NCBI GenBank assembly: GCA_017999985.1 | Contig: JAGNKU010000010.1 | Coordinates: 62,001 to 126,000 of the forward strand | Length of the DNA: 64,000 nt | Direction of reading: 5' to 3' | Origin: Phycisphaerae bacterium | Lineage (GTDB): Bacteria > Planctomycetota > Phycisphaerae > UBA1845 > Fen-1342 | Shown here: in pieces, positions 1-64,000 of the stretch | Numbering within the stretch: the stretch's first letter is position 1 | Layout of the letters: each line of letters begins with the position of its first letter | Program-made: the position numbers and the translations under genes | The notes under the pieces: generated by a model | What the model saw: only the letters and a program-made list of their open reading frames with translations | Databases searched by the model: none | What the model was told of the DNA's origin: nothing

Positions 1-2
1 CG

Positions 3-332
3 CTGACCGGGACCATCAAGCGGGTGGCCGAATCCGGCGTCGTTGACGCGACGGTGCCGCGCACGGGTCTGTACGAGGCCCAGACGCCGCAGGTGTTCCG
101 CCGGGATCTGCTGGAAAAGGCGTATGCCGATCTGCCGCCCGATTTCCATCCCACGGACGACGCGGAGGCCGTGGAGCGGCTCGGGCACGGCGTCACGATT
201 GTCCCGACGGACCGCCGGAACCTGAAAATCACGCAGCCGGGTGATCTGTCGCTGGCGGCGGTGCTCGTCAAGGAAATGGGGCGCAAGGCCAAGGGGCCGG
301 CCCTGGGGGCGTTTGGCGAAGCCCAGTGGTAA
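3..332 (+). CDS. ispD: 2-C-methyl-D-erythritol 4-phosphate cytidylyltransferase, C-terminal part
   Basis: This is the 3' end of a gene that begins before the window; the reading frame is open from base 3. IspD joins CTP to methylerythritol phosphate in the non-mevalonate isoprenoid pathway, in the cytoplasm. The visible part carries family motifs: TGLYEAQTPQVF (substrate loop), TDDAEAVE, and near the end RRNLKITQPGDL, matching the usual N-x-K-I-T-x-x-D-L. The final 20 or so residues after the last helix are an ordinary variable tail. Catalytic residues of the N-terminal half are outside the window, so completeness cannot be judged. The next gene follows after 116 bases on the same strand. Confidence 0.93.
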   Translation: MTGTIKRVAESGVVDATVPRTGLYEAQTPQVFRRDLLEKAYADLPPDFHPTDDAEAVERLGHGVTIVPTDRRNLKITQPGDLSLAAVLVKEMGRKAKGPALGAFGEAQW

Positions 333-448
333 TGGTCGGACAAAAACGCTAAACTTATATTGGCCTAACGTTTGGTTGGGGCGGCTGGCCGCCGGTGCTT
401 TTGTTGCGCCGCCGGCGTGAGTCGCGGTAATGGAGTCTGGCAGGCGAC

Positions 449-1390
449 ATGACGCCACATTGCCGGCCGCAAATGCGAAACACCGGACGGGTGTGGGGGG
501 CGATGTCCCTGCTGAGTGGCGTAGTGCTGATCGCGGTCGGTTGTGACTGGCCGGAGCTGAAGCTCTGGGACCCCAAGCCGGCGCCGGCCGCGGCGCCGGC
601 CCCTCCGCCGCTGGTGTTGGACGGGCCGGCCCCGGGGGCGAACGCGCCCGTGGACCTGGTTCCCGCGGCGCGCGGTGTGGGGGCGACGAGCGCGGAACGC
701 GTGCGGCTGGATGTGGTGCTGACGGTGCTGCGCGTGCAGGTGCCGTCCGGCCAGCGCGCGCAGGCCGAGCCGATCTGGAACCACCTGCGTGAGGACGTGC
801 TCGACGCGCAGTCGGCGCTACGATTGCGGCAGAACGGGATCCGCGCGGGTGTTGGTCACACGCACTGGTGGGACGCGGTGAAGGCCACGCTGGACGCGGT
901 AGAAGGCGTGCATTCCCTGGCGCTCGACCCGATGCGCGTGCCGCCCGACTATCCGGTGGCGTTGGAGCTGGACACGCAGCCGCGCGAGCAGACGCTGTTC
1001 TTCGTCGCGGAGGACGGGGTGTTGACCGGTGAGACCTGGCCGCAGAGCCGCAACGTGCTGCGCGTGAGCTACGGCCTGGATCGCGCGCACCCGGAACGCG
1101 TGCGGCTGCTGATCGTGCCGGAGGTGCGGCAGCGCCTGGATGGCTGGCGCTGGGTGCGGAGCGAGTCCGGCCTGCTGCCGGCCCCGGAGTACAACGGCCG
1201 GGCGTTTGGGGCGGCGGCGATCGCGGCCGACCTGGCGCCGGGCGAATTCCTGCTGGTGGCGCCCGGGGAGCAGGCGGAGCTGTACGGACTGCTCGGGGGC
1301 GTGTTTCTGTCGGGGGTCGAGGACGGGGAGCACTACGACTCGTACGTGTTTCTGCGCGCGGATATGAACCATGTCGCCTACCGCAACTAG
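449..1390 (+). CDS. hypothetical lipoprotein-like secreted protein
   Basis: The function is not recognised. The protein is 313 residues. A hydrophobic stretch at about residues 17-31 ends in A-V-G-C32, a poor but possible lipobox, and is followed by a Pro/Ala-rich linker (about residues 39-60) and then a globular part. This suggests an exported, possibly lipid-anchored protein. A second ATG at 473 would give a shorter and more typical signal peptide; 449 has the better upstream purine stretch (GGAG). It overlaps the following histidine kinase gene by 20 bases, so the two are probably co-translated, and the protein might be a sensor partner. That role is inference from position only. Confidence 0.7.
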   Translation: MTPHCRPQMRNTGRVWGAMSLLSGVVLIAVGCDWPELKLWDPKPAPAAAPAPPPLVLDGPAPGANAPVDLVPAARGVGATSAERVRLDVVLTVLRVQVPSGQRAQAEPIWNHLREDVLDAQSALRLRQNGIRAGVGHTHWWDAVKATLDAVEGVHSLALDPMRVPPDYPVALELDTQPREQTLFFVAEDGVLTGETWPQSRNVLRVSYGLDRAHPERVRLLIVPEVRQRLDGWRWVRSESGLLPAPEYNGRAFGAAAIAADLAPGEFLLVAPGEQAELYGLLGGVFLSGVEDGEHYDSYVFLRADMNHVAYRN

Positions 1391-2477
1391 CCCGGCAGCG
1401 CCCGTGGGACGGCTCGACCCGGCCTACCTGGAGAGCATGTTCCTCAGCGCCGGTTTCGCGATCATCGCCTGCCGCGCCGATGGCGAGGTCGTAGCCGGCA
1501 ATGCGGCGGCGATGAAGCTGTTCCGTTGCGGCGGGCGGCCGCTGGGGGGACCGGTGAGCGCGCTGTTTCCAGAGGCGGATCGCGCCGCGGTCGAACAGAT
1601 GCTGGAGACCGTGCAGAACACGCTGGAAGCCATCGAGCTGCGGACGCATCTGGGCGGCTCGGAGGCGGACCCGCTCGAATACGCGGTGTGGTTTACACCG
1701 GTGCTGGAGGCGGACGGCACGCTGCGCGGCGTGTCGCTGTGGTTCCGGGACATCACGGAGCGCGTGCGCCTGCGCCGGACATTGAAGGAGCGCGAGCGCC
1801 TGGCGTCGCTCGGCTCGCTGTCACGGGGGGTGGCTCATCATTACAACAACCTGCTGTGCTGCATCGCGACCAGCGTCGAATACGCCATCAACATGAACAC
1901 GACGTCGGCGATGCGGCGCGCGTTGCAGCGCACCGCGGACGCCGTGTCGCGGGCGGCGCACATCACGCGGCAACTGCTGGCGTTTGCGCAGGCGGATCAT
2001 CGCGAGGGTGATCTCGCCGATCTCACCGAGGCGGTGCTGTTCTACTGCGACGAGAACGAGGAGCGGCTCGGGCGGTTGCACATCAAGCTGGTGGTCGACT
2101 GGCAGGTGATTCCGACCGTGACGGTGCGGCGCGACCAGGTGCTGCTCATCCTGAACAACATCGTCGAGAACGCGGTCGAGGCAATGCCGAGCGGGGGCAC
2201 GCTGACAGTGACGCTGGCCCGGCGCGATGACAACAGCGTCTCGCTGAGCCTGGCGGACACGGGGCCGGGGATCGATCCGCGGCATATGGAGCGAGTCTTC
2301 GAGCCGTTCTTCACGACCAAGGGCGAGCTCGGGGCGGGCACGGGGCGCAACGCCGGGATGGGACTCGCGGTTGTGCACGGCTTGGTCGGGGAAATGCACG
2401 GGACAATCAGCGCATCCAACATCCCCGGCGGCGGCGCGCGGTTCGACATCGTGCTGCCGATTCGCCGGGAAGGGTAG
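1371..2477 (+). CDS. PAS-domain sensor histidine kinase (soluble)
   Basis: The protein is 368 residues with no membrane segment. A PAS-like fold covers about residues 17-135 and ends in WFRDITERVRLR. The dimerisation and phosphoacceptor region follows at 140-210 with the H-box SRGVAHHYNNLL (phospho-His most likely H156). The HATPase domain has an N-box with N267, G1 box DTGPG (296-300), F-box EPFFTTK and G2 box GMGLA (329-333). It should autophosphorylate in the cytoplasm and pass phosphate to a response regulator; none is encoded nearby. The residue after the phospho-His, normally Glu or Asp, is His here. The gene starts inside the preceding lipoprotein gene. Confidence 0.92.
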   Translation: MSPTATSPAAPVGRLDPAYLESMFLSAGFAIIACRADGEVVAGNAAAMKLFRCGGRPLGGPVSALFPEADRAAVEQMLETVQNTLEAIELRTHLGGSEADPLEYAVWFTPVLEADGTLRGVSLWFRDITERVRLRRTLKERERLASLGSLSRGVAHHYNNLLCCIATSVEYAINMNTTSAMRRALQRTADAVSRAAHITRQLLAFAQADHREGDLADLTEAVLFYCDENEERLGRLHIKLVVDWQVIPTVTVRRDQVLLILNNIVENAVEAMPSGGTLTVTLARRDDNSVSLSLADTGPGIDPRHMERVFEPFFTTKGELGAGTGRNAGMGLAVVHGLVGEMHGTISASNIPGGGARFDIVLPIRREG

Positions 2478-2512
2478 CGCCGCCGGTTGACTCGTCGGGA
2501 TCGCGGGGGCGT

Positions 2513-2767
2513 CTACAGAAAATGCCGCACCAGCGTGTGCAGGAGGTAGAAGCCCAGCGCGATCAGGCTCATGCCGACGACGATGTTGATGAACGTGAAG
2601 ACGGTGGCGCGCGGCAGCTCGCCGGCGTGGCGGGCGCGCGTGGCGCGGTAGACCAGGGCGACGCACGCCACGAGCGGCAGCATCATCCACAGCCGCGCCC
2701 CGGACGGCAGATTGATCGGGTTGACGAAGAGCCAACCCAGCAAGTTGGTCAGATCCGCCAGCGTCAT
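2513..2767 (-). CDS. small two-helix membrane protein
   Basis: This is an 84-residue protein of unknown function. Two hydrophobic segments are clear, at about residues 27-45 and 57-80, with a short basic loop (YRATRARHAGELPR) between them, so a helical hairpin in the inner membrane is likely. Its ATG overlaps the stop codon of the upstream gene in an ATGA arrangement (2764-2767), so the two are translationally coupled and may act together. It converges with the histidine kinase gene, with 35 bases between them. Confidence 0.75.
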   Translation of the reverse strand: MTLADLTNLLGWLFVNPINLPSGARLWMMLPLVACVALVYRATRARHAGELPRATVFTFINIVVGMSLIALGFYLLHTLVRHFL

Positions 2768-3312
2768 GGCCCGGGCTCCGCTTCGGGGGTCGGGGTCATT
2801 TCACGCTGAAACGTCGGCAGCCCGCCAGTCTGGGCCCGCGAGATCGCGTCCAGGATGACGAGAATGTTCAGCAGGCCGGCGGTCGCGAGGTAGATCTGGG
2901 CGACATCCGACTCCGGGAAGTACGACATGTACCCCATGCGCGTCGCCGTGCGCAGATAAGATTCATACTGCTTGCGCTCATGGTCGTCCGGACTTTGTTG
3001 ATTGGGCACGCGACTCAGGCCCAGCTCGCCGAGGACGCGGCCCTCGATGGTGTGACTGACGGCGAGCGACGGCAGCGTGTAGCCGCCGACGCACAGCTCG
3101 GCGAGAAAGAGCCACCGATTGGTGACCACATTGACCGAGGGCATGATGCCGCCGAAAGCCAGCCCGGTCAGGTACGGAAAAGTAACGGCGATGAAGCAGA
3201 CGATCCCAAGCCCGCGGTGACCCAGCACGAAATGGCCGGCCCCGGGGATGATCCAGCTCAGCAGGCCGACCAGGATCGATTTCGTCGTCGTGTCAGGCTT
3301 CTGCGGTGGCAA
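2764..3312 (-). CDS. multi-pass membrane protein of unknown function
   Basis: The protein is about 182 residues with four likely membrane segments: one at WIIPGAGHFVLGHRGLG, one at CFIAVTFPYLTGLAFGG, one at WLFLAELCVGGYTLPSL and one near the C-terminus at ATAGLLNILVILDAI. The P-G-A-G-H-x-x-L-G-x-x-x-x-G motif in the first helix recalls TM2-like small membrane domains; similar proteins occur in planctomycetes, but no function is known to me. The chosen start is TTG at 3312, preceded by GAAAGG. GTG at 3342 is an alternative, and an ATG further out would overlap the FmdB gene. It is coupled by ATGA to the next small membrane protein. Confidence 0.7.
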   Translation of the reverse strand: MPPQKPDTTTKSILVGLLSWIIPGAGHFVLGHRGLGIVCFIAVTFPYLTGLAFGGIMPSVNVVTNRWLFLAELCVGGYTLPSLAVSHTIEGRVLGELGLSRVPNQQSPDDHERKQYESYLRTATRMGYMSYFPESDVAQIYLATAGLLNILVILDAISRAQTGGLPTFQREMTPTPEAEPGP

Positions 3313-3364
3313 TGCGCCGGCCTTTCGTGGTCTCGATTGCACGGCGCACCGCGCCGCGCGGGGC

Positions 3365-3598
3365 TCACTCCGCCATCGGGCAGCCACCGTCGCTGCCACA
3401 GCAGTGGCCGCAGCCGCCCGCGGGCAGCCCGGCCGCACATTTCGTCGGGGCGGCGTGCGCGGAGAACACGCTGAGCTGCCGCTCCACGTTCCGTTGGCCG
3501 CACTTCGGGCAGGCGACCTTGCGCCCGGCGGCCTCCGAGGGCACCAGCTCCTCGAATGTCGTCCCGCACGCCGGACACTTGTACTCGTACATCGGCAC
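3365..3598 (-). CDS. FmdB-family zinc ribbon protein
   Basis: This is a 77-residue protein. With the GTG start at 3598 it begins M-P-M-Y-E-Y-K-C-P-A-C-G, the hallmark of the FmdB/regulatory zinc-ribbon family. Zinc ligands are C8, C11, C30 and C33. The tail after residue 50 is rich in Cys and Gly (G-G-C-G-H-C-C-G), as in many members, and may bind a second metal. GGGAG lies 8 bases before the GTG; the ATG two codons later (3592) would remove the conserved first residues. The precise role is unknown; regulation of amide or formamide metabolism is the historical name only. It heads a three-gene minus-strand unit. Confidence 0.85.
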   Translation of the reverse strand: MPMYEYKCPACGTTFEELVPSEAAGRKVACPKCGQRNVERQLSVFSAHAAPTKCAAGLPAGGCGHCCGSDGGCPMAE

Positions 3599-3708
3599 GT
3601 CGTCGGCTCCCGTCACATACTCGCCGGGGCAGTATAGGAGGCCCGCGAGGCGCCCGCAACGTCGGTGGCCCCTGTCGAATTGTCGCCGGCTGGGGCAGAA
3701 TACGACCC

Positions 3709-5625
3709 ATGATGGACGCCGAGCGCGAGCCCCGGCCTGGAACGCAGGCAGCGCCCCCGGATGCGGAGGCCGCGCCCGCGCTGCTGCGTCGCTTCCTCGG
3801 CCGCTTGCGCCTGGGATATCAACGCCAGCGCGCGCCGGCGGCGGCCGGGGCCGAAACCGCCGCGCCCGACGACCGGCTGATGACACTGCTGCTGGCCGAG
3901 GCGGCCGTCGGCTACGTCGAACTGGCGGCGGTCGCACATCCCCCACAGCTCGTCGTGCTCGGGCCGACGCAGACGGGGAAGAGCACGGTTGTGAACCTGT
4001 TGCTGGGCAGGCCGCTGGCGGAGGTGAGCCCCCTGGCCGGCTTCACCGTGCACCCGCAGGGTTTCTGGATCGGGGCCGCGGGCCAGGCGACCGACTGGCT
4101 TGCACACCTGTTCACCGGCTGGCGGCGGGTCGCCCCCGCGGAACTGACCCGCGATGACCTCGAAACCTATTCCGTGAGCCTGGTCGACCCACCGGCCGTT
4201 TCCGCGTCCGGCTTGCTGTTCGACACGCCGATGGTGTTGCCCCCGTGCGTGATCTGGGATACGCCGGACTTCGATTCATTGGCGGCGCGGCAGTACGCGC
4301 GCGGCGTGCTGGAATGCGCCGCGCTGGCGGACCTGTACGTGCTGGTGCTCAGCCGGGAGAAATACTCCGACCTGTCGGTCTGGCGGCTGCTGGAACTGCT
4401 CACGCCGCTGGGCCGGCCGTTGGTCATTGTGCTCAACAAGTCGACGCCGGATGCGGAGGTGACCCTGCTGCAGTCCTTGCAGGAGCGGCTGCGCGAGCGC
4501 GGGCGCGCGTGGGGCGATGTGCCGGTGATCACGGTGCCGTACGATCCCGCGCTGTCGGGCGGGGATGGGGCGGCGGCCCGGGCCGCAGTACCCCCGCTGC
4601 ATGGTGCCATCGGTCGGCTCTTGGCGGCGCTGCCGCGGGGCGACGCCGCACGCGGCGCCCGGGGCGTGCGGACGCTGCTGCGGAAGCACTGGGATGGGTG
4701 GCTCGGACCGATCCACGCCGAGGAGGCGGCCCGGGCTGAATGGCGGCGCATGGTGGCGGCCGCGGGGGACGGGTTCCTGGCGGCGTACACGCGCGATTAC
4801 CTGGAGCATCCGGAGCGGTATGACAGCTTTCGGCGGGCGACCGTCGAGCTCCTTGGGCTGCTGGAGCTGCCGCGTGTCGGTGGCGTGATGGCGCGTGTGC
4901 GGCAGGCGGTGACGTGGCCGGCGCGGCAGATCCTGTCCGCGGGGCGCGCGTGGTTTGCGGATCGCCGGCCGCGGGCCGGGACGCTGCACAGCCTGGGGGC
5001 CGAAGTGGCCGTGCTGCTGGATACGCTGGATGGCCTGCTGACAGGGCTGCGGCGTGATGTGGCGCGGCGCTGCGGGCCGGGTACGCCGGGCTGTGCCGTG
5101 TGGCAGGCGCTGGAGCGCAAGCTGGAGCAGGATGAGTCGGCGCTGCGGGCCGGTTTCGAGGCGGCGATCCGGGCACACCACGAGAATGTGACGGGCGAAG
5201 TGCGCGCGGCGGCGAATCGTCTGTATGCCGAGCTGCAGAAGAGCCCGGCCCGGCTGGCCGCGCTGCGGACTGCGCGGGCGACGCTCGATGTGGGAGGTCT
5301 GGTGCTGGCCATGAAGACCGGCGGACTAACGCCGCTGGACGCGGTCTGGGCACCGGCCACATTCGCGCTCACGTCGCTGTTAATGGAGGGCGTGACCGGG
5401 CTGGAGCTGGGGCGCGAAGCGCGCCAGCTCAAGGCGCGGCAACGCGCGGCGGTGGCGGATGGCTTCGTCGCCGGCACACTGGTGTGCACCTTGAGCGGTC
5501 TTGTGAATGATCTGGACCCAGCCGAACTCTTCAACGTCCCGGCGGCGGAGATCGAGGCCGCGACCGCGGCGCTGCGGACGTGGGAGCGCGGCGCGGGCGG
5601 ATCACGTGCCGGAGGGCCGCCATGA
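3709..5625 (+). CDS. dynamin-like / TRAFAC GTPase, first of a coupled pair
   Basis: The protein is 638 residues. A GTPase domain occupies about residues 75-330: P-loop GPTQTGKS (85-92), switch I region with conserved threonines, G3-like motif WDTPDFDS (183-190) and G4 NKST (243-246). The remainder is long alpha-helical sequence with no convincing membrane span but a hydrophobic patch near residues 545-580. In G3 the classical Asp-x-x-Gly glycine is Asp, as in some actinobacterial dynamin-like proteins I recall. Start ATG at 3709; a second ATG follows at once. The stop overlaps the start of the next GTPase gene (ATGA), so the two likely form a heteromeric membrane-remodelling or stress GTPase. 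Exact function is unknown. Confidence 0.8.
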   Translation: MMDAEREPRPGTQAAPPDAEAAPALLRRFLGRLRLGYQRQRAPAAAGAETAAPDDRLMTLLLAEAAVGYVELAAVAHPPQLVVLGPTQTGKSTVVNLLLGRPLAEVSPLAGFTVHPQGFWIGAAGQATDWLAHLFTGWRRVAPAELTRDDLETYSVSLVDPPAVSASGLLFDTPMVLPPCVIWDTPDFDSLAARQYARGVLECAALADLYVLVLSREKYSDLSVWRLLELLTPLGRPLVIVLNKSTPDAEVTLLQSLQERLRERGRAWGDVPVITVPYDPALSGGDGAAARAAVPPLHGAIGRLLAALPRGDAARGARGVRTLLRKHWDGWLGPIHAEEAARAEWRRMVAAAGDGFLAAYTRDYLEHPERYDSFRRATVELLGLLELPRVGGVMARVRQAVTWPARQILSAGRAWFADRRPRAGTLHSLGAEVAVLLDTLDGLLTGLRRDVARRCGPGTPGCAVWQALERKLEQDESALRAGFEAAIRAHHENVTGEVRAAANRLYAELQKSPARLAALRTARATLDVGGLVLAMKTGGLTPLDAVWAPATFALTSLLMEGVTGLELGREARQLKARQRAAVADGFVAGTLVCTLSGLVNDLDPAELFNVPAAEIEAATAALRTWERGAGGSRAGGPP

Positions 5626-7352
5626 ACGCGCGGACTGTCACGACGAGCGTTGGGCCCGCGGACTTCACGGCGCTGCTGCAACGCGCGCGGCAATGGGCAA
5701 CGCAGGCCAGCGCCGCGGGCTTCCTCGACGAGGCGGACCTGGCGCGCTTCGCGGCGGTCGAGGCGGCCACGCCGGCGGACCTCTTCTGCGACCAGCAGGC
5801 GCGGCCGCTCGTCGTGGCGTTCTTCGGCGGCACGGGCGTCGGCAAGAGCAGCCTGCTCAACCGGCTGGCCGGCGCGGCGATTGCGCGCACCGGCGTGGAG
5901 CGGCCAACGTCGCACGAAGCCACCGTCTATGTCCATGAGTCGGTGGCTCTGGCCGAGTTGCCGCCTGACCTGCCGACCGACACGGTGCAGGTGCGCCGGC
6001 ACAGTGCGGACGCGCAGCGCGGGGTGCTCTGGCTCGACGCGCCCGACATCGACAGTACAGCCGAGGAGAACCGGCGCGCGGCGCTGGCCTGGTTGCCGCA
6101 CGTGGACCTGGTCTGCTACGTCGTGAGCCCGGAGCGCTATCGGGACGACGTGGGCTGGCGCGTGCTGCAGCAGCGCGGCCACAAGCACGGCTGGCTCTTC
6201 GTGCTGAATCGCTGGGACGAGGGCGATCCGCAGCAGGCGGCCGACTTCGCGCGCATGCTCAACGAGGCTGGGTTCGAGCAGCCGCTGCTGCTGCGCACCT
6301 GCTGCCGGCCCGGCCGCGCGTTGCCGTCGCCGGATGAGTTTGACCAGCTTGCACTCACGCTGGCTGCGCTGCTCAAGGCGCATGGAGTCCGCGAGCTGAC
6401 GCGCCTCGGACACCGGGCGCGGGGGCGGGAGCTGGCCGCGGCGCTGGAGGCGGCGCTGCGCCGCTTGGGCGACGAGGCCGCCTGGGCCGCGCTGATCGCC
6501 GCCGCCGGCCAACGCTGGGACATCGACGCGCTGACGATCAGCGAAGGCGCCGAATGGTCGATTCGCGCGCTGGCGGCGCGTTTCGCCGCGTCTGAGGGCG
6601 GGTTGCTGGTCGAGCTGCGCCGCGGGCTGACGGCGGCGCGCGGCACAGCCGCGGCCGGTGCGTCCGAGGGCGGCGCGCTGGAGCTTCAGGTGGACCGGGT
6701 CGCCGGGCAGCTCTGGGACGATTGGATGCAGGCCAAGCTCGCGGCGTGCTGCGACGCGCTGGAGCTTGCGCACCGGCGGGCCGGACTGTGTGGCGAGCCG
6801 CTGCGGCGCCGCCTGGACGAGGTGGGCGGTGCCCTGGGAGCGCAGGTGGCGCAGCATTTGCGCGATCGCCTGCGCACCGCCTTGGCGCGGCCGGGCACGG
6901 GTCTGACGCGCCTCGCACGGCGTGCTACCGGGTTCCTGATGGGCTTTCTGCCGCTGCTGGCGCTCGTCTGGGTAGCGTGGGCGGTGGTCGTTGGCTACTA
7001 CCGGGCCGTGCATGGCACCGCGCCGTATCGTGGCGTGGAGCTGGCAGTGCACAGCCTGCTGGTCGTGGCGATTGCCTGGGCGGTGCCGTTCATTCTCGAC
7101 CGGTTGCTGCGGCCCTCCATGGAAAGGACCGTGGGGCGGGCGCTGCGCGCGGGCCTGCGCGCGGCGCTGGATGATGCCGGAGCGGCGATCGTGGCGGCGG
7201 TGCGCGCGTGCGAGAAGGATGCCGCCAGCCAGCGTGCCGCCGGTCAGGCGCTGCTGACTGCCGCGCGGCAACTGCTGAGCGATTCGGCGTCTGTGCGCGC
7301 GCCCGTAACTGCGCGGCTGATTTCGCGGGTGGCGGACGCCTCCCGCAAATAG
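5622..7352 (+). CDS. membrane-anchored dynamin-like GTPase, second of the pair
   Basis: The protein is 576 residues. The P-loop is GGTGVGKS (69-76), the G3-like motif is LDAPDIDS (138-145) and the G4 motif is NRWD (196-199). After a long helical region, two hydrophobic segments at about 437-460 and 474-495 form a membrane hairpin, followed by an amphipathic helical tail. This layout (GTPase, helical bundle, membrane paddle) fits bacterial dynamin-like proteins and related YfjP-type GTPases. The G3 glycine is Asp, exactly as in the upstream partner. Start ATG 5622 overlaps the upstream stop by four bases. It converges with the acyltransferase gene, only 8 bases away. Confidence 0.8.
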   Translation: MNARTVTTSVGPADFTALLQRARQWATQASAAGFLDEADLARFAAVEAATPADLFCDQQARPLVVAFFGGTGVGKSSLLNRLAGAAIARTGVERPTSHEATVYVHESVALAELPPDLPTDTVQVRRHSADAQRGVLWLDAPDIDSTAEENRRAALAWLPHVDLVCYVVSPERYRDDVGWRVLQQRGHKHGWLFVLNRWDEGDPQQAADFARMLNEAGFEQPLLLRTCCRPGRALPSPDEFDQLALTLAALLKAHGVRELTRLGHRARGRELAAALEAALRRLGDEAAWAALIAAAGQRWDIDALTISEGAEWSIRALAARFAASEGGLLVELRRGLTAARGTAAAGASEGGALELQVDRVAGQLWDDWMQAKLAACCDALELAHRRAGLCGEPLRRRLDEVGGALGAQVAQHLRDRLRTALARPGTGLTRLARRATGFLMGFLPLLALVWVAWAVVVGYYRAVHGTAPYRGVELAVHSLLVVAIAWAVPFILDRLLRPSMERTVGRALRAGLRAALDDAGAAIVAAVRACEKDAASQRAAGQALLTAARQLLSDSASVRAPVTARLISRVADASRK

Positions 7353-7360
7353 GCGCGGGC

Positions 7361-8074
7361 TCAGACCTGGGCGGGCAGGAGCATCGCCGCAATGTCCTCG
7401 GACGTCGCCGCGAGCTTGATGTTCCTGGCGGGCACGCCGACGACGGTCGCCAGGGCTGGCACGTCTTCGATGACGACCGAGCCGGCGCCGATGATCGACT
7501 CGTAGCCCAGCGTGACCTTGGGGATGATCGTGGCGCCGATGCCGATAAAGGTGCCCGGCTCGACCTTCACGCGGCCGGCGATGCGCACGCCCGGACAGAT
7601 ATGACTGCCCTCGCCGATCATCGTCTGGTAGTCGATGATGCAGCCCGTATTGAGGATCGTGGAATCGCCGATCTGGCAGTGCGCACAGACCACCACGCCG
7701 GCCGCGACGACGACGTTCCGCCCGAAGGTTGCGTTACGGGCGATCGCGGCGGACGGGTGAATCGCGTTGATGAGCTCGATCCCGGCGGCATCCACTTCAC
7801 GGGCCAGGCCCCGGCGTACGCCGTTGTCGCCGATCGCGATGATGACGCCGGCGATGTCCAGCTCGCCGGCCAGGCGGGGCAGGTCGTCGATGGTTCCGAG
7901 GACCGGAAGGCCGTCAACGCGGCGGCCGCGGATGTTCGGGTTATTGTCGAGGAACCCGGCGACCTGGTGCCGGCCGGTCTGCAGCAGGATATCCAGGACG
8001 ACGCGGCCGTGGCCGCCGGCGCCAAGGATGAGGACACGTTTCGGCGGACCGGGATGACGTTGGACGGTCAGCAT
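7361..8074 (-). CDS. NeuD/PglD-family sugar O-acyltransferase
   Basis: The protein is 237 residues. The N-terminal Rossmann-like domain has LILGAGGHGRVV (15-26) and F-L-D-N-N-P. A left-handed beta-helix follows, made of hexapeptide repeats from about residue 115 (for example IGDSTILNTG, IGEGSHICPG, IGIGATIIP) and ending VVGVPAR. Relatives acetylate an amino or hydroxyl group of nucleotide sugars using acetyl-CoA. In PglD the catalytic His sits in a Val-Asp/Glu-His motif after N-T-G; here that place reads N-T-G-C-I-I-D-Y, with Tyr instead of His, so activity or substrate may differ. The gene lies next to the exopolysaccharide operon but on the other strand, and may decorate its product (inference). 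Confidence 0.88.
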   Translation of the reverse strand: MLTVQRHPGPPKRVLILGAGGHGRVVLDILLQTGRHQVAGFLDNNPNIRGRRVDGLPVLGTIDDLPRLAGELDIAGVIIAIGDNGVRRGLAREVDAAGIELINAIHPSAAIARNATFGRNVVVAAGVVVCAHCQIGDSTILNTGCIIDYQTMIGEGSHICPGVRIAGRVKVEPGTFIGIGATIIPKVTLGYESIIGAGSVVIEDVPALATVVGVPARNIKLAATSEDIAAMLLPAQV

Positions 8075-8211
8075 GCTGCTCCTGGCCCCGGGGTCCGGTG
8101 GCTGTCGTATCTATCGGGTCGGCATGGCGTTGGGCGAAGGCGACGCGCGAAGTTCGCCGCCCGGACGGGGGCAAAACCCGCAAGCCGGACCGTCTGATCA
8201 GCCGATAACTT

Positions 8212-8227
8212 CTGCGAAGTTTCGCAG
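8212..8227. repeat. perfect inverted repeat upstream of the exopolysaccharide operon
   Basis: CTGCGAA-GT-TTCGCAG is a 7+2+7 perfect palindrome, nested with AACTT/AAGTT arms around 8208-8222. It lies in the 394-base divergent gap (8075-8468) between the acyltransferase and the exporter gene, about 100 bases upstream of the candidate promoter. It could be an operator. The rest of the gap shows no gene. Confidence 0.35.
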
Positions 8228-8315
8228 CCCCGCGCCCGGGAGCGAACCGCACGGCCCGTCGGGCCGTAAGCCCGGTGGCGGGTACTGCTTGGGCGCGGCG
8301 CCCGAAGTGTCGCGT

Positions 8316-8345
8316 TTGACAGATGTTTACGCAGGGGATTAGAGT
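8316..8345 (+). promoter_or_regulatory. candidate sigma70-type promoter of the exopolysaccharide/exosortase operon
   Basis: A consensus -35 TTGACA (8316-8321) is followed after 18 bases by TAGAGT (8340-8345, four of six matches to TATAAT). It precedes the exporter start codon by about 120 bases, and an AGAGGAG ribosome site lies just before that ATG. No other candidate in the gap is as good. Confidence 0.45.
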
Positions 8346-8468
8346 GCCCGACCTGCGGGTATCCGTGCCTCCGTGCGGTCCGAGGCGCGGGTGCGCGCCA
8401 CGTTCAGGTCCCTCCTCGGCGAGGGCGGATGGTTGTAGCGCGGATTCGGAGCAGCAGAGGAGTAGCCC

Positions 8469-10031
8469 ATGCGGAACCGGCGAACGCTTGCAGTAGCTGT
8501 ATACAAGCGCTGGTCACCTGGCCTGCTACTGGCGGCGCTTTGCGGCTGTGCGTTGGTCCCGCCAAACAGCTTCCTCGATCAGACCAAGGTCGGTCGGTTC
8601 CCGATTGACACCTACGAGGGCGGGATTCGGCGCGTCCTGAGCCCGCGCGAGACGCCTCCGGGCATCGCGGACGCCACGGATCCGACGCCGGATGATCTGG
8701 TCGCGGTGTACTCCGATTACCGGCTCGGGCCGGGTGACGCGGTCAACATTACGATTCAGGATTTGCTCACGAGCGGGCAGCCCTACGCGGCCGTGGTCGA
8801 AGTGAGCCCCCTGGGCGAGATTCGCATTCCGGACCTCGGGTCCATCAAGGTTGCCGGGCTGACGGAGCAGGAAGTCGAGCAGGAAATCACGGCCCGCCTG
8901 AAAGAGGGCGGGCTGCTGCCGCGTCCGGTCGTCGTGGTCATCACGCAGTTGAAACGTGGCCGGCTGTTCCACATTGTCGGCGCGATCCGCTCGTCGGGCG
9001 TGTATCCGATCAGTGAACCCGATCTGCGGCTGCTCGAGGCGATCGGCATGGCGGGGGACTCCGACGCCACCGCGCGACGTGCGTACGTGATTCGCCGTGC
9101 CGCGTCACCCGAGCCCCAGACGGCGCCGCCGACCGGTCCGGTCGACGAGGGTCTGGTGATTCCTCCGCCGGATGAGGAGGGTCTGCGGCCGGCACAGTTC
9201 ATGACTCAGATCAGCAGCCCGCCGGAAGAGCCCGCGGTCGAAACGCAACCCACGAAGGACGAGCTGGTCGAAGTGCTGGCCCCCACGGAAGCGCCGGCGC
9301 AGCCCGCGACGGGCCAGCGACGGGAGCCGCAGTTCGAGCCGCTGGTGATCTTCGACCCCCAGACGGGGGCGGTGCTGCCGGCGGAGCCGGAGAAGGCGCC
9401 TGCCCCGGAGCCGCCCCCCGGGCCCGCCGCGGCGCCCGTGGCGGTGGAGGACGAGCCGCTGGATGAGCCGTTCGATTGGGACAAGACGGCGAGCCTGGGC
9501 CTCGAGCAGCGCGTGATCTCGATCGACCTGACGGCGCTGAAGGCGGGCAACCCGCGCTACAATATCGTGGTCCGGGACCGCGATGTGATCAACATCCCGG
9601 TGGACACCGGCGTGTTCTACCTGATGGGGGAAGTGAACCGGCCGGGCGTGTACGGGTTTGGCGGGCGTGATATCACGATCAAGCAGGCCCTGGCGATCTG
9701 CGGCGGGTTCTCGCCGATGGCGTGGCCGCAGCGCTGCGAGCTGATCCGGCGTGAGCCGGGCACGGACAAGCAGGTGATCCGGACCGTGAATCTCGACGCG
9801 ATTTTTGCCGGACTGGAGGACGACTTCTTCTTGCGCGACGAGGACGTGTTGAACGTCGGCACGCACATTGTGGCGCCCTTCCTGTTTGTGATCCGGAACT
9901 CTTTCCGGTTCACCTACGGGTTTGGGTTCGTGTACGACCGCAACTTCGCCGACAAGGACGCGTACAGCAACCGGATCAACCCGGAAATCGTGGAGCAACA
10001 GCGGCGCGCCTCGCGCGGTTTGTCGTTCTGA
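8469..10031 (+). CDS. polysaccharide export lipoprotein (Wza/OPX family)
   Basis: The protein is 520 residues. A signal peptide ends in the lipobox L-C-G-C27, so it should be lipidated. The poly-export domain starts at about residue 85 (YRLGPGDAVNITI). A first SLBB-like domain follows at about 155-205 (LFHIVGAIRSSGVYPI), then a Pro/Glu-rich linker (about 210-330) unusual for Wza, and a second SLBB domain from about 375 (FYLMGEVNRPGVYGFGG). OPX proteins form the channel through which exopolysaccharide leaves the cell. The start has AGAGGAG at good spacing. The exosortase gene begins 18 bases downstream, so this opens a five-gene operon. Confidence 0.92.
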   Translation: MRNRRTLAVAVYKRWSPGLLLAALCGCALVPPNSFLDQTKVGRFPIDTYEGGIRRVLSPRETPPGIADATDPTPDDLVAVYSDYRLGPGDAVNITIQDLLTSGQPYAAVVEVSPLGEIRIPDLGSIKVAGLTEQEVEQEITARLKEGGLLPRPVVVVITQLKRGRLFHIVGAIRSSGVYPISEPDLRLLEAIGMAGDSDATARRAYVIRRAASPEPQTAPPTGPVDEGLVIPPPDEEGLRPAQFMTQISSPPEEPAVETQPTKDELVEVLAPTEAPAQPATGQRREPQFEPLVIFDPQTGAVLPAEPEKAPAPEPPPGPAAAPVAVEDEPLDEPFDWDKTASLGLEQRVISIDLTALKAGNPRYNIVVRDRDVINIPVDTGVFYLMGEVNRPGVYGFGGRDITIKQALAICGGFSPMAWPQRCELIRREPGTDKQVIRTVNLDAIFAGLEDDFFLRDEDVLNVGTHIVAPFLFVIRNSFRFTYGFGFVYDRNFADKDAYSNRINPEIVEQQRRASRGLSF

Positions 10032-10049
10032 TGGTCAGGACCAGGCTGC

Positions 10050-10994
10050 ATGGCGACTAACCCCGTAGCCCTCGCGTCGGAAACGCCGCGGATCCGCTTT
10101 GACCGCGGCGCGCAGCTCCGTGGCGCGCTGATCACGGTGGCCTTCTTCGCGGTCTTCTGGGACCAGCTCGACTTCATCCCGCCGGGCTACGGCGCGCTGG
10201 TGCATGCCTGGGTGTTTCAGCCGGACTGGAACCACGGCCCGCTCATTCCACTGTTCAGTGCCTACCTGGTCTATGAGCGCTGGCAGTGGATTCGCCGCAG
10301 CCCGGTGCGCTACGCCTGGTCGGGCATCGTGGTGCTGCTGGCCGGGTTGGGCATGTACCTGTGGTCCCTGTCCGGCAAGCTGTTGTTCGCGTACGCCGAG
10401 CCGCTCTCGATGATGATCACGCTGCTCGGGATCATCGTGCTGCTGTGCGGGTGGCCGGTGCTGCGGCACGCCTGGCTGCCCTGGATGTACCTGTTCTTCG
10501 CGATCCCGATCCCGCAGCGCATCTACTTCGCGCTGACCGACCCGCTGCGGCGCATGGCCGCGACCGTGGCCGCGACCGTCCTGGACGTACTGCCGGGCGT
10601 GGCGCTCGAGGTGCACCGCGTCGGCTCGAATCTGGAGTACAACTACCGCGGGAGTACCGGCGTGATCGGCGTCGCCGACGCGTGCAGCGGGATGCGGAGC
10701 ACGGTGACGCTGTGCGCGCTGGGCGTGGCGGTTGCGTTCATGTCGGACCGGCCGCGCTGGCAGCGCATCGTGCTCGTGCTGTCCTGTGTGCCGATCGCGA
10801 CATTCTGCAACTTCATCCGCGTGACGGTGACCTGCTGGTTGCACGTGTTCGTGGATCCCAAGTACGCATCCGGCCAATACCACATGATGCTGGGGCTGAT
10901 CGTGATCCTGCTGGCGTTCGGGATCTTCAGCGGCCTGGGCTGGGTGCTGAATCAGTTGGTCGTGGAGGAGCCGGACACGGACGAAGCCGCCTGA
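10050..10994 (+). CDS. xrt: exosortase (EpsH/Xrt family)
   Basis: This is a 314-residue integral membrane protein with about eight hydrophobic segments. The exosortase catalytic triad is in place: Cys212 in D-A-C-S-G-M-R-S, Arg257 in C-N-F-I-R-V and His278 in G-Q-Y-H-M-M-L-G. The N-terminal S/N-H-G-P-L-I-P motif (around 61-67) is also typical. Exosortases cleave C-terminal PEP-CTERM signals at the inner membrane and probably transfer the protein to another acceptor. It sits between the OPX exporter and the EpsI-like gene with gaps of 18 and about 42 bases. Likely substrates in this window are the proteins at 45592-46764 and perhaps 50112-51164. Confidence 0.92.
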   Translation: MATNPVALASETPRIRFDRGAQLRGALITVAFFAVFWDQLDFIPPGYGALVHAWVFQPDWNHGPLIPLFSAYLVYERWQWIRRSPVRYAWSGIVVLLAGLGMYLWSLSGKLLFAYAEPLSMMITLLGIIVLLCGWPVLRHAWLPWMYLFFAIPIPQRIYFALTDPLRRMAATVAATVLDVLPGVALEVHRVGSNLEYNYRGSTGVIGVADACSGMRSTVTLCALGVAVAFMSDRPRWQRIVLVLSCVPIATFCNFIRVTVTCWLHVFVDPKYASGQYHMMLGLIVILLAFGIFSGLGWVLNQLVVEEPDTDEAA

Positions 10995-11036
10995 CGCCTG
11001 GAGGCGGCGGGACCGTGCCGGCCTTGCTCGAAAGTG

Positions 11037-11885
11037 ATGGCCAGTTTGCCGGCGAAACAGACTGTCCCTGCGACATGGGCCGTGGTGCTGGCCGCCGGAC
11101 GGACCGCGAGCGTGCGGTTCTGGGTCTGCCTGGCGCTGCTGGTCGTGGCGGCGGTGGGGCTGCAGACGGCCGCCACGCGACTGGGCATCTTCCTCCGCAA
11201 GGAGGCGGTGCCGCTGCGGACCTCGCTGCACGCGTTCGACGCGCGCAAACTGGGCCCGGAGTATGCGCTCAACGAGCCGATGATGGCGCAGCGCCAGCCG
11301 ATGACGGAAGACATGGTGGACAGCCTCGGCACCGACGAGTACCTGCAGGTCTACCTGACGGACACGCGCAAGTCCGGCGGCGACCCGACCGCCATCGCCC
11401 AGCTCTTCGTGACGTATTACACCGGCAAGCCGGACCTGGTGCCGCACGTCCCGGACGAGTGCTGGCTTGCGGGGGGGTATGAACACGAATCCGAGGCGAC
11501 GATCACGCTGCGCGTGCCGGGCGTGGGGGCGCCGGACGACGCGCTGCCGGTTCGCGTGCTGGAGTTCCGCGCGCGGCGCGCGGACCGGTTCCTCAGCGCG
11601 GGGCCCGACGTGGCGACCGTCGCGTACCTGTTTCACGCGAACGGCCACTACGCCACGACGCGCAACGGTGTGCGGGCGCTGTTGTCCAACCCGTTCGCGC
11701 GGTACGCGTACTACTCGAAGGTGGAAGTCACGTTTCTCAGCCAGTCCGGTGCGCGGGCGGACAAGCAGGCGGCGATCGACGCGCTGCCTGCGCTGCTCGG
11801 CAAAGCGCTGCCGGTGCTGCTGCGGGACCATTTTGATTTGCGTAAGTTCCCCGACGCGGCCCCGGCCGGCAGCGCGGGGCCATAA
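11037..11885 (+). CDS. EpsI-like exosortase-associated protein (DUF3485)
   Basis: The protein is 282 residues from the ATG at 11037; a GTG codon directly before it is an equally possible start. A single N-terminal membrane segment (about residues 26-46) is followed by an extracytoplasmic domain. The signature H-V-P-D-E-C-W-L-A-G-G-Y, preceded by YYTGKPD, marks the EpsI/DUF3485 family, which always travels with exosortases and is needed for exopolysaccharide production in other bacteria. The biochemical role is not settled. A TPR protein gene follows after 15 bases. In many bacteria this domain is fused to the exosortase; here it is a separate gene. Confidence 0.87.
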   Translation: MASLPAKQTVPATWAVVLAAGRTASVRFWVCLALLVVAAVGLQTAATRLGIFLRKEAVPLRTSLHAFDARKLGPEYALNEPMMAQRQPMTEDMVDSLGTDEYLQVYLTDTRKSGGDPTAIAQLFVTYYTGKPDLVPHVPDECWLAGGYEHESEATITLRVPGVGAPDDALPVRVLEFRARRADRFLSAGPDVATVAYLFHANGHYATTRNGVRALLSNPFARYAYYSKVEVTFLSQSGARADKQAAIDALPALLGKALPVLLRDHFDLRKFPDAAPAGSAGP

Positions 11886-11900
11886 GCGAGGGCAGGCCCG

Positions 11901-14900
11901 ATGGCCAAGCAAAAGCGTCTGAACAAGAACCTGGTCGCCTTCCTGACGGTGATGGGGGTCATCATCATCATTGCGGTCTTCACGCTGGTTGTCTACCAGG
12001 GGTCGCGGCGCGATCCGGAAGTGCTGGCGGAGAGCGCGCGGGCGAGCCGCGCTGCCAACGATCTGGACGAGGCGCGGCGCCGCTTCTTGCGCGCCTACGA
12101 AGCCAGCGAGCAGCGCGGCAAGCCGAACACGCAATACGTGATCGATGCCGCCGGCTGTCTGTTCGAGATGGGCGAGCTGCCGAGCTGGTACGGTTTGCTG
12201 GAAAAGATCAGTGCCAAGGTGCCGAATGATCCGTCGTTGATCATCGCGCAGCTCGAAGGACATTGGCACATTCGCGGGATCGTGGGCTTCGTCCTGAATC
12301 CGTCACTTTGGCGCGACGCGAGCGAGAAACTGCTCAAGCTGGATAAGGAGTCGCTGCTGGCCAAGACCAGCCTGGCCCAGGGGCTGTGGCAACTGGGGGG
12401 GCCGGAAAACGAGCAGCCCGCCGATGAACTGGCCCAGCAGGCCTTCGCGCAGGCGCCCACGGACCCGCGCGTGGTGCTGACGTATATCATCTACCTGCAG
12501 CGCCAGATGTCGGCTGACATCAGCGCGGCCCAAACCGCCGGCCGGCCGATCTCCGAGAGGCAGGCCATTAGCAAGAAGATCCTCGCGGACGCCATTGCCG
12601 TGCTGGAAGCCGCGCTGGCCGAGCACCCCGGCGATGTCCCGCTGGTCGTGGCGTATCGCGACGTGGTCTTGAACGCCGCGAACGCGCTGGCGCAGCTCGG
12701 TGAGGCAAACCAGGCGGCGGAATTGCGCGAGCGCGTCGGCGCGTGCATCGCACGGGCCGTGGAGCTGAATGCGACCCAACCCAGCCCCGAGTTGCTGCTC
12801 GCCCGGGCGCGCTACGAGCTGGAACGCTTCGACCTGGCGCATCCCAACCTGACACCCGCCGACATTCCGGCCCTGCGCGGCGAACTCGACGTGATCGAGC
12901 AGCATGCTCGCGAAGCCACCGCGCTGGACCCGGCCCTCTTCGACGGGTACACGCTGCAGGCCGAGCTCAAGCGTTTTGCCCTCGGCCCGAACGGCGAGGA
13001 GCTGTCGGTGTCCGAACGGCTAGACAAGACGCTGGCGATCTACGAAGCCGCCCGGGAACGCACGCTGACGCTGCGTAACCTGCGGGCCCAGCTACGGCAG
13101 GAAGACCGGCTGTTCATGCTGCGGCGGGCCTTCGATCTGGCGATGGCGCTGGAGACGCTGGACGCCAGCGGGCGCGGCACGCCGGCCACCTATGCGCGCG
13201 CGGACGTCCTCCTGCAGGACGCGCGCGTCAAGTGGCCCGAGCACGCGGTCACGTATTACATGCAGGGGCAGATGTTGATCGGGAAGGGCGACCTGATCGG
13301 AGCCACCACTGCCCTGGAACGGGCCTATGAGAAGGCCGAGCAGGATCCACGCGTGATGAAGGCCAACCAAGCCGCTTTCTGGCTCCGATTCGTCCGCGTG
13401 AATCGCCTGCCGGTTGACCAGTTGGCGGTGCTCTATGCCCGCCGGGACCAGTTCGGCGAGGCGGCGAAATACGCCCAGTTGGCCATGGACCAGTTCCGCG
13501 CCGCCGACCTCGTGCCGTCCTCGCAGCTCGTCGGGCTGCACGCCGAGATGCTCCGGCAGACCGGCGAAGCGCCGAAAGCCCTCGCCGTGCTCAATGATTA
13601 CAGCACCGTCTATCCCGATGACCAGGCGCTGGCCGCCGTCCGCGTGAAGGTGCTCACCGACCTGGGCCGCGCTGAAGAAGCCAAGGCCTTGATGGGCAAG
13701 ATGTCCGATACGGGCGTGAGCGCGCGCCTGTGGCGCGCCCAGCAGGCTGCCGAACAGGGCGACGTGGCGGAAGCTGAGCGCGTCCTCCGGGAGGTGCTGG
13801 CCGATGACGCGGCCACGGACGAGCAGGTTCGCGACGCCCTGCAGTCGCTTATTACGCTGCTTGATGACCATGGTCGTCGGCCGGAAGCTCGCCAGCTCGT
13901 CGACGAGTTGATCAAGGACCCGCCCCGCGGCGGCATGCAGCGCCAGCTCCAGGCGTACAAAATTGAACTCGAGCCGGACGATCCCCGGGCCTTGACGCCG
14001 CAGCAGCAGGCGGAGCTGGACCAGAAGCGCCTGGCGCTGATCGACGACATGCCCGAGGGTCTGCCACGCATCCAGGTCCACTACCAGTTCTACCGGGCGC
14101 GCGGCGAATGGGAGAAGGCCCTGGAGTACCTGGTGCAGCTCCGCGAGCAGTTGCCGGGCGAAGTCCGGATCGTCCAGGAGGAATTCGCCGTGCGGCTGCA
14201 ACTGCGGCAGTTCGACCAGCTTGGGCCGCTGGTGACGCTGCTGTCGCAGTACAACGACGGCCAGGGCTTCGACGGCGCGGGCGGGGCGACGTACCGTGGC
14301 GACGTGGCGCTGGCCAAGGGCGATGCCGCGCTCGCGGTGCGGGAATATCGGCAGGCCATACAAGTGCTGCCCAAGACGGGCGAGCTGCAGATCAAGCTGG
14401 CCAAGGCCTATCTGACGCCCGCGCGCCCCGGCGAGGACCCGCGCGTCGACGAGGGCCTGGAAGCGCTGCGGAAGGCCGTCGAGATCAACCCGCGCAGTTT
14501 TGAGGGTTACGGCCTTTTGGCTGATGTATACAACCAGCTCGCGGAAAAGAGTTTTGGCGCTGAGAAGGCCGAGAACGAGCGGCGCTTCGAGGAAGCCCGT
14601 CAAAAGGCGGCCGCGCTCAATCCGAATCACCCGGTGGTCAAGGCCTGGGAGCAGGAAGCAGCCGAGGAACGTGACCCGCTGGCGGCCATTGCCACGCGCG
14701 AAGCGCGGCGGGCCGCCAGCCCGGACGACCCCGCGAACCTGCTCCGCATGGCCGAGCTGTACGTGCGCGCGTGGCGCCAGAGCGCGGACACGGATGAAGC
14801 CGCCCGCCAGCAACTGGCGGAGCGCGGCGCGGCGTTCTTTGCGGCCGTCGTGCCCGCGGCGAGCGGGGACGTGCAGGCGGGTCTGGCGCGGCAGGCGGCC

Positions 14901-16928
14901 GAGTTCTACCAACTGACCAAGCGCACCGACGAGGGTGCGGCGCTCTTGCGGGGCGTCGTGGAGACCAGCAGCGGCGCGCGGAAGGTCCACGCCCAGTTGC
15001 TTGTGGGCATGTTCTACGAGTCCTTGGGCAACGCCGACGCCGCGGAGCGCGAGTACCTGGTCGCGCAGCGGATGGTGCGCGAGGTGACCGAGGATGTGGA
15101 GACGCGGCGCAACCTGGACCTGAGCGTCGGCTTGGGCATGGCGCGCTTCTACGATCGCTTGCGACGCCTGGACAAGGTCGTGGAGACCTGCCGCTGGCTG
15201 CTGGACCGCATCGGGGGCGAGGCGGCGCAGGCGGCCGTGGCCCGGCAGGTGCGGCTGACTTTGCTGCAGACCTTGTTCAACGCGGGACAATTGGGCGACG
15301 CGGAGGCCGAGATCGCGGAGTTTCTGCGGCTGTACCCGGACGACCTGGAGGCGCTGAGCATTCGCGCGCAGGTGCATCTGCGCAACCACAAGCGGTCGGC
15401 GGCGCTGGAGGACCTGAACGAGATTCTGAAGCGCGCGCCGGACGACGTGCGGGCGCTGCACAGTCGCGGGCGCCTGTCGCTCGACCAGGGTCGCTACGAC
15501 AAGGCGCAGGAGGACCTGGTCCGGGCGGCCGAGCACGTCGCGCGCAAGCCGCAGATGGAGTACGACGTCCGTGTGCACCTGGCGTCGCTCTACGTCCGCA
15601 CGCAGCAGTATGACCGCGCGGCCGAGCAACTGCGCATGCTGCTCGAGTCGCTGGGGGCCCAGGGCGGTCGCGCCGAGCAGAAGCAGGCGGTGGTGGGGCA
15701 GCTTGCCCGCCTGCTCTACGGGGCGATGGATCAGTTCGACCGCGCGGCGCGCCTGATCAGCGAGTACATGGAGCGCTACCCGCAGGAGCCGCTGTGGCCG
15801 TTCGAGCTCGGCCGGCTCTACGAGACGCAGGGTGACAAGGCCGAGCGCGAAGCCAAAACGGCCGCCGCCCGAAACGAGTCGTCCCGCGAACGCGAGCGCC
15901 GCGATGCCGCCCGACAGAGCTATGTCACCGCCGCCGGTTACTATCGCCGGGCGGCGGAGCGGGCCGCCGCGGTCCAGGTGGGCGAGCGCGCCGGGGCCAC
16001 GATCGCGCAGATCGGGGCGCTGACCAAGGCCGGCCGGGGTGCCGAGGGCGTCAAGTTGTACGAGCAGTTCCGTTTTGACGAGCTGCCGCCGGCGGCGCAG
16101 ATGGTGGCGCGGGCGCGGATGGCGAGTCAGGCCGCCCGCGCGCTGGTCGCCATCAACCCCGATAAGGCGCGTCAGGAATGGCTTGCCGCGCTGCGCGACG
16201 CCGGCCAGCAGGACATCGCGCTCGCCGGCGATCTGGCCAACAGCCTGCGCGACACGTACGCGGCCCAGCCGGGAGCGAGCGAGGCGATCCTGCGGGAGGC
16301 GGTCGAGCAGAACGCCGCCGACCCCGTGATTTCCGAGCGATTGCGGATCGTGCTGGCGACGTACCTCTGCCTGAACGGCAATCCGGCGGGCGCGTTGCCG
16401 CTGCTGGCGGATGCGCTGACCCGGGTGCAGCCGGGATCGCCCGAGCACCTCAGCGCGCTGCTCACCCAGGCGCAGGCGCAGGAAACGTCCGGCGACACGT
16501 CGGCGGCCGTGGCGACCTACCGGCAGGTGCTGGAGCGGTATGCGGAGAACATCACGGCCCTGAACAACCTGGCGTATCTGCTGGTGACGGCCGAGCCGCC
16601 GAACTTCGCACCGGCCGAGGCGAAAAAGTACGCCGAGCGCCTGAAGGATCTCGTGGCGGGCAACGCGAACGCGGCCACGATGCTGGACACCATCGGCTGG
16701 GTGTATTTCAAGAACAACGACTTGGAGGCGGCGATCGCAGCGCTGCAAGACGGGATCGAATCGGGAGGTGGCGGCCCGGCGATCTACTTCCACCTGGCCG
16801 AGGCGTATGGCCAGGCGAAGCGCGACGCCGACCGGCGGGAGATCCTGCGGCGGGGCCTGGAAGAGGCCCGCGAGCGGGACGACACGGAAGAAGTCCGGAA
16901 GTTTGAAGCGGAGCTTGAGAAGAATTAG
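11901..16928 (+). CDS. giant membrane-anchored TPR-repeat protein of the exosortase locus
   Basis: The protein is 1675 residues. One membrane segment lies at about residues 13-30 (FLTVMGVIIIIAVFTLVVY), so nearly all of it is extracytoplasmic. The rest is alpha-helical with many tetratricopeptide-like repeats, clear at about 45-80, 1180-1280 and 1530-1640 (A-x-x-x-Y-x-x-x-L-x-x-x-P spacing). A long TPR lipoprotein (PrsT) is a regular member of PEP-CTERM/exosortase loci; this is probably its counterpart, anchored by a helix rather than lipid. Likely roles are as a scaffold or glycan-assembly co-factor (inference). It shares the operon with the exporter and BY-kinase. Confidence 0.83.
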   Translation: MAKQKRLNKNLVAFLTVMGVIIIIAVFTLVVYQGSRRDPEVLAESARASRAANDLDEARRRFLRAYEASEQRGKPNTQYVIDAAGCLFEMGELPSWYGLLEKISAKVPNDPSLIIAQLEGHWHIRGIVGFVLNPSLWRDASEKLLKLDKESLLAKTSLAQGLWQLGGPENEQPADELAQQAFAQAPTDPRVVLTYIIYLQRQMSADISAAQTAGRPISERQAISKKILADAIAVLEAALAEHPGDVPLVVAYRDVVLNAANALAQLGEANQAAELRERVGACIARAVELNATQPSPELLLARARYELERFDLAHPNLTPADIPALRGELDVIEQHAREATALDPALFDGYTLQAELKRFALGPNGEELSVSERLDKTLAIYEAARERTLTLRNLRAQLRQEDRLFMLRRAFDLAMALETLDASGRGTPATYARADVLLQDARVKWPEHAVTYYMQGQMLIGKGDLIGATTALERAYEKAEQDPRVMKANQAAFWLRFVRVNRLPVDQLAVLYARRDQFGEAAKYAQLAMDQFRAADLVPSSQLVGLHAEMLRQTGEAPKALAVLNDYSTVYPDDQALAAVRVKVLTDLGRAEEAKALMGKMSDTGVSARLWRAQQAAEQGDVAEAERVLREVLADDAATDEQVRDALQSLITLLDDHGRRPEARQLVDELIKDPPRGGMQRQLQAYKIELEPDDPRALTPQQQAELDQKRLALIDDMPEGLPRIQVHYQFYRARGEWEKALEYLVQLREQLPGEVRIVQEEFAVRLQLRQFDQLGPLVTLLSQYNDGQGFDGAGGATYRGDVALAKGDAALAVREYRQAIQVLPKTGELQIKLAKAYLTPARPGEDPRVDEGLEALRKAVEINPRSFEGYGLLADVYNQLAEKSFGAEKAENERRFEEARQKAAALNPNHPVVKAWEQEAAEERDPLAAIATREARRAASPDDPANLLRMAELYVRAWRQSADTDEAARQQLAERGAAFFAAVVPAASGDVQAGLARQAAEFYQLTKRTDEGAALLRGVVETSSGARKVHAQLLVGMFYESLGNADAAEREYLVAQRMVREVTEDVETRRNLDLSVGLGMARFYDRLRRLDKVVETCRWLLDRIGGEAAQAAVARQVRLTLLQTLFNAGQLGDAEAEIAEFLRLYPDDLEALSIRAQVHLRNHKRSAALEDLNEILKRAPDDVRALHSRGRLSLDQGRYDKAQEDLVRAAEHVARKPQMEYDVRVHLASLYVRTQQYDRAAEQLRMLLESLGAQGGRAEQKQAVVGQLARLLYGAMDQFDRAARLISEYMERYPQEPLWPFELGRLYETQGDKAEREAKTAAARNESSRERERRDAARQSYVTAAGYYRRAAERAAAVQVGERAGATIAQIGALTKAGRGAEGVKLYEQFRFDELPPAAQMVARARMASQAARALVAINPDKARQEWLAALRDAGQQDIALAGDLANSLRDTYAAQPGASEAILREAVEQNAADPVISERLRIVLATYLCLNGNPAGALPLLADALTRVQPGSPEHLSALLTQAQAQETSGDTSAAVATYRQVLERYAENITALNNLAYLLVTAEPPNFAPAEAKKYAERLKDLVAGNANAATMLDTIGWVYFKNNDLEAAIAALQDGIESGGGGPAIYFHLAEAYGQAKRDADRREILRRGLEEARERDDTEEVRKFEAELEKN

Positions 16929-16971
16929 CGCGGCGGACCGCGCGCGGCCCTGGCCGAATACGAGGTGAACC

Positions 16972-19266
16972 ATGAGTGCAACCGGCGGTTCCCAGCAGAT
17001 TGTCCCGATGGCGGGGGCGCCCGTGCTGGCGCCGCAGATGGCCGGTGCGCCGGCCGCCGTGGGCGCCGCTGAGGAGGCGGCGGGCATCAGCGCGCGGGAC
17101 GTGTGGCGCATCATCAAGCAGCGCAAGCTGCTGATCATCGTGACGATGTGCATCGCGTACCTGCTGGTGGGCATCGGCACGGTCCTCACATACCGTTTCT
17201 GGCCGGCCTACTCCAACGAGGCCTACGTGGAGCTTGTGCCGCCGCCGACCGGCTTCCGCGGCGTGCTCGAAGAGTCGATACTGCCGAAGGACTACATTGC
17301 GCTGCGCCTGGCGACGCACGCGGCGGAGATCAAGAACCTCACGCTGCTCCAGGAGGTGCTCGAGCAACCCGAGATCAGGGCCACGAAGTTCTACCAGTCG
17401 TACGGTGACAACTTCGACAAGTGCCTGTACAAGTTCCAGGACAAGTTGATCGTGGCCCCGGTGCGCGACACCTACCTCGTGCGGGTCGCGATCGCGGTGC
17501 GCGACCGCCAGGAGGCCCGCACGATCGTCAACACGGTCGTGCAGCGCTACGTGTCGCGCTCCACGAACCTCTTCATCGACGCCAGCCGCAACAAGATGCA
17601 GTCCCTGCAGGACACCCAGGCTGCGGTCTCGAACGAACTGACGCAGATTCGCCAGCGCATCCGCAACCTGCGCGAGCAGCGTGACATGCCCGCCCTGGAG
17701 TCCGAGCGCGAGGTCATGGTGCAGTCGATCGGCGTGTTGAACAACACGGTGTCGGAGCTGAAGGCCCGCATGTCGGACGTTGAAGCGCAACTGGCGACGC
17801 GCCACGGCACCGACCCCCGTAACCTCCCGGTCTCCGCGGAGATGCGCGTCGTCATCGAGGCCGACCCCGTGCTGCGCTACTATCGCCAGCAGGTCGAGGC
17901 GCTGGACATCCAGATGGAAGCTCTGGCCACCATCATGGGCCTGGAGCACCGGCAGATGGTGGTGATGCGCCAGCAGCGTCAAGGCTACTTCGAGAAGGAA
18001 GCGGCCCGCCGCGAGGAATTGACCGACGATCTGCGCAACCGCCAGGTCGAGTCCTTGGAACAGGAGCGGGCCCGCATCCGCAGCGTGATGATCGACGTCC
18101 AGGAGCAGCTCATCGAGAAACAGAACACGCAGCGCGACCTGGACGGGGCTATCCAGTCGTTCAACAACCTGACCTCGGATGAGGAGCGGCTGTCCCGCCA
18201 GCTTGAAGAGATCGAGACGGCCGTGCGCGAGGCGAAGAACACGCTGGAGATCCAGAGCCGTGAGGCCCGCCTGCAGGCCCGCCCTGCGGTCCGCGATCCT
18301 TACTGGCCGAGCCGGCCGAACTTCGTGCTCTACCTGGGCGGCGGACTGGTCGTCGCGGTGCTCATCGGCCTGGGCCTGGCGTTCCTCCGGGAACTGACCG
18401 ACCAGGCGGTGCGGACGCCGATCGACGTGGCGCGCTACGGGCGCCTCTCCGTGCTCGGCAGCGTGCCGCAGCTCGCCGACGAAGAGGCCGACGTGGAGGA
18501 GATCGAGCTGGCGACGCGCCGCGCCCCGCAGTCGCTCGTGGCGGAGAACTTCCGCCAGATCCGCGCCCACCTGACCTTCAGCGGGCCGCTGGGTTCGCAG
18601 CAGGCCCTGCTGATCACGAGCCCGCGCCCCGAGGATGGCAAGACCGCCACGGCGATCAACCTGGCGGTCACCTTCGCGCAGGGCAATCAGCGCGTCCTGC
18701 TCATCGACTGCAATTTCCGGCGGCCGCGGATCCGCGCGGCCTTTCCCCAGACGCGCGCCGACGGCCTCAGCAACGTCCTCGTCGGCCAGCGCACACTCGA
18801 CCAGGTCATCACCCACACCGAGCTGGCGAATCTCGATGTCATCGCCAGCGGTCCCATGCCACCCAACCCCGCCGAGCTCCTCGGCTCGGCGCAGATGCGC
18901 AGCCTGATCGCCGAGGCCAAGCAGCGCTATGACCGCGTCCTCCTGGACGGCCCGCCGTGCCTGCTCATCAGCGACGCCCTCGTCATCGCGACGCAGGTCG
19001 ACGCCACCGTGATGGTGGTCCGCGCCGCCAACAGCTCGAAGGGCGCCCTGCGCCGGGCGCGCGAGCAGTTCCAGCGCATCGGGGCCCGCCTGATCGGTGC
19101 CATCCTCAACGGCGTGCAGGCGCGGCCGGGCGGCTACTTCCGCCAGCAGTACCGCGAGTTCTACGAATACACCAGCGAGGAAGTCATCCCGCAGGAACTC
19201 CCGGGTGGCCCGCCGGAGATCGACGCCGGCCCCGCGGCGCGACCGGATAACCGCGACGCAACCTAG
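16972..19266 (+). CDS. Wzz-domain polysaccharide co-polymerase / BY-kinase
   Basis: The protein is 764 residues. Wzz-type membrane segments flank a long coiled coil: the first at about 56-75 and the second at about 450-470, after a proline-rich approach. The cytoplasmic kinase-like domain has Walker A S-P-R-P-E-D-G-K-T (550-558, K557), Walker A' L-L-I-D-C-N-F-R-R-P (D579) and Walker B V-L-L-D-G-P-P (D659). A tyrosine cluster lies near the C-terminus (Y722, Y727, Y731, Y733). Such enzymes control chain length and export by cyclic autophosphorylation. Two deviations stand out: P-E-D in place of P-G-E in Walker A, and N581 where the second Asp of A' is usual. It is the last gene of the exosortase operon. 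Confidence 0.9.
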   Translation: MSATGGSQQIVPMAGAPVLAPQMAGAPAAVGAAEEAAGISARDVWRIIKQRKLLIIVTMCIAYLLVGIGTVLTYRFWPAYSNEAYVELVPPPTGFRGVLEESILPKDYIALRLATHAAEIKNLTLLQEVLEQPEIRATKFYQSYGDNFDKCLYKFQDKLIVAPVRDTYLVRVAIAVRDRQEARTIVNTVVQRYVSRSTNLFIDASRNKMQSLQDTQAAVSNELTQIRQRIRNLREQRDMPALESEREVMVQSIGVLNNTVSELKARMSDVEAQLATRHGTDPRNLPVSAEMRVVIEADPVLRYYRQQVEALDIQMEALATIMGLEHRQMVVMRQQRQGYFEKEAARREELTDDLRNRQVESLEQERARIRSVMIDVQEQLIEKQNTQRDLDGAIQSFNNLTSDEERLSRQLEEIETAVREAKNTLEIQSREARLQARPAVRDPYWPSRPNFVLYLGGGLVVAVLIGLGLAFLRELTDQAVRTPIDVARYGRLSVLGSVPQLADEEADVEEIELATRRAPQSLVAENFRQIRAHLTFSGPLGSQQALLITSPRPEDGKTATAINLAVTFAQGNQRVLLIDCNFRRPRIRAAFPQTRADGLSNVLVGQRTLDQVITHTELANLDVIASGPMPPNPAELLGSAQMRSLIAEAKQRYDRVLLDGPPCLLISDALVIATQVDATVMVVRAANSSKGALRRAREQFQRIGARLIGAILNGVQARPGGYFRQQYREFYEYTSEEVIPQELPGGPPEIDAGPAARPDNRDAT

Positions 19267-19360
19267 GCGCGCCGCGCGCGGCAGTTGAGCTCACGGTGCG
19301 TGGTGCGGCGTGCGGGTCGTCCGTGTGCGCCGCGCCGCCGCACGGGTACGATCCGCCTTC

Positions 19361-20137
19361 ATGGAACGGCACTTCAAGATCGTGCTTGCCTACGACGGCA
19401 CCGACTTCCACGGCTGGCAGCGGCAGGCCGGCGTCCGCACGGTCCAGGAAGACGTCGAGGGCGTCCTGCAACGCGTGCTACGGCACCCGCTGCATGTGGA
19501 CGGTGCCAGCCGGACGGATGCCGGCGTCCACGCGCGCGGCCAAGTCGCATGCTTCCTGACCACGGCGCCGCTCCCGGACGCGAACCTGGCCCGGGCGATC
19601 GCGCATCACCTGCCCGCGGATGTGGCCCTCCTGCATCTCGCCGCCGTACCGGCGGAATTCCATCCGTCCCGCGACGCGCGGAGCAAGCTGTACCGCTATC
19701 GCATCTACCAGACGCCGCAGCGGCCGGTCGCGGAGCTGGTCAGCCGCTACGCCTGGCACGTGTGGTGTCCGCTGGATCTGGACCGGCTGCGCGCTGCGGC
19801 GGCGACCCTGGTCGGCACGCACGACTTCGCGGCCTTCGCGAGCCAGGGCAGCCCGCGGGCGTCGACCGTCCGCCGCGTGCGCCGGATCGAGATCGCGCGT
19901 CGTTTCCACGAGGTGTGGATCGACGTCGAGGGTGACGGATTCCTCTACAATCAGGTGCGCAACATGGTTGGCACGCTAGTGGAAGTCGGGCGTGGGCACT
20001 GGCCGCCGGAGCGCGTGCCGGAAATCCTCGCCGGTCGTGAGCGGAGTGCCGCCGGCCCGACGGCGCCGCCGCACGGCCTCTGCCTGCAATGGGTCCGCTA
20101 CGGGCCGCCGGGAGCTACACCGGATGGAATTGACTGA
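19361..20137 (+). CDS. truA: tRNA pseudouridine synthase A
   Basis: The protein is 258 residues, normal for the family. The start ATG at 19361 gives the standard opening of a short strand followed by Y-D-G-T-D-F-H-G-W-Q. The catalytic Asp is D53 in G-A-S-R-T-D-A-G-V-H-A. Further motifs are F-H-P-S-R-D-A-R-S-K-L-Y-R-Y and the C-terminal F-L-Y-N-Q-V-R-N-M-V-G-T-L. TruA converts uridines 38-40 of the tRNA anticodon arm to pseudouridine. The stop codon lies 14 bases inside the next gene, so the SDR gene is probably translated by coupling. Confidence 0.96.
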   Translation: MERHFKIVLAYDGTDFHGWQRQAGVRTVQEDVEGVLQRVLRHPLHVDGASRTDAGVHARGQVACFLTTAPLPDANLARAIAHHLPADVALLHLAAVPAEFHPSRDARSKLYRYRIYQTPQRPVAELVSRYAWHVWCPLDLDRLRAAAATLVGTHDFAAFASQGSPRASTVRRVRRIEIARRFHEVWIDVEGDGFLYNQVRNMVGTLVEVGRGHWPPERVPEILAGRERSAAGPTAPPHGLCLQWVRYGPPGATPDGID

Positions 20138-20855
20138 GCGCGTGGTGTTGGTGACGGGTGCGGCGCGCCGGATTGGCCACGCGATCGCCGAGTGCCTAGC
20201 CCGGGACGGAGCCCACCTGGCCGTGCACTACCACACGTCGGCCGCGGCGGCGGAGGAGACCGTGGCCGTGTGTCGCGCCGCGGGTGGTGCGGCGGAGGCG
20301 TTCGCGGCGGACCTTGCGGACCCGGACGCGGCGCGTGACCTCGTGCGACGGGTGCTGGATTGGCAGGGGCGGCTCGACGTCCTGGTGAACAACGCCTCCG
20401 TCTTTGAGCCGCAGACACTCGCGGATTTTGACGTCGCCGCCTGGGAGCGCACCCTGCGTGTAAATGTCACTGCTCCGCTGGTCCTCGCGCACGCGGCACA
20501 CGCTGCCCTCCGCACCGCCCGCGGTCGCATCGTGAACCTGTGCGATGTCGCCACAGGGCAGTTCTGGCCGGACTACCTGGCCTACATCGTGTCCAAGAGC
20601 GCGCTCGAGACCTTGACGCGCGTCCTGGCGCGGGCGCTCGCGCCGGACGTCAACGTGGTCGGCGTCGCGCCGGGAGTCGCCGCCTGGCCGGAACACTACG
20701 ACGCGGACACGCGCGCCCGTCTGACCGCCCGCATACCCCTGCAGCGGGCCGGCACGCCGGAAGATATCGCCGCCGCCGTGCGTTTCATGATCCGCGACGG
20801 CGACTACATCACGGGCGTCATCCTGCCCGTGGATGGCGGGCGTCATCTGGCATGA
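20124..20855 (+). CDS. short-chain dehydrogenase, pteridine-reductase-like
   Basis: The protein is 243 residues. The Rossmann motif T-G-A-A-R-R-I-G-H-A is at 11-20, N-N-A-S at 89-92, and the active-site Y154-x-x-x-K158. The residue normally Ser in the catalytic triad is replaced by an N-L-C-D141 segment. Together with T-G-A-A-R-R-I-G and V-A-P-G-V-A-A-W-P-E this matches the pteridine reductase (PTR1/FolM) branch, in which an Asp takes part in catalysis. It would reduce dihydrobiopterin or dihydrofolate-type substrates with NADPH. The substrate is inferred; a general 3-oxoacyl reductase role is less likely. It overlaps truA by 14 bases. Confidence 0.85.
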   Translation: MELTERVVLVTGAARRIGHAIAECLARDGAHLAVHYHTSAAAAEETVAVCRAAGGAAEAFAADLADPDAARDLVRRVLDWQGRLDVLVNNASVFEPQTLADFDVAAWERTLRVNVTAPLVLAHAAHAALRTARGRIVNLCDVATGQFWPDYLAYIVSKSALETLTRVLARALAPDVNVVGVAPGVAAWPEHYDADTRARLTARIPLQRAGTPEDIAAAVRFMIRDGDYITGVILPVDGGRHLA

Positions 20856-20974
20856 GGCCCAGCGAGCACTCCCGGCCCGGACGGAAGGCGGAATCGGCGG
20901 CCGGAATTCGCCGGGGCTGCGGGACGGCCGGGAGCGTATTACAATCTATAGTGACTGAAATCCTCGGAGGTGGC

Positions 20975-22726
20975 ATGATGTTGAGATCATCAGCAGCCCA
21001 CGGACGGTGCTTTCGCTTCCAGCACGCTTTGACCGCGACGCTGGCCGCCGCAATGCTCGCGGCGGGGGCTCCGATGGTGCGCGGACAAGCCCCGGTGGAC
21101 ACGCGCCTCGATCTGCGCCTGGATCGCGGCGTGTCGATGGGCCGCGGGTTCGACGCCAATCCGATGCTTGGCGGGGGCGGCTTCAACTATGCGCGTCCGG
21201 CGTCGCCGCTGGTCGGTGGCAACTTCTATGCGTCCGGCCTGGTCGGACGCGGGTTGTCGCTGCGCAGCTACTCACCAATTTCCGACCCCACCGCGTTCCA
21301 GGGCCCCCTCGGCAGCACATCGTTGTCGTCGTTCCAGCGCGACTCCGTTAGCGTGCTCAGCGCGCCGCTGGGGTCCGGCTCGTTTGGTCAGCCATACTAT
21401 GACTCCGCGCGCACCGCGCCGTCCGCAGGGTTCCTGCAGGGGTTGGCCGGTTTCAGCAGCGTGACGGCCAGCTCGACGGACACTCGGCTTGCCCCCCGCA
21501 TTGCCCCCCCGAGCGGGCTCACGGCGGCGATCGTGGGCATGCGGCCGCCTGCCGCGGCGCCGGCTGCCCAGACGCCGCCGTCCGCGCTGGCGACCTCCAG
21601 CAGCATCTTCGGACCGGAGATCCTGCCCCGGATTCTGCTTCCGACGCAGCCCGAGCAACCCTCCTGGGAGCGTGGCACGGCGGAGACCGACGTCGAACGG
21701 GGACTGGCCGCGCGCTTCTTCTCGCCCGCTGAAACGTCCCCGGGCTTCGGGTCGCCGGCGATCACGGACGCGCTGGCCACGCCGTTGAGCGGGCTGCTGC
21801 GGGCCGACTTGTACCCGCAGTTGGGCGTGCGGACTCCCGCCGACGCGGAGACACTGGCACCGGTGGCGCCGAGCCTGATCATTCCGGCCGCGGAAACGCC
21901 GGTCGCCGCGGCGACTCCGGTGACTCCGGTGACGGCGCCGCCGGTGGATCCGCGGGTGCTGCCGGGCTACGAAGTGTTCACGGACCTGCAGCTCGCGGCG
22001 GCCCTGCTATCCGATCCGAACCCGACTTGGTTTGACGAAATGCGCCGTGCCCTGCGCGAACGGCCGGAGCTGGCGCAGCAGGCCAGCCAGCAGATTGCCG
22101 CGGACGCCGCCCAGTTCCTGGACGACATGTTGCGTACGCCGCTGCGCAGCCTGACGGGCGGCGGCGAATCCGCGCTGAACGAGCAGATGCTGAAGGCTGA
22201 GGCGCTGATGCAGATCGGCCATTATTCGGAGGCCGCCGACCGCTACGACGCGGCGCGGCTGGCGGATCCGACGAATCCGCTGCCGCTGATTGGCAAAGCG
22301 CATGCGCTGCTCGCGCAGGGCAGCTATTCGTCGGCCGCAACCACCCTGGTGCAGGGCGTGGAGCTGGCGGATCGGATTCCGGGGCTGGCGGGGCTGCTCT
22401 TCAGCCGGCTCGATCTGACGGCGCTCCTGGGTGGCGGCGAGATCATCGACATCCGCCGCGCCGACATCATGCGGCAACTCGAGCGGCGTGAAGACGTGCG
22501 GTTGCGCTTCCTGCTGGGGTACCTGGAGTACCACTCGGGCGACCAGCAGCACGGACTGGAAAACCTCGCGCGTGCCGCGCGTGATCCCAAGGCCGACGCG
22601 GTCATCGGCCGCTACCCGACGCTCGTGCAGCCGCAGTCAGGCGCCCGCCCGCGTTCGGCCGCGCCCACGGAGGGGCCGCCGGCCCGCGCGACCGAAGAGC
22701 TGATCGTGCCGCCACGGCCGGAGTAA
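20975..22726 (+). CDS. secreted protein with C-terminal TPR-like region
   Basis: The protein is 583 residues and not recognised as a named family. The start is ATG at 20975 (a second ATG follows), preceded by CGGAGG. A signal peptide covers about residues 1-37 (hydrophobic ALTATLAAAMLAAG, cleavage likely after V-R-G-Q-A). A long low-complexity part rich in Ala, Pro, Ser and Thr follows to about residue 330. From about 400 to 510 there are TPR-like helices (L-M-Q-I-G-H-Y-S-E-A-A-D-R-Y). Possible -10 elements TACAAT (20940) and TATAGT (20947) lie upstream without a clear -35. A strong GC hairpin follows the stop codon. Confidence 0.78.
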   Translation: MMLRSSAAHGRCFRFQHALTATLAAAMLAAGAPMVRGQAPVDTRLDLRLDRGVSMGRGFDANPMLGGGGFNYARPASPLVGGNFYASGLVGRGLSLRSYSPISDPTAFQGPLGSTSLSSFQRDSVSVLSAPLGSGSFGQPYYDSARTAPSAGFLQGLAGFSSVTASSTDTRLAPRIAPPSGLTAAIVGMRPPAAAPAAQTPPSALATSSSIFGPEILPRILLPTQPEQPSWERGTAETDVERGLAARFFSPAETSPGFGSPAITDALATPLSGLLRADLYPQLGVRTPADAETLAPVAPSLIIPAAETPVAAATPVTPVTAPPVDPRVLPGYEVFTDLQLAAALLSDPNPTWFDEMRRALRERPELAQQASQQIAADAAQFLDDMLRTPLRSLTGGGESALNEQMLKAEALMQIGHYSEAADRYDAARLADPTNPLPLIGKAHALLAQGSYSSAATTLVQGVELADRIPGLAGLLFSRLDLTALLGGGEIIDIRRADIMRQLERREDVRLRFLLGYLEYHSGDQQHGLENLARAARDPKADAVIGRYPTLVQPQSGARPRSAAPTEGPPARATEELIVPPRPE

Positions 22727-22740
22727 GTCGCGGGTGCGAC

Positions 22741-22764
22741 GCCGCGCCGCGCGAGCGGCGCGGC
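22741..22764 (+). terminator. GC-rich hairpin after the secreted TPR gene
   Basis: A perfect 10-base-pair stem (GCCGCGCCGC / GCGGCGCGGC) closes a GCGA tetraloop of the GNRA type. It begins 15 bases after the stop codon at 22726. No T-run follows, so it may act as a pause site or RNA-stabilising end rather than a textbook intrinsic terminator. Confidence 0.45.
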
Positions 22765-22852
22765 CGGGGGTATTGGACGGCGAAGTCGGTTATGATATTC
22801 GTTTCGGCCGACGGGGCGCCGGCCGCGACACGAGCTTGGAAAGGGTAAGCCC

Positions 22853-23482
22853 ATGAGACGCAAGGTTGCCTTCTCCGTCCTGCCGGCCTTGTGGCTGCTG
22901 ACCGGCTGCGCGGATACCGGTACGGTGCAGGCCCTGCAGCAGCGCGTGATCGACGATGCCGACCCGGATGAGGTTCTCGTGGCGGCCACGACGATCCTGC
23001 AGCGCGAGTTCGGACGCTGCCGCGTGGACGCGTCCAGCCGCCGAATCACCACGACCCCGATCGAGTTCACAACGGAGCGCGAAAGCGGCACGGCCCGCGA
23101 CCTCTACCGCGGCCGCTCCACGATGCGCCGCTCCGCGCAGCTCTACGTCGCGCGCACTGGCGGCCAGACCGTGGCGCGCATCCGCGTGGACGTCGAGCGC
23201 CGCGACACCGAGCGCCAGACCATCATGCAGCCCCAGGGGCATCGCCTCAGCGACAACCCCGGACAGGAAACGCCGATCGAAACCGACGCCGCCACGACCG
23301 CCCAGCAGAACACGGTCTGGACCTACGTCCGGCGTGATCGTACGCTGGAACGGGCGATCCTGGATGAGCTGCGCGAGCAGTTCGCGCGCCTCGCGGCGCC
23401 CGAGGAAGGCGCGTCGACCGAGCCGTCGCCGTCCGACCGCGTTATGCCCGCCGCGCCCGAGGGCGAACCCGTCCCTGAATAG
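22853..23482 (+). CDS. hypothetical lipoprotein
   Basis: The protein is 209 residues of unknown function. The N-terminus M-R-R-K-V-A-F then a hydrophobic run ends in the lipobox L-T-G-C18, so lipidation is likely. The mature part has an alternating-charge domain (about 30-130) and a Pro/Glu-rich tail. AAAGGG stands before the ATG, and a TATGAT sequence at 22791 may be a -10 element. glyA begins 15 bases after the stop codon, and another lipoprotein gene follows glyA, suggesting one transcript of three genes. Confidence 0.78.
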   Translation: MRRKVAFSVLPALWLLTGCADTGTVQALQQRVIDDADPDEVLVAATTILQREFGRCRVDASSRRITTTPIEFTTERESGTARDLYRGRSTMRRSAQLYVARTGGQTVARIRVDVERRDTERQTIMQPQGHRLSDNPGQETPIETDAATTAQQNTVWTYVRRDRTLERAILDELREQFARLAAPEEGASTEPSPSDRVMPAAPEGEPVPE

Positions 23483-23497
23483 GAAAGAGGAAGCACC

Positions 23498-24753
<1,256 letters not shown>

Positions 24754-24757
<4 letters not shown>

Positions 24758-25377
24758 GCTGGCCGGCGCGGCTAATCCGCTGTAGCTCACCCGCGCTCCT
24801 GGGTGTCGCGCTGCTGGCGCTGGTCGGTTGCGCGGGTACGGGACGCGTGTACCTGGCGGCGCTCGACTTCCAGGCAATCGACCCGCCGGCGGGGGCCCCC
24901 CCGCGCTTCCTCGAAATCAACATGAACCACTGCTATTGGTGGACCGACGAGGCCGGCCGGGTGTGCGTGGCGATGGATTCCGAGCGGGCTCTGCTACTCG
25001 GCTCCGACTGGCGAATGCGCTTTCAGTTGTCGCTGACCTTGGATGAGCCGCCGGCGGGGCGGGCCCGCGATTACCGCGTGACGAACCGGCAGTGCCGCGC
25101 GGTGGCGCGGTTCGGGCCGGCGCAAAGCCGGTGGGTGTCGCGCTCGGGGGTGGTGGCGTTGTATCGCGAGGGGCCGGACCGGTTTCGCGGCAGCTTCCGG
25201 ATGGACGTGGCCCGCGAGGTGCAGCAGTTGCTCGGCGGGTGGGGCCGCGCAAGCCGGTTCCTGATGATGGGCACGTTCACTGCGGTGCCCAACGAAGCGC
25301 AGGGCCGCCGGATCGCCGCCGCGGCCACCGCCCTGGATGAGCCGGCCGAGCCGCCGGAGAGCCAGCCGGCACCGTGA
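24754..25377 (+). CDS. hypothetical lipoprotein
   Basis: The protein is 207 residues with no recognised domain. The start ATG overlaps the glyA stop (ATGA at 24754-24757). A signal peptide ends in the lipobox L-V-G-C28, so it is probably lipid-anchored. The mature part is beta-rich, with a Pro/Glu C-terminal tail. A bulged hairpin lies about 10 bases after the stop and probably ends the lipoprotein-glyA-lipoprotein unit. Confidence 0.75.
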
Positions 25378-25386
25378 CGAATACCG

Positions 25387-25414
25387 GGACACGGTCCGAC
25401 ACGTCGGCGTGTCC
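25387..25414 (+). terminator. bulged hairpin after the glyA unit
   Basis: GGACACG pairs with CGTGTCC, and inside it CCGA pairs with TCGG, giving an 11-pair stem with a small internal bulge. It begins 10 bases after the stop codon. No T-run follows. Confidence 0.35.
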
Positions 25415-25544
25415 GCGTCCCGCGCGCCTCTCTGGGAGGCCAGCTCCGCTTGTGCGCGGCGTCCCGCACATTGGTTATGACGCCCCGGTGGGCGGACAAC
25501 GACTGTAGAGCCGGGAGCACTTCCGATATCTGCCCAAAAAACTC

Positions 25545-25571
25545 CCGGGGCCTGCGGGGAGCGGGCCCCGG
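25545..25571. other. hairpin within the 527-base gap before the radical SAM gene
   Basis: CCGGGGCC and GGCCCCGG form a perfect 8-pair stem with an 11-base loop. The gap 25378-25904 holds no convincing gene. It also has a third hairpin, CCGGTA-TCT-TACCGG at 25756-25770, and an AAGGAGG sequence at about 25585 leading to a reading frame without coding character. This could be a structured leader of the radical SAM gene or several small control sites; no known riboswitch class was recognised. Confidence 0.35.
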
Positions 25572-25904
25572 AATGTGAGAGAGTAAGGAGGGGTATTGCG
25601 CATCCCTCGTATCGGCCATGCCGGTTGCGGTCTTGAATTGGCGGCCGTGCCAAGTGGCATTTCCTGCCGGCCACGCACGGCGTGGCTGCGCCGGTCGATG
25701 CCGATTCGCGCGGCAATGCGGACCGCGCAAAAATACTGTTCAGCCGCCAACGTCGCCGGTATCTTACCGGTCCAAGTGAGAGTGGGCCGACGTGCAGCGC
25801 GAGTACCGGGTGGTCCGCGGACCGTGACGGTTGGGCCGCACGGACGCCGCCGGTCCACAGGTTGCTGACGCCGGCGAGACGAGGCCTCAGCGGAAGGATG
25901 CGGT

Positions 25905-26957
25905 TTGGCGCGGTCGCCGTTCCAGAAGAAGGCTCATCTGGCCCGGGCGTGGCTGTCGCGGCACCCGGTCTGGTGCGCGTGGCAGGTGAACTATCGCTGC
26001 AATTTCCGGTGCGCATTCTGCCGGTACTGGGTGGATCCCATGGGCGACGCACCCGAGCTGAGCGTCGCCGATTTCCGCGCCGGCTCGGAAAAGCTCAGCC
26101 AGCTCGGAGCGCTGCTGGTGAGCCTGGCCGGCGGCGAGCCGCTGATTCGGCCGGACATCGTGGACATCGTGGCCGCCATCGGGGAGTGGCACTTCCCGTT
26201 CCTCACGTCCAACGGCTGGTTCTCGACGCCGGAGCTGGCGCGCGACATCTTCGACGCGGGGGCGTGGGGCGTGTCGATCAGCCTGGATTACGCGGAGGCG
26301 GAGCCGCACGATCGGCGGCGCGGGATGCCGGGGGCGTTCGCACGGGCGCTGCGGGCGGTCGAGCACTTCAGCGCGGCCCGGCGCTACCAGTGGCAGCGCG
26401 TGAACTGGATGGCCGTGCTCATGGAGGACAACCTCGAGCACATCGAGCCCATGATCAAGCTGGCGGCCGAGCGGGGTGCGTATTTCATGGTACAGCCGTA
26501 CGGCGCGCGCAAAACCGGGGCGACGCGCTTCATTCACGCGAACGACGGCACGGTGAGCGCATACCTGCTGGAGCTGCGACGGAAGTACACGAATTTCCTG
26601 AGCAATCCGTATTTCCTGGCGCGGTTTGACGCGGCGCTCAATGGCGGCGTGGGCGGGTGCCGGGCGGGGCGCGGCTTCTTCAGCATCGATTCGACCGGTG
26701 ATGTCGCGGTCTGCGTCGAGGAGCGGGCGCGGCCGGTGGCCAACCTGTACCGCGATTCGGCCCAGGAGATCGTACGGCGGATGCGGGCCGACACGATGGC
26801 ACGCAATTGCACGGCCTGCTGGTACAACTGCCGGGGCGAGATCGAGAGCCTCTACGATCCGTGGGGCCTCGTGCAGAGCCTGCCGACGCTGCTGTTCGAT
26901 CGGGGCCGGCCGCCGATGGCGCCGCGCACTGGCGCGGCGGTGGGCGAGCGCGTATAA
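25905..26957 (+). CDS. radical SAM protein with SPASM-like C-terminus
   Basis: The protein is 350 residues. The radical SAM cluster motif is C32-x3-C36-x2-C39 (C-N-F-R-C-A-F-C), followed by the S-adenosylmethionine-binding G-G-E-P at about 83-86. The C-terminal region has Cys residues in G-G-C-R-A-G, V-C-V-E-E and N-C-T-A-C-W-Y-N-C, fitting a SPASM/Twitch domain with one or two extra iron-sulfur clusters. Relatives modify peptides or cofactors; the substrate is unknown here and no precursor peptide gene was seen beside it. The start is TTG at 25905, supported by GGAAGGA nine bases upstream. gmk follows after 9 bases. Confidence 0.85.
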   Translation: MARSPFQKKAHLARAWLSRHPVWCAWQVNYRCNFRCAFCRYWVDPMGDAPELSVADFRAGSEKLSQLGALLVSLAGGEPLIRPDIVDIVAAIGEWHFPFLTSNGWFSTPELARDIFDAGAWGVSISLDYAEAEPHDRRRGMPGAFARALRAVEHFSAARRYQWQRVNWMAVLMEDNLEHIEPMIKLAAERGAYFMVQPYGARKTGATRFIHANDGTVSAYLLELRRKYTNFLSNPYFLARFDAALNGGVGGCRAGRGFFSIDSTGDVAVCVEERARPVANLYRDSAQEIVRRMRADTMARNCTACWYNCRGEIESLYDPWGLVQSLPTLLFDRGRPPMAPRTGAAVGERV

Positions 26958-26966
26958 TTTTCACCC

Positions 26967-27548
26967 ATGACGACCCGAAAGCGTGGAGCGCTGGTGGTGA
27001 TCAGCGGCCCTTCGGGGGCCGGCAAGACCTCGATCTGCGACGAGCTGCTGCGGCGCATTCCGAATAGCCGGTGGTCCGTCTCGGTGACGACGCGGCCACG
27101 GCGGGGGCGCGAGGTGGACGGACAGCACTATCGCTTTGTGACGCCGGCGGAGTTCCAGCGGATGGTTGCTCAGGACGAGCTGCTGGAGCACGCGGAGTAT
27201 CTCGGGCACCGTTACGGCACGCCGCGGCAGCCGGTGATGGAGGCCCTGGCCGCCGGGCAGGTGATCGTGCTGGAGATCGACGTGCAGGGCGGGGCCCAGG
27301 TGGCGCAGCGGCTGCCGGAATCGATCCGGATTTTCGTGCTGCCGCCGACGATGGAAACGCTGCGGGCGCGCCTGGAAGGGCGGCGGACGGAGACGGAGGC
27401 GCTGCAGGCCAAGCGGCTGGCGGAGGCGGACGGGGAAATCGCGTTTGCCCGGACGAGCGGGTACTACCCCCATATCATCACCAATGATATACTAGAAGAT
27501 TCGGTAGCGCGGGTGCTGCAGATTATCGAGGACGAGACGCACGGATGA
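26967..27548 (+). CDS. gmk: guanylate kinase
   Basis: The protein is 193 residues. The P-loop is S-G-P-S-G-A-G-K-T (13-21). Further motifs are S-V-T-T-R-P-R-R-G-R-E-V-D-G (GMP-binding) and L-E-I-D-V-Q-G-G-A-Q-V. The enzyme phosphorylates GMP to GDP with ATP. The gene overlaps rpoZ by ATGA (27545-27548), an arrangement also known from many bacteria where gmk, rpoZ and coaBC are neighbours. Confidence 0.96.
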   Translation: MTTRKRGALVVISGPSGAGKTSICDELLRRIPNSRWSVSVTTRPRRGREVDGQHYRFVTPAEFQRMVAQDELLEHAEYLGHRYGTPRQPVMEALAAGQVIVLEIDVQGGAQVAQRLPESIRIFVLPPTMETLRARLEGRRTETEALQAKRLAEADGEIAFARTSGYYPHIITNDILEDSVARVLQIIEDETHG

Positions 27549-27775
27549 TCGAACTACTGAAGAATGACGACATCATCGAGAAGGTCGGCGGGCGGTTCAA
27601 GCTGACCAGCCTGATCCAGAAACGCTGGCTGGAGCTGATGCGCGGCGCGCGCCCGATGGTAGAGCCGGGCGGCAAGACCGAGATGGAAATCGTCATGGAA
27701 GAGATCCTGCAGGGGAAGATCGCCATCGACTATGAGAAATCCGGACTTGCCGCGCCGCAAGCCAAAGAGCGCTAA
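27545..27775 (+). CDS. rpoZ: RNA polymerase omega subunit (RpoZ-like)
   Basis: This is a 76-residue protein. It opens M-I-E-L-L-K-N-D-D-I-I and has the omega pattern K-L-T-S-L-I-Q-K-R-W-L-E-L-x-x-G-A-R-P, then a glutamate-rich helix (E-M-E-I-V-M-E-E-I) and I-D-Y. Omega helps fold and hold beta-prime in RNA polymerase. The sequence is divergent from enterobacterial omega, but its position directly after gmk with an ATGA overlap supports the call. Its end overlaps the next gene by 44 bases. Confidence 0.85.
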   Translation: MIELLKNDDIIEKVGGRFKLTSLIQKRWLELMRGARPMVEPGGKTEMEIVMEEILQGKIAIDYEKSGLAAPQAKER

Positions 27776-28385
27776 GCCCGGGGCGCGTCCCACCGGGGCT
27801 GATCGGTCCGCGCCGGCGGACGAGCCCCTGCGTGGCTATGAAGTACTGGTCTGTGTGAGCGGGGGGATCGCCGCCTACAAGACGGCCGCGCTGGTTTCAA
27901 AGCTGGTCCAGGCGGGGTGCGGGGTGACCGTGGCGATGACGCGCAGCGCGCGGCGCTTCGTCGGCCCGACCACGTTTCGCGCGCTCACCGGGCGGCCGGT
28001 CCTGACCAGCCTGTGGCACGGGGACGAGCCGGGGGCGATGGAGCACCTCCGGCCGACGGAGCTCGCGGACCTCATCGTCGTCGCACCCGCGACGGCCAAT
28101 GTCATCGGCAAGCTCGCCGGCGGCATCGCGGACGATCTCGTCAGCACGCTGCTGCTGGCGGCGGACAGCCCGGTCCTCGTGGCGCCCGCGATGAACACGC
28201 GGATGTGGCAGCACCCGGCGGTGCAGCGAAACGTCGCGTTCCTGCGCAAGCATGGGATCGAGCTGGTGGGGCCGGAAGACGGCTGGCTGGCGTGTGGCGT
28301 GGCGGGCCCAGGGCGGATGAGCGAGCCGGAGACGCTGCTGGCTGCGGTGAGCGCACGTCTCCGCACGCGGCAGCCACGGGCATAA
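27732..28385 (+). CDS. coaC: phosphopantothenoylcysteine decarboxylase (stand-alone CoaC)
   Basis: The protein is 217 residues. It is an HFCD flavoprotein: V-S-G-G-I-A-A-Y-K (42-50) binds FMN; H105 in A-M-E-H-L-R-P is the active-site His; P-A-M-N-T-R-M-W is at 152-159; C188 in L-A-C-G is the substrate-recognition Cys. It decarboxylates phosphopantothenoylcysteine in coenzyme A synthesis. In most bacteria CoaC is fused to the synthetase CoaB; here the protein ends after the decarboxylase and coaB is not in the window. The start at 27732 gives a basic, low-complexity tail of about 35 residues; no better in-frame ATG exists downstream. Confidence 0.9.
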   Translation: MRNPDLPRRKPKSAKPGARPTGADRSAPADEPLRGYEVLVCVSGGIAAYKTAALVSKLVQAGCGVTVAMTRSARRFVGPTTFRALTGRPVLTSLWHGDEPGAMEHLRPTELADLIVVAPATANVIGKLAGGIADDLVSTLLLAADSPVLVAPAMNTRMWQHPAVQRNVAFLRKHGIELVGPEDGWLACGVAGPGRMSEPETLLAAVSARLRTRQPRA

Positions 28386-28398
28386 ATGGCGCCGGCGC

Positions 28399-28414
28399 CG
28401 TTGCCTGGGCAACG
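28399..28414. terminator. hairpin between convergent coaC and chemoreceptor genes
   Basis: CGTTGCC-TG-GGCAACG is a perfect 7-pair inverted repeat 14 bases after the coaC stop, extendable through GGCG/CGCC with a bulge. It may end transcription from either side. No T-run follows on either strand. Confidence 0.35.
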
Positions 28415-28494
28415 ACGCCGACGCGGATGCGGGCACCAGACGGGGCTGTGGCGAATGGGTCAGACGTGGGCAGGGCCCCGTCCATGTGCAGCCG

Positions 28495-30579
28495 TTATGT
28501 GCAGTTGCCCGCGCGCGACCGGTGATGATTGCCGGCGAGCGCAGCCAATTCTCTCACCAGACCACGTAGTGCGTTCGACTGCGCGTTGAGCTGCTCAGCG
28601 GCGGAGGCGGATTCCTCGGCGCTGGCGGCGTTGTGCTGCGTGACCTTGTCTACCTGTGACACGGCGGCGTTGATTTGCTCGACGCCCTGGGCCTGTTCAT
28701 CCGAGGCGCGCCGGATGCCGTTGAGCAGATCGGCGACCTCGGTCACGTCGGCGACGATGGCCTGAAGCGCCTTGCCGGCGGCGTCGGCCACCGAGGTGCC
28801 TTCCTTGGCGCGCGTGACCGACCCTTCGATGAGATTGGTCGTGTCGCGGGCGGCTTGTGCGCTGCGCTGCGCCAGGTTGCGCACTTCCTCGGCGACCACG
28901 GCGAAGCCCTTGCCGTGCTCGCCGGCGCGGGCGGCCTCGACGGCGGCGTTCAGCGCGAGGAGGTTCGTCTGGAAGGCGATCTCCTCGATGACCTTGATGA
29001 TCTTGCTGATCTGGGACGAGGACTCGTTGATCGCGCCCATGGCGGTGTTGAGCTGCTGCATGGTCTTGTCGCCGTTGGCCGCATTGGTCCGCGCCTGGGC
29101 GGCAAGCTCGTTGGCCTGCTTGGCGTTCTCGGCGTTGGTGCGGGTCATGGCGGCCATCTGCTCGAGGGCGCTGGAGGTCTCTTCGAGAGAGGAAGCCTGC
29201 TCGCTATTGCCGGCGGCGAGCGTCTGCGCGGCATTGGCGACCTGGGCTGCGGCGTCGTTGACCTGGTCGGCGCCTTCGGTCAGACCGATGATGATGCGAT
29301 TCACCGGCCGCGTAATCGAGCGGGTGACGAAGATGCCGATCAGCGCGGCGATGACAAGGGCGGCGACACCGGTGCCGATGCACCAGGCGACGACGCCGGA
29401 CTGGGCGTGCCGCTTGGTCTGTTCGACCTCGCTGAGGGCGGCCGCGGCGCGGACATCCATCTCGGCCGCGCGCGTGGCGGCGTCCAGTTCATCGATATAG
29501 GCACCCACGCCGATCACCCAGTCCCACGGCTGGAAGTAGCTGACCTTGACGATCTTCTCGCGCGGGGCGGGGTCGTCGGCGTTCTTCCACGGGTAACGCA
29601 TTTCGGCGATCTGCCCCGGCTTGAGCTGGACGGCGGTCTCGCACAGCGTGCGGATGAAGAACTGGCCGTTCGCGTCCTGGGCGTCCCAGATGTTCTCGCC
29701 GTCACGTTTGCCCCCCTGCGAAATCACGTAGTGTCCGCGGGTGTTGCCGGTGCCGTTCAACACGAAGATATAGCCCGACTTGCCGACCTTGGTGGCCATG
29801 ATCGCCTTGCGCAGCGACGTGGCACTCTCCTGCGGAATGCCGACGTACAGGGCGCCGATCACTTCACCGTCGGCGTCCTGGATAGGCTCGTACGCGGTGA
29901 TGTACCAGCGGTCCACGACGAAGGCGCGGCCGATATAGGTCTCGCCTCTGAGCAGGGTTGCCACGACCGGATTCAGGTTGCCGTCCGCGCCGCGCGCCGG
30001 GATGAAAGTGCCGATGGCGCGCTGCCCGTCCTTCTTCAATACATTCGTGCAGACGCGCAGCATGTCGCCGGCGGAGTTCATGCGCTGGAAGATCGTGCAG
30101 GTGCTCTTCACGAGTTCACGCACCGTGTCGACCACCGGGGACTTCGTCTGTGGGTCGGCGTTCTGCGCCAGGGGCGTGTCGCCGATACGCAGCACGGGCA
30201 GCGCCACGCTGCCGGCCTCATTGGTCACCTGGTTTACCGCGTTCCACGTGACCGTCTCGCTGGCCAGCGCGACAGCCCCACCGGAGCGGAGCACGTCGCG
30301 TGCAACGTTCAGGTCCGACTTCAGTTTCTGCTCGAGAACCTCCTGCATCGCGACGCACATGTCGTAGGTCGCGGTTGCCTGATGCTCGAGGTCGGCGACG
30401 CTGCCCGCCTCGAGCGACTGCTTCACGGCGTCAGTGGCGGACTGAAACGCGGTGCGGGCCTGCTCCTGGGCCCGGTCAAAACCGCGTGTGGATTGATACA
30501 CGGCGATGAACGTCAGCAGCGCAATCGGCACGGCGACGAGCGTCAGCTTGGAGGTGACGATCTTCTTGCCCAGGGTCAT
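28495..30579 (-). CDS. methyl-accepting chemotaxis protein 1 (Cache sensor)
   Basis: The protein is 694 residues. The first membrane helix is at about 10-30, the Cache-type sensor domain at about 35-330, the second helix at about 345-370 (ending F-V-T-R-S-I-T-R-P), and then a HAMP region and cytoplasmic signalling coiled coil. The hairpin tip has [20 protein letters not shown], the invariant receptor motif. It should control a CheA kinase; no che genes are in the window. The start at 30579 has GGGAG eight bases upstream. A hairpin (30597-30612) stands just before the ribosome site. Its signalling domain is nearly identical at DNA level to that of the next gene. Confidence 0.93.
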
Positions 30580-31101
30580 GTTAGCCACTCCCTTCTCCGC
30601 GGTCTTCCGCGGCCAGTACGGTGCGCCTGCCGGCGCGTGGCGTGGCGTTGGGGCAAACGGGACACATGCGCCCGGAACCCCGCGTACGTCGGCGTGGCAG
30701 ACACGGCGGACTTCCCGCAAACGGCTGGCCGGCAGTGCGGCGCGCGTGAGGCAATGCGGGGACCCCGTCGTCCACCACTGTTGGCTATCGACGAATGCCA
30801 GCCGGGCGCTCAAGTCATGGGGGAAAGAGTGTAGAGCGACCGGCGTAGCTGTTGCTCCGTTGTAGCGCGCGCACCGTGGCGATGTGCACGGCGTTGACGA
30901 AATTGTCATCGTTTACGATTTGAGATGCGGGGATTGCTTGCAAATGTGAAACATTGGCGGCCGCATGTCCGGGTGACGGGATCCCGATGCGCTTCGCTGA
31001 AGTGCCGGGGAGTCTGGCTGGCGGAGCGCCGCGGGCTTCTGCGCGTGGTGCGGCCTCGAGTCCGGTCGCGTGGGGGCGCGCGGCGCGACGCCCAAATGAG
31101 A
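30580..31101. other. intergenic region between the two chemoreceptor genes
   Basis: No gene is seen here. It holds the leader of receptor 1, with CCGCGG-TCTT-CCGCGG at 30597-30612 next to the ribosome site, and an operator-like AATGT-GAA-ACATT palindrome at 30943-30955 in a slightly AT-richer part where the promoter probably lies. No clear -35/-10 pair was found. Confidence 0.35.
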
Positions 31102-31134
31102 CCGGCGGCGCCAGGCAGTGCCTGGCGCCGCCGG
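31102..31134 (-). terminator. perfect 16-pair hairpin after chemoreceptor 2
   Basis: The stem CCGGCGGCGCCAGGCA and its exact complement, around one central base, begin 27 bases after the stop codon of receptor 2. On the minus strand it is followed only by TCTCATTTG, so the U-run is weak. It most likely marks the end of that transcript. Confidence 0.6.
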
Positions 31135-31161
31135 AGGCGGGAGTTACCGAACTGGGCGCGA

Positions 31162-33381
31162 CTAGAAGTCGCCGAGCGCGTGGTCGTCGCCGGTGGCGCT
31201 CGCGTGCGGTTGGTTCTTGGAGCTCCTGGGGGCGGCCGCATGCGCGGTTGGATGAGCCGCACTCTGCGCAGCGGCGGCGAAGTGTTCCGCTGGCTGAGCC
31301 TGTGACTGCCGCTTGCGGGCTGAGCTCTCGACGTGGCAGCCAATGATGGCGCTCAATTGTCGGATCATCGTCTTGAGCGTCTCGGACTGCGCGTTGAGCT
31401 GCTCGGCGGCGGAGGCGGATTCTTCGGCACCGGCGGCATTCTGCTGCGTGACCTTGTCCATCTGCGACACGGCGCCGTTGATCTGCTCAACCCCTTCGGC
31501 CTGCTCGCCGGACGCCTGCGTGATGCCATTCAGCAGGTCGGCGACCTTGGTGACGTCTGTGACAATGGCCTGGAGGGCCTTGCCAGCGGCGTCGGCCACC
31601 GAGGTGCCTTCCTTGGCGCGCGTGACCGACCCTTCGATGAGATTGGTCGTGTCGCGGGCGGCTTGTGCGCTGCGTTGCGCCAGATTGCGCACTTCCTCGG
31701 CGACCACGGCGAAGCCCTTGCCGTGCTCGCCAGCGCGGGCGGCCTCGACGGCGGCGTTCAGCGCGAGGAGGTTCGTCTGGAAGGCGATCTCCTCGATGAC
31801 CTTGATGATCTTGCTGATCTGGGACGAGGACTCGTTGATCGCGCCCATGGCGGTGTTGAGCTGCTGCATGGTCTTGTCGCCGTTGGCCGCATTGGTCCGC
31901 GCCTGGGCGGCAAGCTCGTTGGCCTGCTTGGCGTTCTCGGCGTTGGTGCGAGTCATGGCGGCCATCTGCTCGAGGGCGCTGGAGGTCTCTTCGAGAGAGG
32001 AAGCCTGCTCGCTGTTGCCGGCGGCGAGCGTCTGCGAGGCATTGGCCACCTGGGTCGCCGCGTCGTTGACCTGGTCGGCGCCTTCGGTCAGACCGATGAC
32101 GATGCGGTTCACCGGCCGGGTGATCGAGCGGGTGACGAAGATGCCGATCAGCACGGCCATGACGAGGGCGGCGGCGCCGGTGCCGACGCACCAGGCCATG
32201 ACGGTTGCCTGGGCGCTGTTCTTGGTTTTCTCGACTTCAGCGATAGCAGCGGTGGCCCGAGTGTCCATCTCCTTGACGGCGTCGTCGAAGTCCTCAACGT
32301 ACGCGCCGACACCGATGACCCAGTCCCACGGCTGGAAGTACGCGAGTTTGACGACTTTCTCGCGCGGGGCCGGGTCATCGGCGTTCTTCCAAGGATAGCG
32401 GATCTCACCGATCTGGCCGGGCTTCAACGCGAGAGCCGCGTTGCAGATGTCCTGGATCACGAAGTTGCCGTTAGCATCCTTGGTTTCCCAGACGTTCTCA
32501 CCGTCGCGCTTGCCGTTCAGGGAGATCACGTAGTGGCCGCGCGTGCTGCCTGTGCCGTTCAGCACGTAAACGTAGCCGGTCTTGCCGACCTTGGTGGCCA
32601 TGATGGCCTTGCGAAGCGAGGCCGCGCTCTCCTGGGGAATGCCGACGTACAGGGCCGCCACCACTTCGCCGGCGGCGTCCTTGATGGGCTCGTAGGCGGT
32701 GATGTACCAGCGGTCGACGACGAAGGCGCGACCGACGTACGTCTCGCCCTTCAGCAACGCGGTCACGACCGGGTTGGCGGCGCCGTCAGCGCCGCGCGCG
32801 GGGATGAACGTGCCAATCGCCCGCTGCCCGTCCTTCTTCTGTACGTTCGTGCACACCCGCAGCATGTCGCCCGCCGGGTTCATCCGCTGGAAGATCGTGC
32901 AGGTGCTGCCGACCAGGTCACGGACGCGGTCGACGACCGGCGACGCCACCTGCGGGTCCGTGTTCTGCTCGAAGCGCGTGTCGCCGGCGCTGAGGGCGGG
33001 CAGCTCCACCGTGGCCGTCTCGTTGGTAATCTGGTTTACGGCGTTCCAGGTGAACGTCTCGCCCACGGCATGGACTTCGCCGGTCTGGCGCAGAATATCG
33101 CGGGCGACCGTCAGGTCGGACTGCAACTTCTGCTCCAGCACTTCCTGCATCGCGACGCACATGTCGTAGACGGACGTGGCCTGGTGCTCCAGGTCGGTCA
33201 TGCCGCCGGCCTGCAGCGCCTGCTTGCTGGCGTCGTTGTTGGACTCGAACGCCGTGCGGGCCTGCGCGAGGGCGCGGTCGAAGCCACGCGCGGACTGATA
33301 GACCGCGATGAATGTCAGCAGCGCGATCGGTACGGCGACCAACACCAGCTTGGAAAAGACGATCTTCTTGCCGAGCGACAT
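31162..33381 (-). CDS. methyl-accepting chemotaxis protein 2 (Cache sensor)
   Basis: The protein is 739 residues and a paralog of receptor 1, with the same order: membrane helix (10-30), Cache sensor, second helix, HAMP, and methyl-accepting coiled coil with the motif [20 protein letters not shown]. The sensor halves share the framework (for example [23 protein letters not shown]) but differ at many positions, so ligands may differ. An extra tail of about 50 residues, rich in Ala, His and Gln, follows the coiled coil and ends D-D-H-A-L-G-D-F; it is not the NWETF type that binds CheR. The start at 33381 has AGGGAG upstream. Confidence 0.93.
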
Positions 33382-33716
33382 GACGGCTACTCCCTTCTCC
33401 GCGGACCTGCGCGGAAATACCTTGTGCAGTGGCGCACCCTGTCTGCGCGGGGGCGAATTCGTTGCATCGAGTGACCCGCGCGTACATTGACGTGGTCGCG
33501 CTCGTCTGACCGGAGTATCAAATCGGCTGGATCGCACGCTCTACGCAGTAAGCTCTGCATGTCGATTTTCTGAAACACAGAACCGGCGGCGATCGTGCGG
33601 CCGTGATTATCGGACAGTCCGCTGCTTCGCTGGTGCCAAGGGTGGATTTGCCAACACCCGCTGCCGGTCGTAGCATCCGGCGCGAGCGAGTTCGTGTTCT
33701 TCGGGAGAGCCGCGGG
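33382..33716. other. divergent intergenic region between chemoreceptor 2 and dnaE
   Basis: No gene is seen. The leader of receptor 2 contains TCCGCG-GACCTG-CGCGGA (33398-33415) directly before its ribosome site, matching the position of the hairpin in receptor 1. A short TTCTG/CAGAA inverted repeat lies at 33568-33582. No confident promoter was recognised for dnaE. Confidence 0.35.
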
Positions 33717-36700
33717 ATGACGTCGGATACTGCCGCCGGGCCGCAGTTCGTGCATCTGCATGTGCACAGCGAGTATTCCCTGCTGGACGGAGCTTGCCGG
33801 GTGAAAGACCTGGTGCAGACTTGCCGGCAACTGGGCATGCCGGCGGTGGCGGTCACGGACCACGGGAACCTGTTCGGGGCGATCGAGTTCTACACGGCGG
33901 CCCGTGCAGTGGGGGTGAAGCCGATCATCGGGTGCGAGGTCTACATGGCGCCGGGGGACCGGCGCGACCGCGAGACGCGCGGGCTCGGCGAGGCCAGCTA
34001 TCACCTGCTGCTGCTGGCGCAGAACCTGACGGGCTACCGCAACCTGATCAAGCTGACGAGCATCGGATTCCTGGAGGGCTTCTACTACAAGCCGCGGATC
34101 GACAAGGCGGTGCTGCGCGAATTGTCCGAGGGCCTGATCTGCACGAGCACCTGCCTGGGCGGCGAGATCCCGCAAGCGCTGTGCCGACACAACGCGGCGG
34201 TGGCGAAGGAGATCGCGGAGGAATACCTGCGCATCTTCGGGCCGGACCGTTTTTTCATCGAGCTGCAGGACCACGGGCTGCGCGAGCAGCGCGAGATCAA
34301 CCCGGAACTGGCGGCGCTGGCCCGGCGGCTGGGCGTGGGGACGATCGCGACGAACGACGTACACTATCTCACGCATGACGACGTCGAGGCCCACGACGTG
34401 CTGTGCTGCATCTCGACGCGGGCGCGGGTCAGCGATCCGAACCGGTTCAAGTTCGACGCGGACCAGTTCTACCTGAAAACGCCGGCCGAGATGGCGGCGA
34501 CGCTGGCGGCCTACCCGGAAGCGCTGGCGAACACGCTGCGCGTCGCGGGAATGTGCAACCTGGAGTTCGATTTCTCCCAGCGGTTCGCGCCGAAGTTCTC
34601 GCCGCCGGCCCAGAAATCGGCCGACGAGTACCTGCGCGAGCTGGTGTATGCGGGGGCGCAGCGGCGTTACGGCGAGGTGAACGCGGAGCTGCGCGAGCGG
34701 ATCGACTACGAGCTGGACGTCATCAAGAGCAAGGGGTTCAGCGGCTACTTCCTGATCGTGTGGGACTTCGTGGAGTTCGCGCGCCGCAACGGGATCCCGG
34801 CGGTGGCACGCGGCAGCGGCTGCAGCACGGTGGTGGGGTACTGCCTCGGGATCAGCGCGGCCGAGCCGCTGCGCTACGGGCTGTATTTCGAGCGCTTCAT
34901 GGACCCCGAGCGCGACGAGATGCCCGACATCGACATCGACATCTGCCAGGACCGCCGGCAGGACGTGATCAACTACGTGCGCGAGAAGTACGGGCACGTG
35001 GCGCAAATCATCACGTTCGGGCGGCTGAAGGCACGGGCCGCGATCCGGGACATCTGCCGCGCGCTGGAGGTGCCGCTGACGGACGCCGATCGCGTGGCCA
35101 AGCTCGTGCCCGAAGAGCTGAAGATGACAATCGACAAGGCCCTGGCACGTGAGCCGGAGCTCAAGCGCCTGTACGAGAGCGACGCGACGATCCACAAAGT
35201 GCTCGACGTCGGCCGGCGGCTGGAGGGACTGGCCCGACATTCCTCGATCCACGCGGCGGGGGTGGTCATCGCCGACGTGCCGCTGGACACGCTCATTCCG
35301 CTCTACAAGCCGGCGGACGCGAAGGACGTCACGACGCAGTTCGAGGGGCCGACCGTCGAGAAAGTCGGCCTGCTGAAAATGGACTTCCTCGGGCTGCGAA
35401 CGCTGTCGCAGATCGACCTGACCTGTCGGCTGATCAAGAAGCACCACGGCGTCACGATCGACCTGGAGAAGCTCGACCTGGCGGACCTGCGGGTGTACGA
35501 GCTGCTGGCACGCGGCGAGACGCGCGGCGTGTTCCAGTTCGAGTCCGGCGGGATGCGCGACGTGCTCATGAAGATGAAGCCGAACCGCATCGAGGACCTG
35601 ATCGCCGCGAACGCGCTGTTCCGCCCCGGTCCGATGGAGTACATCGACGAATACGTGGCGCGCAAGCACGGCCGCCAGGCCTGGGGCACGCCGCACCCGA
35701 TCATGACGGAGGTGCTCAACGAGACCTACGGCATCATGGTCTACCAGGAGCAGGTCTCGCGGCTCGTGAATCGGCTGGGCAATGTGCCGCTGCGGCGGGC
35801 GTTCCGGCTGGCGAAGGCGATCTCGAAGAAAAAGGAGGCCATGATCGAGGCGGAGCACCAGCCGTTCCTCGATGGCGCGCTGGCGAATGGCGTGTCGCGC
35901 GACGTGGCCGAGCAGATCTTCGAGGACATCCTGAAATTCGGCGGGTACGCGTTCAACAAGGCCCACTCGACGGGCTACGCGCTGATCGCGTTTCAGACGG
36001 CATACCTGAAGACGTACTACCCGGTCGAGTTCATGGCGGCGCTGCTGACCTATGAAAGCGGCAGCACCGACAAGGTCGCGGAGTACATCGAAGAATGCCG
36101 GCGAATGGGCATCCAGATTCTGCCGCCGGATGTGAATGTGAGCGAAGAGGCGTTTACCGTCGTCTACGACGGCCAAGGGATCAAGGGATCAAGGGATCGA
36201 GGGATCAAGGATAGTGCGGCGCGGAGCCTTGATCCCTCGATCCCTCGATCCTTCGATCCCTCCTCCGGGCACATCTGCTTCGGACTGGCGGCCATCAGCG
36301 GGGTGGGGCACAAGGCCGTGCAAGCTATTCTGACGGCCCGCCGCGAGGGAGGGCGTTTCCGCGATCTGTACGAGTTCTGCGAGCGCGTGGACCTGACCTG
36401 CGTGAACAAGGGCGTGCTCGAGGCGCTGATCAAGGCCGGGGCCTTCGACTGCACCGGGGCGATGCGGCGGGCGCTGATGGGCGTCGTTGAAAAGGCGATG
36501 GAATTGGGGCAGGAGGTACAGCGCGACCGCCGGGCGGGCCAGCTCAGCATGTTCGGGGGGTTGGCCGGGGGGGAAGTGCCGCCGCCGCCGATCGGCACGG
36601 AGGAGTGGACCGATTCGGAGATGCTGGCGTACGAGAAGGCGACACTGGGCTTCTATATCACGAAGCATCCGCTGGCCCAGTATGAAGAGCTTGTGCGGCG

Positions 36701-37289
36701 GTTCAGTACGGCGGATACATCGGACCTGGTGCGGCTCTCGGATGGGCAGCAGATCGTGCTCGGCGGGCTCGTGTCACGCGTGCGGAGCGTGCCGATCAAG
36801 ACGGGGCGGTCGCTGGGGAAGAAGTTGGTGGTCGCGACGATCGAGGACTTCGCGGGTGCGACGGAGATCATCGTTTTCCCGGGGCAGCAGGAGGACGCGC
36901 TGCCGGCGCTGAAGCCGGACGCCGTGGTCTTTGTGACCGGCGCCGTGGACCGCCGGCGCGAGGAGCCAAGCATTCGGACGGAGCGGGTGATCCCGATCGA
37001 GCAGGCGCGGCGCGAGTTCGCGCGCGAGACGATCGTGCGGCTGCGGAGCGGCCCGGAGGCGGCGGCGACATTGCCGCGCATCCAGCAACTCTGCCGGACC
37101 CACCGCGGAAATTGTCCCCTCTACATTGAAGTCACGTCCCCGGAGGGCTGGACGGCGCTGGTGAAGGGGCGGCAGGCCGCAACGATCGACCCCTCGGAGG
37201 ATTTCATCGGGCGCGTGCAGTGCCTCGATGGCGTGCAGGGCGTGGTGTGCTACGGGGCGCGCGGTGCCGTGGGTGCTGCGCATATATAA
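33717..37289 (+). CDS. dnaE: DNA polymerase III alpha subunit with a palindromic in-frame insertion
   Basis: The protein is 1190 residues. The start ATG at 33717 has GGGAG upstream and is followed by the PHP domain (H-L-H-V-H-S-E-Y-S-L-L-D-G). Catalytic aspartates D404 and D406 lie in P-D-I-D-I-D-I-C, matching E. coli D401/D403. The fingers motif F-N-K-A-H-S and an OB-fold near residues 1025-1085 are present. It is the replicative polymerase. At about residues 820-849 a run of Gly/Arg/Ser/Asp/Pro is encoded by a long DNA palindrome (separate entry), just before the conserved I-C-F-G-L-A-A-I-S-G-V-G of the helix-hairpin-helix region. The frame is intact, so the protein is probably functional. 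Confidence 0.96.
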   Translation: MTSDTAAGPQFVHLHVHSEYSLLDGACRVKDLVQTCRQLGMPAVAVTDHGNLFGAIEFYTAARAVGVKPIIGCEVYMAPGDRRDRETRGLGEASYHLLLLAQNLTGYRNLIKLTSIGFLEGFYYKPRIDKAVLRELSEGLICTSTCLGGEIPQALCRHNAAVAKEIAEEYLRIFGPDRFFIELQDHGLREQREINPELAALARRLGVGTIATNDVHYLTHDDVEAHDVLCCISTRARVSDPNRFKFDADQFYLKTPAEMAATLAAYPEALANTLRVAGMCNLEFDFSQRFAPKFSPPAQKSADEYLRELVYAGAQRRYGEVNAELRERIDYELDVIKSKGFSGYFLIVWDFVEFARRNGIPAVARGSGCSTVVGYCLGISAAEPLRYGLYFERFMDPERDEMPDIDIDICQDRRQDVINYVREKYGHVAQIITFGRLKARAAIRDICRALEVPLTDADRVAKLVPEELKMTIDKALAREPELKRLYESDATIHKVLDVGRRLEGLARHSSIHAAGVVIADVPLDTLIPLYKPADAKDVTTQFEGPTVEKVGLLKMDFLGLRTLSQIDLTCRLIKKHHGVTIDLEKLDLADLRVYELLARGETRGVFQFESGGMRDVLMKMKPNRIEDLIAANALFRPGPMEYIDEYVARKHGRQAWGTPHPIMTEVLNETYGIMVYQEQVSRLVNRLGNVPLRRAFRLAKAISKKKEAMIEAEHQPFLDGALANGVSRDVAEQIFEDILKFGGYAFNKAHSTGYALIAFQTAYLKTYYPVEFMAALLTYESGSTDKVAEYIEECRRMGIQILPPDVNVSEEAFTVVYDGQGIKGSRDRGIKDSAARSLDPSIPRSFDPSSGHICFGLAAISGVGHKAVQAILTARREGGRFRDLYEFCERVDLTCVNKGVLEALIKAGAFDCTGAMRRALMGVVEKAMELGQEVQRDRRAGQLSMFGGLAGGEVPPPPIGTEEWTDSEMLAYEKATLGFYITKHPLAQYEELVRRFSTADTSDLVRLSDGQQIVLGGLVSRVRSVPIKTGRSLGKKLVVATIEDFAGATEIIVFPGQQEDALPALKPDAVVFVTGAVDRRREEPSIRTERVIPIEQARREFARETIVRLRSGPEAAATLPRIQQLCRTHRGNCPLYIEVTSPEGWTALVKGRQAATIDPSEDFIGRVQCLDGVQGVVCYGARGAVGAAHI
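36175..36262. repeat. 88-base palindromic repeat element inside dnaE
   Basis: Two 36-base arms (36175-36210 and 36227-36262) are reverse complements except for about three mismatches and one G-T pair, separated by 16 bases. Each arm consists of four or more tandem 8-base units of the form RAGGGATC (left) and GATCCYTC (right). The element is in frame with dnaE and encodes about 30 residues. It looks like a mobile palindromic unit or expanded tandem repeat rather than native dnaE sequence. Confidence 0.85.
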
Positions 37290-37362
37290 CCGCCGGCCCG
37301 CGACAGCCCGTGCCGCGTCGCCGCGTCGCGTCACACCCGCGCCTCGGGAGTCGGTGTCCGGA

Positions 37363-37458
37363 CTACGTGAAGAGCATGCCCAGCAGGCCCAGGAAGCCCA
37401 TGATCAGGGCGGGGATGCTGCTGAAGAACGTGCCGATGGCATTGAAGAACCAGTTCAT
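37363..37458 (-). CDS. 31-residue uncharged hydrophobic miniprotein
   Basis: The frame starts at ATG 37458 and reads M-N-W-F-F-N-A-I-G-T-F-F-S-S-I-P-A, then a Gly/Leu/Met-rich helix ending L-F-T. It has no charged residue at all and would form one membrane helix. AAGGA lies 9 bases before this ATG; an ATG three codons earlier touches the AAGGA and is less likely. A good promoter (37509-37536) lies about 50 bases upstream and is placed after the 16S terminator, so it is its own unit. Small toxins or membrane-associated regulators have this size and composition, but no family is recognised. Such a short frame could still be chance. Confidence 0.5.
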   Translation of the reverse strand: MNWFFNAIGTFFSSIPALIMGFLGLLGMLFT

Positions 37459-37508
37459 GGCTTCCATTCCTTGAAATAGACCGCGAAAAGAAGTTGACAC
37501 CGGTCATC

Positions 37509-37536
37509 ATTATCGGAAGGAACGGGGGTCGGTCAA
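37509..37536 (-). promoter_or_regulatory. sigma70-type promoter for the hydrophobic miniprotein
   Basis: Read on the minus strand: TTGACC (37536-37531), 16 bases, GATAAT (37514-37509), each five of six matches to consensus. Transcription would start near 37502, about 30 bases before the AAGGA ribosome site. This is the best -35/-10 pair in the region. Confidence 0.55.
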
Positions 37537-37605
37537 GAGGGCGGCGGGGGGCAACCCGTGCGCGGGTTCGGTGCTGGGTGCGGGCGGGCCGGGACTGCCG
37601 GGCGC

Positions 37606-37638
37606 AAAAAAGAAGCGCCCATCACGCGTGACGGGCGC
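37606..37638 (-). terminator. intrinsic terminator of the 16S rRNA transcript
   Basis: On the minus strand a hairpin built from GCGCCC/GGGCGC and TCACG/CGTGA (37638-37615) is followed directly by TTCTTTTTT (37614-37606). This is a textbook intrinsic terminator, about 130 bases after the 16S 3' end, and the only one in the window with a full U-run. Confidence 0.85.
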
Positions 37639-37765
37639 CTCGCAGATCAGTAAACAGTGGACGAAGACGGCCGGCGGATCGCTCCACCGGGCGGGCCGCG
37701 CAAGGCGGCCGAAAAGTGCGCTGACCTTAGTCCGAGCAGCCGAAGCTGCCGGTCCAGGTATCCCC

Positions 37766-39348
<1,583 letters not shown>

Positions 39349-39920
39349 ATCCGGTCTATCCGGCCCGAGGGCCGGAATCGTGCCGAATCGGCCCCAGCCG
39401 CCCGCTGCGGGCGAGTGGCTGAGGTTGCCCGACGGAACAGTGTCACACCGTAACTTCCGCCGGGACGTGTTGTGGATCCGACGCGGGCACCCCGGTTCCG
39501 CAGGGGGGCCGCGCCGTCACACTTTTGCGGCTTCGTCCACTGTTCACTTGTCACAGATCAGCCCGCCATTGCTGGCGGGGCCCCGTATAGTAGCACGTCC
39601 ACCGCTCTTTGCAAGCCCCGGACCCGCCAAAAATCGGGCTAAATCGCGCCCGGCTCCCTACAAATCCGCCCCCCCACCCGCCGTGCGCACGGAACCGCCC
39701 CGTCGGAAACGAGTTATGGATGACCGTCGCCCACGCGCAACCCGCGCCGCTGGACTGGACACTCCGCCGCGACGTAGCATTCACCCGGTGGCAGGACAGT
39801 CCGATAGGCGTCCCGGGGCGCAGCGGACGCCGGGAATGTCCCGGTTTCGGAGAGGCAGGGCCGCACGGCCGGGCCGGAGCCCGGCTGCCCGGCTCGACCG
39901 TGGGCAACAGGAGAAAATCG
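39349..39920. other. divergent region between 16S rRNA and the beta-propeller gene
   Basis: It contains the 16S leader and candidate promoter (separate entry) and the upstream region of the beta-propeller lipoprotein. A reading frame stays open through 39609-39920 in frame with the lipoprotein, but that gene has a signal peptide and CAGGAG ribosome site at 39921, so the upstream part is not counted as coding. No boxA antitermination sequence was recognised. Confidence 0.4.
39587..39614 (-). promoter_or_regulatory. candidate 16S rRNA promoter
   Basis: On the minus strand TTGCAA (39614-39609), 16 bases, TACTAT (39592-39587); each box matches consensus at four of six places. It would give a leader of about 230 bases. 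A CCCGCCA-GCAA-TGGCGGG hairpin with a GNRA loop (39562-39579) would lie at the very start of that leader. The match is modest, and other start sites in the 39349-39920 gap are possible. Confidence 0.35.
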
Positions 39921-42032
39921 ATGTCGAAATTCGCTTCTCGGCGCGGGGTTCTCGTTCTGGCCGCACTGGCCGCGGTGGCCCTGATGGGCGGGTGTCCGTG
40001 GACCACGATCCCGGACGGCGATGGTTCGAACACCAAGGCGGCGCTCAAGCGCTTCAACAGCACGGATGAGCTGGTCACGTTCTTCCGGCAGCGCGCCCTC
40101 GCGCGCCACACACGCGGGTTCGGCCTGTTCGGGGCCGGCGACGCGCTGCCGACGGCGGACATGGCCGCGGACGGCCAGGAAAACGGTGGTGGCGACGACA
40201 GTGACGACACGTCGTACTCGACGACGAACATCCAGGAAGAGGGCGTCGACGAGAGCGACAAGTTCAAGTCCAACGGGGCCCAGTTCTTCATCGCGAAAGG
40301 CCCCACGCTGCGGATCATCGACGCCGTCCCGTTCACGGACATGGCCGAGCTGGCCAGCGTGGATTTCGGCGGCTACATGCTGGATTCGCTCTACCTGGTC
40401 GGCACGAAGGTGCTTGTGCTGGGGCAGACCTGGGGCTTGGGCGATCCGAGGGGCGGGCCCGAAATCATGATCTGGCCGCCGTACTACCAGAACGCGACGA
40501 CGCTCGTCGCCGAGGTGGACGTAAGCGACCCGGCGAACCCGGTGATCACGCAGCAGAACGAGCTGGACGGCTCGCTCGTCACGTCACGGTTGACGAACGG
40601 GCGCCTGATCGTGGTCCTCACGATCGCGCCGCCGGTGCCTGAGAACTTGAACGTCTTCACCGCGGGAGCGATCGGCGTGGACGACGTGCTGCCGCGGATG
40701 CGCGCGCGCAACGGCAGCGAGAGCGTTATGGTCCCGGCTGAGAACTGGTACCACCCGGAGACGCCGGACGGCTATTACTCCACCGCGGTGCTGACGTTCG
40801 ACGCGGCGGACGTGACAGCGCCGCTCGGCACGGTGGCGGTGCTCGCGAACGCGGGGACGATCTACGCATCGACCGAGGCGCTGTACATCACGGACACGGA
40901 GTACACGGAGGACAACAACTACCGCTCGACGACCGCGCTCCACAAGCTGGCCTTCAACGACGAGGGCATCGCGGAGTACGTGGCCAGCGGGTCGGTGCCG
41001 GGGCGGCTGCTGAACCAGTTCTCGCTGGGTGAGTACGAGGGCTATCTCCGCGTCGCGACCCACATTGATCCGGACTGGCTTTGGGGTGCCGAGGGGGTGG
41101 ATGTAGCCGTGGCGGTGGCAGACACCGGCGCTCGTGAGCAGGACGCGGACGACGCGACGGACGCGGACCCCGACACCGACGGGCCGCGCGCGAACAGCGA
41201 GAACAACGCGGTCTATGTGCTCGACGAGGTCGATGGGGTGCTGGAAATCGTCGGCGCGGTCGAGGACATCGCCCCGACGGAGCAGCTTTACGCGGCGCGG
41301 TTCCTGGGCACGCGTGGCTTCCTGGTCACGTTCCTGCGGATCGACCCGTTGTTCGTGCTCGACCTGACCGAGCCGACGAATCCGCAACTGCTGGGCGAGC
41401 TGGAGATCCCCGGCTATAGCGACTACCTGCACCCGTTCGGTGACGACCTGCTGATCGGGGTGGGCCGCTCGACGCGCGAGTCCCCGTGGGGTGGGGTCGT
41501 GCCCGACGCGGTGCAGCTCTCGCTGTTCGACGTGAGCGACCTGGCGAACCCGACGCTACTGCACCAGCTCGAGCTGGGCGGCTACGGCAGCACCTGCGAC
41601 GCAAGCTGGACGCACAAGGCGTTCACGTTTATGCCGGATCGGGCGCTGTTGGCGATCCCGCTGCAGCTCATGCCGGAGCAGAGCGACCCATACAACGATT
41701 GGGAGTACTACTACGGACCAGTGTTCGACGGCGTAGCCTGTTTCACCGTCGATGCGGAGAACGGCTTCACCGAGCTGGGCCGGGTCGAGTCGGTGGTGTA
41801 CGAGAACTGGTACTACTGGTCCGAGTGGCGGCGGGCGGCGGTGATCGACGACGTGCTCTACGCGGTCACGCCGGCGGGCGTCCGGGCGGCCAGCATGGAT
41901 GATTTCGAGAACCCGGATGACCTGGTGCTGACGCCCAATGACGGGGAGATCGGCGGCGACGAGCCGGTCTACGACGGCGACGACGGTGAAGCGGAACCAG
42001 GCAATCCCGGCGAAGGGCCACGGGCGGCCTAG
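39921..42032 (+). CDS. secreted beta-propeller lipoprotein (Beta_propel family)
   Basis: The protein is 703 residues. ATG 39921 is preceded by CAGGAG; the signal peptide ends in L-M-G-G-C25, a plausible lipobox. The family signature S-Y-S-T-T-N-I-Q-E-E-G-V-D-E-S-D-K-F-K is at about 93-111 and is followed by repeated beta-rich segments (L-R-I-I-D-A, L-Y-L-V-G-T-K-V-L-V-L-G and so on) forming a beta-propeller of the kind described as distantly WD40-like. Acidic inserts rich in Asp/Glu occur around 400-415 and at the C-terminus. The role is unknown; extracellular binding or scaffolding is likely. Confidence 0.88.
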   Translation: MSKFASRRGVLVLAALAAVALMGGCPWTTIPDGDGSNTKAALKRFNSTDELVTFFRQRALARHTRGFGLFGAGDALPTADMAADGQENGGGDDSDDTSYSTTNIQEEGVDESDKFKSNGAQFFIAKGPTLRIIDAVPFTDMAELASVDFGGYMLDSLYLVGTKVLVLGQTWGLGDPRGGPEIMIWPPYYQNATTLVAEVDVSDPANPVITQQNELDGSLVTSRLTNGRLIVVLTIAPPVPENLNVFTAGAIGVDDVLPRMRARNGSESVMVPAENWYHPETPDGYYSTAVLTFDAADVTAPLGTVAVLANAGTIYASTEALYITDTEYTEDNNYRSTTALHKLAFNDEGIAEYVASGSVPGRLLNQFSLGEYEGYLRVATHIDPDWLWGAEGVDVAVAVADTGAREQDADDATDADPDTDGPRANSENNAVYVLDEVDGVLEIVGAVEDIAPTEQLYAARFLGTRGFLVTFLRIDPLFVLDLTEPTNPQLLGELEIPGYSDYLHPFGDDLLIGVGRSTRESPWGGVVPDAVQLSLFDVSDLANPTLLHQLELGGYGSTCDASWTHKAFTFMPDRALLAIPLQLMPEQSDPYNDWEYYYGPVFDGVACFTVDAENGFTELGRVESVVYENWYYWSEWRRAAVIDDVLYAVTPAGVRAASMDDFENPDDLVLTPNDGEIGGDEPVYDGDDGEAEPGNPGEGPRAA

Positions 42033-42090
42033 GTCCTCGTGAACGAAGCGGCCTGAGGGTGGCCGCACGAGGGAGAGGTTGGGAACACGC

Positions 42091-42135
42091 AGGCGGGTGG
42101 CGGCGTCGCGCGGTTGCGGCGTCCGTCACCCGCCT
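42091..42135. terminator. possible bidirectional terminator hairpin
   Basis: AGGCGGGTG pairs with CACCCGCCT (9 pairs) around a GC-rich loop of 27 bases, in the 237-base gap between the convergent beta-propeller and small basic protein genes. No T-run on either side. Nothing else is seen in this gap. Confidence 0.3.
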
Positions 42136-42269
42136 CGCTCAAGTCCACCTGAGATCCAGCGGCGCAGCGAGACCAGCGGGGTCGGCGCAAAAGGCGGCCC
42201 CGGCGGGACGCTGAAGCCGTCTGGCCAGGGCCGTCTGCGATTCGCGCGGTTGGGTCGCGCGGTTTTGGA

Positions 42270-42578
42270 TCAGCCAGCGGTTACCTTGACGCACTGCGCC
42301 AGGCTCTCGATGTCGCGGATCGTGTCCACGGTCGCCAGGAGCGAGAGGCGCCGGCCGGGAAGCAGCTTGACGGGCGGTTCCGATTTCATCTGGTGATGCC
42401 ACATGCGTCCACCGCGGCGCCAAGTCTGCCAGGAAGGCCGATGGCGCTTCTGCTGGCGGTGAACGCGAGCCAACTCGGGATCCCGGCGGAACAGGCGGGT
42501 GAGCGTCTTGCGGGCCGCCTCGGTGCGCGGCAGCGCGGTAATCTCGATGGAAACGATCTTGCCGGGCGTGATGGTCAT
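42270..42578 (-). CDS. small basic conserved-type protein
   Basis: The protein is 102 residues with three parts. Residues 1-35 form a beta-like segment (G-K-I-V-S-I-E-I-T then A-A-R-K-T-L-T-R-L-F). Residues 36-68 are very basic and Trp-rich (H-R-P-S-W-Q-T-W-R-R-G-G-R-M-W). Residues 75-102 form a second beta-like segment (L-S-L-L-A-T-V-D-T-I-R-D-I). I recall similar Arg/Trp-rich proteins as conserved hypotheticals in planctomycetes, but no function is known. The basic centre suggests nucleic acid or ribosome binding (inference). TGGAG precedes the ATG. Confidence 0.72.
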   Translation of the reverse strand: MTITPGKIVSIEITALPRTEAARKTLTRLFRRDPELARVHRQQKRHRPSWQTWRRGGRMWHHQMKSEPPVKLLPGRRLSLLATVDTIRDIESLAQCVKVTAG

Positions 42579-42629
42579 CGGTACCACTCCAGTGGATCGA
42601 AAGTACGGAGCACAGTAATATAGTGGCGA

Positions 42630-43847
42630 GTGACGTCGACTGCAAGCGGCGAGCCCGCGGGTCGGGTGCGGCAACGCGTTAAACGAGCTGCCGCGTGCGA
42701 GAGTGCCTTGAGCGCGCAGATTATAAACGCTTCTGACATAAACGCTTACGCGTCCGCGCTGGGCGACGCCGTGCAGGCACTGCGGGCCGGCCGCCTTGTT
42801 GTGTTTCCCACGGAGACCGTCTACGGCGTGGCGGCCAGTGCCGCGCGCCCGGATGCAGTGGCCCGACTGCGAACGGCGAAGGGCCGGGCTGACTACCAGC
42901 CATTTACCGTCCACATCGGCCAGCGGCGCCACGCCCGCCGTTTCCTCACGGACCCGTCGCCGGTAGCGCGCCGGCTGATGCGAAAGGGCTGGCCCGGCCC
43001 GCTGACGCTGGTGTGCGAAGAGCCGGCGCCGGAGCGCACGGAAATCGCCACGCTGTGTGATTCCGCGCAGTTGGCGGGGATGTATCATGAGGGCCTGGTT
43101 GGGCTGCGCTGCCCGGACCACGCCGCCGCGACCCGCTTTCTGAACGAAGCGGAAGTGCCGGTGGTGGCCAGCAGCGCGAACCGGCAGGGCCAGCCGGCGC
43201 CGCTGGATTTGCAGCAGGCGCTGCGGGACCTGCACGGGCTGGTTGACTATGCGATCGACGCCGGCCCGACGCGGCACAGCGCGGCATCGACGATCGTGGA
43301 GGTGCGTGGCAATGGCTGGCGGATCCTGCGGGCCGGTGCGGTGGATGAGCGGGTAGTGCAGCGGATGGCGCGGAGCGAGATTCTCTTCGTGTGTACTGGC
43401 AACTCGTGCCGGTCGCCGATGGCCGAGTACCTGTTCCGGCGGGCACTGGCCGAGCGGCTGGAGTGCCGCGAGGATGAACTGGCGGCCGCGGGCTATGTGG
43501 TGTCGTCGGCCGGAACGATGTCGCTGCGCGGTGGCGTGGCCTCGCCCGGGGCGATGGAGGAACTGGCTCGGCGGGGGGTGGATGGCGGCGGCCACCGGTC
43601 GCAGCCGGTGACCGTGGAGCTGATCCATCGCGCGGAGCGTATCTACGTGATGTCGCCAGAGCATCGCGCGGCTATCCTGGAACTGGTGCCGGCGGCGGCC
43701 GGACGAGTGTGGCTGCTGGATGAGACTGGACCAGTGGCGGACCCGATGGGCGGATCGGCGGATCAGTATCGTCGCTGCGCCGAACAGATTGAGCGTGCGG
43801 TGACCGCGCGAGTGGAGGAATTCCTGGATGAAGATCGCGATTGGTAG
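42630..43847 (+). CDS. threonylcarbamoyl-AMP synthase (TsaC/Sua5) fused to low-molecular-weight protein phosphatase
   Basis: The protein is 405 residues. The N-terminal YrdC/Sua5 domain (about 40-235) has R-L-V-V-F-P-T-E-T-V-Y-G, K-G-R, P-G-P-L-T-L-V and S-S-A-N-R-Q-G; it makes threonylcarbamoyl-AMP for tRNA t6A. The C-terminal LMW phosphatase domain (about 248-400) has the P-loop C255-T-G-N-S-C-R261-S and general acid D371 in A-D-P-M-G. The S in C-T-G-N-S-C resembles the Thr of YwlE-type arginine phosphatases rather than the Ile of tyrosine phosphatases. The start is uncertain: GTG 42630, or TTG 42708 nearer the domain. The last 20 bases overlap rpiB. Confidence 0.9.
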   Translation: MTSTASGEPAGRVRQRVKRAAACESALSAQIINASDINAYASALGDAVQALRAGRLVVFPTETVYGVAASAARPDAVARLRTAKGRADYQPFTVHIGQRRHARRFLTDPSPVARRLMRKGWPGPLTLVCEEPAPERTEIATLCDSAQLAGMYHEGLVGLRCPDHAAATRFLNEAEVPVVASSANRQGQPAPLDLQQALRDLHGLVDYAIDAGPTRHSAASTIVEVRGNGWRILRAGAVDERVVQRMARSEILFVCTGNSCRSPMAEYLFRRALAERLECREDELAAAGYVVSSAGTMSLRGGVASPGAMEELARRGVDGGGHRSQPVTVELIHRAERIYVMSPEHRAAILELVPAAAGRVWLLDETGPVADPMGGSADQYRRCAEQIERAVTARVEEFLDEDRDW

Positions 43848-44292
43848 CGACCACCGGGGTTTCGAGGCCAAGGAACGCATCAAGGCGTTGCTACAGGGCA
43901 TGGGCGTCGAGATCAATGACGTCGGCACACACGACAGCCGGCCCTGCGACTATCCCGAGCCGGCGCTGACCGTCGCGGAGGCGGTGGCACATGGCGCGGT
44001 CGACGGCGGCGTCCTGTTCTGCGGCAGCGGCATCGGTATGTCGATCACCGCGAACAAGGTCCACGGCGTGCGGGCGGCCCTGTGCCACGACGAGCTGACG
44101 GCGCAGATGGCGCGGCGGCACAACGACGCGAACGTGCTCTGCCTGCCGGCGGACCTGGTCGGCGACGCGCTGATGCAGAGCATCGTGCGGATGTGGCTGA
44201 AGACGGAGTTTGAAGGGGGCCGGCATGCACGGCGTGTCGAGAAGATTCGCGAGTACGAGCGCACCCACGACTCGGCGGGTCACTCCACCTGA
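43828..44292 (+). CDS. rpiB: ribose-5-phosphate isomerase B
   Basis: The protein is 154 residues. It opens M-K-I-A-I-G-S-D-H-R-G and has the active-site Cys C65 in L-F-C-G-S-G-I-G-M-S-I and the R-A-A-L-C-H-D motif. RpiB interconverts ribose-5-phosphate and ribulose-5-phosphate. It overlaps the TsaC-phosphatase fusion by 20 bases, so the two are co-translated; the same order (Sua5, phosphatase, RpiB) is seen as ywlC, ywlE, ywlF in Bacillus. Confidence 0.95.
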   Translation: MKIAIGSDHRGFEAKERIKALLQGMGVEINDVGTHDSRPCDYPEPALTVAEAVAHGAVDGGVLFCGSGIGMSITANKVHGVRAALCHDELTAQMARRHNDANVLCLPADLVGDALMQSIVRMWLKTEFEGGRHARRVEKIREYERTHDSAGHST

Positions 44293-44322
44293 CGCGGCGG
44301 ACGCGAGGGGCGGCAGCGGCGC

Positions 44323-44763
44323 CTAGCTGAAGGTTTCGTCGATCGGCAGCCGACCGGCATAGCCGACGTCCAACTCATGCCAGTGCGAGATGCACGGCTC
44401 GCCGAGTTGCCAGCAGAGCCAGACCTGCCGGCCACGGTGCAGGGCGGGGAAGTCCACGAGTCCGGTTCGCCAGTCCTTCAGCACGCAGCCGACGGCGGAC
44501 AGTTCGCGGTTCAGTTCGTTGAGTTCGGCTACGCAGTCGTCGATGCGCGTCGCGAGTTCCTGCACGCGTTCCAGGCCGGTGGCGTGCTCGGGATACTCGG
44601 CGCGTTCGCGGCGCAGCTCGGCCAGGTCGTCATAACGGCTGACGATCGCCGCCGCGATCCTGCGCACCAGAACTAGGGCGCGGTTGGCGCGTTCGAGAGT
44701 GAACAACGGTGCTTCGGCGACAGCGTTGGCGGCGTTGGACGCGGGCGCCTGGTTGGCGGCCAT
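44323..44763 (-). CDS. DUF2203 family protein
   Basis: The protein is 146 residues. It has the DUF2203 pattern: F-T-L-E-R-A-N-R-A-L near 22-31, two long helices with coiled-coil character (about 33-100), then V-L-K-D-W-R-T-G-L-V-D-F-P and W-L-C-W-Q-L-G-E-P-C-I-S-H-W-H-E-L-D-x-G-Y-A-G-R. The His/Trp-rich end suggests metal or ligand binding, but the family has no known function. The gene converges with rpiB. Confidence 0.85.
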   Translation of the reverse strand: MAANQAPASNAANAVAEAPLFTLERANRALVLVRRIAAAIVSRYDDLAELRRERAEYPEHATGLERVQELATRIDDCVAELNELNRELSAVGCVLKDWRTGLVDFPALHRGRQVWLCWQLGEPCISHWHELDVGYAGRLPIDETFS

Positions 44764-44885
44764 GCGGGCTCCTTGGCCTGCGGTCCAGTGTCTCGGCTCG
44801 TCTCTGGACGGTAGCCCGTCGATGGGGCTGCGTCAACACAGCCAAGCGCAACCTATTCAAGCGGAATACGTTAGGAACATCCAGC

Positions 44886-45500
44886 TCATCCGGCGCTTCC
44901 GAACCCCATTACTGCGGACAGCACAGTGCCTGAGCAGATGCACAAGAAGAACAGCCCGCACAGGACGGTCGCCAGAATGCCCTGCCAGTTGCCTTGGCGC
45001 GATTGTGTGAGGCTGATGATCCCGAGCGTCAGGCCCGCCAGAGCGAAGAATGCTCCGCCGATCTGTGGGCCGATCACCCATGGGTCCGGCGCGATCTTCA
45101 TCTGGATTTGCATCAGGTCCTGCGGCGAAGGCTGCGACGTGGGCTGAAAGACACCCGCCGCCGCCAGCAACTGAAAGCCGCGCGCCACCCCCACGCAGAA
45201 CAACAGCGCGCCGAGTGCGGTGCAGAGCAAGGCGTAGCTGCCGAACGTGCGCGCCACGCGCTGGCGGTGTGGCGGGGTCGGCGGACGGTGCCCCGCGGCG
45301 TAGGGCGACGGCATGGTGGTGTCCGGTACGGCGGGACCGTCGGCGGGGCGGGCCATCACCGCGGACTCCGGGTTGTATGTCGATTGAAGCGGCACGCTGA
45401 GCGTCAGGCGGCAATAGGGGCAGGCCGCGGTCTTGCCGGCGTGCTCGTCATCGACCTCGATCGGCTGGCCACACTGCGTGCAACAGAATTGAATCGGCAT
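44886..45500 (-). CDS. zinc-ribbon membrane protein
   Basis: The protein is 204 residues. An N-terminal zinc ribbon uses C7/C10 and C27/C30 (F-C-C-T-Q-C-G-Q and C-P-Y-C). After a Pro-rich linker come three hydrophobic segments (about 87-107, 140-163 and 172-192). Such proteins with an N-terminal ribbon and small membrane domain are common in planctomycetes and of unknown role. The ATG at 45500 gives the standard M-P-I-x-F-x-C opening. A candidate ribosome site is not strong. Confidence 0.78.
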   Translation of the reverse strand: MPIQFCCTQCGQPIEVDDEHAGKTAACPYCRLTLSVPLQSTYNPESAVMARPADGPAVPDTTMPSPYAAGHRPPTPPHRQRVARTFGSYALLCTALGALLFCVGVARGFQLLAAAGVFQPTSQPSPQDLMQIQMKIAPDPWVIGPQIGGAFFALAGLTLGIISLTQSRQGNWQGILATVLCGLFFLCICSGTVLSAVMGFGSAG

Positions 45501-45591
45501 TGCGTCGTTCCGTGTGCGGGCAATTCGCCCCGGGGGCCAGCTGCGACCGGCCGCCGGGATCGCCGATGATACTCGGAGGACGGACTGGTTG

Positions 45592-46764
45592 TCATCGGGC
45601 CAGCCGACGCGGCACCGCAGCGGCTCGTGTTCGCCTGCGCCAAGCGAGTAGCGCGGCGGCCCAGAGTCCGAGGGCGCCAGTGCCCGGCTCGGGCAGGCGC
45701 GCAATCCACGCCTCAGTCTCACCGCCGGGGTTCTTGCCGTAGCCGGCGATGATCAGACCGTCGGGAGAGATGCACTTCGCCGATTCGAGTTGCCACCCTG
45801 CCAGATCAAGGCCGCATTCCTGCGTGAGGACGTCCGCGAGGCTACGCATGCCGTGCACGATGTCCCAAATGAAAGCCGCCCGTCCCGAGTCTGTCGTGCC
45901 GCGTCCGACGATGACGCTGCCGTTGCCAGATGCAGCAAAGGCCTCGCTTTCCGTCGTACCACCAGGCAGATCGCCGAGAGACAGTGGACCGCCTGTGCCC
46001 ATCCAGCGTACCGCCTCCTGTCCGCTTTCAGAGCAACCGCGCCCGACGATCACGAGCCCGTCAGCCGACACCGCGTTCGCGACACTTGAGAAACAGCCAT
46101 CTGGCAGGTCGCCCAGGCCGGTCATGCCACTTCCAGGTACCCAACGAAACGCCTCCCCCCCGGCCGCGGAGTAACTCCAGCCCACGATCACGTTGCCGTC
46201 GTCGCTGACATCAAATGCATGACTCTGGAAGATACCGCCCGCCAGGTCGCCGAGGCCGATGATGCCGGCGGAATCCCAACGAAACGCCTCGGTCCCGTTG
46301 GAAGCCGAGTCGGCCCCAACGATCACGGCTCCGTCGGCCGAGATACCGAAGGCGCTGGCTCCGCCATACCCACCTCCGGGAAGCTCTGGCAGTTGGACCA
46401 TTCCGTTGTCGGTCCAGCATGCGGCGTAGTCGGCGCCGTACATGCCCTTGGCTTTACCCACGATGGCCGAGCCATCGGCGCACACGGCGTAGGCAACACT
46501 CTCGGCACTCGACGGGAGCGCGACCATGCCGCTGGTGGGCGTCCAGCGGAACGCACGGGCGTTGCCGTTGTCGATCGTGTGCACGCCCACGACCACAGTG
46601 CCGTCGGCCGACACGCCGTTGGCGACACTCGCGTGCGGTGCGCCGGTCAGGTGGCCCAGGCCCTGGAAGCTCGGCAGGTATTCGGCGCGCGCCGTGGCTT
46701 GCAGAGCAGCGAGAAGGGTGACTGCGATAATGACCTTGGCGCACGCCTGCCGTGTTCCCGCCAT
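45592..46764 (-). CDS. HAF-repeat protein with PEP-CTERM sorting signal
   Basis: The protein is 390 residues. A signal peptide covers about 1-27. Seven imperfect repeats of about 45 residues follow, each with V-x-x-x-S-A-D-G-x-x-V-V-G and A-F-R-W, the extracellular HAF repeat pattern. The C-terminus has P-E-P-G-T-G-A-L-G-L, a hydrophobic helix and W-R-R-R-T-R, a PEP-CTERM signal that the exosortase at 10050 should process. AAGGAGGT stands before the ATG. The tail after the arginines is about 12 residues, longer than usual. It is probably a cell-surface or matrix protein. Confidence 0.88.
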   Translation of the reverse strand: MAGTRQACAKVIIAVTLLAALQATARAEYLPSFQGLGHLTGAPHASVANGVSADGTVVVGVHTIDNGNARAFRWTPTSGMVALPSSAESVAYAVCADGSAIVGKAKGMYGADYAACWTDNGMVQLPELPGGGYGGASAFGISADGAVIVGADSASNGTEAFRWDSAGIIGLGDLAGGIFQSHAFDVSDDGNVIVGWSYSAAGGEAFRWVPGSGMTGLGDLPDGCFSSVANAVSADGLVIVGRGCSESGQEAVRWMGTGGPLSLGDLPGGTTESEAFAASGNGSVIVGRGTTDSGRAAFIWDIVHGMRSLADVLTQECGLDLAGWQLESAKCISPDGLIIAGYGKNPGGETEAWIARLPEPGTGALGLWAAALLAWRRRTRAAAVPRRLAR

Positions 46765-46871
46765 CGATCAACCTCCTTGTGCCGAATTGCCGTGCGTGAC
46801 CCACGGATGGGCGTCAGGACACCGTAGTGACGGAACTGATGTGCGATTTCCCGTCTATCGACGCTTCACCA

Positions 46872-46904
46872 CATAGTCTATGCACGCGGCGTAACCGACT
46901 TCAA
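46872..46904 (-). promoter_or_regulatory. weak promoter candidate with palindrome, PEP-CTERM gene
   Basis: On the minus strand TTGAAG (46904-46899), 18 bases, TAGACT (46880-46875); the -10 lies in the perfect palindrome CATAG-T-CTATG (46872-46882), which could be an operator. The gap 46765-47078 between this gene and the permease shows nothing else. Confidence 0.25.
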
Positions 46905-47078
46905 GCGAAGGCAGCCGCCTTGCAGCGAAACGGCCCCGTTCGCCTGCTTGGCAGAGGTAGACCCGTCCGGACGCTCGTGATTCGGCGCATCCGGCCGGTC
47001 GCGCGGGCTTGAGCGGCCGTAACCGGCGTCATACGATGCGCGCTGGCACGGTCGATTGGGGACGTGACGGAGCCAGAC

Positions 47079-48815
47079 ATGTCCGACACGGCGACAATTC
47101 GCTATCCGGTGTGGGTTCGCGGTGATCTCGACGGCTTCTTCGGCCTGATGGTTGACAACCTGGTGCAGGTGCTGCTGATCGTGGCGCTGTGCACGGCGAT
47201 CGCCGGCCTGCCGGTGGAGTTCATTTTCACCCGTATGCTGCCGGGCGTGGCGATCAGCCTCATTGTCGGGAACCTGTTCTACGGTGCACAGGCCCACTGG
47301 GTCGCGCGGCGCCACAACAACCCGACGTGCACGGCGCTGCCGTACGGCATCAACACACCCTCGGTCATCGCCTATGCGTACTTCATCATGGGTCCGGTGT
47401 ATCGCGCGACCGGCAGCTACGACCTGGCATGGAAAGCCGGCCTGCTGGCCTGCCTGGTCAGCGGCATCATCGAGCTCACCGGGGCGTTCTACGGCGAGCA
47501 CCTCCGGCGCGTGACGCCGCGCGCCGCGCTGCTTGGCGTGCTGGCGGGCATCGGGATCACGTTCATCGCCGGCGACTTCGCGTTTCGCATCTACACGCGG
47601 CCGCTGGTGGGACTGCTGCCGCTGGTGGTGCTTCTGTTGGCGTACTTCGCCCGCTATCGCTTCCCGGGGCGCTTTCCCGGCGGGTTCCTCGCGGTGTTGC
47701 TGGGGACGGCGATCGCGTGGGGTACGACGCTGCTGGGGCCGCACTGGAACTTCGACGCCGGCAGCTACGGCTTCGGCAGCGTGGCGATGTCCGCGCTGGG
47801 GCTCCGCGACGCGCTGCACGGCTTCGGCTGGATTGCGCCGGTGTTCTGCGGACGGGAGCTGCTGGACGCGCTGGGCCAGCCTGAGCTGGTGGTCAGCTTC
47901 CTCGCCGTCTCAATCCCCATGGGCGTGATGAACGTCATCGGCTCGCTGCAGAACATCGAGTCGGCGGAGGCGGGCGGTGATCGCTTCGCGACCGGCCCGT
48001 CGCTGGCGGTCAACGGGCTGGGCAGTATCTGCGCCGGGCTGTTCGGCTCGTGCTTTCCGACGACGATCTACATCGGCCACCCGGGCTGGAAGGCGCTCGG
48101 GGCCAGGGCAGGCTACTCGCTGCTGAACGGCGTCTTCTTCGCGGCGGTTTTCCTGCTGGGGCTGGGGCCGTTCATCGCTCAGCTCATCCCGATTGAGGCG
48201 GGCGCTGCGATCGTCATGTACATCGGCATCATCATCACCGCCCAGGCGTTCCAGGCGACGCCCCGCGCCCACGCGCCCGCCGTCGCGATCGCGCTCTTCC
48301 CGGCCCTCGCCTCGTTCGTCATCACCTACGCCGGGATGTACTTCGGCATCGCCGGCGGGCAGACGCTGGCCGACCTCGTCAACGGCGCGCAGCACGGCAT
48401 GCCGACCGAATGGCTGCCGGGGCTGTTGACGCTGAACGGCGCGAATTCCGCGTGGATCATCGTCACGTTGATTCTGGCGGCGATCGGGGCGGCGCTCGTC
48501 GACCGGCGTTACGCCGCCGCCGCCGTCTGGTGCGGGGCCGCGGCGGTGCTCACGGCGCTGGGGTTCGTGCACGCGTTCCGGCTGGAAGGCAACGTCATTC
48601 GTGAGCTGTTCGTCTGGCAGAGCACGGCGCCAACGGCGTCCGCACCGACGGGCGCGACCTTCACATACCGGGCCTATCCGATCGCCGTGGGCTACGCGCT
48701 GGGTACGGTGGTGCTGGCGTTGGCGGCGCTGCGGGCCCGGCGCGCGGCGCCGGGGGCCGCACCTTCGGACGAAGCCGCGCCGCCGGACGACGCCGAGGTG
48801 CCGGATTCGACGTAG
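47079..48815 (+). CDS. NCS2-like purine/xanthine-type permease
   Basis: The protein is 578 residues from ATG 47079 (GGAG six bases upstream; a GTG five codons earlier is less likely). About 12-13 membrane segments are visible. The sequence A-L-P-Y-G-I-N-T-P-S and the later F-P-T-T-I-Y-I-G-H-P-G-W-K resemble the substrate-site helices of nucleobase-cation symporters of the NCS2/AzgA kind. Substrate is not certain: nucleobase or another small anion. Acidic tail at the C-terminus. It stands alone between divergent and convergent neighbours, so context gives no pathway. Confidence 0.75.
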   Translation: MSDTATIRYPVWVRGDLDGFFGLMVDNLVQVLLIVALCTAIAGLPVEFIFTRMLPGVAISLIVGNLFYGAQAHWVARRHNNPTCTALPYGINTPSVIAYAYFIMGPVYRATGSYDLAWKAGLLACLVSGIIELTGAFYGEHLRRVTPRAALLGVLAGIGITFIAGDFAFRIYTRPLVGLLPLVVLLLAYFARYRFPGRFPGGFLAVLLGTAIAWGTTLLGPHWNFDAGSYGFGSVAMSALGLRDALHGFGWIAPVFCGRELLDALGQPELVVSFLAVSIPMGVMNVIGSLQNIESAEAGGDRFATGPSLAVNGLGSICAGLFGSCFPTTIYIGHPGWKALGARAGYSLLNGVFFAAVFLLGLGPFIAQLIPIEAGAAIVMYIGIIITAQAFQATPRAHAPAVAIALFPALASFVITYAGMYFGIAGGQTLADLVNGAQHGMPTEWLPGLLTLNGANSAWIIVTLILAAIGAALVDRRYAAAAVWCGAAAVLTALGFVHAFRLEGNVIRELFVWQSTAPTASAPTGATFTYRAYPIAVGYALGTVVLALAALRARRAAPGAAPSDEAAPPDDAEVPDST

Positions 48816-48849
48816 GAGCGCATGGCCGCGGTGACCGGGCCGGCGGGGG

Positions 48850-50076
48850 CTACTCGTGTCGCAGCGCGTCCACGGGGTCGAGGCGCGCGGCCTTGAAGGC
48901 CGGGTAGATGCCGCTGATCACGCCGACGATCGTCGCCGTCGCGATGGACGTGATGATGATGGTGGCGTTGATCTCGGTCTTGAAGTTCATGTGCTTCAGC
49001 ACGTTTTCCATGACGTCGGCGAACATCGCGCCGAGCAGGAGCCCGAGTGAGCCGCCGAGCAGGCTGATCACCAGCGCTTCCACGAGGAATTGCACGAGGA
49101 TGTCGCTGCGGCGAGCGCCGACCGCCATGCGCACGCCGATCTCGCGGGTGCGCTCGGTGACGGAGACGAGCATGATGTTCATGATGCCGATGCCGCCGAC
49201 GACGAGGCTGATGCCGGCGATGCTGTAGAAGACGATTTTGAAGACCAGCATGGCCTGGTTGATATTCTGCAGGGCCTCTTCCTGGTTGAAGATGCCGAAG
49301 TCGTCGGGCTGGCCGGGGCGGATCTTGTGGGCCTTGCGCAGTTCGCGCTTGACCTGGTTCTGCAGGTCCTCGAGCTGGTCGGGATTCTTCACTGAGATGG
49401 TCAGGCGGTTCAGCCACTTGCGGTTGAAGAAGCGTTTCAGGCCGGCCTCGATCGGGATGTACACGGTCTGGTCGGCGTTGATGAAACCGAGGCTGCCGCG
49501 TTTTTCGAGCACGCCGATGATGCGATACGTCGCCCCGCCGAGCTTGACGGTCTGGCCGACGGGGTCGGCGCCGGCAAAGAGCTTCTCCGCGACCTGGGCG
49601 CCGAGCAGGGCGAGCGCCGAGTCGGGGCTGTCGGATTCGGATTTCGCGAAGAGCCGCCCGCCGCGCTCGGTCTTGAACTCGTGGATTTCGAAGTACTCGC
49701 TCGACGTGGCGACGATGGTCACGTCCATGCTCTTCTGGAAGCGTTTGACGGTCGAGCCGCCGATCGCCTCGGGGGCAATGCGCTCCAGCTCGTTGGGCAG
49801 GGCGCGCATCAGAAAGCCCATGTCCTCGAGCGTCAGTGTCTGGGCTGACCCGACGATGCGGCCCTCGATGCGCGCGGATTCGGGGAACACGAAGAGCACG
49901 TTCGCGCCCAGGGACTTGAAGCGCTTAAAGATGTCGTTCGAGGCGCCCTCGAGGATCGACATGCACGCCACGACGGACGACACGCCGATCAGCACTCCCA
50001 GCGTGGCCAGCAGCGAACGCAGAAAGTGCGAGTCCAGGCTGCGGAGCGAGGTAATGATGAGCCGGAGGTAGAACAT
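48850..50076 (-). CDS. MacB/FtsX-type ABC transporter permease
   Basis: The protein is 408 residues. Topology is that of MacB permeases: an N-terminal helix (about 22-42; L-A-T-L-G-V-L-I-G-V-S-S-V), a large periplasmic core domain (about 45-275), and three C-terminal helices with the FtsX motif (I-G-I-M-N-I-M-L-V-S-V-T-E-R-T-R-E-I-G-V). It would drive export or mechanotransmission with an ABC ATPase. No ATPase or membrane-fusion gene lies next to it, unlike most MacAB loci. The stop is 34 bases from the convergent permease gene. Confidence 0.9.
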   Translation of the reverse strand: MFYLRLIITSLRSLDSHFLRSLLATLGVLIGVSSVVACMSILEGASNDIFKRFKSLGANVLFVFPESARIEGRIVGSAQTLTLEDMGFLMRALPNELERIAPEAIGGSTVKRFQKSMDVTIVATSSEYFEIHEFKTERGGRLFAKSESDSPDSALALLGAQVAEKLFAGADPVGQTVKLGGATYRIIGVLEKRGSLGFINADQTVYIPIEAGLKRFFNRKWLNRLTISVKNPDQLEDLQNQVKRELRKAHKIRPGQPDDFGIFNQEEALQNINQAMLVFKIVFYSIAGISLVVGGIGIMNIMLVSVTERTREIGVRMAVGARRSDILVQFLVEALVISLLGGSLGLLLGAMFADVMENVLKHMNFKTEINATIIITSIATATIVGVISGIYPAFKAARLDPVDALRHE

Positions 50077-50111
50077 CCTTGGTCAGCGACGCGCCGCCGC
50101 GGCCCGCGCGG

Positions 50112-51164
50112 TCAATGCGTCACGAATCTCCTTCGTAGGGCAAGCAGCCCAAGCGGCCCCAGCAGGCTTTCCAAGCCGAACAGGCCGCACGCGGGCAGCA
50201 GCGCCGGCGTGGGCGCGAAGGCCGGCTCACCGGTCGGCTCCGCCCATTCCGCCGCGATCGCACTATGCATCGCGCTCGCCGCCGCCGCGCTGCGCGTCAG
50301 TGTGACAACTTCGGCGAAGGTCTCCAGCGGCGTGCCGAGCATCACGGAGACGCCGACGCCATCGGGCACGTTGGCGGCGTCAGCCTGGATCTTGGCACGC
50401 AGGGTGAATGGCGAACCGACCGTGACGTTGTAGGGGTAGCTGAGCACGAGGTTGGGCAGCACAAATACGCGGAACACGCCCAGCTCCGCGTCGAAGTCCG
50501 ACAGATCCGCGTCGAGGATGCCACGCGTGGGCATGTCCCCGTCGGCCGCGATCGACACCTGACGCTCAGCCCCGCCGGTGATGGTCAGCGTGCCGGCAAA
50601 CACTTCGAGCGGCTCGGCGTCCGCACGCTCCTGCGTCACGGTGACCTGCACCGTCAGCGTGACGCCGCTGAGGTCGCGGGCGTCATTCACCGCGAACACG
50701 GCCAGCACGCCGTCCAGATAGACGCGCCCCAGGTAACGCTGGGTCGTGCCCACGGGCACCCCGGCCTCGGCCGCGGAGAACACGACCTCGCGCACCTCTT
50801 CGGTGACCGCGTGTGCCGTGTAGTAGAGCTCGGGCGAAAGGCTGTTGAGCGTCAGGTTGATGGCGAACTCTTCCGGGTTGTCGCCGGACGCCGTCAGCGG
50901 ATCGGCGAACTGCGCTGCCACCGAGCCCGCGGCCTGGCTGTCGACGGCGCCGAGCCGCGCCACAACCTGCAGGGGTAGCGCCGTGTTGGGATCCGGGTAG
51001 CTGGCCTCGGCGGCGTCGGTCCCGCTGGTGCTGGTGGCGCGAAATTCACTGATCTCGACGGCCACCGTGCCGGCGATGGACTTGATCTCACCCCGCGCCA
51101 CGCCTGCCAGGCAGACCACGGACGCAATGGTGACAACGCCGAACACCCGCCTGTGCGCGTACAT
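50112..51164 (-). CDS. secreted protein with possible C-terminal sorting signal
   Basis: The protein is 350 residues. ATG 51164 has GAGGAG upstream. A signal peptide covers about 1-25. The body is beta-rich with no recognised domain. The last 35 residues read as a sorting tail: a short Pro-containing segment (A-P-T-P-A-L-L-P), a hydrophobic helix and R-R-R-F near the end. This resembles PEP-CTERM-like tails but lacks the P-E-P motif, so exosortase processing is only possible. It lies 35 bases upstream of the MacB-like gene on the same strand and may share its transcript. Confidence 0.7.
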   Translation of the reverse strand: MYAHRRVFGVVTIASVVCLAGVARGEIKSIAGTVAVEISEFRATSTSGTDAAEASYPDPNTALPLQVVARLGAVDSQAAGSVAAQFADPLTASGDNPEEFAINLTLNSLSPELYYTAHAVTEEVREVVFSAAEAGVPVGTTQRYLGRVYLDGVLAVFAVNDARDLSGVTLTVQVTVTQERADAEPLEVFAGTLTITGGAERQVSIAADGDMPTRGILDADLSDFDAELGVFRVFVLPNLVLSYPYNVTVGSPFTLRAKIQADAANVPDGVGVSVMLGTPLETFAEVVTLTRSAAAASAMHSAIAAEWAEPTGEPAFAPTPALLPACGLFGLESLLGPLGLLALRRRFVTH

Positions 51165-51268
51165 CGCTGCTCTCCTCAGAGGCTGCGGTGGCCGGGCAGA
51201 CGCCGGACCGGACCACGGCCCCATAAAGGATAGGCCCGAAGCGGTCACAGGACAACGGGGCAGACAGG

Positions 51269-52873
51269 TCAGTGGCCGAGCTTCTCCCGCAGCCAGGCGC
51301 GGACGCCGTCCTTGCTGACACGCACCTGCGCGAGGCTGTCGCGGTCGCGGATCGTGACCGTGCCGTCCTTCAGCGTGTCGCCGTCAACCGTGACGCAGAA
51401 GGGGGTGCCGACCTCGTCCTGGCGGCGGTAGCGCCGGCCGATGGCGCCCTTGTCGTCATAGAACGCCGTCATGTGGCGTTTCACGTCGCGGTAGATCGCC
51501 TCGGCGATCTCGGGCATTCCTTCCTTGTTGACGAGGGGGAACACCGCGACCTTGGTCGGCGCGAGCTTGGGATGGAAGCGCATGAGCACGCGCGTCTCCA
51601 TCTGGCCCTTGTCGTTGGGAGCCTGGTCCTCGGTGTAGGCCTCGCACAGGAACGCGAGCGTCGCGCGGTCGGCGCCGGCAGACGGCTCGATGACCGTCGG
51701 CAGGAAGCGGTAGGGCTCCTTGTTCTTCACGTCCTTCTGCTGGTCGGTGGGGAAGTTGGCCTTGTCGCGCTCCCAGGCGTCGTTGTCGAAGTACGTCAGG
51801 TCCTTGCCGCTGTGCTGCTGGTGCTGCGTGAGGTCGAAGCAGCCGCGGTGGGCGACGCCCTCCAGCTCCTGGAACTCCTCCGAGAATGGGAACATGTACT
51901 CGATGTCGGCGCAGGCTTTCGAGTAGTGGGCCAGCTCCTCCGGCCCCTGGTCACGCAGGCGGAGCTTCTCGCTCTTCAGCCCGAGGTTCACGTACCAGTT
52001 GTAGCGCACGTTGCGCCAGAATTCGTACCACTGCATCGAGTCGGCGGCGTGGCAGAAGAACTCGATTTCCATCTGCTCGAACTCGCGCGAGCGGAACGTG
52101 TAGTTGCGCGGGTTGATCTCGTTGCGGAACGACTTGCCGACCTGCGCGATGCCGAACGGGACCTTCACCCGCGTCGTGTCGAGGACGTTCTTGAAGTTGG
52201 CGAAGATGCCCTGGGCGGTTTCGGGCCGCAGAAAAGCCTTGGCGGAGGCGTCCTGCACCGCGCCGACGAACGTCTCGAACATCAGGTTGAACGCGCGCGG
52301 CTCGGTAAGGCTGCCCTGCGCATCACACGCTGGACATTTCAGCGTGGCGAGCTGCGCGTCAATTACGTCCTTGAACGGGATGGCCTCGACGACCACCTCG
52401 CCGCCGCCATGCTTCTTCGCGAGTTTCTTGGCCTGCGTCTGAGCTGCGTCCCGTGCGCCTGCCGCGGAATCCGCCTCGACCGAGAAGTGCGCGAGTTCCG
52501 TAGCGCCGGCAGCGCGGCTGACGACAACATGAAACACCTTGTCGAGCCGGAAGCGCGCTTTGCAGCTCTTGCAGTCTACCATCGGGTCGGCGAAGCCGGT
52601 GGCGTGGCCGCTGGCCTCCCAGACCTTCGGGTTCATGATGATCGAGCAGTCGACGCCGACCATCTCGACCTCGTGCCCGTCCGGGCCGATCGGCGGGTTG
52701 GTGACCATGTCGTGCCACCAGAGGTCCTTGATGTTGCGCTTGAGTTCGACGCCGAGCGGCCCGTAGTCCCAGAAGCCGCCGATGCCGCCGTAAATTTCGC
52801 TGGATTGGTAAATGAACCCGCGGCGCTTGCAGAGCGCGGTGAGCTTGTCCATAAACGCGGTGTCGGCGGGCAT
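51269..52873 (-). CDS. glyS: glycyl-tRNA synthetase (alpha2 type)
   Basis: The protein is 534 residues. It is a class II synthetase of the single-chain dimer type: G-F-I-Y-Q-S-S-E-I-Y-G-G at the N-terminus, motif 2 region F-R-N-E-I-N-P-R and motif 3 near P-S-A-G-A-D-R. Zinc-type Cys pairs occur at C-K-S-C and C-P-A-C. Between them is an Ala/Lys-rich insert (about 135-185). It charges tRNA-Gly. The ATG at 52873 has AAAGGAAC upstream. A divergent, AT-rich promoter region lies before it. Confidence 0.95.
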   Translation of the reverse strand: MPADTAFMDKLTALCKRRGFIYQSSEIYGGIGGFWDYGPLGVELKRNIKDLWWHDMVTNPPIGPDGHEVEMVGVDCSIIMNPKVWEASGHATGFADPMVDCKSCKARFRLDKVFHVVVSRAAGATELAHFSVEADSAAGARDAAQTQAKKLAKKHGGGEVVVEAIPFKDVIDAQLATLKCPACDAQGSLTEPRAFNLMFETFVGAVQDASAKAFLRPETAQGIFANFKNVLDTTRVKVPFGIAQVGKSFRNEINPRNYTFRSREFEQMEIEFFCHAADSMQWYEFWRNVRYNWYVNLGLKSEKLRLRDQGPEELAHYSKACADIEYMFPFSEEFQELEGVAHRGCFDLTQHQQHSGKDLTYFDNDAWERDKANFPTDQQKDVKNKEPYRFLPTVIEPSAGADRATLAFLCEAYTEDQAPNDKGQMETRVLMRFHPKLAPTKVAVFPLVNKEGMPEIAEAIYRDVKRHMTAFYDDKGAIGRRYRRQDEVGTPFCVTVDGDTLKDGTVTIRDRDSLAQVRVSKDGVRAWLREKLGH

Positions 52874-53481
52874 CGTGTTCCTTTCTGCGGGCGACGCGCT
52901 GGCCGTCAGGTGCCGAATCTCAGCCACTCGTAGATCGGCTGTTGGCGACGAATCATAGAGGGGCAGCGCGCGCGTGCAAAGCGCCGCGCGCAACGCCGCG
53001 CGGCGGACGGTTGCGGATCTTCGCCGCGCGTACCGCTGCCCAGCGCGGGCTTGAACGCGAGGCCTCGTGGCGAAGGCCGGCCACAATCCACGCGCTCCAC
53101 ACCCTGTGGGTTGTCACGGTTATGGGGCGTTGCCGCTGCCAGCCGCGCAAAACATGCATGAATAATTTATTCCCGGACTTTGGCATCGAGCGCGATTACG
53201 TATTGCCCATCTTAACATCAATACGCGACTGACTGTTAATTCTGTCAAACTCCATGAAATAAAGGCTTTGCGCGCGCGACAGAAACCGGACCGAATTAAT
53301 CCTGTCGCCAAAGTGCTTCGTCCCGCCGGTCGATAAAAAAATCAGTGGGCACGGGTGTGCCCCGGGGTTGGTTGACACACCGGGCCGGGCGAGGCCCGCG
53401 GTCGGGAAGTGAAGCCGCGACGGTGTGTCGTGTTCTTGGCGGCGTTCTCAGGAAACGCTGGGCCAGAAAGCGAGCGAAGTC
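52874..53481. other. 608-base divergent region with AT-rich island
   Basis: The half near glyS is GC-rich; bases 53140-53340 are visibly AT-rich. The island has a direct repeat TTAATTCTGTC (53236-53246) and TTAATCCTGTC (53296-53306), exactly 60 bases apart, and an inverted GACAGAA (53278-53284). A perfect TTGACA stands on the minus strand at 53248-53243, but no good -10 follows it. Short reading frames here lack ribosome sites. The island probably holds promoters for glyS (minus) and the FlgM-like gene (plus), with operator-like sites. Confidence 0.5.
53309..53336 (+). promoter_or_regulatory. possible flagellar sigma28-like promoter
   Basis: CAAA (53309-53312) and GTCGATAA (53329-53336), separated by 16 bases, resemble the FliA consensus TAAA-N15-GCCGATAA (one mismatch in each box and one extra base of spacing). 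It lies about 145 bases before the FlgM-like gene, where such a promoter would make sense. Weak evidence; planctomycete sigma28 sites are poorly known to me. Confidence 0.3.
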
Positions 53482-53775
53482 ATGAGTCAGGTAACAGGCA
53501 TCAACTTTGGTGGCGTGCCCCCGGTTCGGCGAGTGTCGGTCGCCACCGAACCGCCGGAGCAGGTCACGCCCGCGGACACGCCAGATGTGTTCGAGATCAC
53601 GGGCATGACCGTAACCGACGCGCTGGCGACGCTGGACGACCCGCGGATCGCTGAGATTCGGCGACAGATCGAGTCGGGCACATACCTCACGGAACACAAG
53701 CTCGAGGTGGTTTACGAGCGGTTGACGGATCTGCTGATCCGCAGCCAGGCTCAACTGCGGCGCGCGAGCGCGTAG
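53482..53775 (+). CDS. FlgM-like anti-sigma28 protein
   Basis: The protein is 97 residues. Its C-terminal half matches the FlgM pattern: R-I-A-E-I-R-R-Q-I-E-S-G-T-Y, then a basic turn and the helix L-E-V-V-Y-E-R-L-T-D-L-L, where FlgM proteins have I-A-x-x-L-L. The N-terminal half is unstructured-looking, as expected. FlgM holds sigma28 until the hook is complete and is then exported. Chemoreceptors in the window support motility, but no flagellar genes are nearby. The ATG at 53482 has only a GCGAAG site upstream. The call rests on a short motif. Confidence 0.6.
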   Translation: MSQVTGINFGGVPPVRRVSVATEPPEQVTPADTPDVFEITGMTVTDALATLDDPRIAEIRRQIESGTYLTEHKLEVVYERLTDLLIRSQAQLRRASA

Positions 53776-53804
53776 CACGCACCGTTGTTTCCAGAGTCCT
53801 CCTA

Positions 53805-53834
53805 CGACGCCGGGCCCGGGGGAGTCCGGCGTCG
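53805..53834. terminator. hairpin between FlgM-like and dGTPase genes
   Basis: CGACGCCGG pairs perfectly with CCGGCGTCG (9 pairs, 12-base GC loop) between these convergent genes, 30 bases from the FlgM-like stop and 40 from the dGTPase stop. It could serve both. No T-run. Confidence 0.4.
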
Positions 53835-53874
53835 GCCTATTGAAGGAATGCCTTGCGGGGGGCCGGGTTGCCGG

Positions 53875-54897
53875 TCAGCCGGCGGGCAGGTCGGCGAGGC
53901 GCGTCAGTTCCTGCACGCAGAAACGATCCGTCATGCCGGCCACGTAGTCGGCGACGACGCGGTGGAGGCCATGCGCGGCGATTCGCCGGCGGAAGCGTTC
54001 GGGGAGTACGGCGGGGTGAGCCACGCAGGCAGCAAAAACGCCGGTGAGAATGCTGCGGGCCTGGGCGTCGGCGTGCTGCAGGCGCGCGCTGCGGTAGACG
54101 TGCGTCTGGAGGAACTGGTCGAGCTGACGAAGCTGGGCGTCCACTTCCGGTGACAAGGCGAGGAGAAAATCCGGCCGCGCCGGGGCGGATGCGAGGTCGT
54201 CCAGAACGCAGGTCTGGATGCGGTCGATGGCGGGGCGCAGGTGACCGGGCCAGGCGTCGGGGCCGCGATAGGCCCAGCGCCAGAGCTCTACCGCGCGCAG
54301 GCCGGCGGGGTCGAGCAGCCCCGCGTAGAGACCGTCCTGCAAATCATGCAGTGCGTAGGCGAGCCGGTCCGCAAGGTCGACGACTGCGCATTCGGCGGGC
54401 GGCGGCTGTTCGTCCTGCAGCGGATGCGCGCCGGGCTGGTCATAGGGTGTGCTGTGCCAGGCGAGGCAGGTGCGGACGACGCGGGTCAGGTTGAGCCCGT
54501 GGAATTCGGGGTAGGGGTGCTCGAGTTCCTCGACGATGCGCAGCGTATGGCGATTGTGCTCGAAGCCACCGTGGTCGCGGAGGCAGGCGTCGAGGGCCTG
54601 TTCGCCGGCATGGCCGAACGGCGGGTGGCCCAGGTCGTGGGCGAGCGCGACGACCTCGGCCAGGTCGGCGTTGAGGTCGATGCGGAGTGCGATGCAACGC
54701 GCCAGGTGCGCGACTTCGAGCGTATGCGTGAGCCGCGAGCGAAAATGGTCGCTGTCGGGCGCGACGAAGACCTGTGTCTTGTGCTGGAGGCGTCGAAACG
54801 CGGCGGCGTGGACGATGCGCTGCCGGTCGAGCAGCAGTGGCGGCAGGGAATCGGCGAGCGGATCGGGGTGCTCGCGAGCGAAATCGAGTTGCCCCAC
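53875..54897 (-). CDS. dgt: deoxyguanosinetriphosphate triphosphohydrolase-like protein
   Basis: The protein is 340 residues. It has the HD-domain metal ligands of dGTPases: H58 in S-R-L-T-H-T-L-E-V, H87-D88 in A-L-A-H-D-L-G-H-P-P-F-G-H, and a later Asp in C-A-V-V-D-L-A-D-R. R-R-L-Q-H-K-T-Q-V-F before the HD core is also typical. These enzymes cut dNTPs to nucleosides and triphosphate. The size fits the short type 2 group. The start is GTG 54897 with AGGAA upstream. A 76-residue protein gene precedes it by 25 bases and is probably co-transcribed. Confidence 0.92.
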   Translation of the reverse strand: MGQLDFAREHPDPLADSLPPLLLDRQRIVHAAAFRRLQHKTQVFVAPDSDHFRSRLTHTLEVAHLARCIALRIDLNADLAEVVALAHDLGHPPFGHAGEQALDACLRDHGGFEHNRHTLRIVEELEHPYPEFHGLNLTRVVRTCLAWHSTPYDQPGAHPLQDEQPPPAECAVVDLADRLAYALHDLQDGLYAGLLDPAGLRAVELWRWAYRGPDAWPGHLRPAIDRIQTCVLDDLASAPARPDFLLALSPEVDAQLRQLDQFLQTHVYRSARLQHADAQARSILTGVFAACVAHPAVLPERFRRRIAAHGLHRVVADYVAGMTDRFCVQELTRLADLPAG

Positions 54898-54922
54898 GGT
54901 GCGGTTCCTGCGTGCGATGGTG

Positions 54923-55153
54923 CTAGGCGGCGTTAAGTGGATGGAGGGAGGCGATGGCGACGGGGCTGATCAGGACCCAGTCATCCACCAGGCCTTCAGC
55001 ACCGTTGTGGTACAGGCCGACGAAGACCGAACGCTTGCCCACAACGATCACTTCCGGATGGCGAACCTCGATGGAGCGCCCGTCGCGGAGGCGGATGGCA
55101 AACGGCTCGAACGGCCGCTTGCGCACCAGCGTCAGAATCTCGTTGGGGTCCAT
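54923..55153 (-). CDS. small conserved-type protein, operon partner of dgt
   Basis: This is a 76-residue protein. The pattern is a short helix (E-I-L-T-L-V-R-K-R-P-F-E-P-F), then a beta-barrel-like run (A-I-R-L-R-D-G-R-S-I-E-V-R-H-P-E) and another strand pair. Similar small proteins with R-P-F-x-P-F and L-x-D-G-R-x-x-x-V-x-H-P-E are frequent hypotheticals in planctomycetes and some other bacteria (recollection, not checked). Function unknown. It stands first in the transcript with dgt. Confidence 0.75.
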   Translation of the reverse strand: MDPNEILTLVRKRPFEPFAIRLRDGRSIEVRHPEVIVVGKRSVFVGLYHNGAEGLVDDWVLISPVAIASLHPLNAA

Positions 55154-55213
55154 GAGTGATCCTCGACTTGGAGCCGCCGCGCGCGAGCTGCGCTGTGCGA
55201 CCGGTCCGTGCAG

Positions 55214-55242
55214 AGCTTACCCGTCGCCCGGACTTTCGTCAA
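55214..55242 (-). promoter_or_regulatory. weak promoter candidate for the small protein-dgt unit
   Basis: On the minus strand TTGACG (55242-55237), 17 bases, TAAGCT (55219-55214). The -35 is good; the -10 matches at only three positions. It lies about 60 bases before the ATG at 55153. Confidence 0.3.
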
Positions 55243-55296
55243 GCAAGAGTCGGTTTCTGTTAGGGTCGCGCTCGGATGGCCGCGCTCTGCCCGCCG

Positions 55297-57180
55297 TTAC
55301 TTCGCCGCAGCCTCTTTCGGGATATTCATGGTCACGCGGACGACGTCGCCCTCGGTCTGTGTTTCCACGACCAGGCCGGAACGATGGAAAATCTTGAGCA
55401 TCCCGCTGTTCTCGACCAGCACGTAGGCGTGGAATGTGCGGATGCCGCGCTCGCGGGCGATGTGCAGCAGGCGCTCGAAGAAGTACGTCCCGAGGCCCTT
55501 GCGCTGCCAGTTGTCCTGGACGGTGAAGGCGACTTCGGCGACGAGGCGCTCGGGGTCGGTCATGTAGCGCGCGACGCCGACGACTTCCTCGGCGCCCGGC
55601 TGGCCGTAAAGCCCCACGATGGCCATTTCCGTGTCGTAGTCGATCGTGCAGAACACCTGCATCTTGTTGTGCGGCATCGATTTCAGGGCCGCGTGGTAAC
55701 GCAGGTACTTCGTCTGCTCGCTGAAATTGTAGAACATTTCGCGCATCATCGGCTCGTCATCCGGCCGGATCGGGCGGACGAAGATCTTCTCGCCGGTGCG
55801 CGTCGTGTACGTCTCTTCGTACTGCGCGGGGTACGGTGCCTGGACCGGCGGCATGATCTGGTTGGGGTAGACGATGCGGCGGCGCTTGGCCGCGTGCAGC
55901 AGCTCGGAGCGGAAGTCCGGATGCGCGATGCTGATCAGCGACATCGCCCGCTCGCGGAGCGTCTTGCCGTGCAGGAAGGCGACGCCGTATTCCGTCACGA
56001 TGTAGTGCGTGTCGCCGCGCGTGGTGATGACGCCGGCGCCCTCCTGCAGCGTGGCCACGATCCGCGACTTCAGCCCCTGCGGCGTGTCGGCTGTGCTGGG
56101 CATGGCGATGATCGGCTTGCCGTTCTTGGCGAGAGCCGCGCCGCGGATGAAGTCGGCGTGCCCGCCGATGCCGCTATAGAGGAGCTGGCCGAGCGAATCG
56201 GCGACCACCTGGCCGGTCAGATCGACTTCGAGGGCGGCGTTGATCGCCACCATGTTCTCGTGGCTGCTGATCACCACGGGATGGTTGGTGTAGTCGGACG
56301 GGTGCATCTCGATCTGCGGGTTGTCGTGCATGAACTCGAACAGCTCGCGGCTGCCGGCCGCGAAGCTGCCCACGATCTTGCCGGGGTTGATCGTCTTGTA
56401 GCGGCCGGTGATGACGCCGGCCCGGGCCAGCTTGAGCACGCCATCCGAGAACATCTCGGTGTGGATGCCGAGGTCGTTCTTGTCGGTGAGCTGCGCGGCA
56501 ACGGCGTCAGGGATGCGGCCGATCCCAAGCTGCAGCGTGGCGCCATCCGTGATCAGGCGGGTGAGGTGGGTGGCGATGCGGCGCGTGACGTCGTCGGTCG
56601 CGTCGGCGACCACCGGCCATTCCAGCAGCGGCTCGTCGTGTTCGACGAGATGGTGGATCTGCCGCACGTTCAGGAAGCAGTTGCCGTGGGCGCGCGGCAT
56701 GTACTTGTTCACCTGCGCGATGACGATCTTGGCCGTCTCGACGGCGGCCTTCGTGATGTCCACGGACACGCCGAGGCTGCAGTTGCCGTAGTCGTCCGGC
56801 GGGCTGACGCACACCAGCGCCACGTCGATCGGCAAACGCCGCGAGCGGATCAGTCCGGGCACCTGGGACAGGAAGATCGGGGTGTAGTCGGCGCGGGCCT
56901 CGTTGACGGCATCACGAACGCTGCTGCCGATGAAAAACGCGTTCGGGCGGAAATTGCCGGCGTACTTGGCCTGGGCATACGGGGCCACGCCGAGCGTGAG
57001 GACGTGCACGACTTCGGTGTCGGCCAGGTGGTCGCCGTACTGGGCCATGGCCCGCACCAGTTCCTGCGGTTCGCCGCAGGCGGAGCCGATGAACACGCGG
57101 TCGCCGGCGCGGATTTTGTGGACGGCTTCGGCGGCGGGAACGATCTTGTTTGCGTGTACTTCACGCCATTTGCTGGACAT
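55297..57180 (-). CDS. acetyl-CoA hydrolase/CoA-transferase fused to GNAT acetyltransferase
   Basis: The protein is 627 residues. The CoA-transferase part (about 1-430) has the nucleophile E242 in I-H-T-E-M-F-S-D-G and G-S-A-C-G-E-P near the start. A GNAT domain (about 455-620) follows: I-F-V-R-P-I-R-P-D-D-E, then the acetyl-CoA loop V-Q-D-N-W-Q-R-K-G-L-G. The GNAT part resembles those of Pat-type protein lysine acetyltransferases, which are usually fused to ADP-forming acetyl-CoA synthetases. GGAG precedes the ATG. It follows such a synthetase gene by 73 bases on the same strand; the two probably form an acetate/acetyl-CoA unit. Confidence 0.9.
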   Translation of the reverse strand: MSSKWREVHANKIVPAAEAVHKIRAGDRVFIGSACGEPQELVRAMAQYGDHLADTEVVHVLTLGVAPYAQAKYAGNFRPNAFFIGSSVRDAVNEARADYTPIFLSQVPGLIRSRRLPIDVALVCVSPPDDYGNCSLGVSVDITKAAVETAKIVIAQVNKYMPRAHGNCFLNVRQIHHLVEHDEPLLEWPVVADATDDVTRRIATHLTRLITDGATLQLGIGRIPDAVAAQLTDKNDLGIHTEMFSDGVLKLARAGVITGRYKTINPGKIVGSFAAGSRELFEFMHDNPQIEMHPSDYTNHPVVISSHENMVAINAALEVDLTGQVVADSLGQLLYSGIGGHADFIRGAALAKNGKPIIAMPSTADTPQGLKSRIVATLQEGAGVITTRGDTHYIVTEYGVAFLHGKTLRERAMSLISIAHPDFRSELLHAAKRRRIVYPNQIMPPVQAPYPAQYEETYTTRTGEKIFVRPIRPDDEPMMREMFYNFSEQTKYLRYHAALKSMPHNKMQVFCTIDYDTEMAIVGLYGQPGAEEVVGVARYMTDPERLVAEVAFTVQDNWQRKGLGTYFFERLLHIARERGIRTFHAYVLVENSGMLKIFHRSGLVVETQTEGDVVRVTMNIPKEAAAK

Positions 57181-57253
57181 CGCACGATTCTCCGAAAGCT
57201 CGCCGGCGCTGGCCGGCCGGCAGCAGGCATGGCCGGTCCTCAACGGGCCGGCG

Positions 57254-59419
57254 TTACTTGTTCTCTGCGAGGATCAGCCGCGCGTCGGCGACCATGGCGC
57301 CCTGGCCACTGGCATAGACGATCAGCGGGTTGATGTCGAGTTCCTTGATCCGGTCTTGGTCGGTGACGAGTTGCGAAAGGCGCAGCAGACACTCGGCGAT
57401 GGCCGGCATGTCGGCCGGCGGCTCGCCGCGGAAGCCGCGCAGCAGCTTGTGGGCGCGGATGTCCATGATCATCTCGAGCGCCACGTTCTCGCGCAGCGGC
57501 GCCAGGCGGAACGAGACGTCCTTCAGCGCCTCGGTGTAGATGCCGCCCAGGCCGAACATGAGCAGCGGGCCCATGCGCGGGTCGCGCGACATGCCGAGGA
57601 TGATTTCCTTGCCCTTCGGCAGCATCTTCTGGACGAGCACACCCCAGACCTCGACGTCCGCGCCCATCTTCGCGCGGACCGATGTGATCATCTCGTCAAA
57701 CGCTGTCCGCACGCCGGCCTCGTCCGTCAGATTCAGCCGCACGCCCCCCACGTCCGTCTTGTGCAGGATCCTGGGGCCGGAGATCTTCAGCACCACCGGG
57801 AAGCCGATCTTGGCCGCGGCCTCGGCGGCCTCGTCGGCGGTGGTCGCGAGCTTGTACGGCACGATCGGAAAGCCGTAGTGCCGGAAGACCTCCAGGGCCT
57901 TCAACTCGACCAGCGTACTGCGGCCGGCCGCCAGCTCTTCATCCAGCAGCCCGGCGACCGCCTGGCGATCGACCTCGAAGGTCTTGTACGCCAGCGACGG
58001 CTGCCGCGTCCACTCGGCGAAACGGCACTTGGCGGCCATCGCCTTCATCGCGTCCTCCGGGAACGCGTACGCCGGCACGCCGTGCTTGCGGAGCAGTTGC
58101 ACGCCGGCGGAAACATCGACGAGGCCCATGAGGCAGCCGACGATCGGCTTGCCGCAGAAGGACTTGGTCTCGCGGATCACGTCGGCGATGGCCGTGACGT
58201 CGGTCATGGTCTGCGGCGTGACGATGACCATGAGCTGGTCCACGCCTTCGTCGGCCGACACGGCGTCGAGGGCCGCGCGGTAACGGTCGTGCTTGGCATC
58301 GCCGATCACGTCCACCGGGTTCTTGAGACTGCTGGTCGGCGGGAGCTGGTAGCGCAGCGATTTCAGCGTGTATTCCTGGAACTTCGTGAGTGTCATACCG
58401 TTCCGGATGCACGCGTCGGTTGCCATGATGCCGGGGCCGCCGGCGTTGGTGACGACCGCGGTCCGGCGGCCATGCGGCAACACCGGGTCGACGAAGACCT
58501 CGGCGCAGTCGAACAGCTCCTTGACCGAGTCCACGCGCCGCACGCCGGCCTGGGCCAGCACCGCGTCGTAGACCTCGTCGCGCCCGGCGAGCGAGCCGGT
58601 GTGCGAGGCGGCGGCGGCGGCGCCTTCTTGCGTGCGGCCGGTCTTGATGGCGATGATCGGCTTCGGGTTGGAGCCGTGCGTGATCTTGTGGCAGGTCTCG
58701 ATGAAGTTCTGCCCGTGCGAGAGCTCCTCGACGTACATGAGGATGGCCTTGGTGAGCGGGTCGGCCGCGAGTGCGAGCAGCAGGTCGTTCTCACTGACCG
58801 CGACCTTGTTGCCGAAGCTGACAAAGCGCGAGAAGCCGATGCCCACGCCCTTGGCATAGTCGAGCAGGGCGGTGCAGAGTGCGCCGCTCTGCGAGATAAG
58901 CCCGAACGGGCCGGCCTCGGGCATGCCGCGGGCGAACGTGGCGTTCATGGCGACCGTGGGCGCGGTGTTGATGATGCCCAGGCAGTTGGGGCCGACGATG
59001 GTCAGGCCGCGCTCGGTCGCCAGGGCCTTCAGGTCCTGCTCGCGTTTGATGCCCTCGCCGCCGACCTCCTTGAACCCGGCCGAGATCACGACGAAGTGCC
59101 GGGTGCCCTTGTCGGCGCAGGCCTCGACCACGCCCTGCACGTGTTGCGCCGGGATCACCAGGACCGCGAGATCGACCGGCTCGTCGATGGCCGGGATGCT
59201 CGGCACGCAACGGTTGCCGAGGATCGACTTGGCCTTCGGGTTCACGGGGTAGACCACGCCGGTGTAACCCCCGAACACGAGGTTCGAGATAATGGCGTTC
59301 CCGACCGAGCCGGGCGTACGCGACGCGCCCACGACGGCGATCGAGTGCGGGGCGAACAGGGGTTCGAGGTCACACGCCCCGGCTGGCGGAGCGGCGGCGG
59401 TAACGGCAGTCTGGCTCAT
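57254..59419 (-). CDS. acd: ADP-forming acetate-CoA ligase (acetyl-CoA synthetase)
   Basis: The protein is 721 residues with alpha and beta parts in one chain. The CoA-binding Rossmann domain starts at I-A-V-V-G-A-S-R-T-P-G-S-V-G; the ligase loops include G-P-N-C-L-G and S-Q-S-G-A; the phospho-His is expected in A-A-S-H-T-G-S-L-A-G. The C-terminal ATP-grasp domain (about 490-715) has V-V-L-K-I-S and H-K-T-D-V-G-G-V. It makes ATP from acetyl-CoA plus ADP and phosphate, or runs in reverse. AGGAG is before the ATG. It has no GNAT domain of its own; one is fused to the neighbour. Confidence 0.94.
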   Translation of the reverse strand: MSQTAVTAAAPPAGACDLEPLFAPHSIAVVGASRTPGSVGNAIISNLVFGGYTGVVYPVNPKAKSILGNRCVPSIPAIDEPVDLAVLVIPAQHVQGVVEACADKGTRHFVVISAGFKEVGGEGIKREQDLKALATERGLTIVGPNCLGIINTAPTVAMNATFARGMPEAGPFGLISQSGALCTALLDYAKGVGIGFSRFVSFGNKVAVSENDLLLALAADPLTKAILMYVEELSHGQNFIETCHKITHGSNPKPIIAIKTGRTQEGAAAAASHTGSLAGRDEVYDAVLAQAGVRRVDSVKELFDCAEVFVDPVLPHGRRTAVVTNAGGPGIMATDACIRNGMTLTKFQEYTLKSLRYQLPPTSSLKNPVDVIGDAKHDRYRAALDAVSADEGVDQLMVIVTPQTMTDVTAIADVIRETKSFCGKPIVGCLMGLVDVSAGVQLLRKHGVPAYAFPEDAMKAMAAKCRFAEWTRQPSLAYKTFEVDRQAVAGLLDEELAAGRSTLVELKALEVFRHYGFPIVPYKLATTADEAAEAAAKIGFPVVLKISGPRILHKTDVGGVRLNLTDEAGVRTAFDEMITSVRAKMGADVEVWGVLVQKMLPKGKEIILGMSRDPRMGPLLMFGLGGIYTEALKDVSFRLAPLRENVALEMIMDIRAHKLLRGFRGEPPADMPAIAECLLRLSQLVTDQDRIKELDINPLIVYASGQGAMVADARLILAENK

Positions 59420-59529
59420 GAGGTACAACTCCTGCGGGTGCCTGTCTGGCCGCCTCAGGGGCGGCGGACCCGGCATCATACCATGCCGCCGGGCGGTGTG
59501 CAGCCCGGATTCAAGGTGCCGAGGCTTGG

Positions 59530-60906
59530 TCAGGCCGCGGCCCGGGTGGTGAGCCGCCGATAATTCCACAGCAGGAGCATGACGGCCAGCGCGAGCAGGG
59601 CGGCACCCACCACCTGGTGCGCGGTGGTGATGGCCACGTCGAGGGCCCGCGGACGTCGCTGGGGCGCATCGTCGCCGGTGACGATCAGCGCGGCGATGCC
59701 CAGCACGATCTGCACGCCGATGAGCAGCAGGAGCCCGTGTCCCAGGCGATTCAGTACCGGGATCGTCCGGTACAAACCCCACGCGCGCACGCCGACGGCG
59801 ACCGCGAGCAGCGCGACGACGACGGCCAACGTGATGTGCGCGTGGAGCGCCCACTGCCCGATGTCCGCCAGGCGCGCGGGGTCCACGGCGAGACCATAGC
59901 GCAGGATGTCCAGTGCCCAGGTGAAGTGCCGCACGAGTGCGCCGAGCACGAGCTGGCCGATCAGCGTGATCAGCAGCAATGCGGTGAACGTCCGATCGGT
60001 GCTGGCGGCCGGGGCGTACGCGGGCGTGACCGGCACGGACCAGGCGCGCGCGCGACACACCGCCAGGGCGACGAGCGCCACGAACACGATCTGCCCGAAG
60101 ACGCCATGCACGATCGCGAGGATGACGCTCGGGCTGGTGTCGGCGGGCTGCGTGCTCAGAGTGAGCCGGCCGGTGACGCGCAGACCGCCGAGCATACCTT
60201 GGATGACCACCAGCAGCAGGGCGGTCCAGGCCAGCAGTTTGATGCGCCGGTCCCGTGCGGTCACTTGCGTGTGGATGGCCAAAACGAGCGTCGTCAGGCC
60301 AACCAGCGAGCCCAGCAGCCGATGGGCGTGCTCCAGATAAACCCCGCCGGTCATGCGCGCCAGCGGATAGAGGAACATGTTGTAGCCTTCGGTGTTGGGC
60401 CAGTCGACGACCGCGAGCCCTTCGTCGAAGCCGGTCACCAGCCCGCCCGCCGCGAGCAACACGAACGTCGCCGCCACGGCGACCGCGGCGAATACGCCCG
60501 GCCAGTCCGACGGGGTGCGCTCGGCCCGATAGAACGAGCGGCCGGCGAGGGCGCCGGCGCCGCCGAGAATCGCGGCGATCAGCACCGTGCCGGGTACCCA
60601 CATCAGGGCGCCGTGCTTGACGGCGTTGGGCGTCTCTCCGCTGATCAGGCTGCCGACGATGAGCAGGTTCAGCGCGCCGGTCAGCAGCCCGGCCAGCACG
60701 CCCGTGCGCAGGCCGTTGCGCGCCAGGCGTCCGGCGAAGAACCCGCCCGCGAGCTGGCACAGCAGAAACAGACCGAAGAGCGCGGGGGCGGGCAGCGCGT
60801 CGCCGAAAAGGCGGCAGAAATAGCCCAGCGCCCACATGGCGACCGTCGTTCCGAACCCCAGCGCCAGCACGCTGCCGCTGTCTTCTCGCGCCGTCTGTGC
60901 CGTCAC
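59530..60906 (-). CDS. ctaA: heme A synthase (CtaA/COX15) with N-terminal membrane extension
   Basis: The protein is about 458 residues, longer than usual. From about residue 130 it is a CtaA protein with eight helices and the heme-ligand His motifs: E-H-A-H-R, V-H-G-V-F-G-Q, A-H-I-T and T-H-Q-V-V-G. It oxidises heme O to heme A for cytochrome oxidase. The first 130 residues add about four membrane helices (for example F-L-L-C-Q-L-A-G-G-F-F-A-G) not found in standard CtaA. The start GTG 60906 has CGGAG upstream; codons further upstream have no better start. It is divergent from ctaB. Confidence 0.88.
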   Translation of the reverse strand: MTAQTAREDSGSVLALGFGTTVAMWALGYFCRLFGDALPAPALFGLFLLCQLAGGFFAGRLARNGLRTGVLAGLLTGALNLLIVGSLISGETPNAVKHGALMWVPGTVLIAAILGGAGALAGRSFYRAERTPSDWPGVFAAVAVAATFVLLAAGGLVTGFDEGLAVVDWPNTEGYNMFLYPLARMTGGVYLEHAHRLLGSLVGLTTLVLAIHTQVTARDRRIKLLAWTALLLVVIQGMLGGLRVTGRLTLSTQPADTSPSVILAIVHGVFGQIVFVALVALAVCRARAWSVPVTPAYAPAASTDRTFTALLLITLIGQLVLGALVRHFTWALDILRYGLAVDPARLADIGQWALHAHITLAVVVALLAVAVGVRAWGLYRTIPVLNRLGHGLLLLIGVQIVLGIAALIVTGDDAPQRRPRALDVAITTAHQVVGAALLALAVMLLLWNYRRLTTRAAA

Positions 60907-61103
60907 GCTTGCAGCTCCGTGGTCGTCGATCAGTGCGTTCTGTGCCCGGCCCGGCCCGAAACAAGGGCACCCGCACAAGATAGCGGCCCGCCACCGCCGC
61001 GGCCAGACACGGTCGTTCTCAATGGTAGCTCGGGTTGCGCGCTGCGTTTACGTCGTGCCGTGCCGGACTACAATCAGGGCGTGTTGCCTGGAGGAGACTC
61101 CGC

Positions 61104-62123
61104 GTGCCGCGGCCCCTGACGAACGGACTTGCCCCTGCATCGGTCCTGCAGCCACGGATAGGGCTACGCACGCTGCCCCTCTTTCTCGAGCTGGGCAAGG
61201 CGCGCCTCAGTGCCCTCGTCCTGTTCACGACCATCGTCGGGTTCGTGCTTGCCAGTCCGGACGCGGTCGCCTGGCGGCAGCTCGCCTGGACGGCGCTCGG
61301 CACGAGCCTCGCGGCGCTGGGCGCGAACGCGCTCAACCAATGGCTCGAGGTCGCGCGCGACGCCCGCATGCAACGCACGCGCGGGCGCCCGTTGCCGTCC
61401 CGGCGACTCACGGACACGGCCGCGCTGGCTTTTGCGCTCACGGCTGGCGCCGTCGGCCCGCTGCTGCTCGCGCTCGCCGTCAGCGCGCTGGCGGCGCTGC
61501 TCGCGCTCGCCACGCTCCTGATCTACGTGCTGATCTACACGCCTCTGAAGGTCCGGACACCGTTGAACACGCTGGTGGGGGCCGTGGTCGGAGCACTGCC
61601 GCCGCTGGTGGGGTGGGCCGCGGCGGCCGGGCAGCTCGAACCGGGGGCCTGGGTGCTCGCCGGCATTTTGTTCATCTGGCAGATCCCGCACTTCCTGGCA
61701 CTGGCGTGGATACATCGCGAGGATTATCGCCGCGGCGGCTTCCGCATGCTCCCCGTGCTGGACCCGGACGGGCACCTCACCGGCTGCATTGTGGTGGTGT
61801 ACATTCTGCTGATTCTGCCGCTGGCGCTGGCGCTCGCCTTTCTGGGTGTGGCCGGCTGGGTGTACGGCGTGGGCTCGCTGCTGCTCGGCGGTGGGTTTCT
61901 CGCGGCCGGCGTGGCGCTGGAAGGGTGTCGGTCGCGCGGCGCCGCGCGGCGCGTCTTCCTGGCCAGCGTGATCTACCTGCCGATGTTGCTGGGGCTGATG
62001 CTCATCGACCGCCGGTCCGGGGTCGCGGACCGCGCGGGGCTGGCCGCCACTGCGCCGCAGCACACGGCGCGCGCCGCGCCATCCCCGCCGCCGCCGAAGG
62101 AGATGCGCAGTGTCGCAGGCTGA
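61104..62123 (+). CDS. ctaB: protoheme IX farnesyltransferase (heme O synthase)
   Basis: The protein is 339 residues from GTG 61104, which has a strong GGAGGAG site. Prenyltransferase motifs: N-A-L-N-Q-W-L-E-V-A-R-D-A-R-M-Q-R-T (the Asp-rich prenyl-phosphate site, with Glu for the first Asp), R-P-L-P-S, and Y-T-P-L-K-V-R-T-P-L-N. About eight helices. It attaches farnesyl to heme B, making heme O for CtaA. The unusual tail is Ala/Pro-rich. It overlaps the DUF3179 gene by 14 bases. Confidence 0.93.
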   Translation: MPRPLTNGLAPASVLQPRIGLRTLPLFLELGKARLSALVLFTTIVGFVLASPDAVAWRQLAWTALGTSLAALGANALNQWLEVARDARMQRTRGRPLPSRRLTDTAALAFALTAGAVGPLLLALAVSALAALLALATLLIYVLIYTPLKVRTPLNTLVGAVVGALPPLVGWAAAAGQLEPGAWVLAGILFIWQIPHFLALAWIHREDYRRGGFRMLPVLDPDGHLTGCIVVVYILLILPLALALAFLGVAGWVYGVGSLLLGGGFLAAGVALEGCRSRGAARRVFLASVIYLPMLLGLMLIDRRSGVADRAGLAATAPQHTARAAPSPPPPKEMRSVAG

Positions 62124-63195
62124 GCCGACGGTCACGGCGCCATCCGCGCGGCTGTTCGATTTGCGCAGCGGTGGCTGGCTCGTGCTGGTCGCGGCGACGT
62201 TGTGCCTGGCCACCGTGGTGATCTGGGCGATCCGCATCGCGCGGCAGCCGCTGCGCGTCGGAGACGGACACGACGTCGCCAGCTACCGCTTCGACCTCAC
62301 TACCTGCCTTGTGCCGCGCGCGCAGATTGTCGGCTCGGGCCTCTCACGCGACGGTCTGCCGGCGCTGACCAGTCCGCGCGTGTTCACCGTGGCGGAGGCG
62401 GACGCGTACTCGCAGGAGCTGCGCAGCCGGCACCAGGGCAAGTTCCTGGTCGGCACCGAGCGCGTGATCGGCGTCGTCGTGGAGGGCGTTGCGCGGGCGT
62501 ATCCGTTGCGCATCCTGAACTGGCACGAGGTTGTCAATGACACGCTCGGGGGGTGGTCACTCGCGGTCACATACAACCCCCTTTGCGACAGCGCCGTGGT
62601 CTTCGATCGCCGCGTCGGCGACGAGACACTTGAATTCGGCGTCAGTGGACTGCTGTACAACTCGAACCTGCTGCTCTACGACCGCCGCCCGGGCTCGCGG
62701 GGCGAGAGTCTCTGGAGTCAGCTGCAGGCCCGCGCGATCACAGGCCCGGCCGCCGAGCGGGGGCGCACCCTGCGGATTGTCGCGGCGGCAGTCGTGCCGT
62801 GGAGTGCCTGGCGGGATCGCCATCCTGAAACGACGGTGCTCGCCCCCGATCCGGCGCGGCTGAAGGCGTACAAGAACAGCTACAAGCCGTACTTCGGCTC
62901 TGACCAGTTGTACTTTCCAGTGACGCCACTGCCGCCGGCTGACGGTCCGCACGCCAAAACTCCGGTTCTGGCGGTGCGCACGACCGGCCGCTGGCACGCG
63001 TTCGCCGTGCCGGAGATCGTGGCGCAGGCCGGCGTGGGGGACGTGTGGCGGCGGACGATCGATGGACTCGAGGTACAGTTCGCCGTGTGCGCCGATCCGC
63101 TGACCGTCTGGCCGCACGACGCCGACGTCGAGACGATCTACGCTTTCTGGTTCGCTTGGCACGCGTTGCACCCGGACCTGGCCCTGGAGCGCTGA
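62110..63195 (+). CDS. DUF3179 membrane-anchored protein
   Basis: The protein is 361 residues. One N-terminal helix (about 22-45) leads to an extracytoplasmic domain with the DUF3179 pattern: G-V-V-V-E-G-V-A-R-A-Y-P-L-R-I-L-N-W-H-E-V-V-N-D, T-Y-N-P-L-C-D-S-A, and F-G-V-S-G-L-L-Y-N-S-N-L-L-L-Y-D-R. Conserved His and Cys suggest metal binding, perhaps copper or heme handling (inference from company with heme A genes). The start GTG 62110 has AAGGAG upstream and overlaps ctaB by 14 bases, so they are co-translated. Confidence 0.9.
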   Translation: MSQAEPTVTAPSARLFDLRSGGWLVLVAATLCLATVVIWAIRIARQPLRVGDGHDVASYRFDLTTCLVPRAQIVGSGLSRDGLPALTSPRVFTVAEADAYSQELRSRHQGKFLVGTERVIGVVVEGVARAYPLRILNWHEVVNDTLGGWSLAVTYNPLCDSAVVFDRRVGDETLEFGVSGLLYNSNLLLYDRRPGSRGESLWSQLQARAITGPAAERGRTLRIVAAAVVPWSAWRDRHPETTVLAPDPARLKAYKNSYKPYFGSDQLYFPVTPLPPADGPHAKTPVLAVRTTGRWHAFAVPEIVAQAGVGDVWRRTIDGLEVQFAVCADPLTVWPHDADVETIYAFWFAWHALHPDLALER

Positions 63196-63244
63196 ACAGC
63201 GCCCCGCTTGACGCCGTGCACGCGGTGGTGGAACGTGTGCACCC

Positions 63245-64000
63245 ATGTCCGCCCCGGCACTGCGCATGTCCAGGAGAATCGACCGCGCTATCGCGCTGCC
63301 ATTGCTCACGCTGCTGGTGGTCACAGCGCTGCTGGTGACGGCTCTCGGCGCGACGGCCTGGATCGTGCTGCTGCACGACGGGCTGTACGTCGCCGCGGTG
63401 CTTCTGGCCGGGTGTGGTTGGGGCATCTGGCCGGCGGCGTGGCTGGGGCTCGCTCGACGCAGCGCGCTGCAGCAGGTGTGCGCGGCGCTCGCGTTGGGGC
63501 TCGGCATGCTGAGCAGCGCAACGCTGGCGCTGGGCACCGCCGGCGTCCTGAACCGACCGACGGCGTGGGGATTGATCGCGGCCGGCGCGGTGTTCGGCAT
63601 CGCGCGGGTGGCCATGGCCGGGCGGCGCTGCGACATGCCGGGCGTGGTCGGGGGGATTCCAGTACGCGCCAGCGACGAGGTCAGGAGCGGGTCAGCCCCC
63701 TGGCTGGCCGTCGGGCGCACGTTGCTGCTTCTGCCGCTCGCGGTGCCACTGGCGATCGCGCTGTTCGGCGCCTGTCTGCCGCCGGGCATGCTCTGGCACA
63801 GCGAGGCGCGCGGGTACGACGTGCTGGAGTACCACCTCCAGGTCCCGCGCGAGTACTTCGACGCCGGCCGCATCCACTTCCTCCCACACAACGTGTACGC
63901 ATCGTTTCCGCAGCAGATGGAATCACTCTACCTGCTCCTCATGCACGTGGTGGGTGGCGTTCTGCCCGCCGCCATTCCGAGCCAGTTGCTGCACGTCGCC
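63245..64000 (+). CDS. GT-C-like multi-pass membrane protein, N-terminal part
   Basis: The frame is open from ATG 63245 to the window end (252 residues seen); ATG 63266 is an alternative start. About five hydrophobic segments precede a loop with E-Y-H-L-Q-V-P-R-E-Y, G-R-I-H-F-L-P-H-N-V-Y and S-F-P-Q-Q-M-E-S-L-Y. This loop pattern occurs in GT-C-type glycosyltransferase-like proteins, where the Asp/Glu-Tyr-His segment is near the active site. Usually such proteins have 400-700 residues, so most of it is missing. Function is tentative. Confidence 0.65.
   Translation, partial: MSAPALRMSRRIDRAIALPLLTLLVVTALLVTALGATAWIVLLHDGLYVAAVLLAGCGWGIWPAAWLGLARRSALQQVCAALALGLGMLSSATLALGTAGVLNRPTAWGLIAAGAVFGIARVAMAGRRCDMPGVVGGIPVRASDEVRSGSAPWLAVGRTLLLLPLAVPLAIALFGACLPPGMLWHSEARGYDVLEYHLQVPREYFDAGRIHFLPHNVYASFPQQMESLYLLLMHVVGGVLPAAIPSQLLHVA

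Follow-up and report, generated by a model that had tools for sequence, protein, structure and literature searches.

The closest described counterpart of the locus analyzed here is YwlE of Bacillus and Geobacillus (PDB 4kk3, 4kk4, 4etn, and 4pic), an LMW phosphatase that shares with it the fold, 32–35% domain identity, and the C-x5-R loop. According to the available excerpts of PMC8001253, position PX5 of the P-loop steers YwlE, with Thr directing it to phospho-arginine (pArg) and Ile to phospho-tyrosine, and PtpB of Staphylococcus aureus, a YwlE orthologue and likewise a phospho-arginine phosphatase, gains pNPP activity upon the exchange T11I. PtpB differs from the protein described below in having Thr at PX5 and in being apparently unfused (same excerpts). 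In B. subtilis, arginine phosphorylation has been tied to t6A synthesis through TsaD, which is stabilized by the exchange R282K, by loss of mcsB or clpC, or by an excess of ywlE (available portion of PMC7546277).

Fusions involving the TsaC/Sua5 family (TIGR00057) have also been described. Specifically, a Sua5/TsaC study names HypF and TobZ fusions, and the word “phosphatase” does not occur in the available part of its main text (PMC10321239). TsaN (PDB 8ide, TsaD-TsaC-SUA5-TcdA) resembles our case in that a TsaC domain sits inside a larger fused enzyme, but its title names t6A-pathway domains as partners, with no phosphatase among them. An LMW phosphatase of T. tengcongensis deposited as RpiB (PDB 4egs) is YwlE-like and tied to RpiB by name; compared by its deposited structure and name, it would represent another junction, if it is a fusion at all. 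Among the matches listed in the open-licence literature, we found neither a described TsaC-phosphatase fusion nor a study of arginine phosphorylation in Planctomycetota. The McsB/YwlE papers among these matches concern almost only Gram-positive bacteria, and the one paper bearing both terms merely cites the topic of arginine phosphorylation in its available excerpt (PMC4395418).

Here, we describe a gene from a 64,000-nt stretch of a Phycisphaerae genome (hereafter, the window; contig JAGNKU010000010.1, positions 62,001 to 126,000) whose product joins a TsaC domain to a phosphatase domain. The explanation that we consider likely, judging from profiles, phylogeny, and gene context, is that the protein combines an arginine phosphatase of the YwlE type with the sole TC-AMP synthase of the cell, that the two were joined by operon fusion, and that the phosphatase counters the McsA-McsB/ClpC system. 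What is new is the domain arrangement together with the decaying TsaC partner, the families themselves being already known.

A single frame carries complete TsaC and LMW phosphatase domains

The fused gene occupies positions 42,630–43,847 on the (+) strand of the window and, as read from the sequence, forms a single open frame of 405 aa with a GTG start, an alternative TTG start at 42,708, and no inner stop. Both domains are complete within these 405 codons, which confirms the proposal of the first-pass annotation that a t6A-forming synthase and an LMW phosphatase are fused. Residues 41–242 (42,750–43,355, + strand) score 145.4 bits against TIGR00057 (L-threonylcarbamoyladenylate synthase; cut-off, 123.2 bits) and also match the Pfam profile PF01300, and the catalytic motifs TET, KGR, and SAN are all intact. 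Unlike full TsaC/Sua5 proteins, the window's protein has no match to the SUA5 domain, and a phosphatase follows in the chain. Residues 251–392 (43,380–43,805, + strand) match PF01451 (LMWPc) with 79.5 bits (cut-off, 23.2 bits). This half has the LMW-PTP fold, with a C-x5-R P-loop and an Asp general acid. Specifically, the P-loop reads CTGNSCRS (43,392–43,415, + strand), with Cys255 as the nucleophile and Ser259 at the selectivity position PX5 (as defined in the excerpts of PMC8001253), and the general-acid loop (DPMGGS) contains Asp371-Pro372 (43,740–43,745, + strand), which form invariant D-P columns among 59 aligned fused proteins.

An AlphaFold2 model of residues 40–405, for which these 59 fused proteins served as the input alignment, reached a mean pLDDT of 97 and a pTM of 0.92, and its TsaC part aligned with Sua5/TsaC (6f89) at a Z-score of 27.8 over 195 residues. 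Besides a 786-aa frame of HypF size, the fused TsaC is the only PF01300 protein found in the genome (completeness, 98.65%), and its TsaC half is therefore probably active as a TC-AMP synthase.

The downstream gene, rpiB (ribose-5-phosphate isomerase B, 154 aa; 43,828–44,292, + strand), matches PF02502 above its cut-off, and its product scores 181.1 bits against the RpiB equivalog TIGR01120 (cut-off, 138.65 bits). It overlaps the fused gene by exactly 20 bases (43,828–43,847, + strand), the length first reported for this locus, and is read in a different (+1) frame. Since a convergent DUF2203 gene lies downstream of rpiB and only minus-strand or short ORFs of uncertain standing lie just upstream of the fused gene, these two genes appear to make up a unit of their own.

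The genome also encodes an McsB-type kinase and a ClpC-like protein

The first-pass annotation had suggested a search of the genome for an McsB-like arginine kinase, and such a kinase is present. It is the sole PF00217 protein (8.4e-67; contig C11, 28,860–29,456) and scores 415 bits against the protein-arginine-kinase equivalog NF002194, above the cut-off of 385 and below the 500 of NF053707. An McsA-like gene, whose product reaches 131 bits against a model cut-off of 210, overlaps the start of the McsB gene. A ClpC-like protein (a provisional name) carries GTEH in both of its N-terminal repeats; in ClpC of B. subtilis, pArg docks at Glu32 and Glu106. Apart from the fused protein, LMWPc matches in this genome a single protein, an arsenate reductase (ArsC) beside arsR- and arsM-like frames (named by eye), and the fused protein is therefore the only arginine-phosphatase candidate of the LMWPc fold found in the genome. 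Thus, the kinase, the YwlE-type phosphatase, and the ClpC-like protein all occur in one genome.

Under the explanation that we prefer, the N-terminal half would be the cell's only L-threonylcarbamoyl-AMP synthase and would feed t6A synthesis on tRNA. The McsA-McsB kinase would mark arginines in proteins, the ClpC-type unfoldase would take the proteins so marked, and the C-terminal half would remove the arginine phosphates and rescue marked proteins from the unfoldase. The fusion would have arisen by the joining of neighbors in an old tsaC-ywlE-rpiB-glyA operon, with rpiB probably still translationally coupled via the 20-base overlap. Three elements of this picture are inferred from these comparisons: hydrolysis of pArg (all the more so given Ser at PX5), the rescue step, and whatever coupling in function there is between the two halves. 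In addition, a phosphatase carried on the maker of TsaD's substrate could protect TsaD locally. A predicted arginine phosphatase would then share one chain with the enzyme at the first step of an essential tRNA modification, and, because YwlE is connected with TsaD turnover in B. subtilis, the fusion opens a direct way to ask whether t6A synthesis is coupled to quality control through arginine phosphate. The Arg at position 280 of Robertmurraya TsaD, which we take to equal B. subtilis Arg282 after a numbering offset, is present in 16 of 17 TsaD proteins; we rejected it as evidence of regulation, since such wide conservation is more likely structural.

The fusion is widespread in Planctomycetota and recurs in other phyla

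The fused-protein query matched 236 of the 246 genomes in our sample of the phylum. We read the two domains within a single frame in 99 of the 246 (87, then 12 more), which is a lower bound because loci were chosen for their fused look and only part of them were fetched. The fusion is therefore more than chance, and the possibility raised at the outset, that it is confined to one strain, is refuted. The window's protein shares 30–44% identity with 58 aligned relatives. Named planctomycete loci fall among the relatives of the window's protein, and on this ground we read the sampled phylum as Planctomycetota. The fusion is not universal: in the genomes G242 and G231, which belong to the same class as the window, the CTGNTCRSPMAE phosphatase stands unfused; rpiB adjoins it in G242 only, and no TsaC was found near either phosphatase within 8.0–8.5 kb of locus sequence.

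A GTDB scan with the pattern C-[TS]-G-N-T-C-R-S-P-M-A-E returned at least 117 stretches. The pattern demands an intact T-type loop, such that dead phosphatases cannot appear in the results, and the fusions outside the phylum are to be read as a sample only. TsaC was fused at 30 of these loci, upstream on the same strand at 48, absent at 13, and unknowable at 26, while RpiB was downstream at 73, fused at 1, absent at 19, and unknowable at 24. In other words, of the judgeable loci, 78 of 91 have TsaC fused or upstream, and 74 of 93 have RpiB either downstream or in the same chain. Among the matches listed, 7 of 30 planctomycete loci are not fused (six without TsaC and one unknowable). The full TsaC-phosphatase-RpiB order occurs, among the same matches, in Bacillota, in Planctomycetota, and at one locus from a genome in the Verrucomicrobiota sample (L178); Gemmatimonadota and Zixibacteria have the TsaC-phosphatase pair only, and the other Verrucomicrobiota and the single Krumholzibacteriota locus have the phosphatase-RpiB pair only. 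The gene order that the first-pass annotation described as shared with Bacillus was thus read in Bacillota relatives of B. subtilis, where the YwlE-type gene likewise adjoins tsaC and rpiB; in B. subtilis itself, tsaC, ywlE, and rpiB are presumably neighbors as well.

TsaC-phosphatase fusions were found in Planctomycetota and also in Gemmatimonadota (L145) and Aerophobetes (L142). At L140 (Fermentithermobacillaceae), a full Sua5 including the SUA5 domain is fused to the phosphatase, and L174 and L116 likewise have long fused frames. Two Verrucomicrobiota loci carry a phosphatase-RpiB-SHMT fusion (L168) and an RpiB-SHMT fusion (L195). The N-terminal stretches of L150 and L176 were considered as TsaC remnants and rejected, as the TsaC profile matched neither. 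In a tree of phosphatase domains (see below), L116, L140, and L174 form a clade (support, 99) and L145 falls among unfused gemmatimonad rows (88), which hints at several origins of the fusion. Fusions at every junction of tsaC-ywlE-rpiB-glyA support an old operon and argue against over-reading any one of them. In particular, the functional link to pentose phosphate supply that had been proposed from this gene order was not upheld, given that fusions at all three junctions fit plain fusion of neighboring genes.

The TsaC half decays in at least two lineages while the phosphatase stays intact

We compared the PF01300 proteins of 13 planctomycete genomes that are at least 97% complete, the window's included. 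The fused TsaC is the sole PF01300 protein apart from HypF-sized frames in seven of them, among these the window's genome. In the other six (five belong to family f30, one to f2), a further open frame of 325–350 aa, the length of a Sua5, encodes a separate PF01300 protein, and the TsaC half of the fusion gives weak matches there (5e-22 to 2e-5). In eight f30 loci, neither the KxR lysine nor SAN is retained, and TET is altered in seven; in three f2 loci, other residues stand in place of this lysine and of the SAN asparagine. Phosphatase loops are intact in all 11 of these motif-less loci. Among the matches listed from the pattern scan, at least 6 of 16 key TsaC residues are changed in 10 of 23 fused planctomycete loci, including that of Neorhodopirellula pilleata, and the intact phosphatase loops of these 10 loci are a result of selection by the pattern. 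The putative pseudoenzyme status of N. pilleata is judged from its lost motifs.

Mapped on the phosphatase-domain tree (46 live and 18 dead rows, with L162 left out), TsaC loss takes six changes, two of which are forced by supported branches. Hence, the catalytic motifs of the TsaC half are lost in at least two planctomycete lineages while the phosphatase is intact. The decayed half of L068 has a predicted TsaC fold (pLDDT, 89; pTM, 0.81), with a Z-score of 21.8 to Sua5 over 195 residues. This decay beside an intact phosphatase and a retained predicted fold suggests that the phosphatase is retained in its own right and that the TsaC part outlasts its chemistry. Lineages with a motif-less TsaC half represent natural experiments that separate the two roles.

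These observations bear on whether the fusion means anything beyond its origin. The main rival on this point, which leaves the identity of the phosphatase untouched, is that neighboring operon genes were joined and the halves work alone. Plain operon fusion fits the data almost as well, and we put its chances slightly below even: the spread of fusions over different junctions in different bacteria (TsaC-phosphatase, Sua5-phosphatase, phosphatase-RpiB-SHMT, and RpiB-SHMT), the loss of the TsaC half beside an intact phosphatase, and the unfused T-type phosphatases of the window's class all speak for it, whereas no fewer than 99 of the 246 sampled genomes retain the fusion, the predicted TsaC fold is kept in decayed forms and not trimmed away, and B. 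subtilis links YwlE with TsaD (excerpts of PMC7546277).

We regard as rather improbable a second alternative, which gives the TsaC half the role of steering the phosphatase or of sensing, so that phosphatase action is tied to the t6A machinery or to threonine/ATP supply. In planctomycetes with a separate Sua5-sized protein, and probably also in N. pilleata, the half would then be a catalytically dead pseudoenzyme retained for this role, and the whole protein a TsaC-pseudoenzyme arginine phosphatase. One example of such steering would be the protection of TsaD from McsB-ClpC turnover, as the separate YwlE does in B. subtilis.

The phosphatase half groups with YwlE and apart from tyrosine phosphatases

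The preferred explanation also depends on the phosphatase being of the YwlE type. It could instead be a tyrosine or broad phosphatase acting on tyrosine-phosphorylated proteins or small molecules, its YwlE likeness reflecting mere ancestry, which we consider unlikely. In the PDB, the phosphatase half matches YwlE structures best (3e-17 to 4e-15), followed by 4egs (2e-13) and 2cwd (3e-12); no other tyrosine phosphatase does better than 1e-8, and ArsC reaches 3e-4. The lead of YwlE over Wzb-type enzymes amounts to eight to nine orders of magnitude. The following results favor the tyrosine alternative: the best NCBIfam phosphatase matches are tyrosine-phosphatase models, all far under their cut-offs, and structure comparison of the phosphatase part gave nearly tied Z-scores for YwlE 4kk4 (24.6 over 146 residues), YfkJ (24.5), and Wzb (24.1). 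We set this structural ranking aside as a specificity test because it does not discriminate.

A quick tree of 87 phosphatase domains with SH-aLRT supports, built with B. subtilis YwlE itself left out, sets apart 12 tyrosine-type rows, a group of their own made up of 12 of the 13 Ile-type rows from the phylum (99), and three ArsC rows (98). The window's protein lies among the fused proteins in a 67-row group that also holds Bacillaceae T-type rows (86); taken together, the 71 T/S-type and fused rows separate from all others with a support of only 63. The unfused L106 and L112 are labelled with the fused planctomycete group in this tree. The claim that the phosphatase is closer to YwlE than to tyrosine phosphatases is therefore borne out by both the PDB ranking and the tree placement, which group it with YwlE and not with PTP or ArsC.

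The first-pass annotation had drawn this likeness from Thr in the P-loop, an argument that fits the family; in the window's own protein, PX5 is Ser and not Thr. Among 88 fused or long proteins, the window's included, PX5 is Thr in 68, Ser in 12, Leu in 5, Ile in 2, and Arg in 1, and both C-x5-R and a DP are kept in all 88; the Ser of the window and the eight proteins with Leu, Ile, or Arg fit the tyrosine alternative. By comparison, 19 single-domain LMW phosphatases of the phylum, drawn mostly from the top of a Pfam list and thus leaning to Ile types, have Ile in 13, Thr in 2, ArsC-type Ser in 2, and Leu in 1, with no match in 1. The octamer CTGNSCRS is identical in this genome's ArsC; the P-loop alone therefore proves little about specificity, we ruled the octamer out as proof of pArg specificity, and the original P-loop argument is only loose for the window's protein. 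The available excerpts of PMC8001253 contain no assay of a variant with Ser at PX5. Because of this Ser, we limit the claim to a phosphatase that probably works like YwlE and is related to it by descent, as its alignment and tree position suggest, and we place its status as a member of the YwlE family below proof.

Co-occurrence with McsB offers a further comparison. Within the phylum, McsB occurs in 233 of 246 genomes and in 94 of the 99 in which the fusion was read; being nearly universal, it lends co-occurrence no power, and we rejected this as evidence. No PF00217 match was found in 5 of the 99 genomes (G053, G102, G162, G189, and G219; 73–90% complete), and McsB without any LMWPc match was seen in six genomes of 99–100% completeness (G070, G088, G106, G168, G195, and G217). 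McsB was found in 29 of 30 genomes with T-type loci, the 30 having been picked from the at least 117 loci to span groups. Neither PF00217 nor PF02861 matched in the B. subtilis control genome, and we therefore infer that this control is without the ctsR-mcsAB-clpC stretch.

Among 174 Verrucomicrobiota genomes, from lists compiled by hand, T/S-type loops were seen in 80 of the 139 whose McsB is strong and in 2 of the 35 whose McsB is weak or missing (Fisher, 7e-9, relatedness uncorrected), compared with 56 of 139 and 16 of 35, respectively, for Ile-type loops (p = 0.57). Strong McsB was defined as an E-value below 1e-55, a cut picked after seeing the data, and the T/S contrast holds at p = 1e-4 or lower for cuts of 1e-55, 1e-40, 1e-30, and 1e-20. 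One of the two weak-McsB exceptions (G326) has Cys at PX5 and is a false pattern match. The contrast depends on how strong McsB is: when genomes are split by strict McsB absence, T/S-type loops are found in 1 of 6 without and 81 of 168 with McsB (p = 0.22). The T/S-type pattern is missing from 59 of the 139 genomes with strong McsB. In this phylum, T/S-type loops track a well-conserved McsB, unlike tyrosine-type loops (relatedness uncorrected), which counts against the tyrosine alternative, as does the separate group of Ile-type rows.

Finally, that the protein is a thioredoxin-linked arsenate reductase fused to TsaC is highly improbable: although it shares its P-loop octamer and Pfam family with the genome's own ArsC (L002), it has P-M-A-E in place of Q-M-A-E, shows by eye no cysteine pair where that ArsC has VCDHAHESC, reaches 20–29 bits against ArsC models with cut-offs of 158–215 (29 and 27 against 215 and 174), so that neither the model score nor the redox cysteine pair of the pI258 type is found, has rpiB and DUF2203 and no ars genes as identified neighbors, and falls outside the separate ArsC clade.

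Residues of the DP loop were dropped as a second marker, since the proteins have two DP motifs and the first one was taken; in this reading, DPYYG appears in 7 of 13 Ile-type rows and DP-x-G in the fused rows displayed (54 of 85). A suspected loss of the P-loop in family f62 proved wrong, as the loops seen read C-x-G-N-[TS]-D-R-S and keep the catalytic Cys and Arg.

Results

In Verrucomicrobiota, two loci encode fusions that include SHMT, namely a 759-aa phosphatase-RpiB-SHMT protein (L168:1556-3832, [−] strand) and a 589-aa RpiB-SHMT protein (L195:4809-6575, [−] strand), and the tsaC-ywlE-rpiB order is thereby extended to glyA. The phosphatase P-loops of planctomycete family f62 (loci L044, L284, L285, L286, L288, L289, L290, and L292) read C-x-G-N-[TS]-D-R-S; Asp occupies the position at which the loop of LMW phosphatases has its second cysteine.

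Five Verrucomicrobiota genomes (G375, G378, G384, G398, and G444) carry a divergent McsB group (E-values of about 3e-43 to 8e-45), which possibly represents a changed kinase; a pattern search of these genomes found the Ile-type loop and no T/S-type loop. Six planctomycete genomes with strong McsB matches (G070, G088, G106, G168, G195, and G217; 99-100% complete) yielded no match to the LMWPc profile, i.e., the arginine kinase is present and a YwlE-type phosphatase was not found with this profile. Profile searches of the B. subtilis control genome matched neither McsB (PF00217) nor Clp_N (PF02861), and the lack of both suggests that the ctsR-mcsAB-clpC stretch is absent from that genome.

The window's genome also encodes a stand-alone 200-aa protein with two Clp_N repeats (L269:1297-1899, [+] strand), the first of which contains GTEH and the second GSAH; a YggS-like frame, named by eye, adjoins it.
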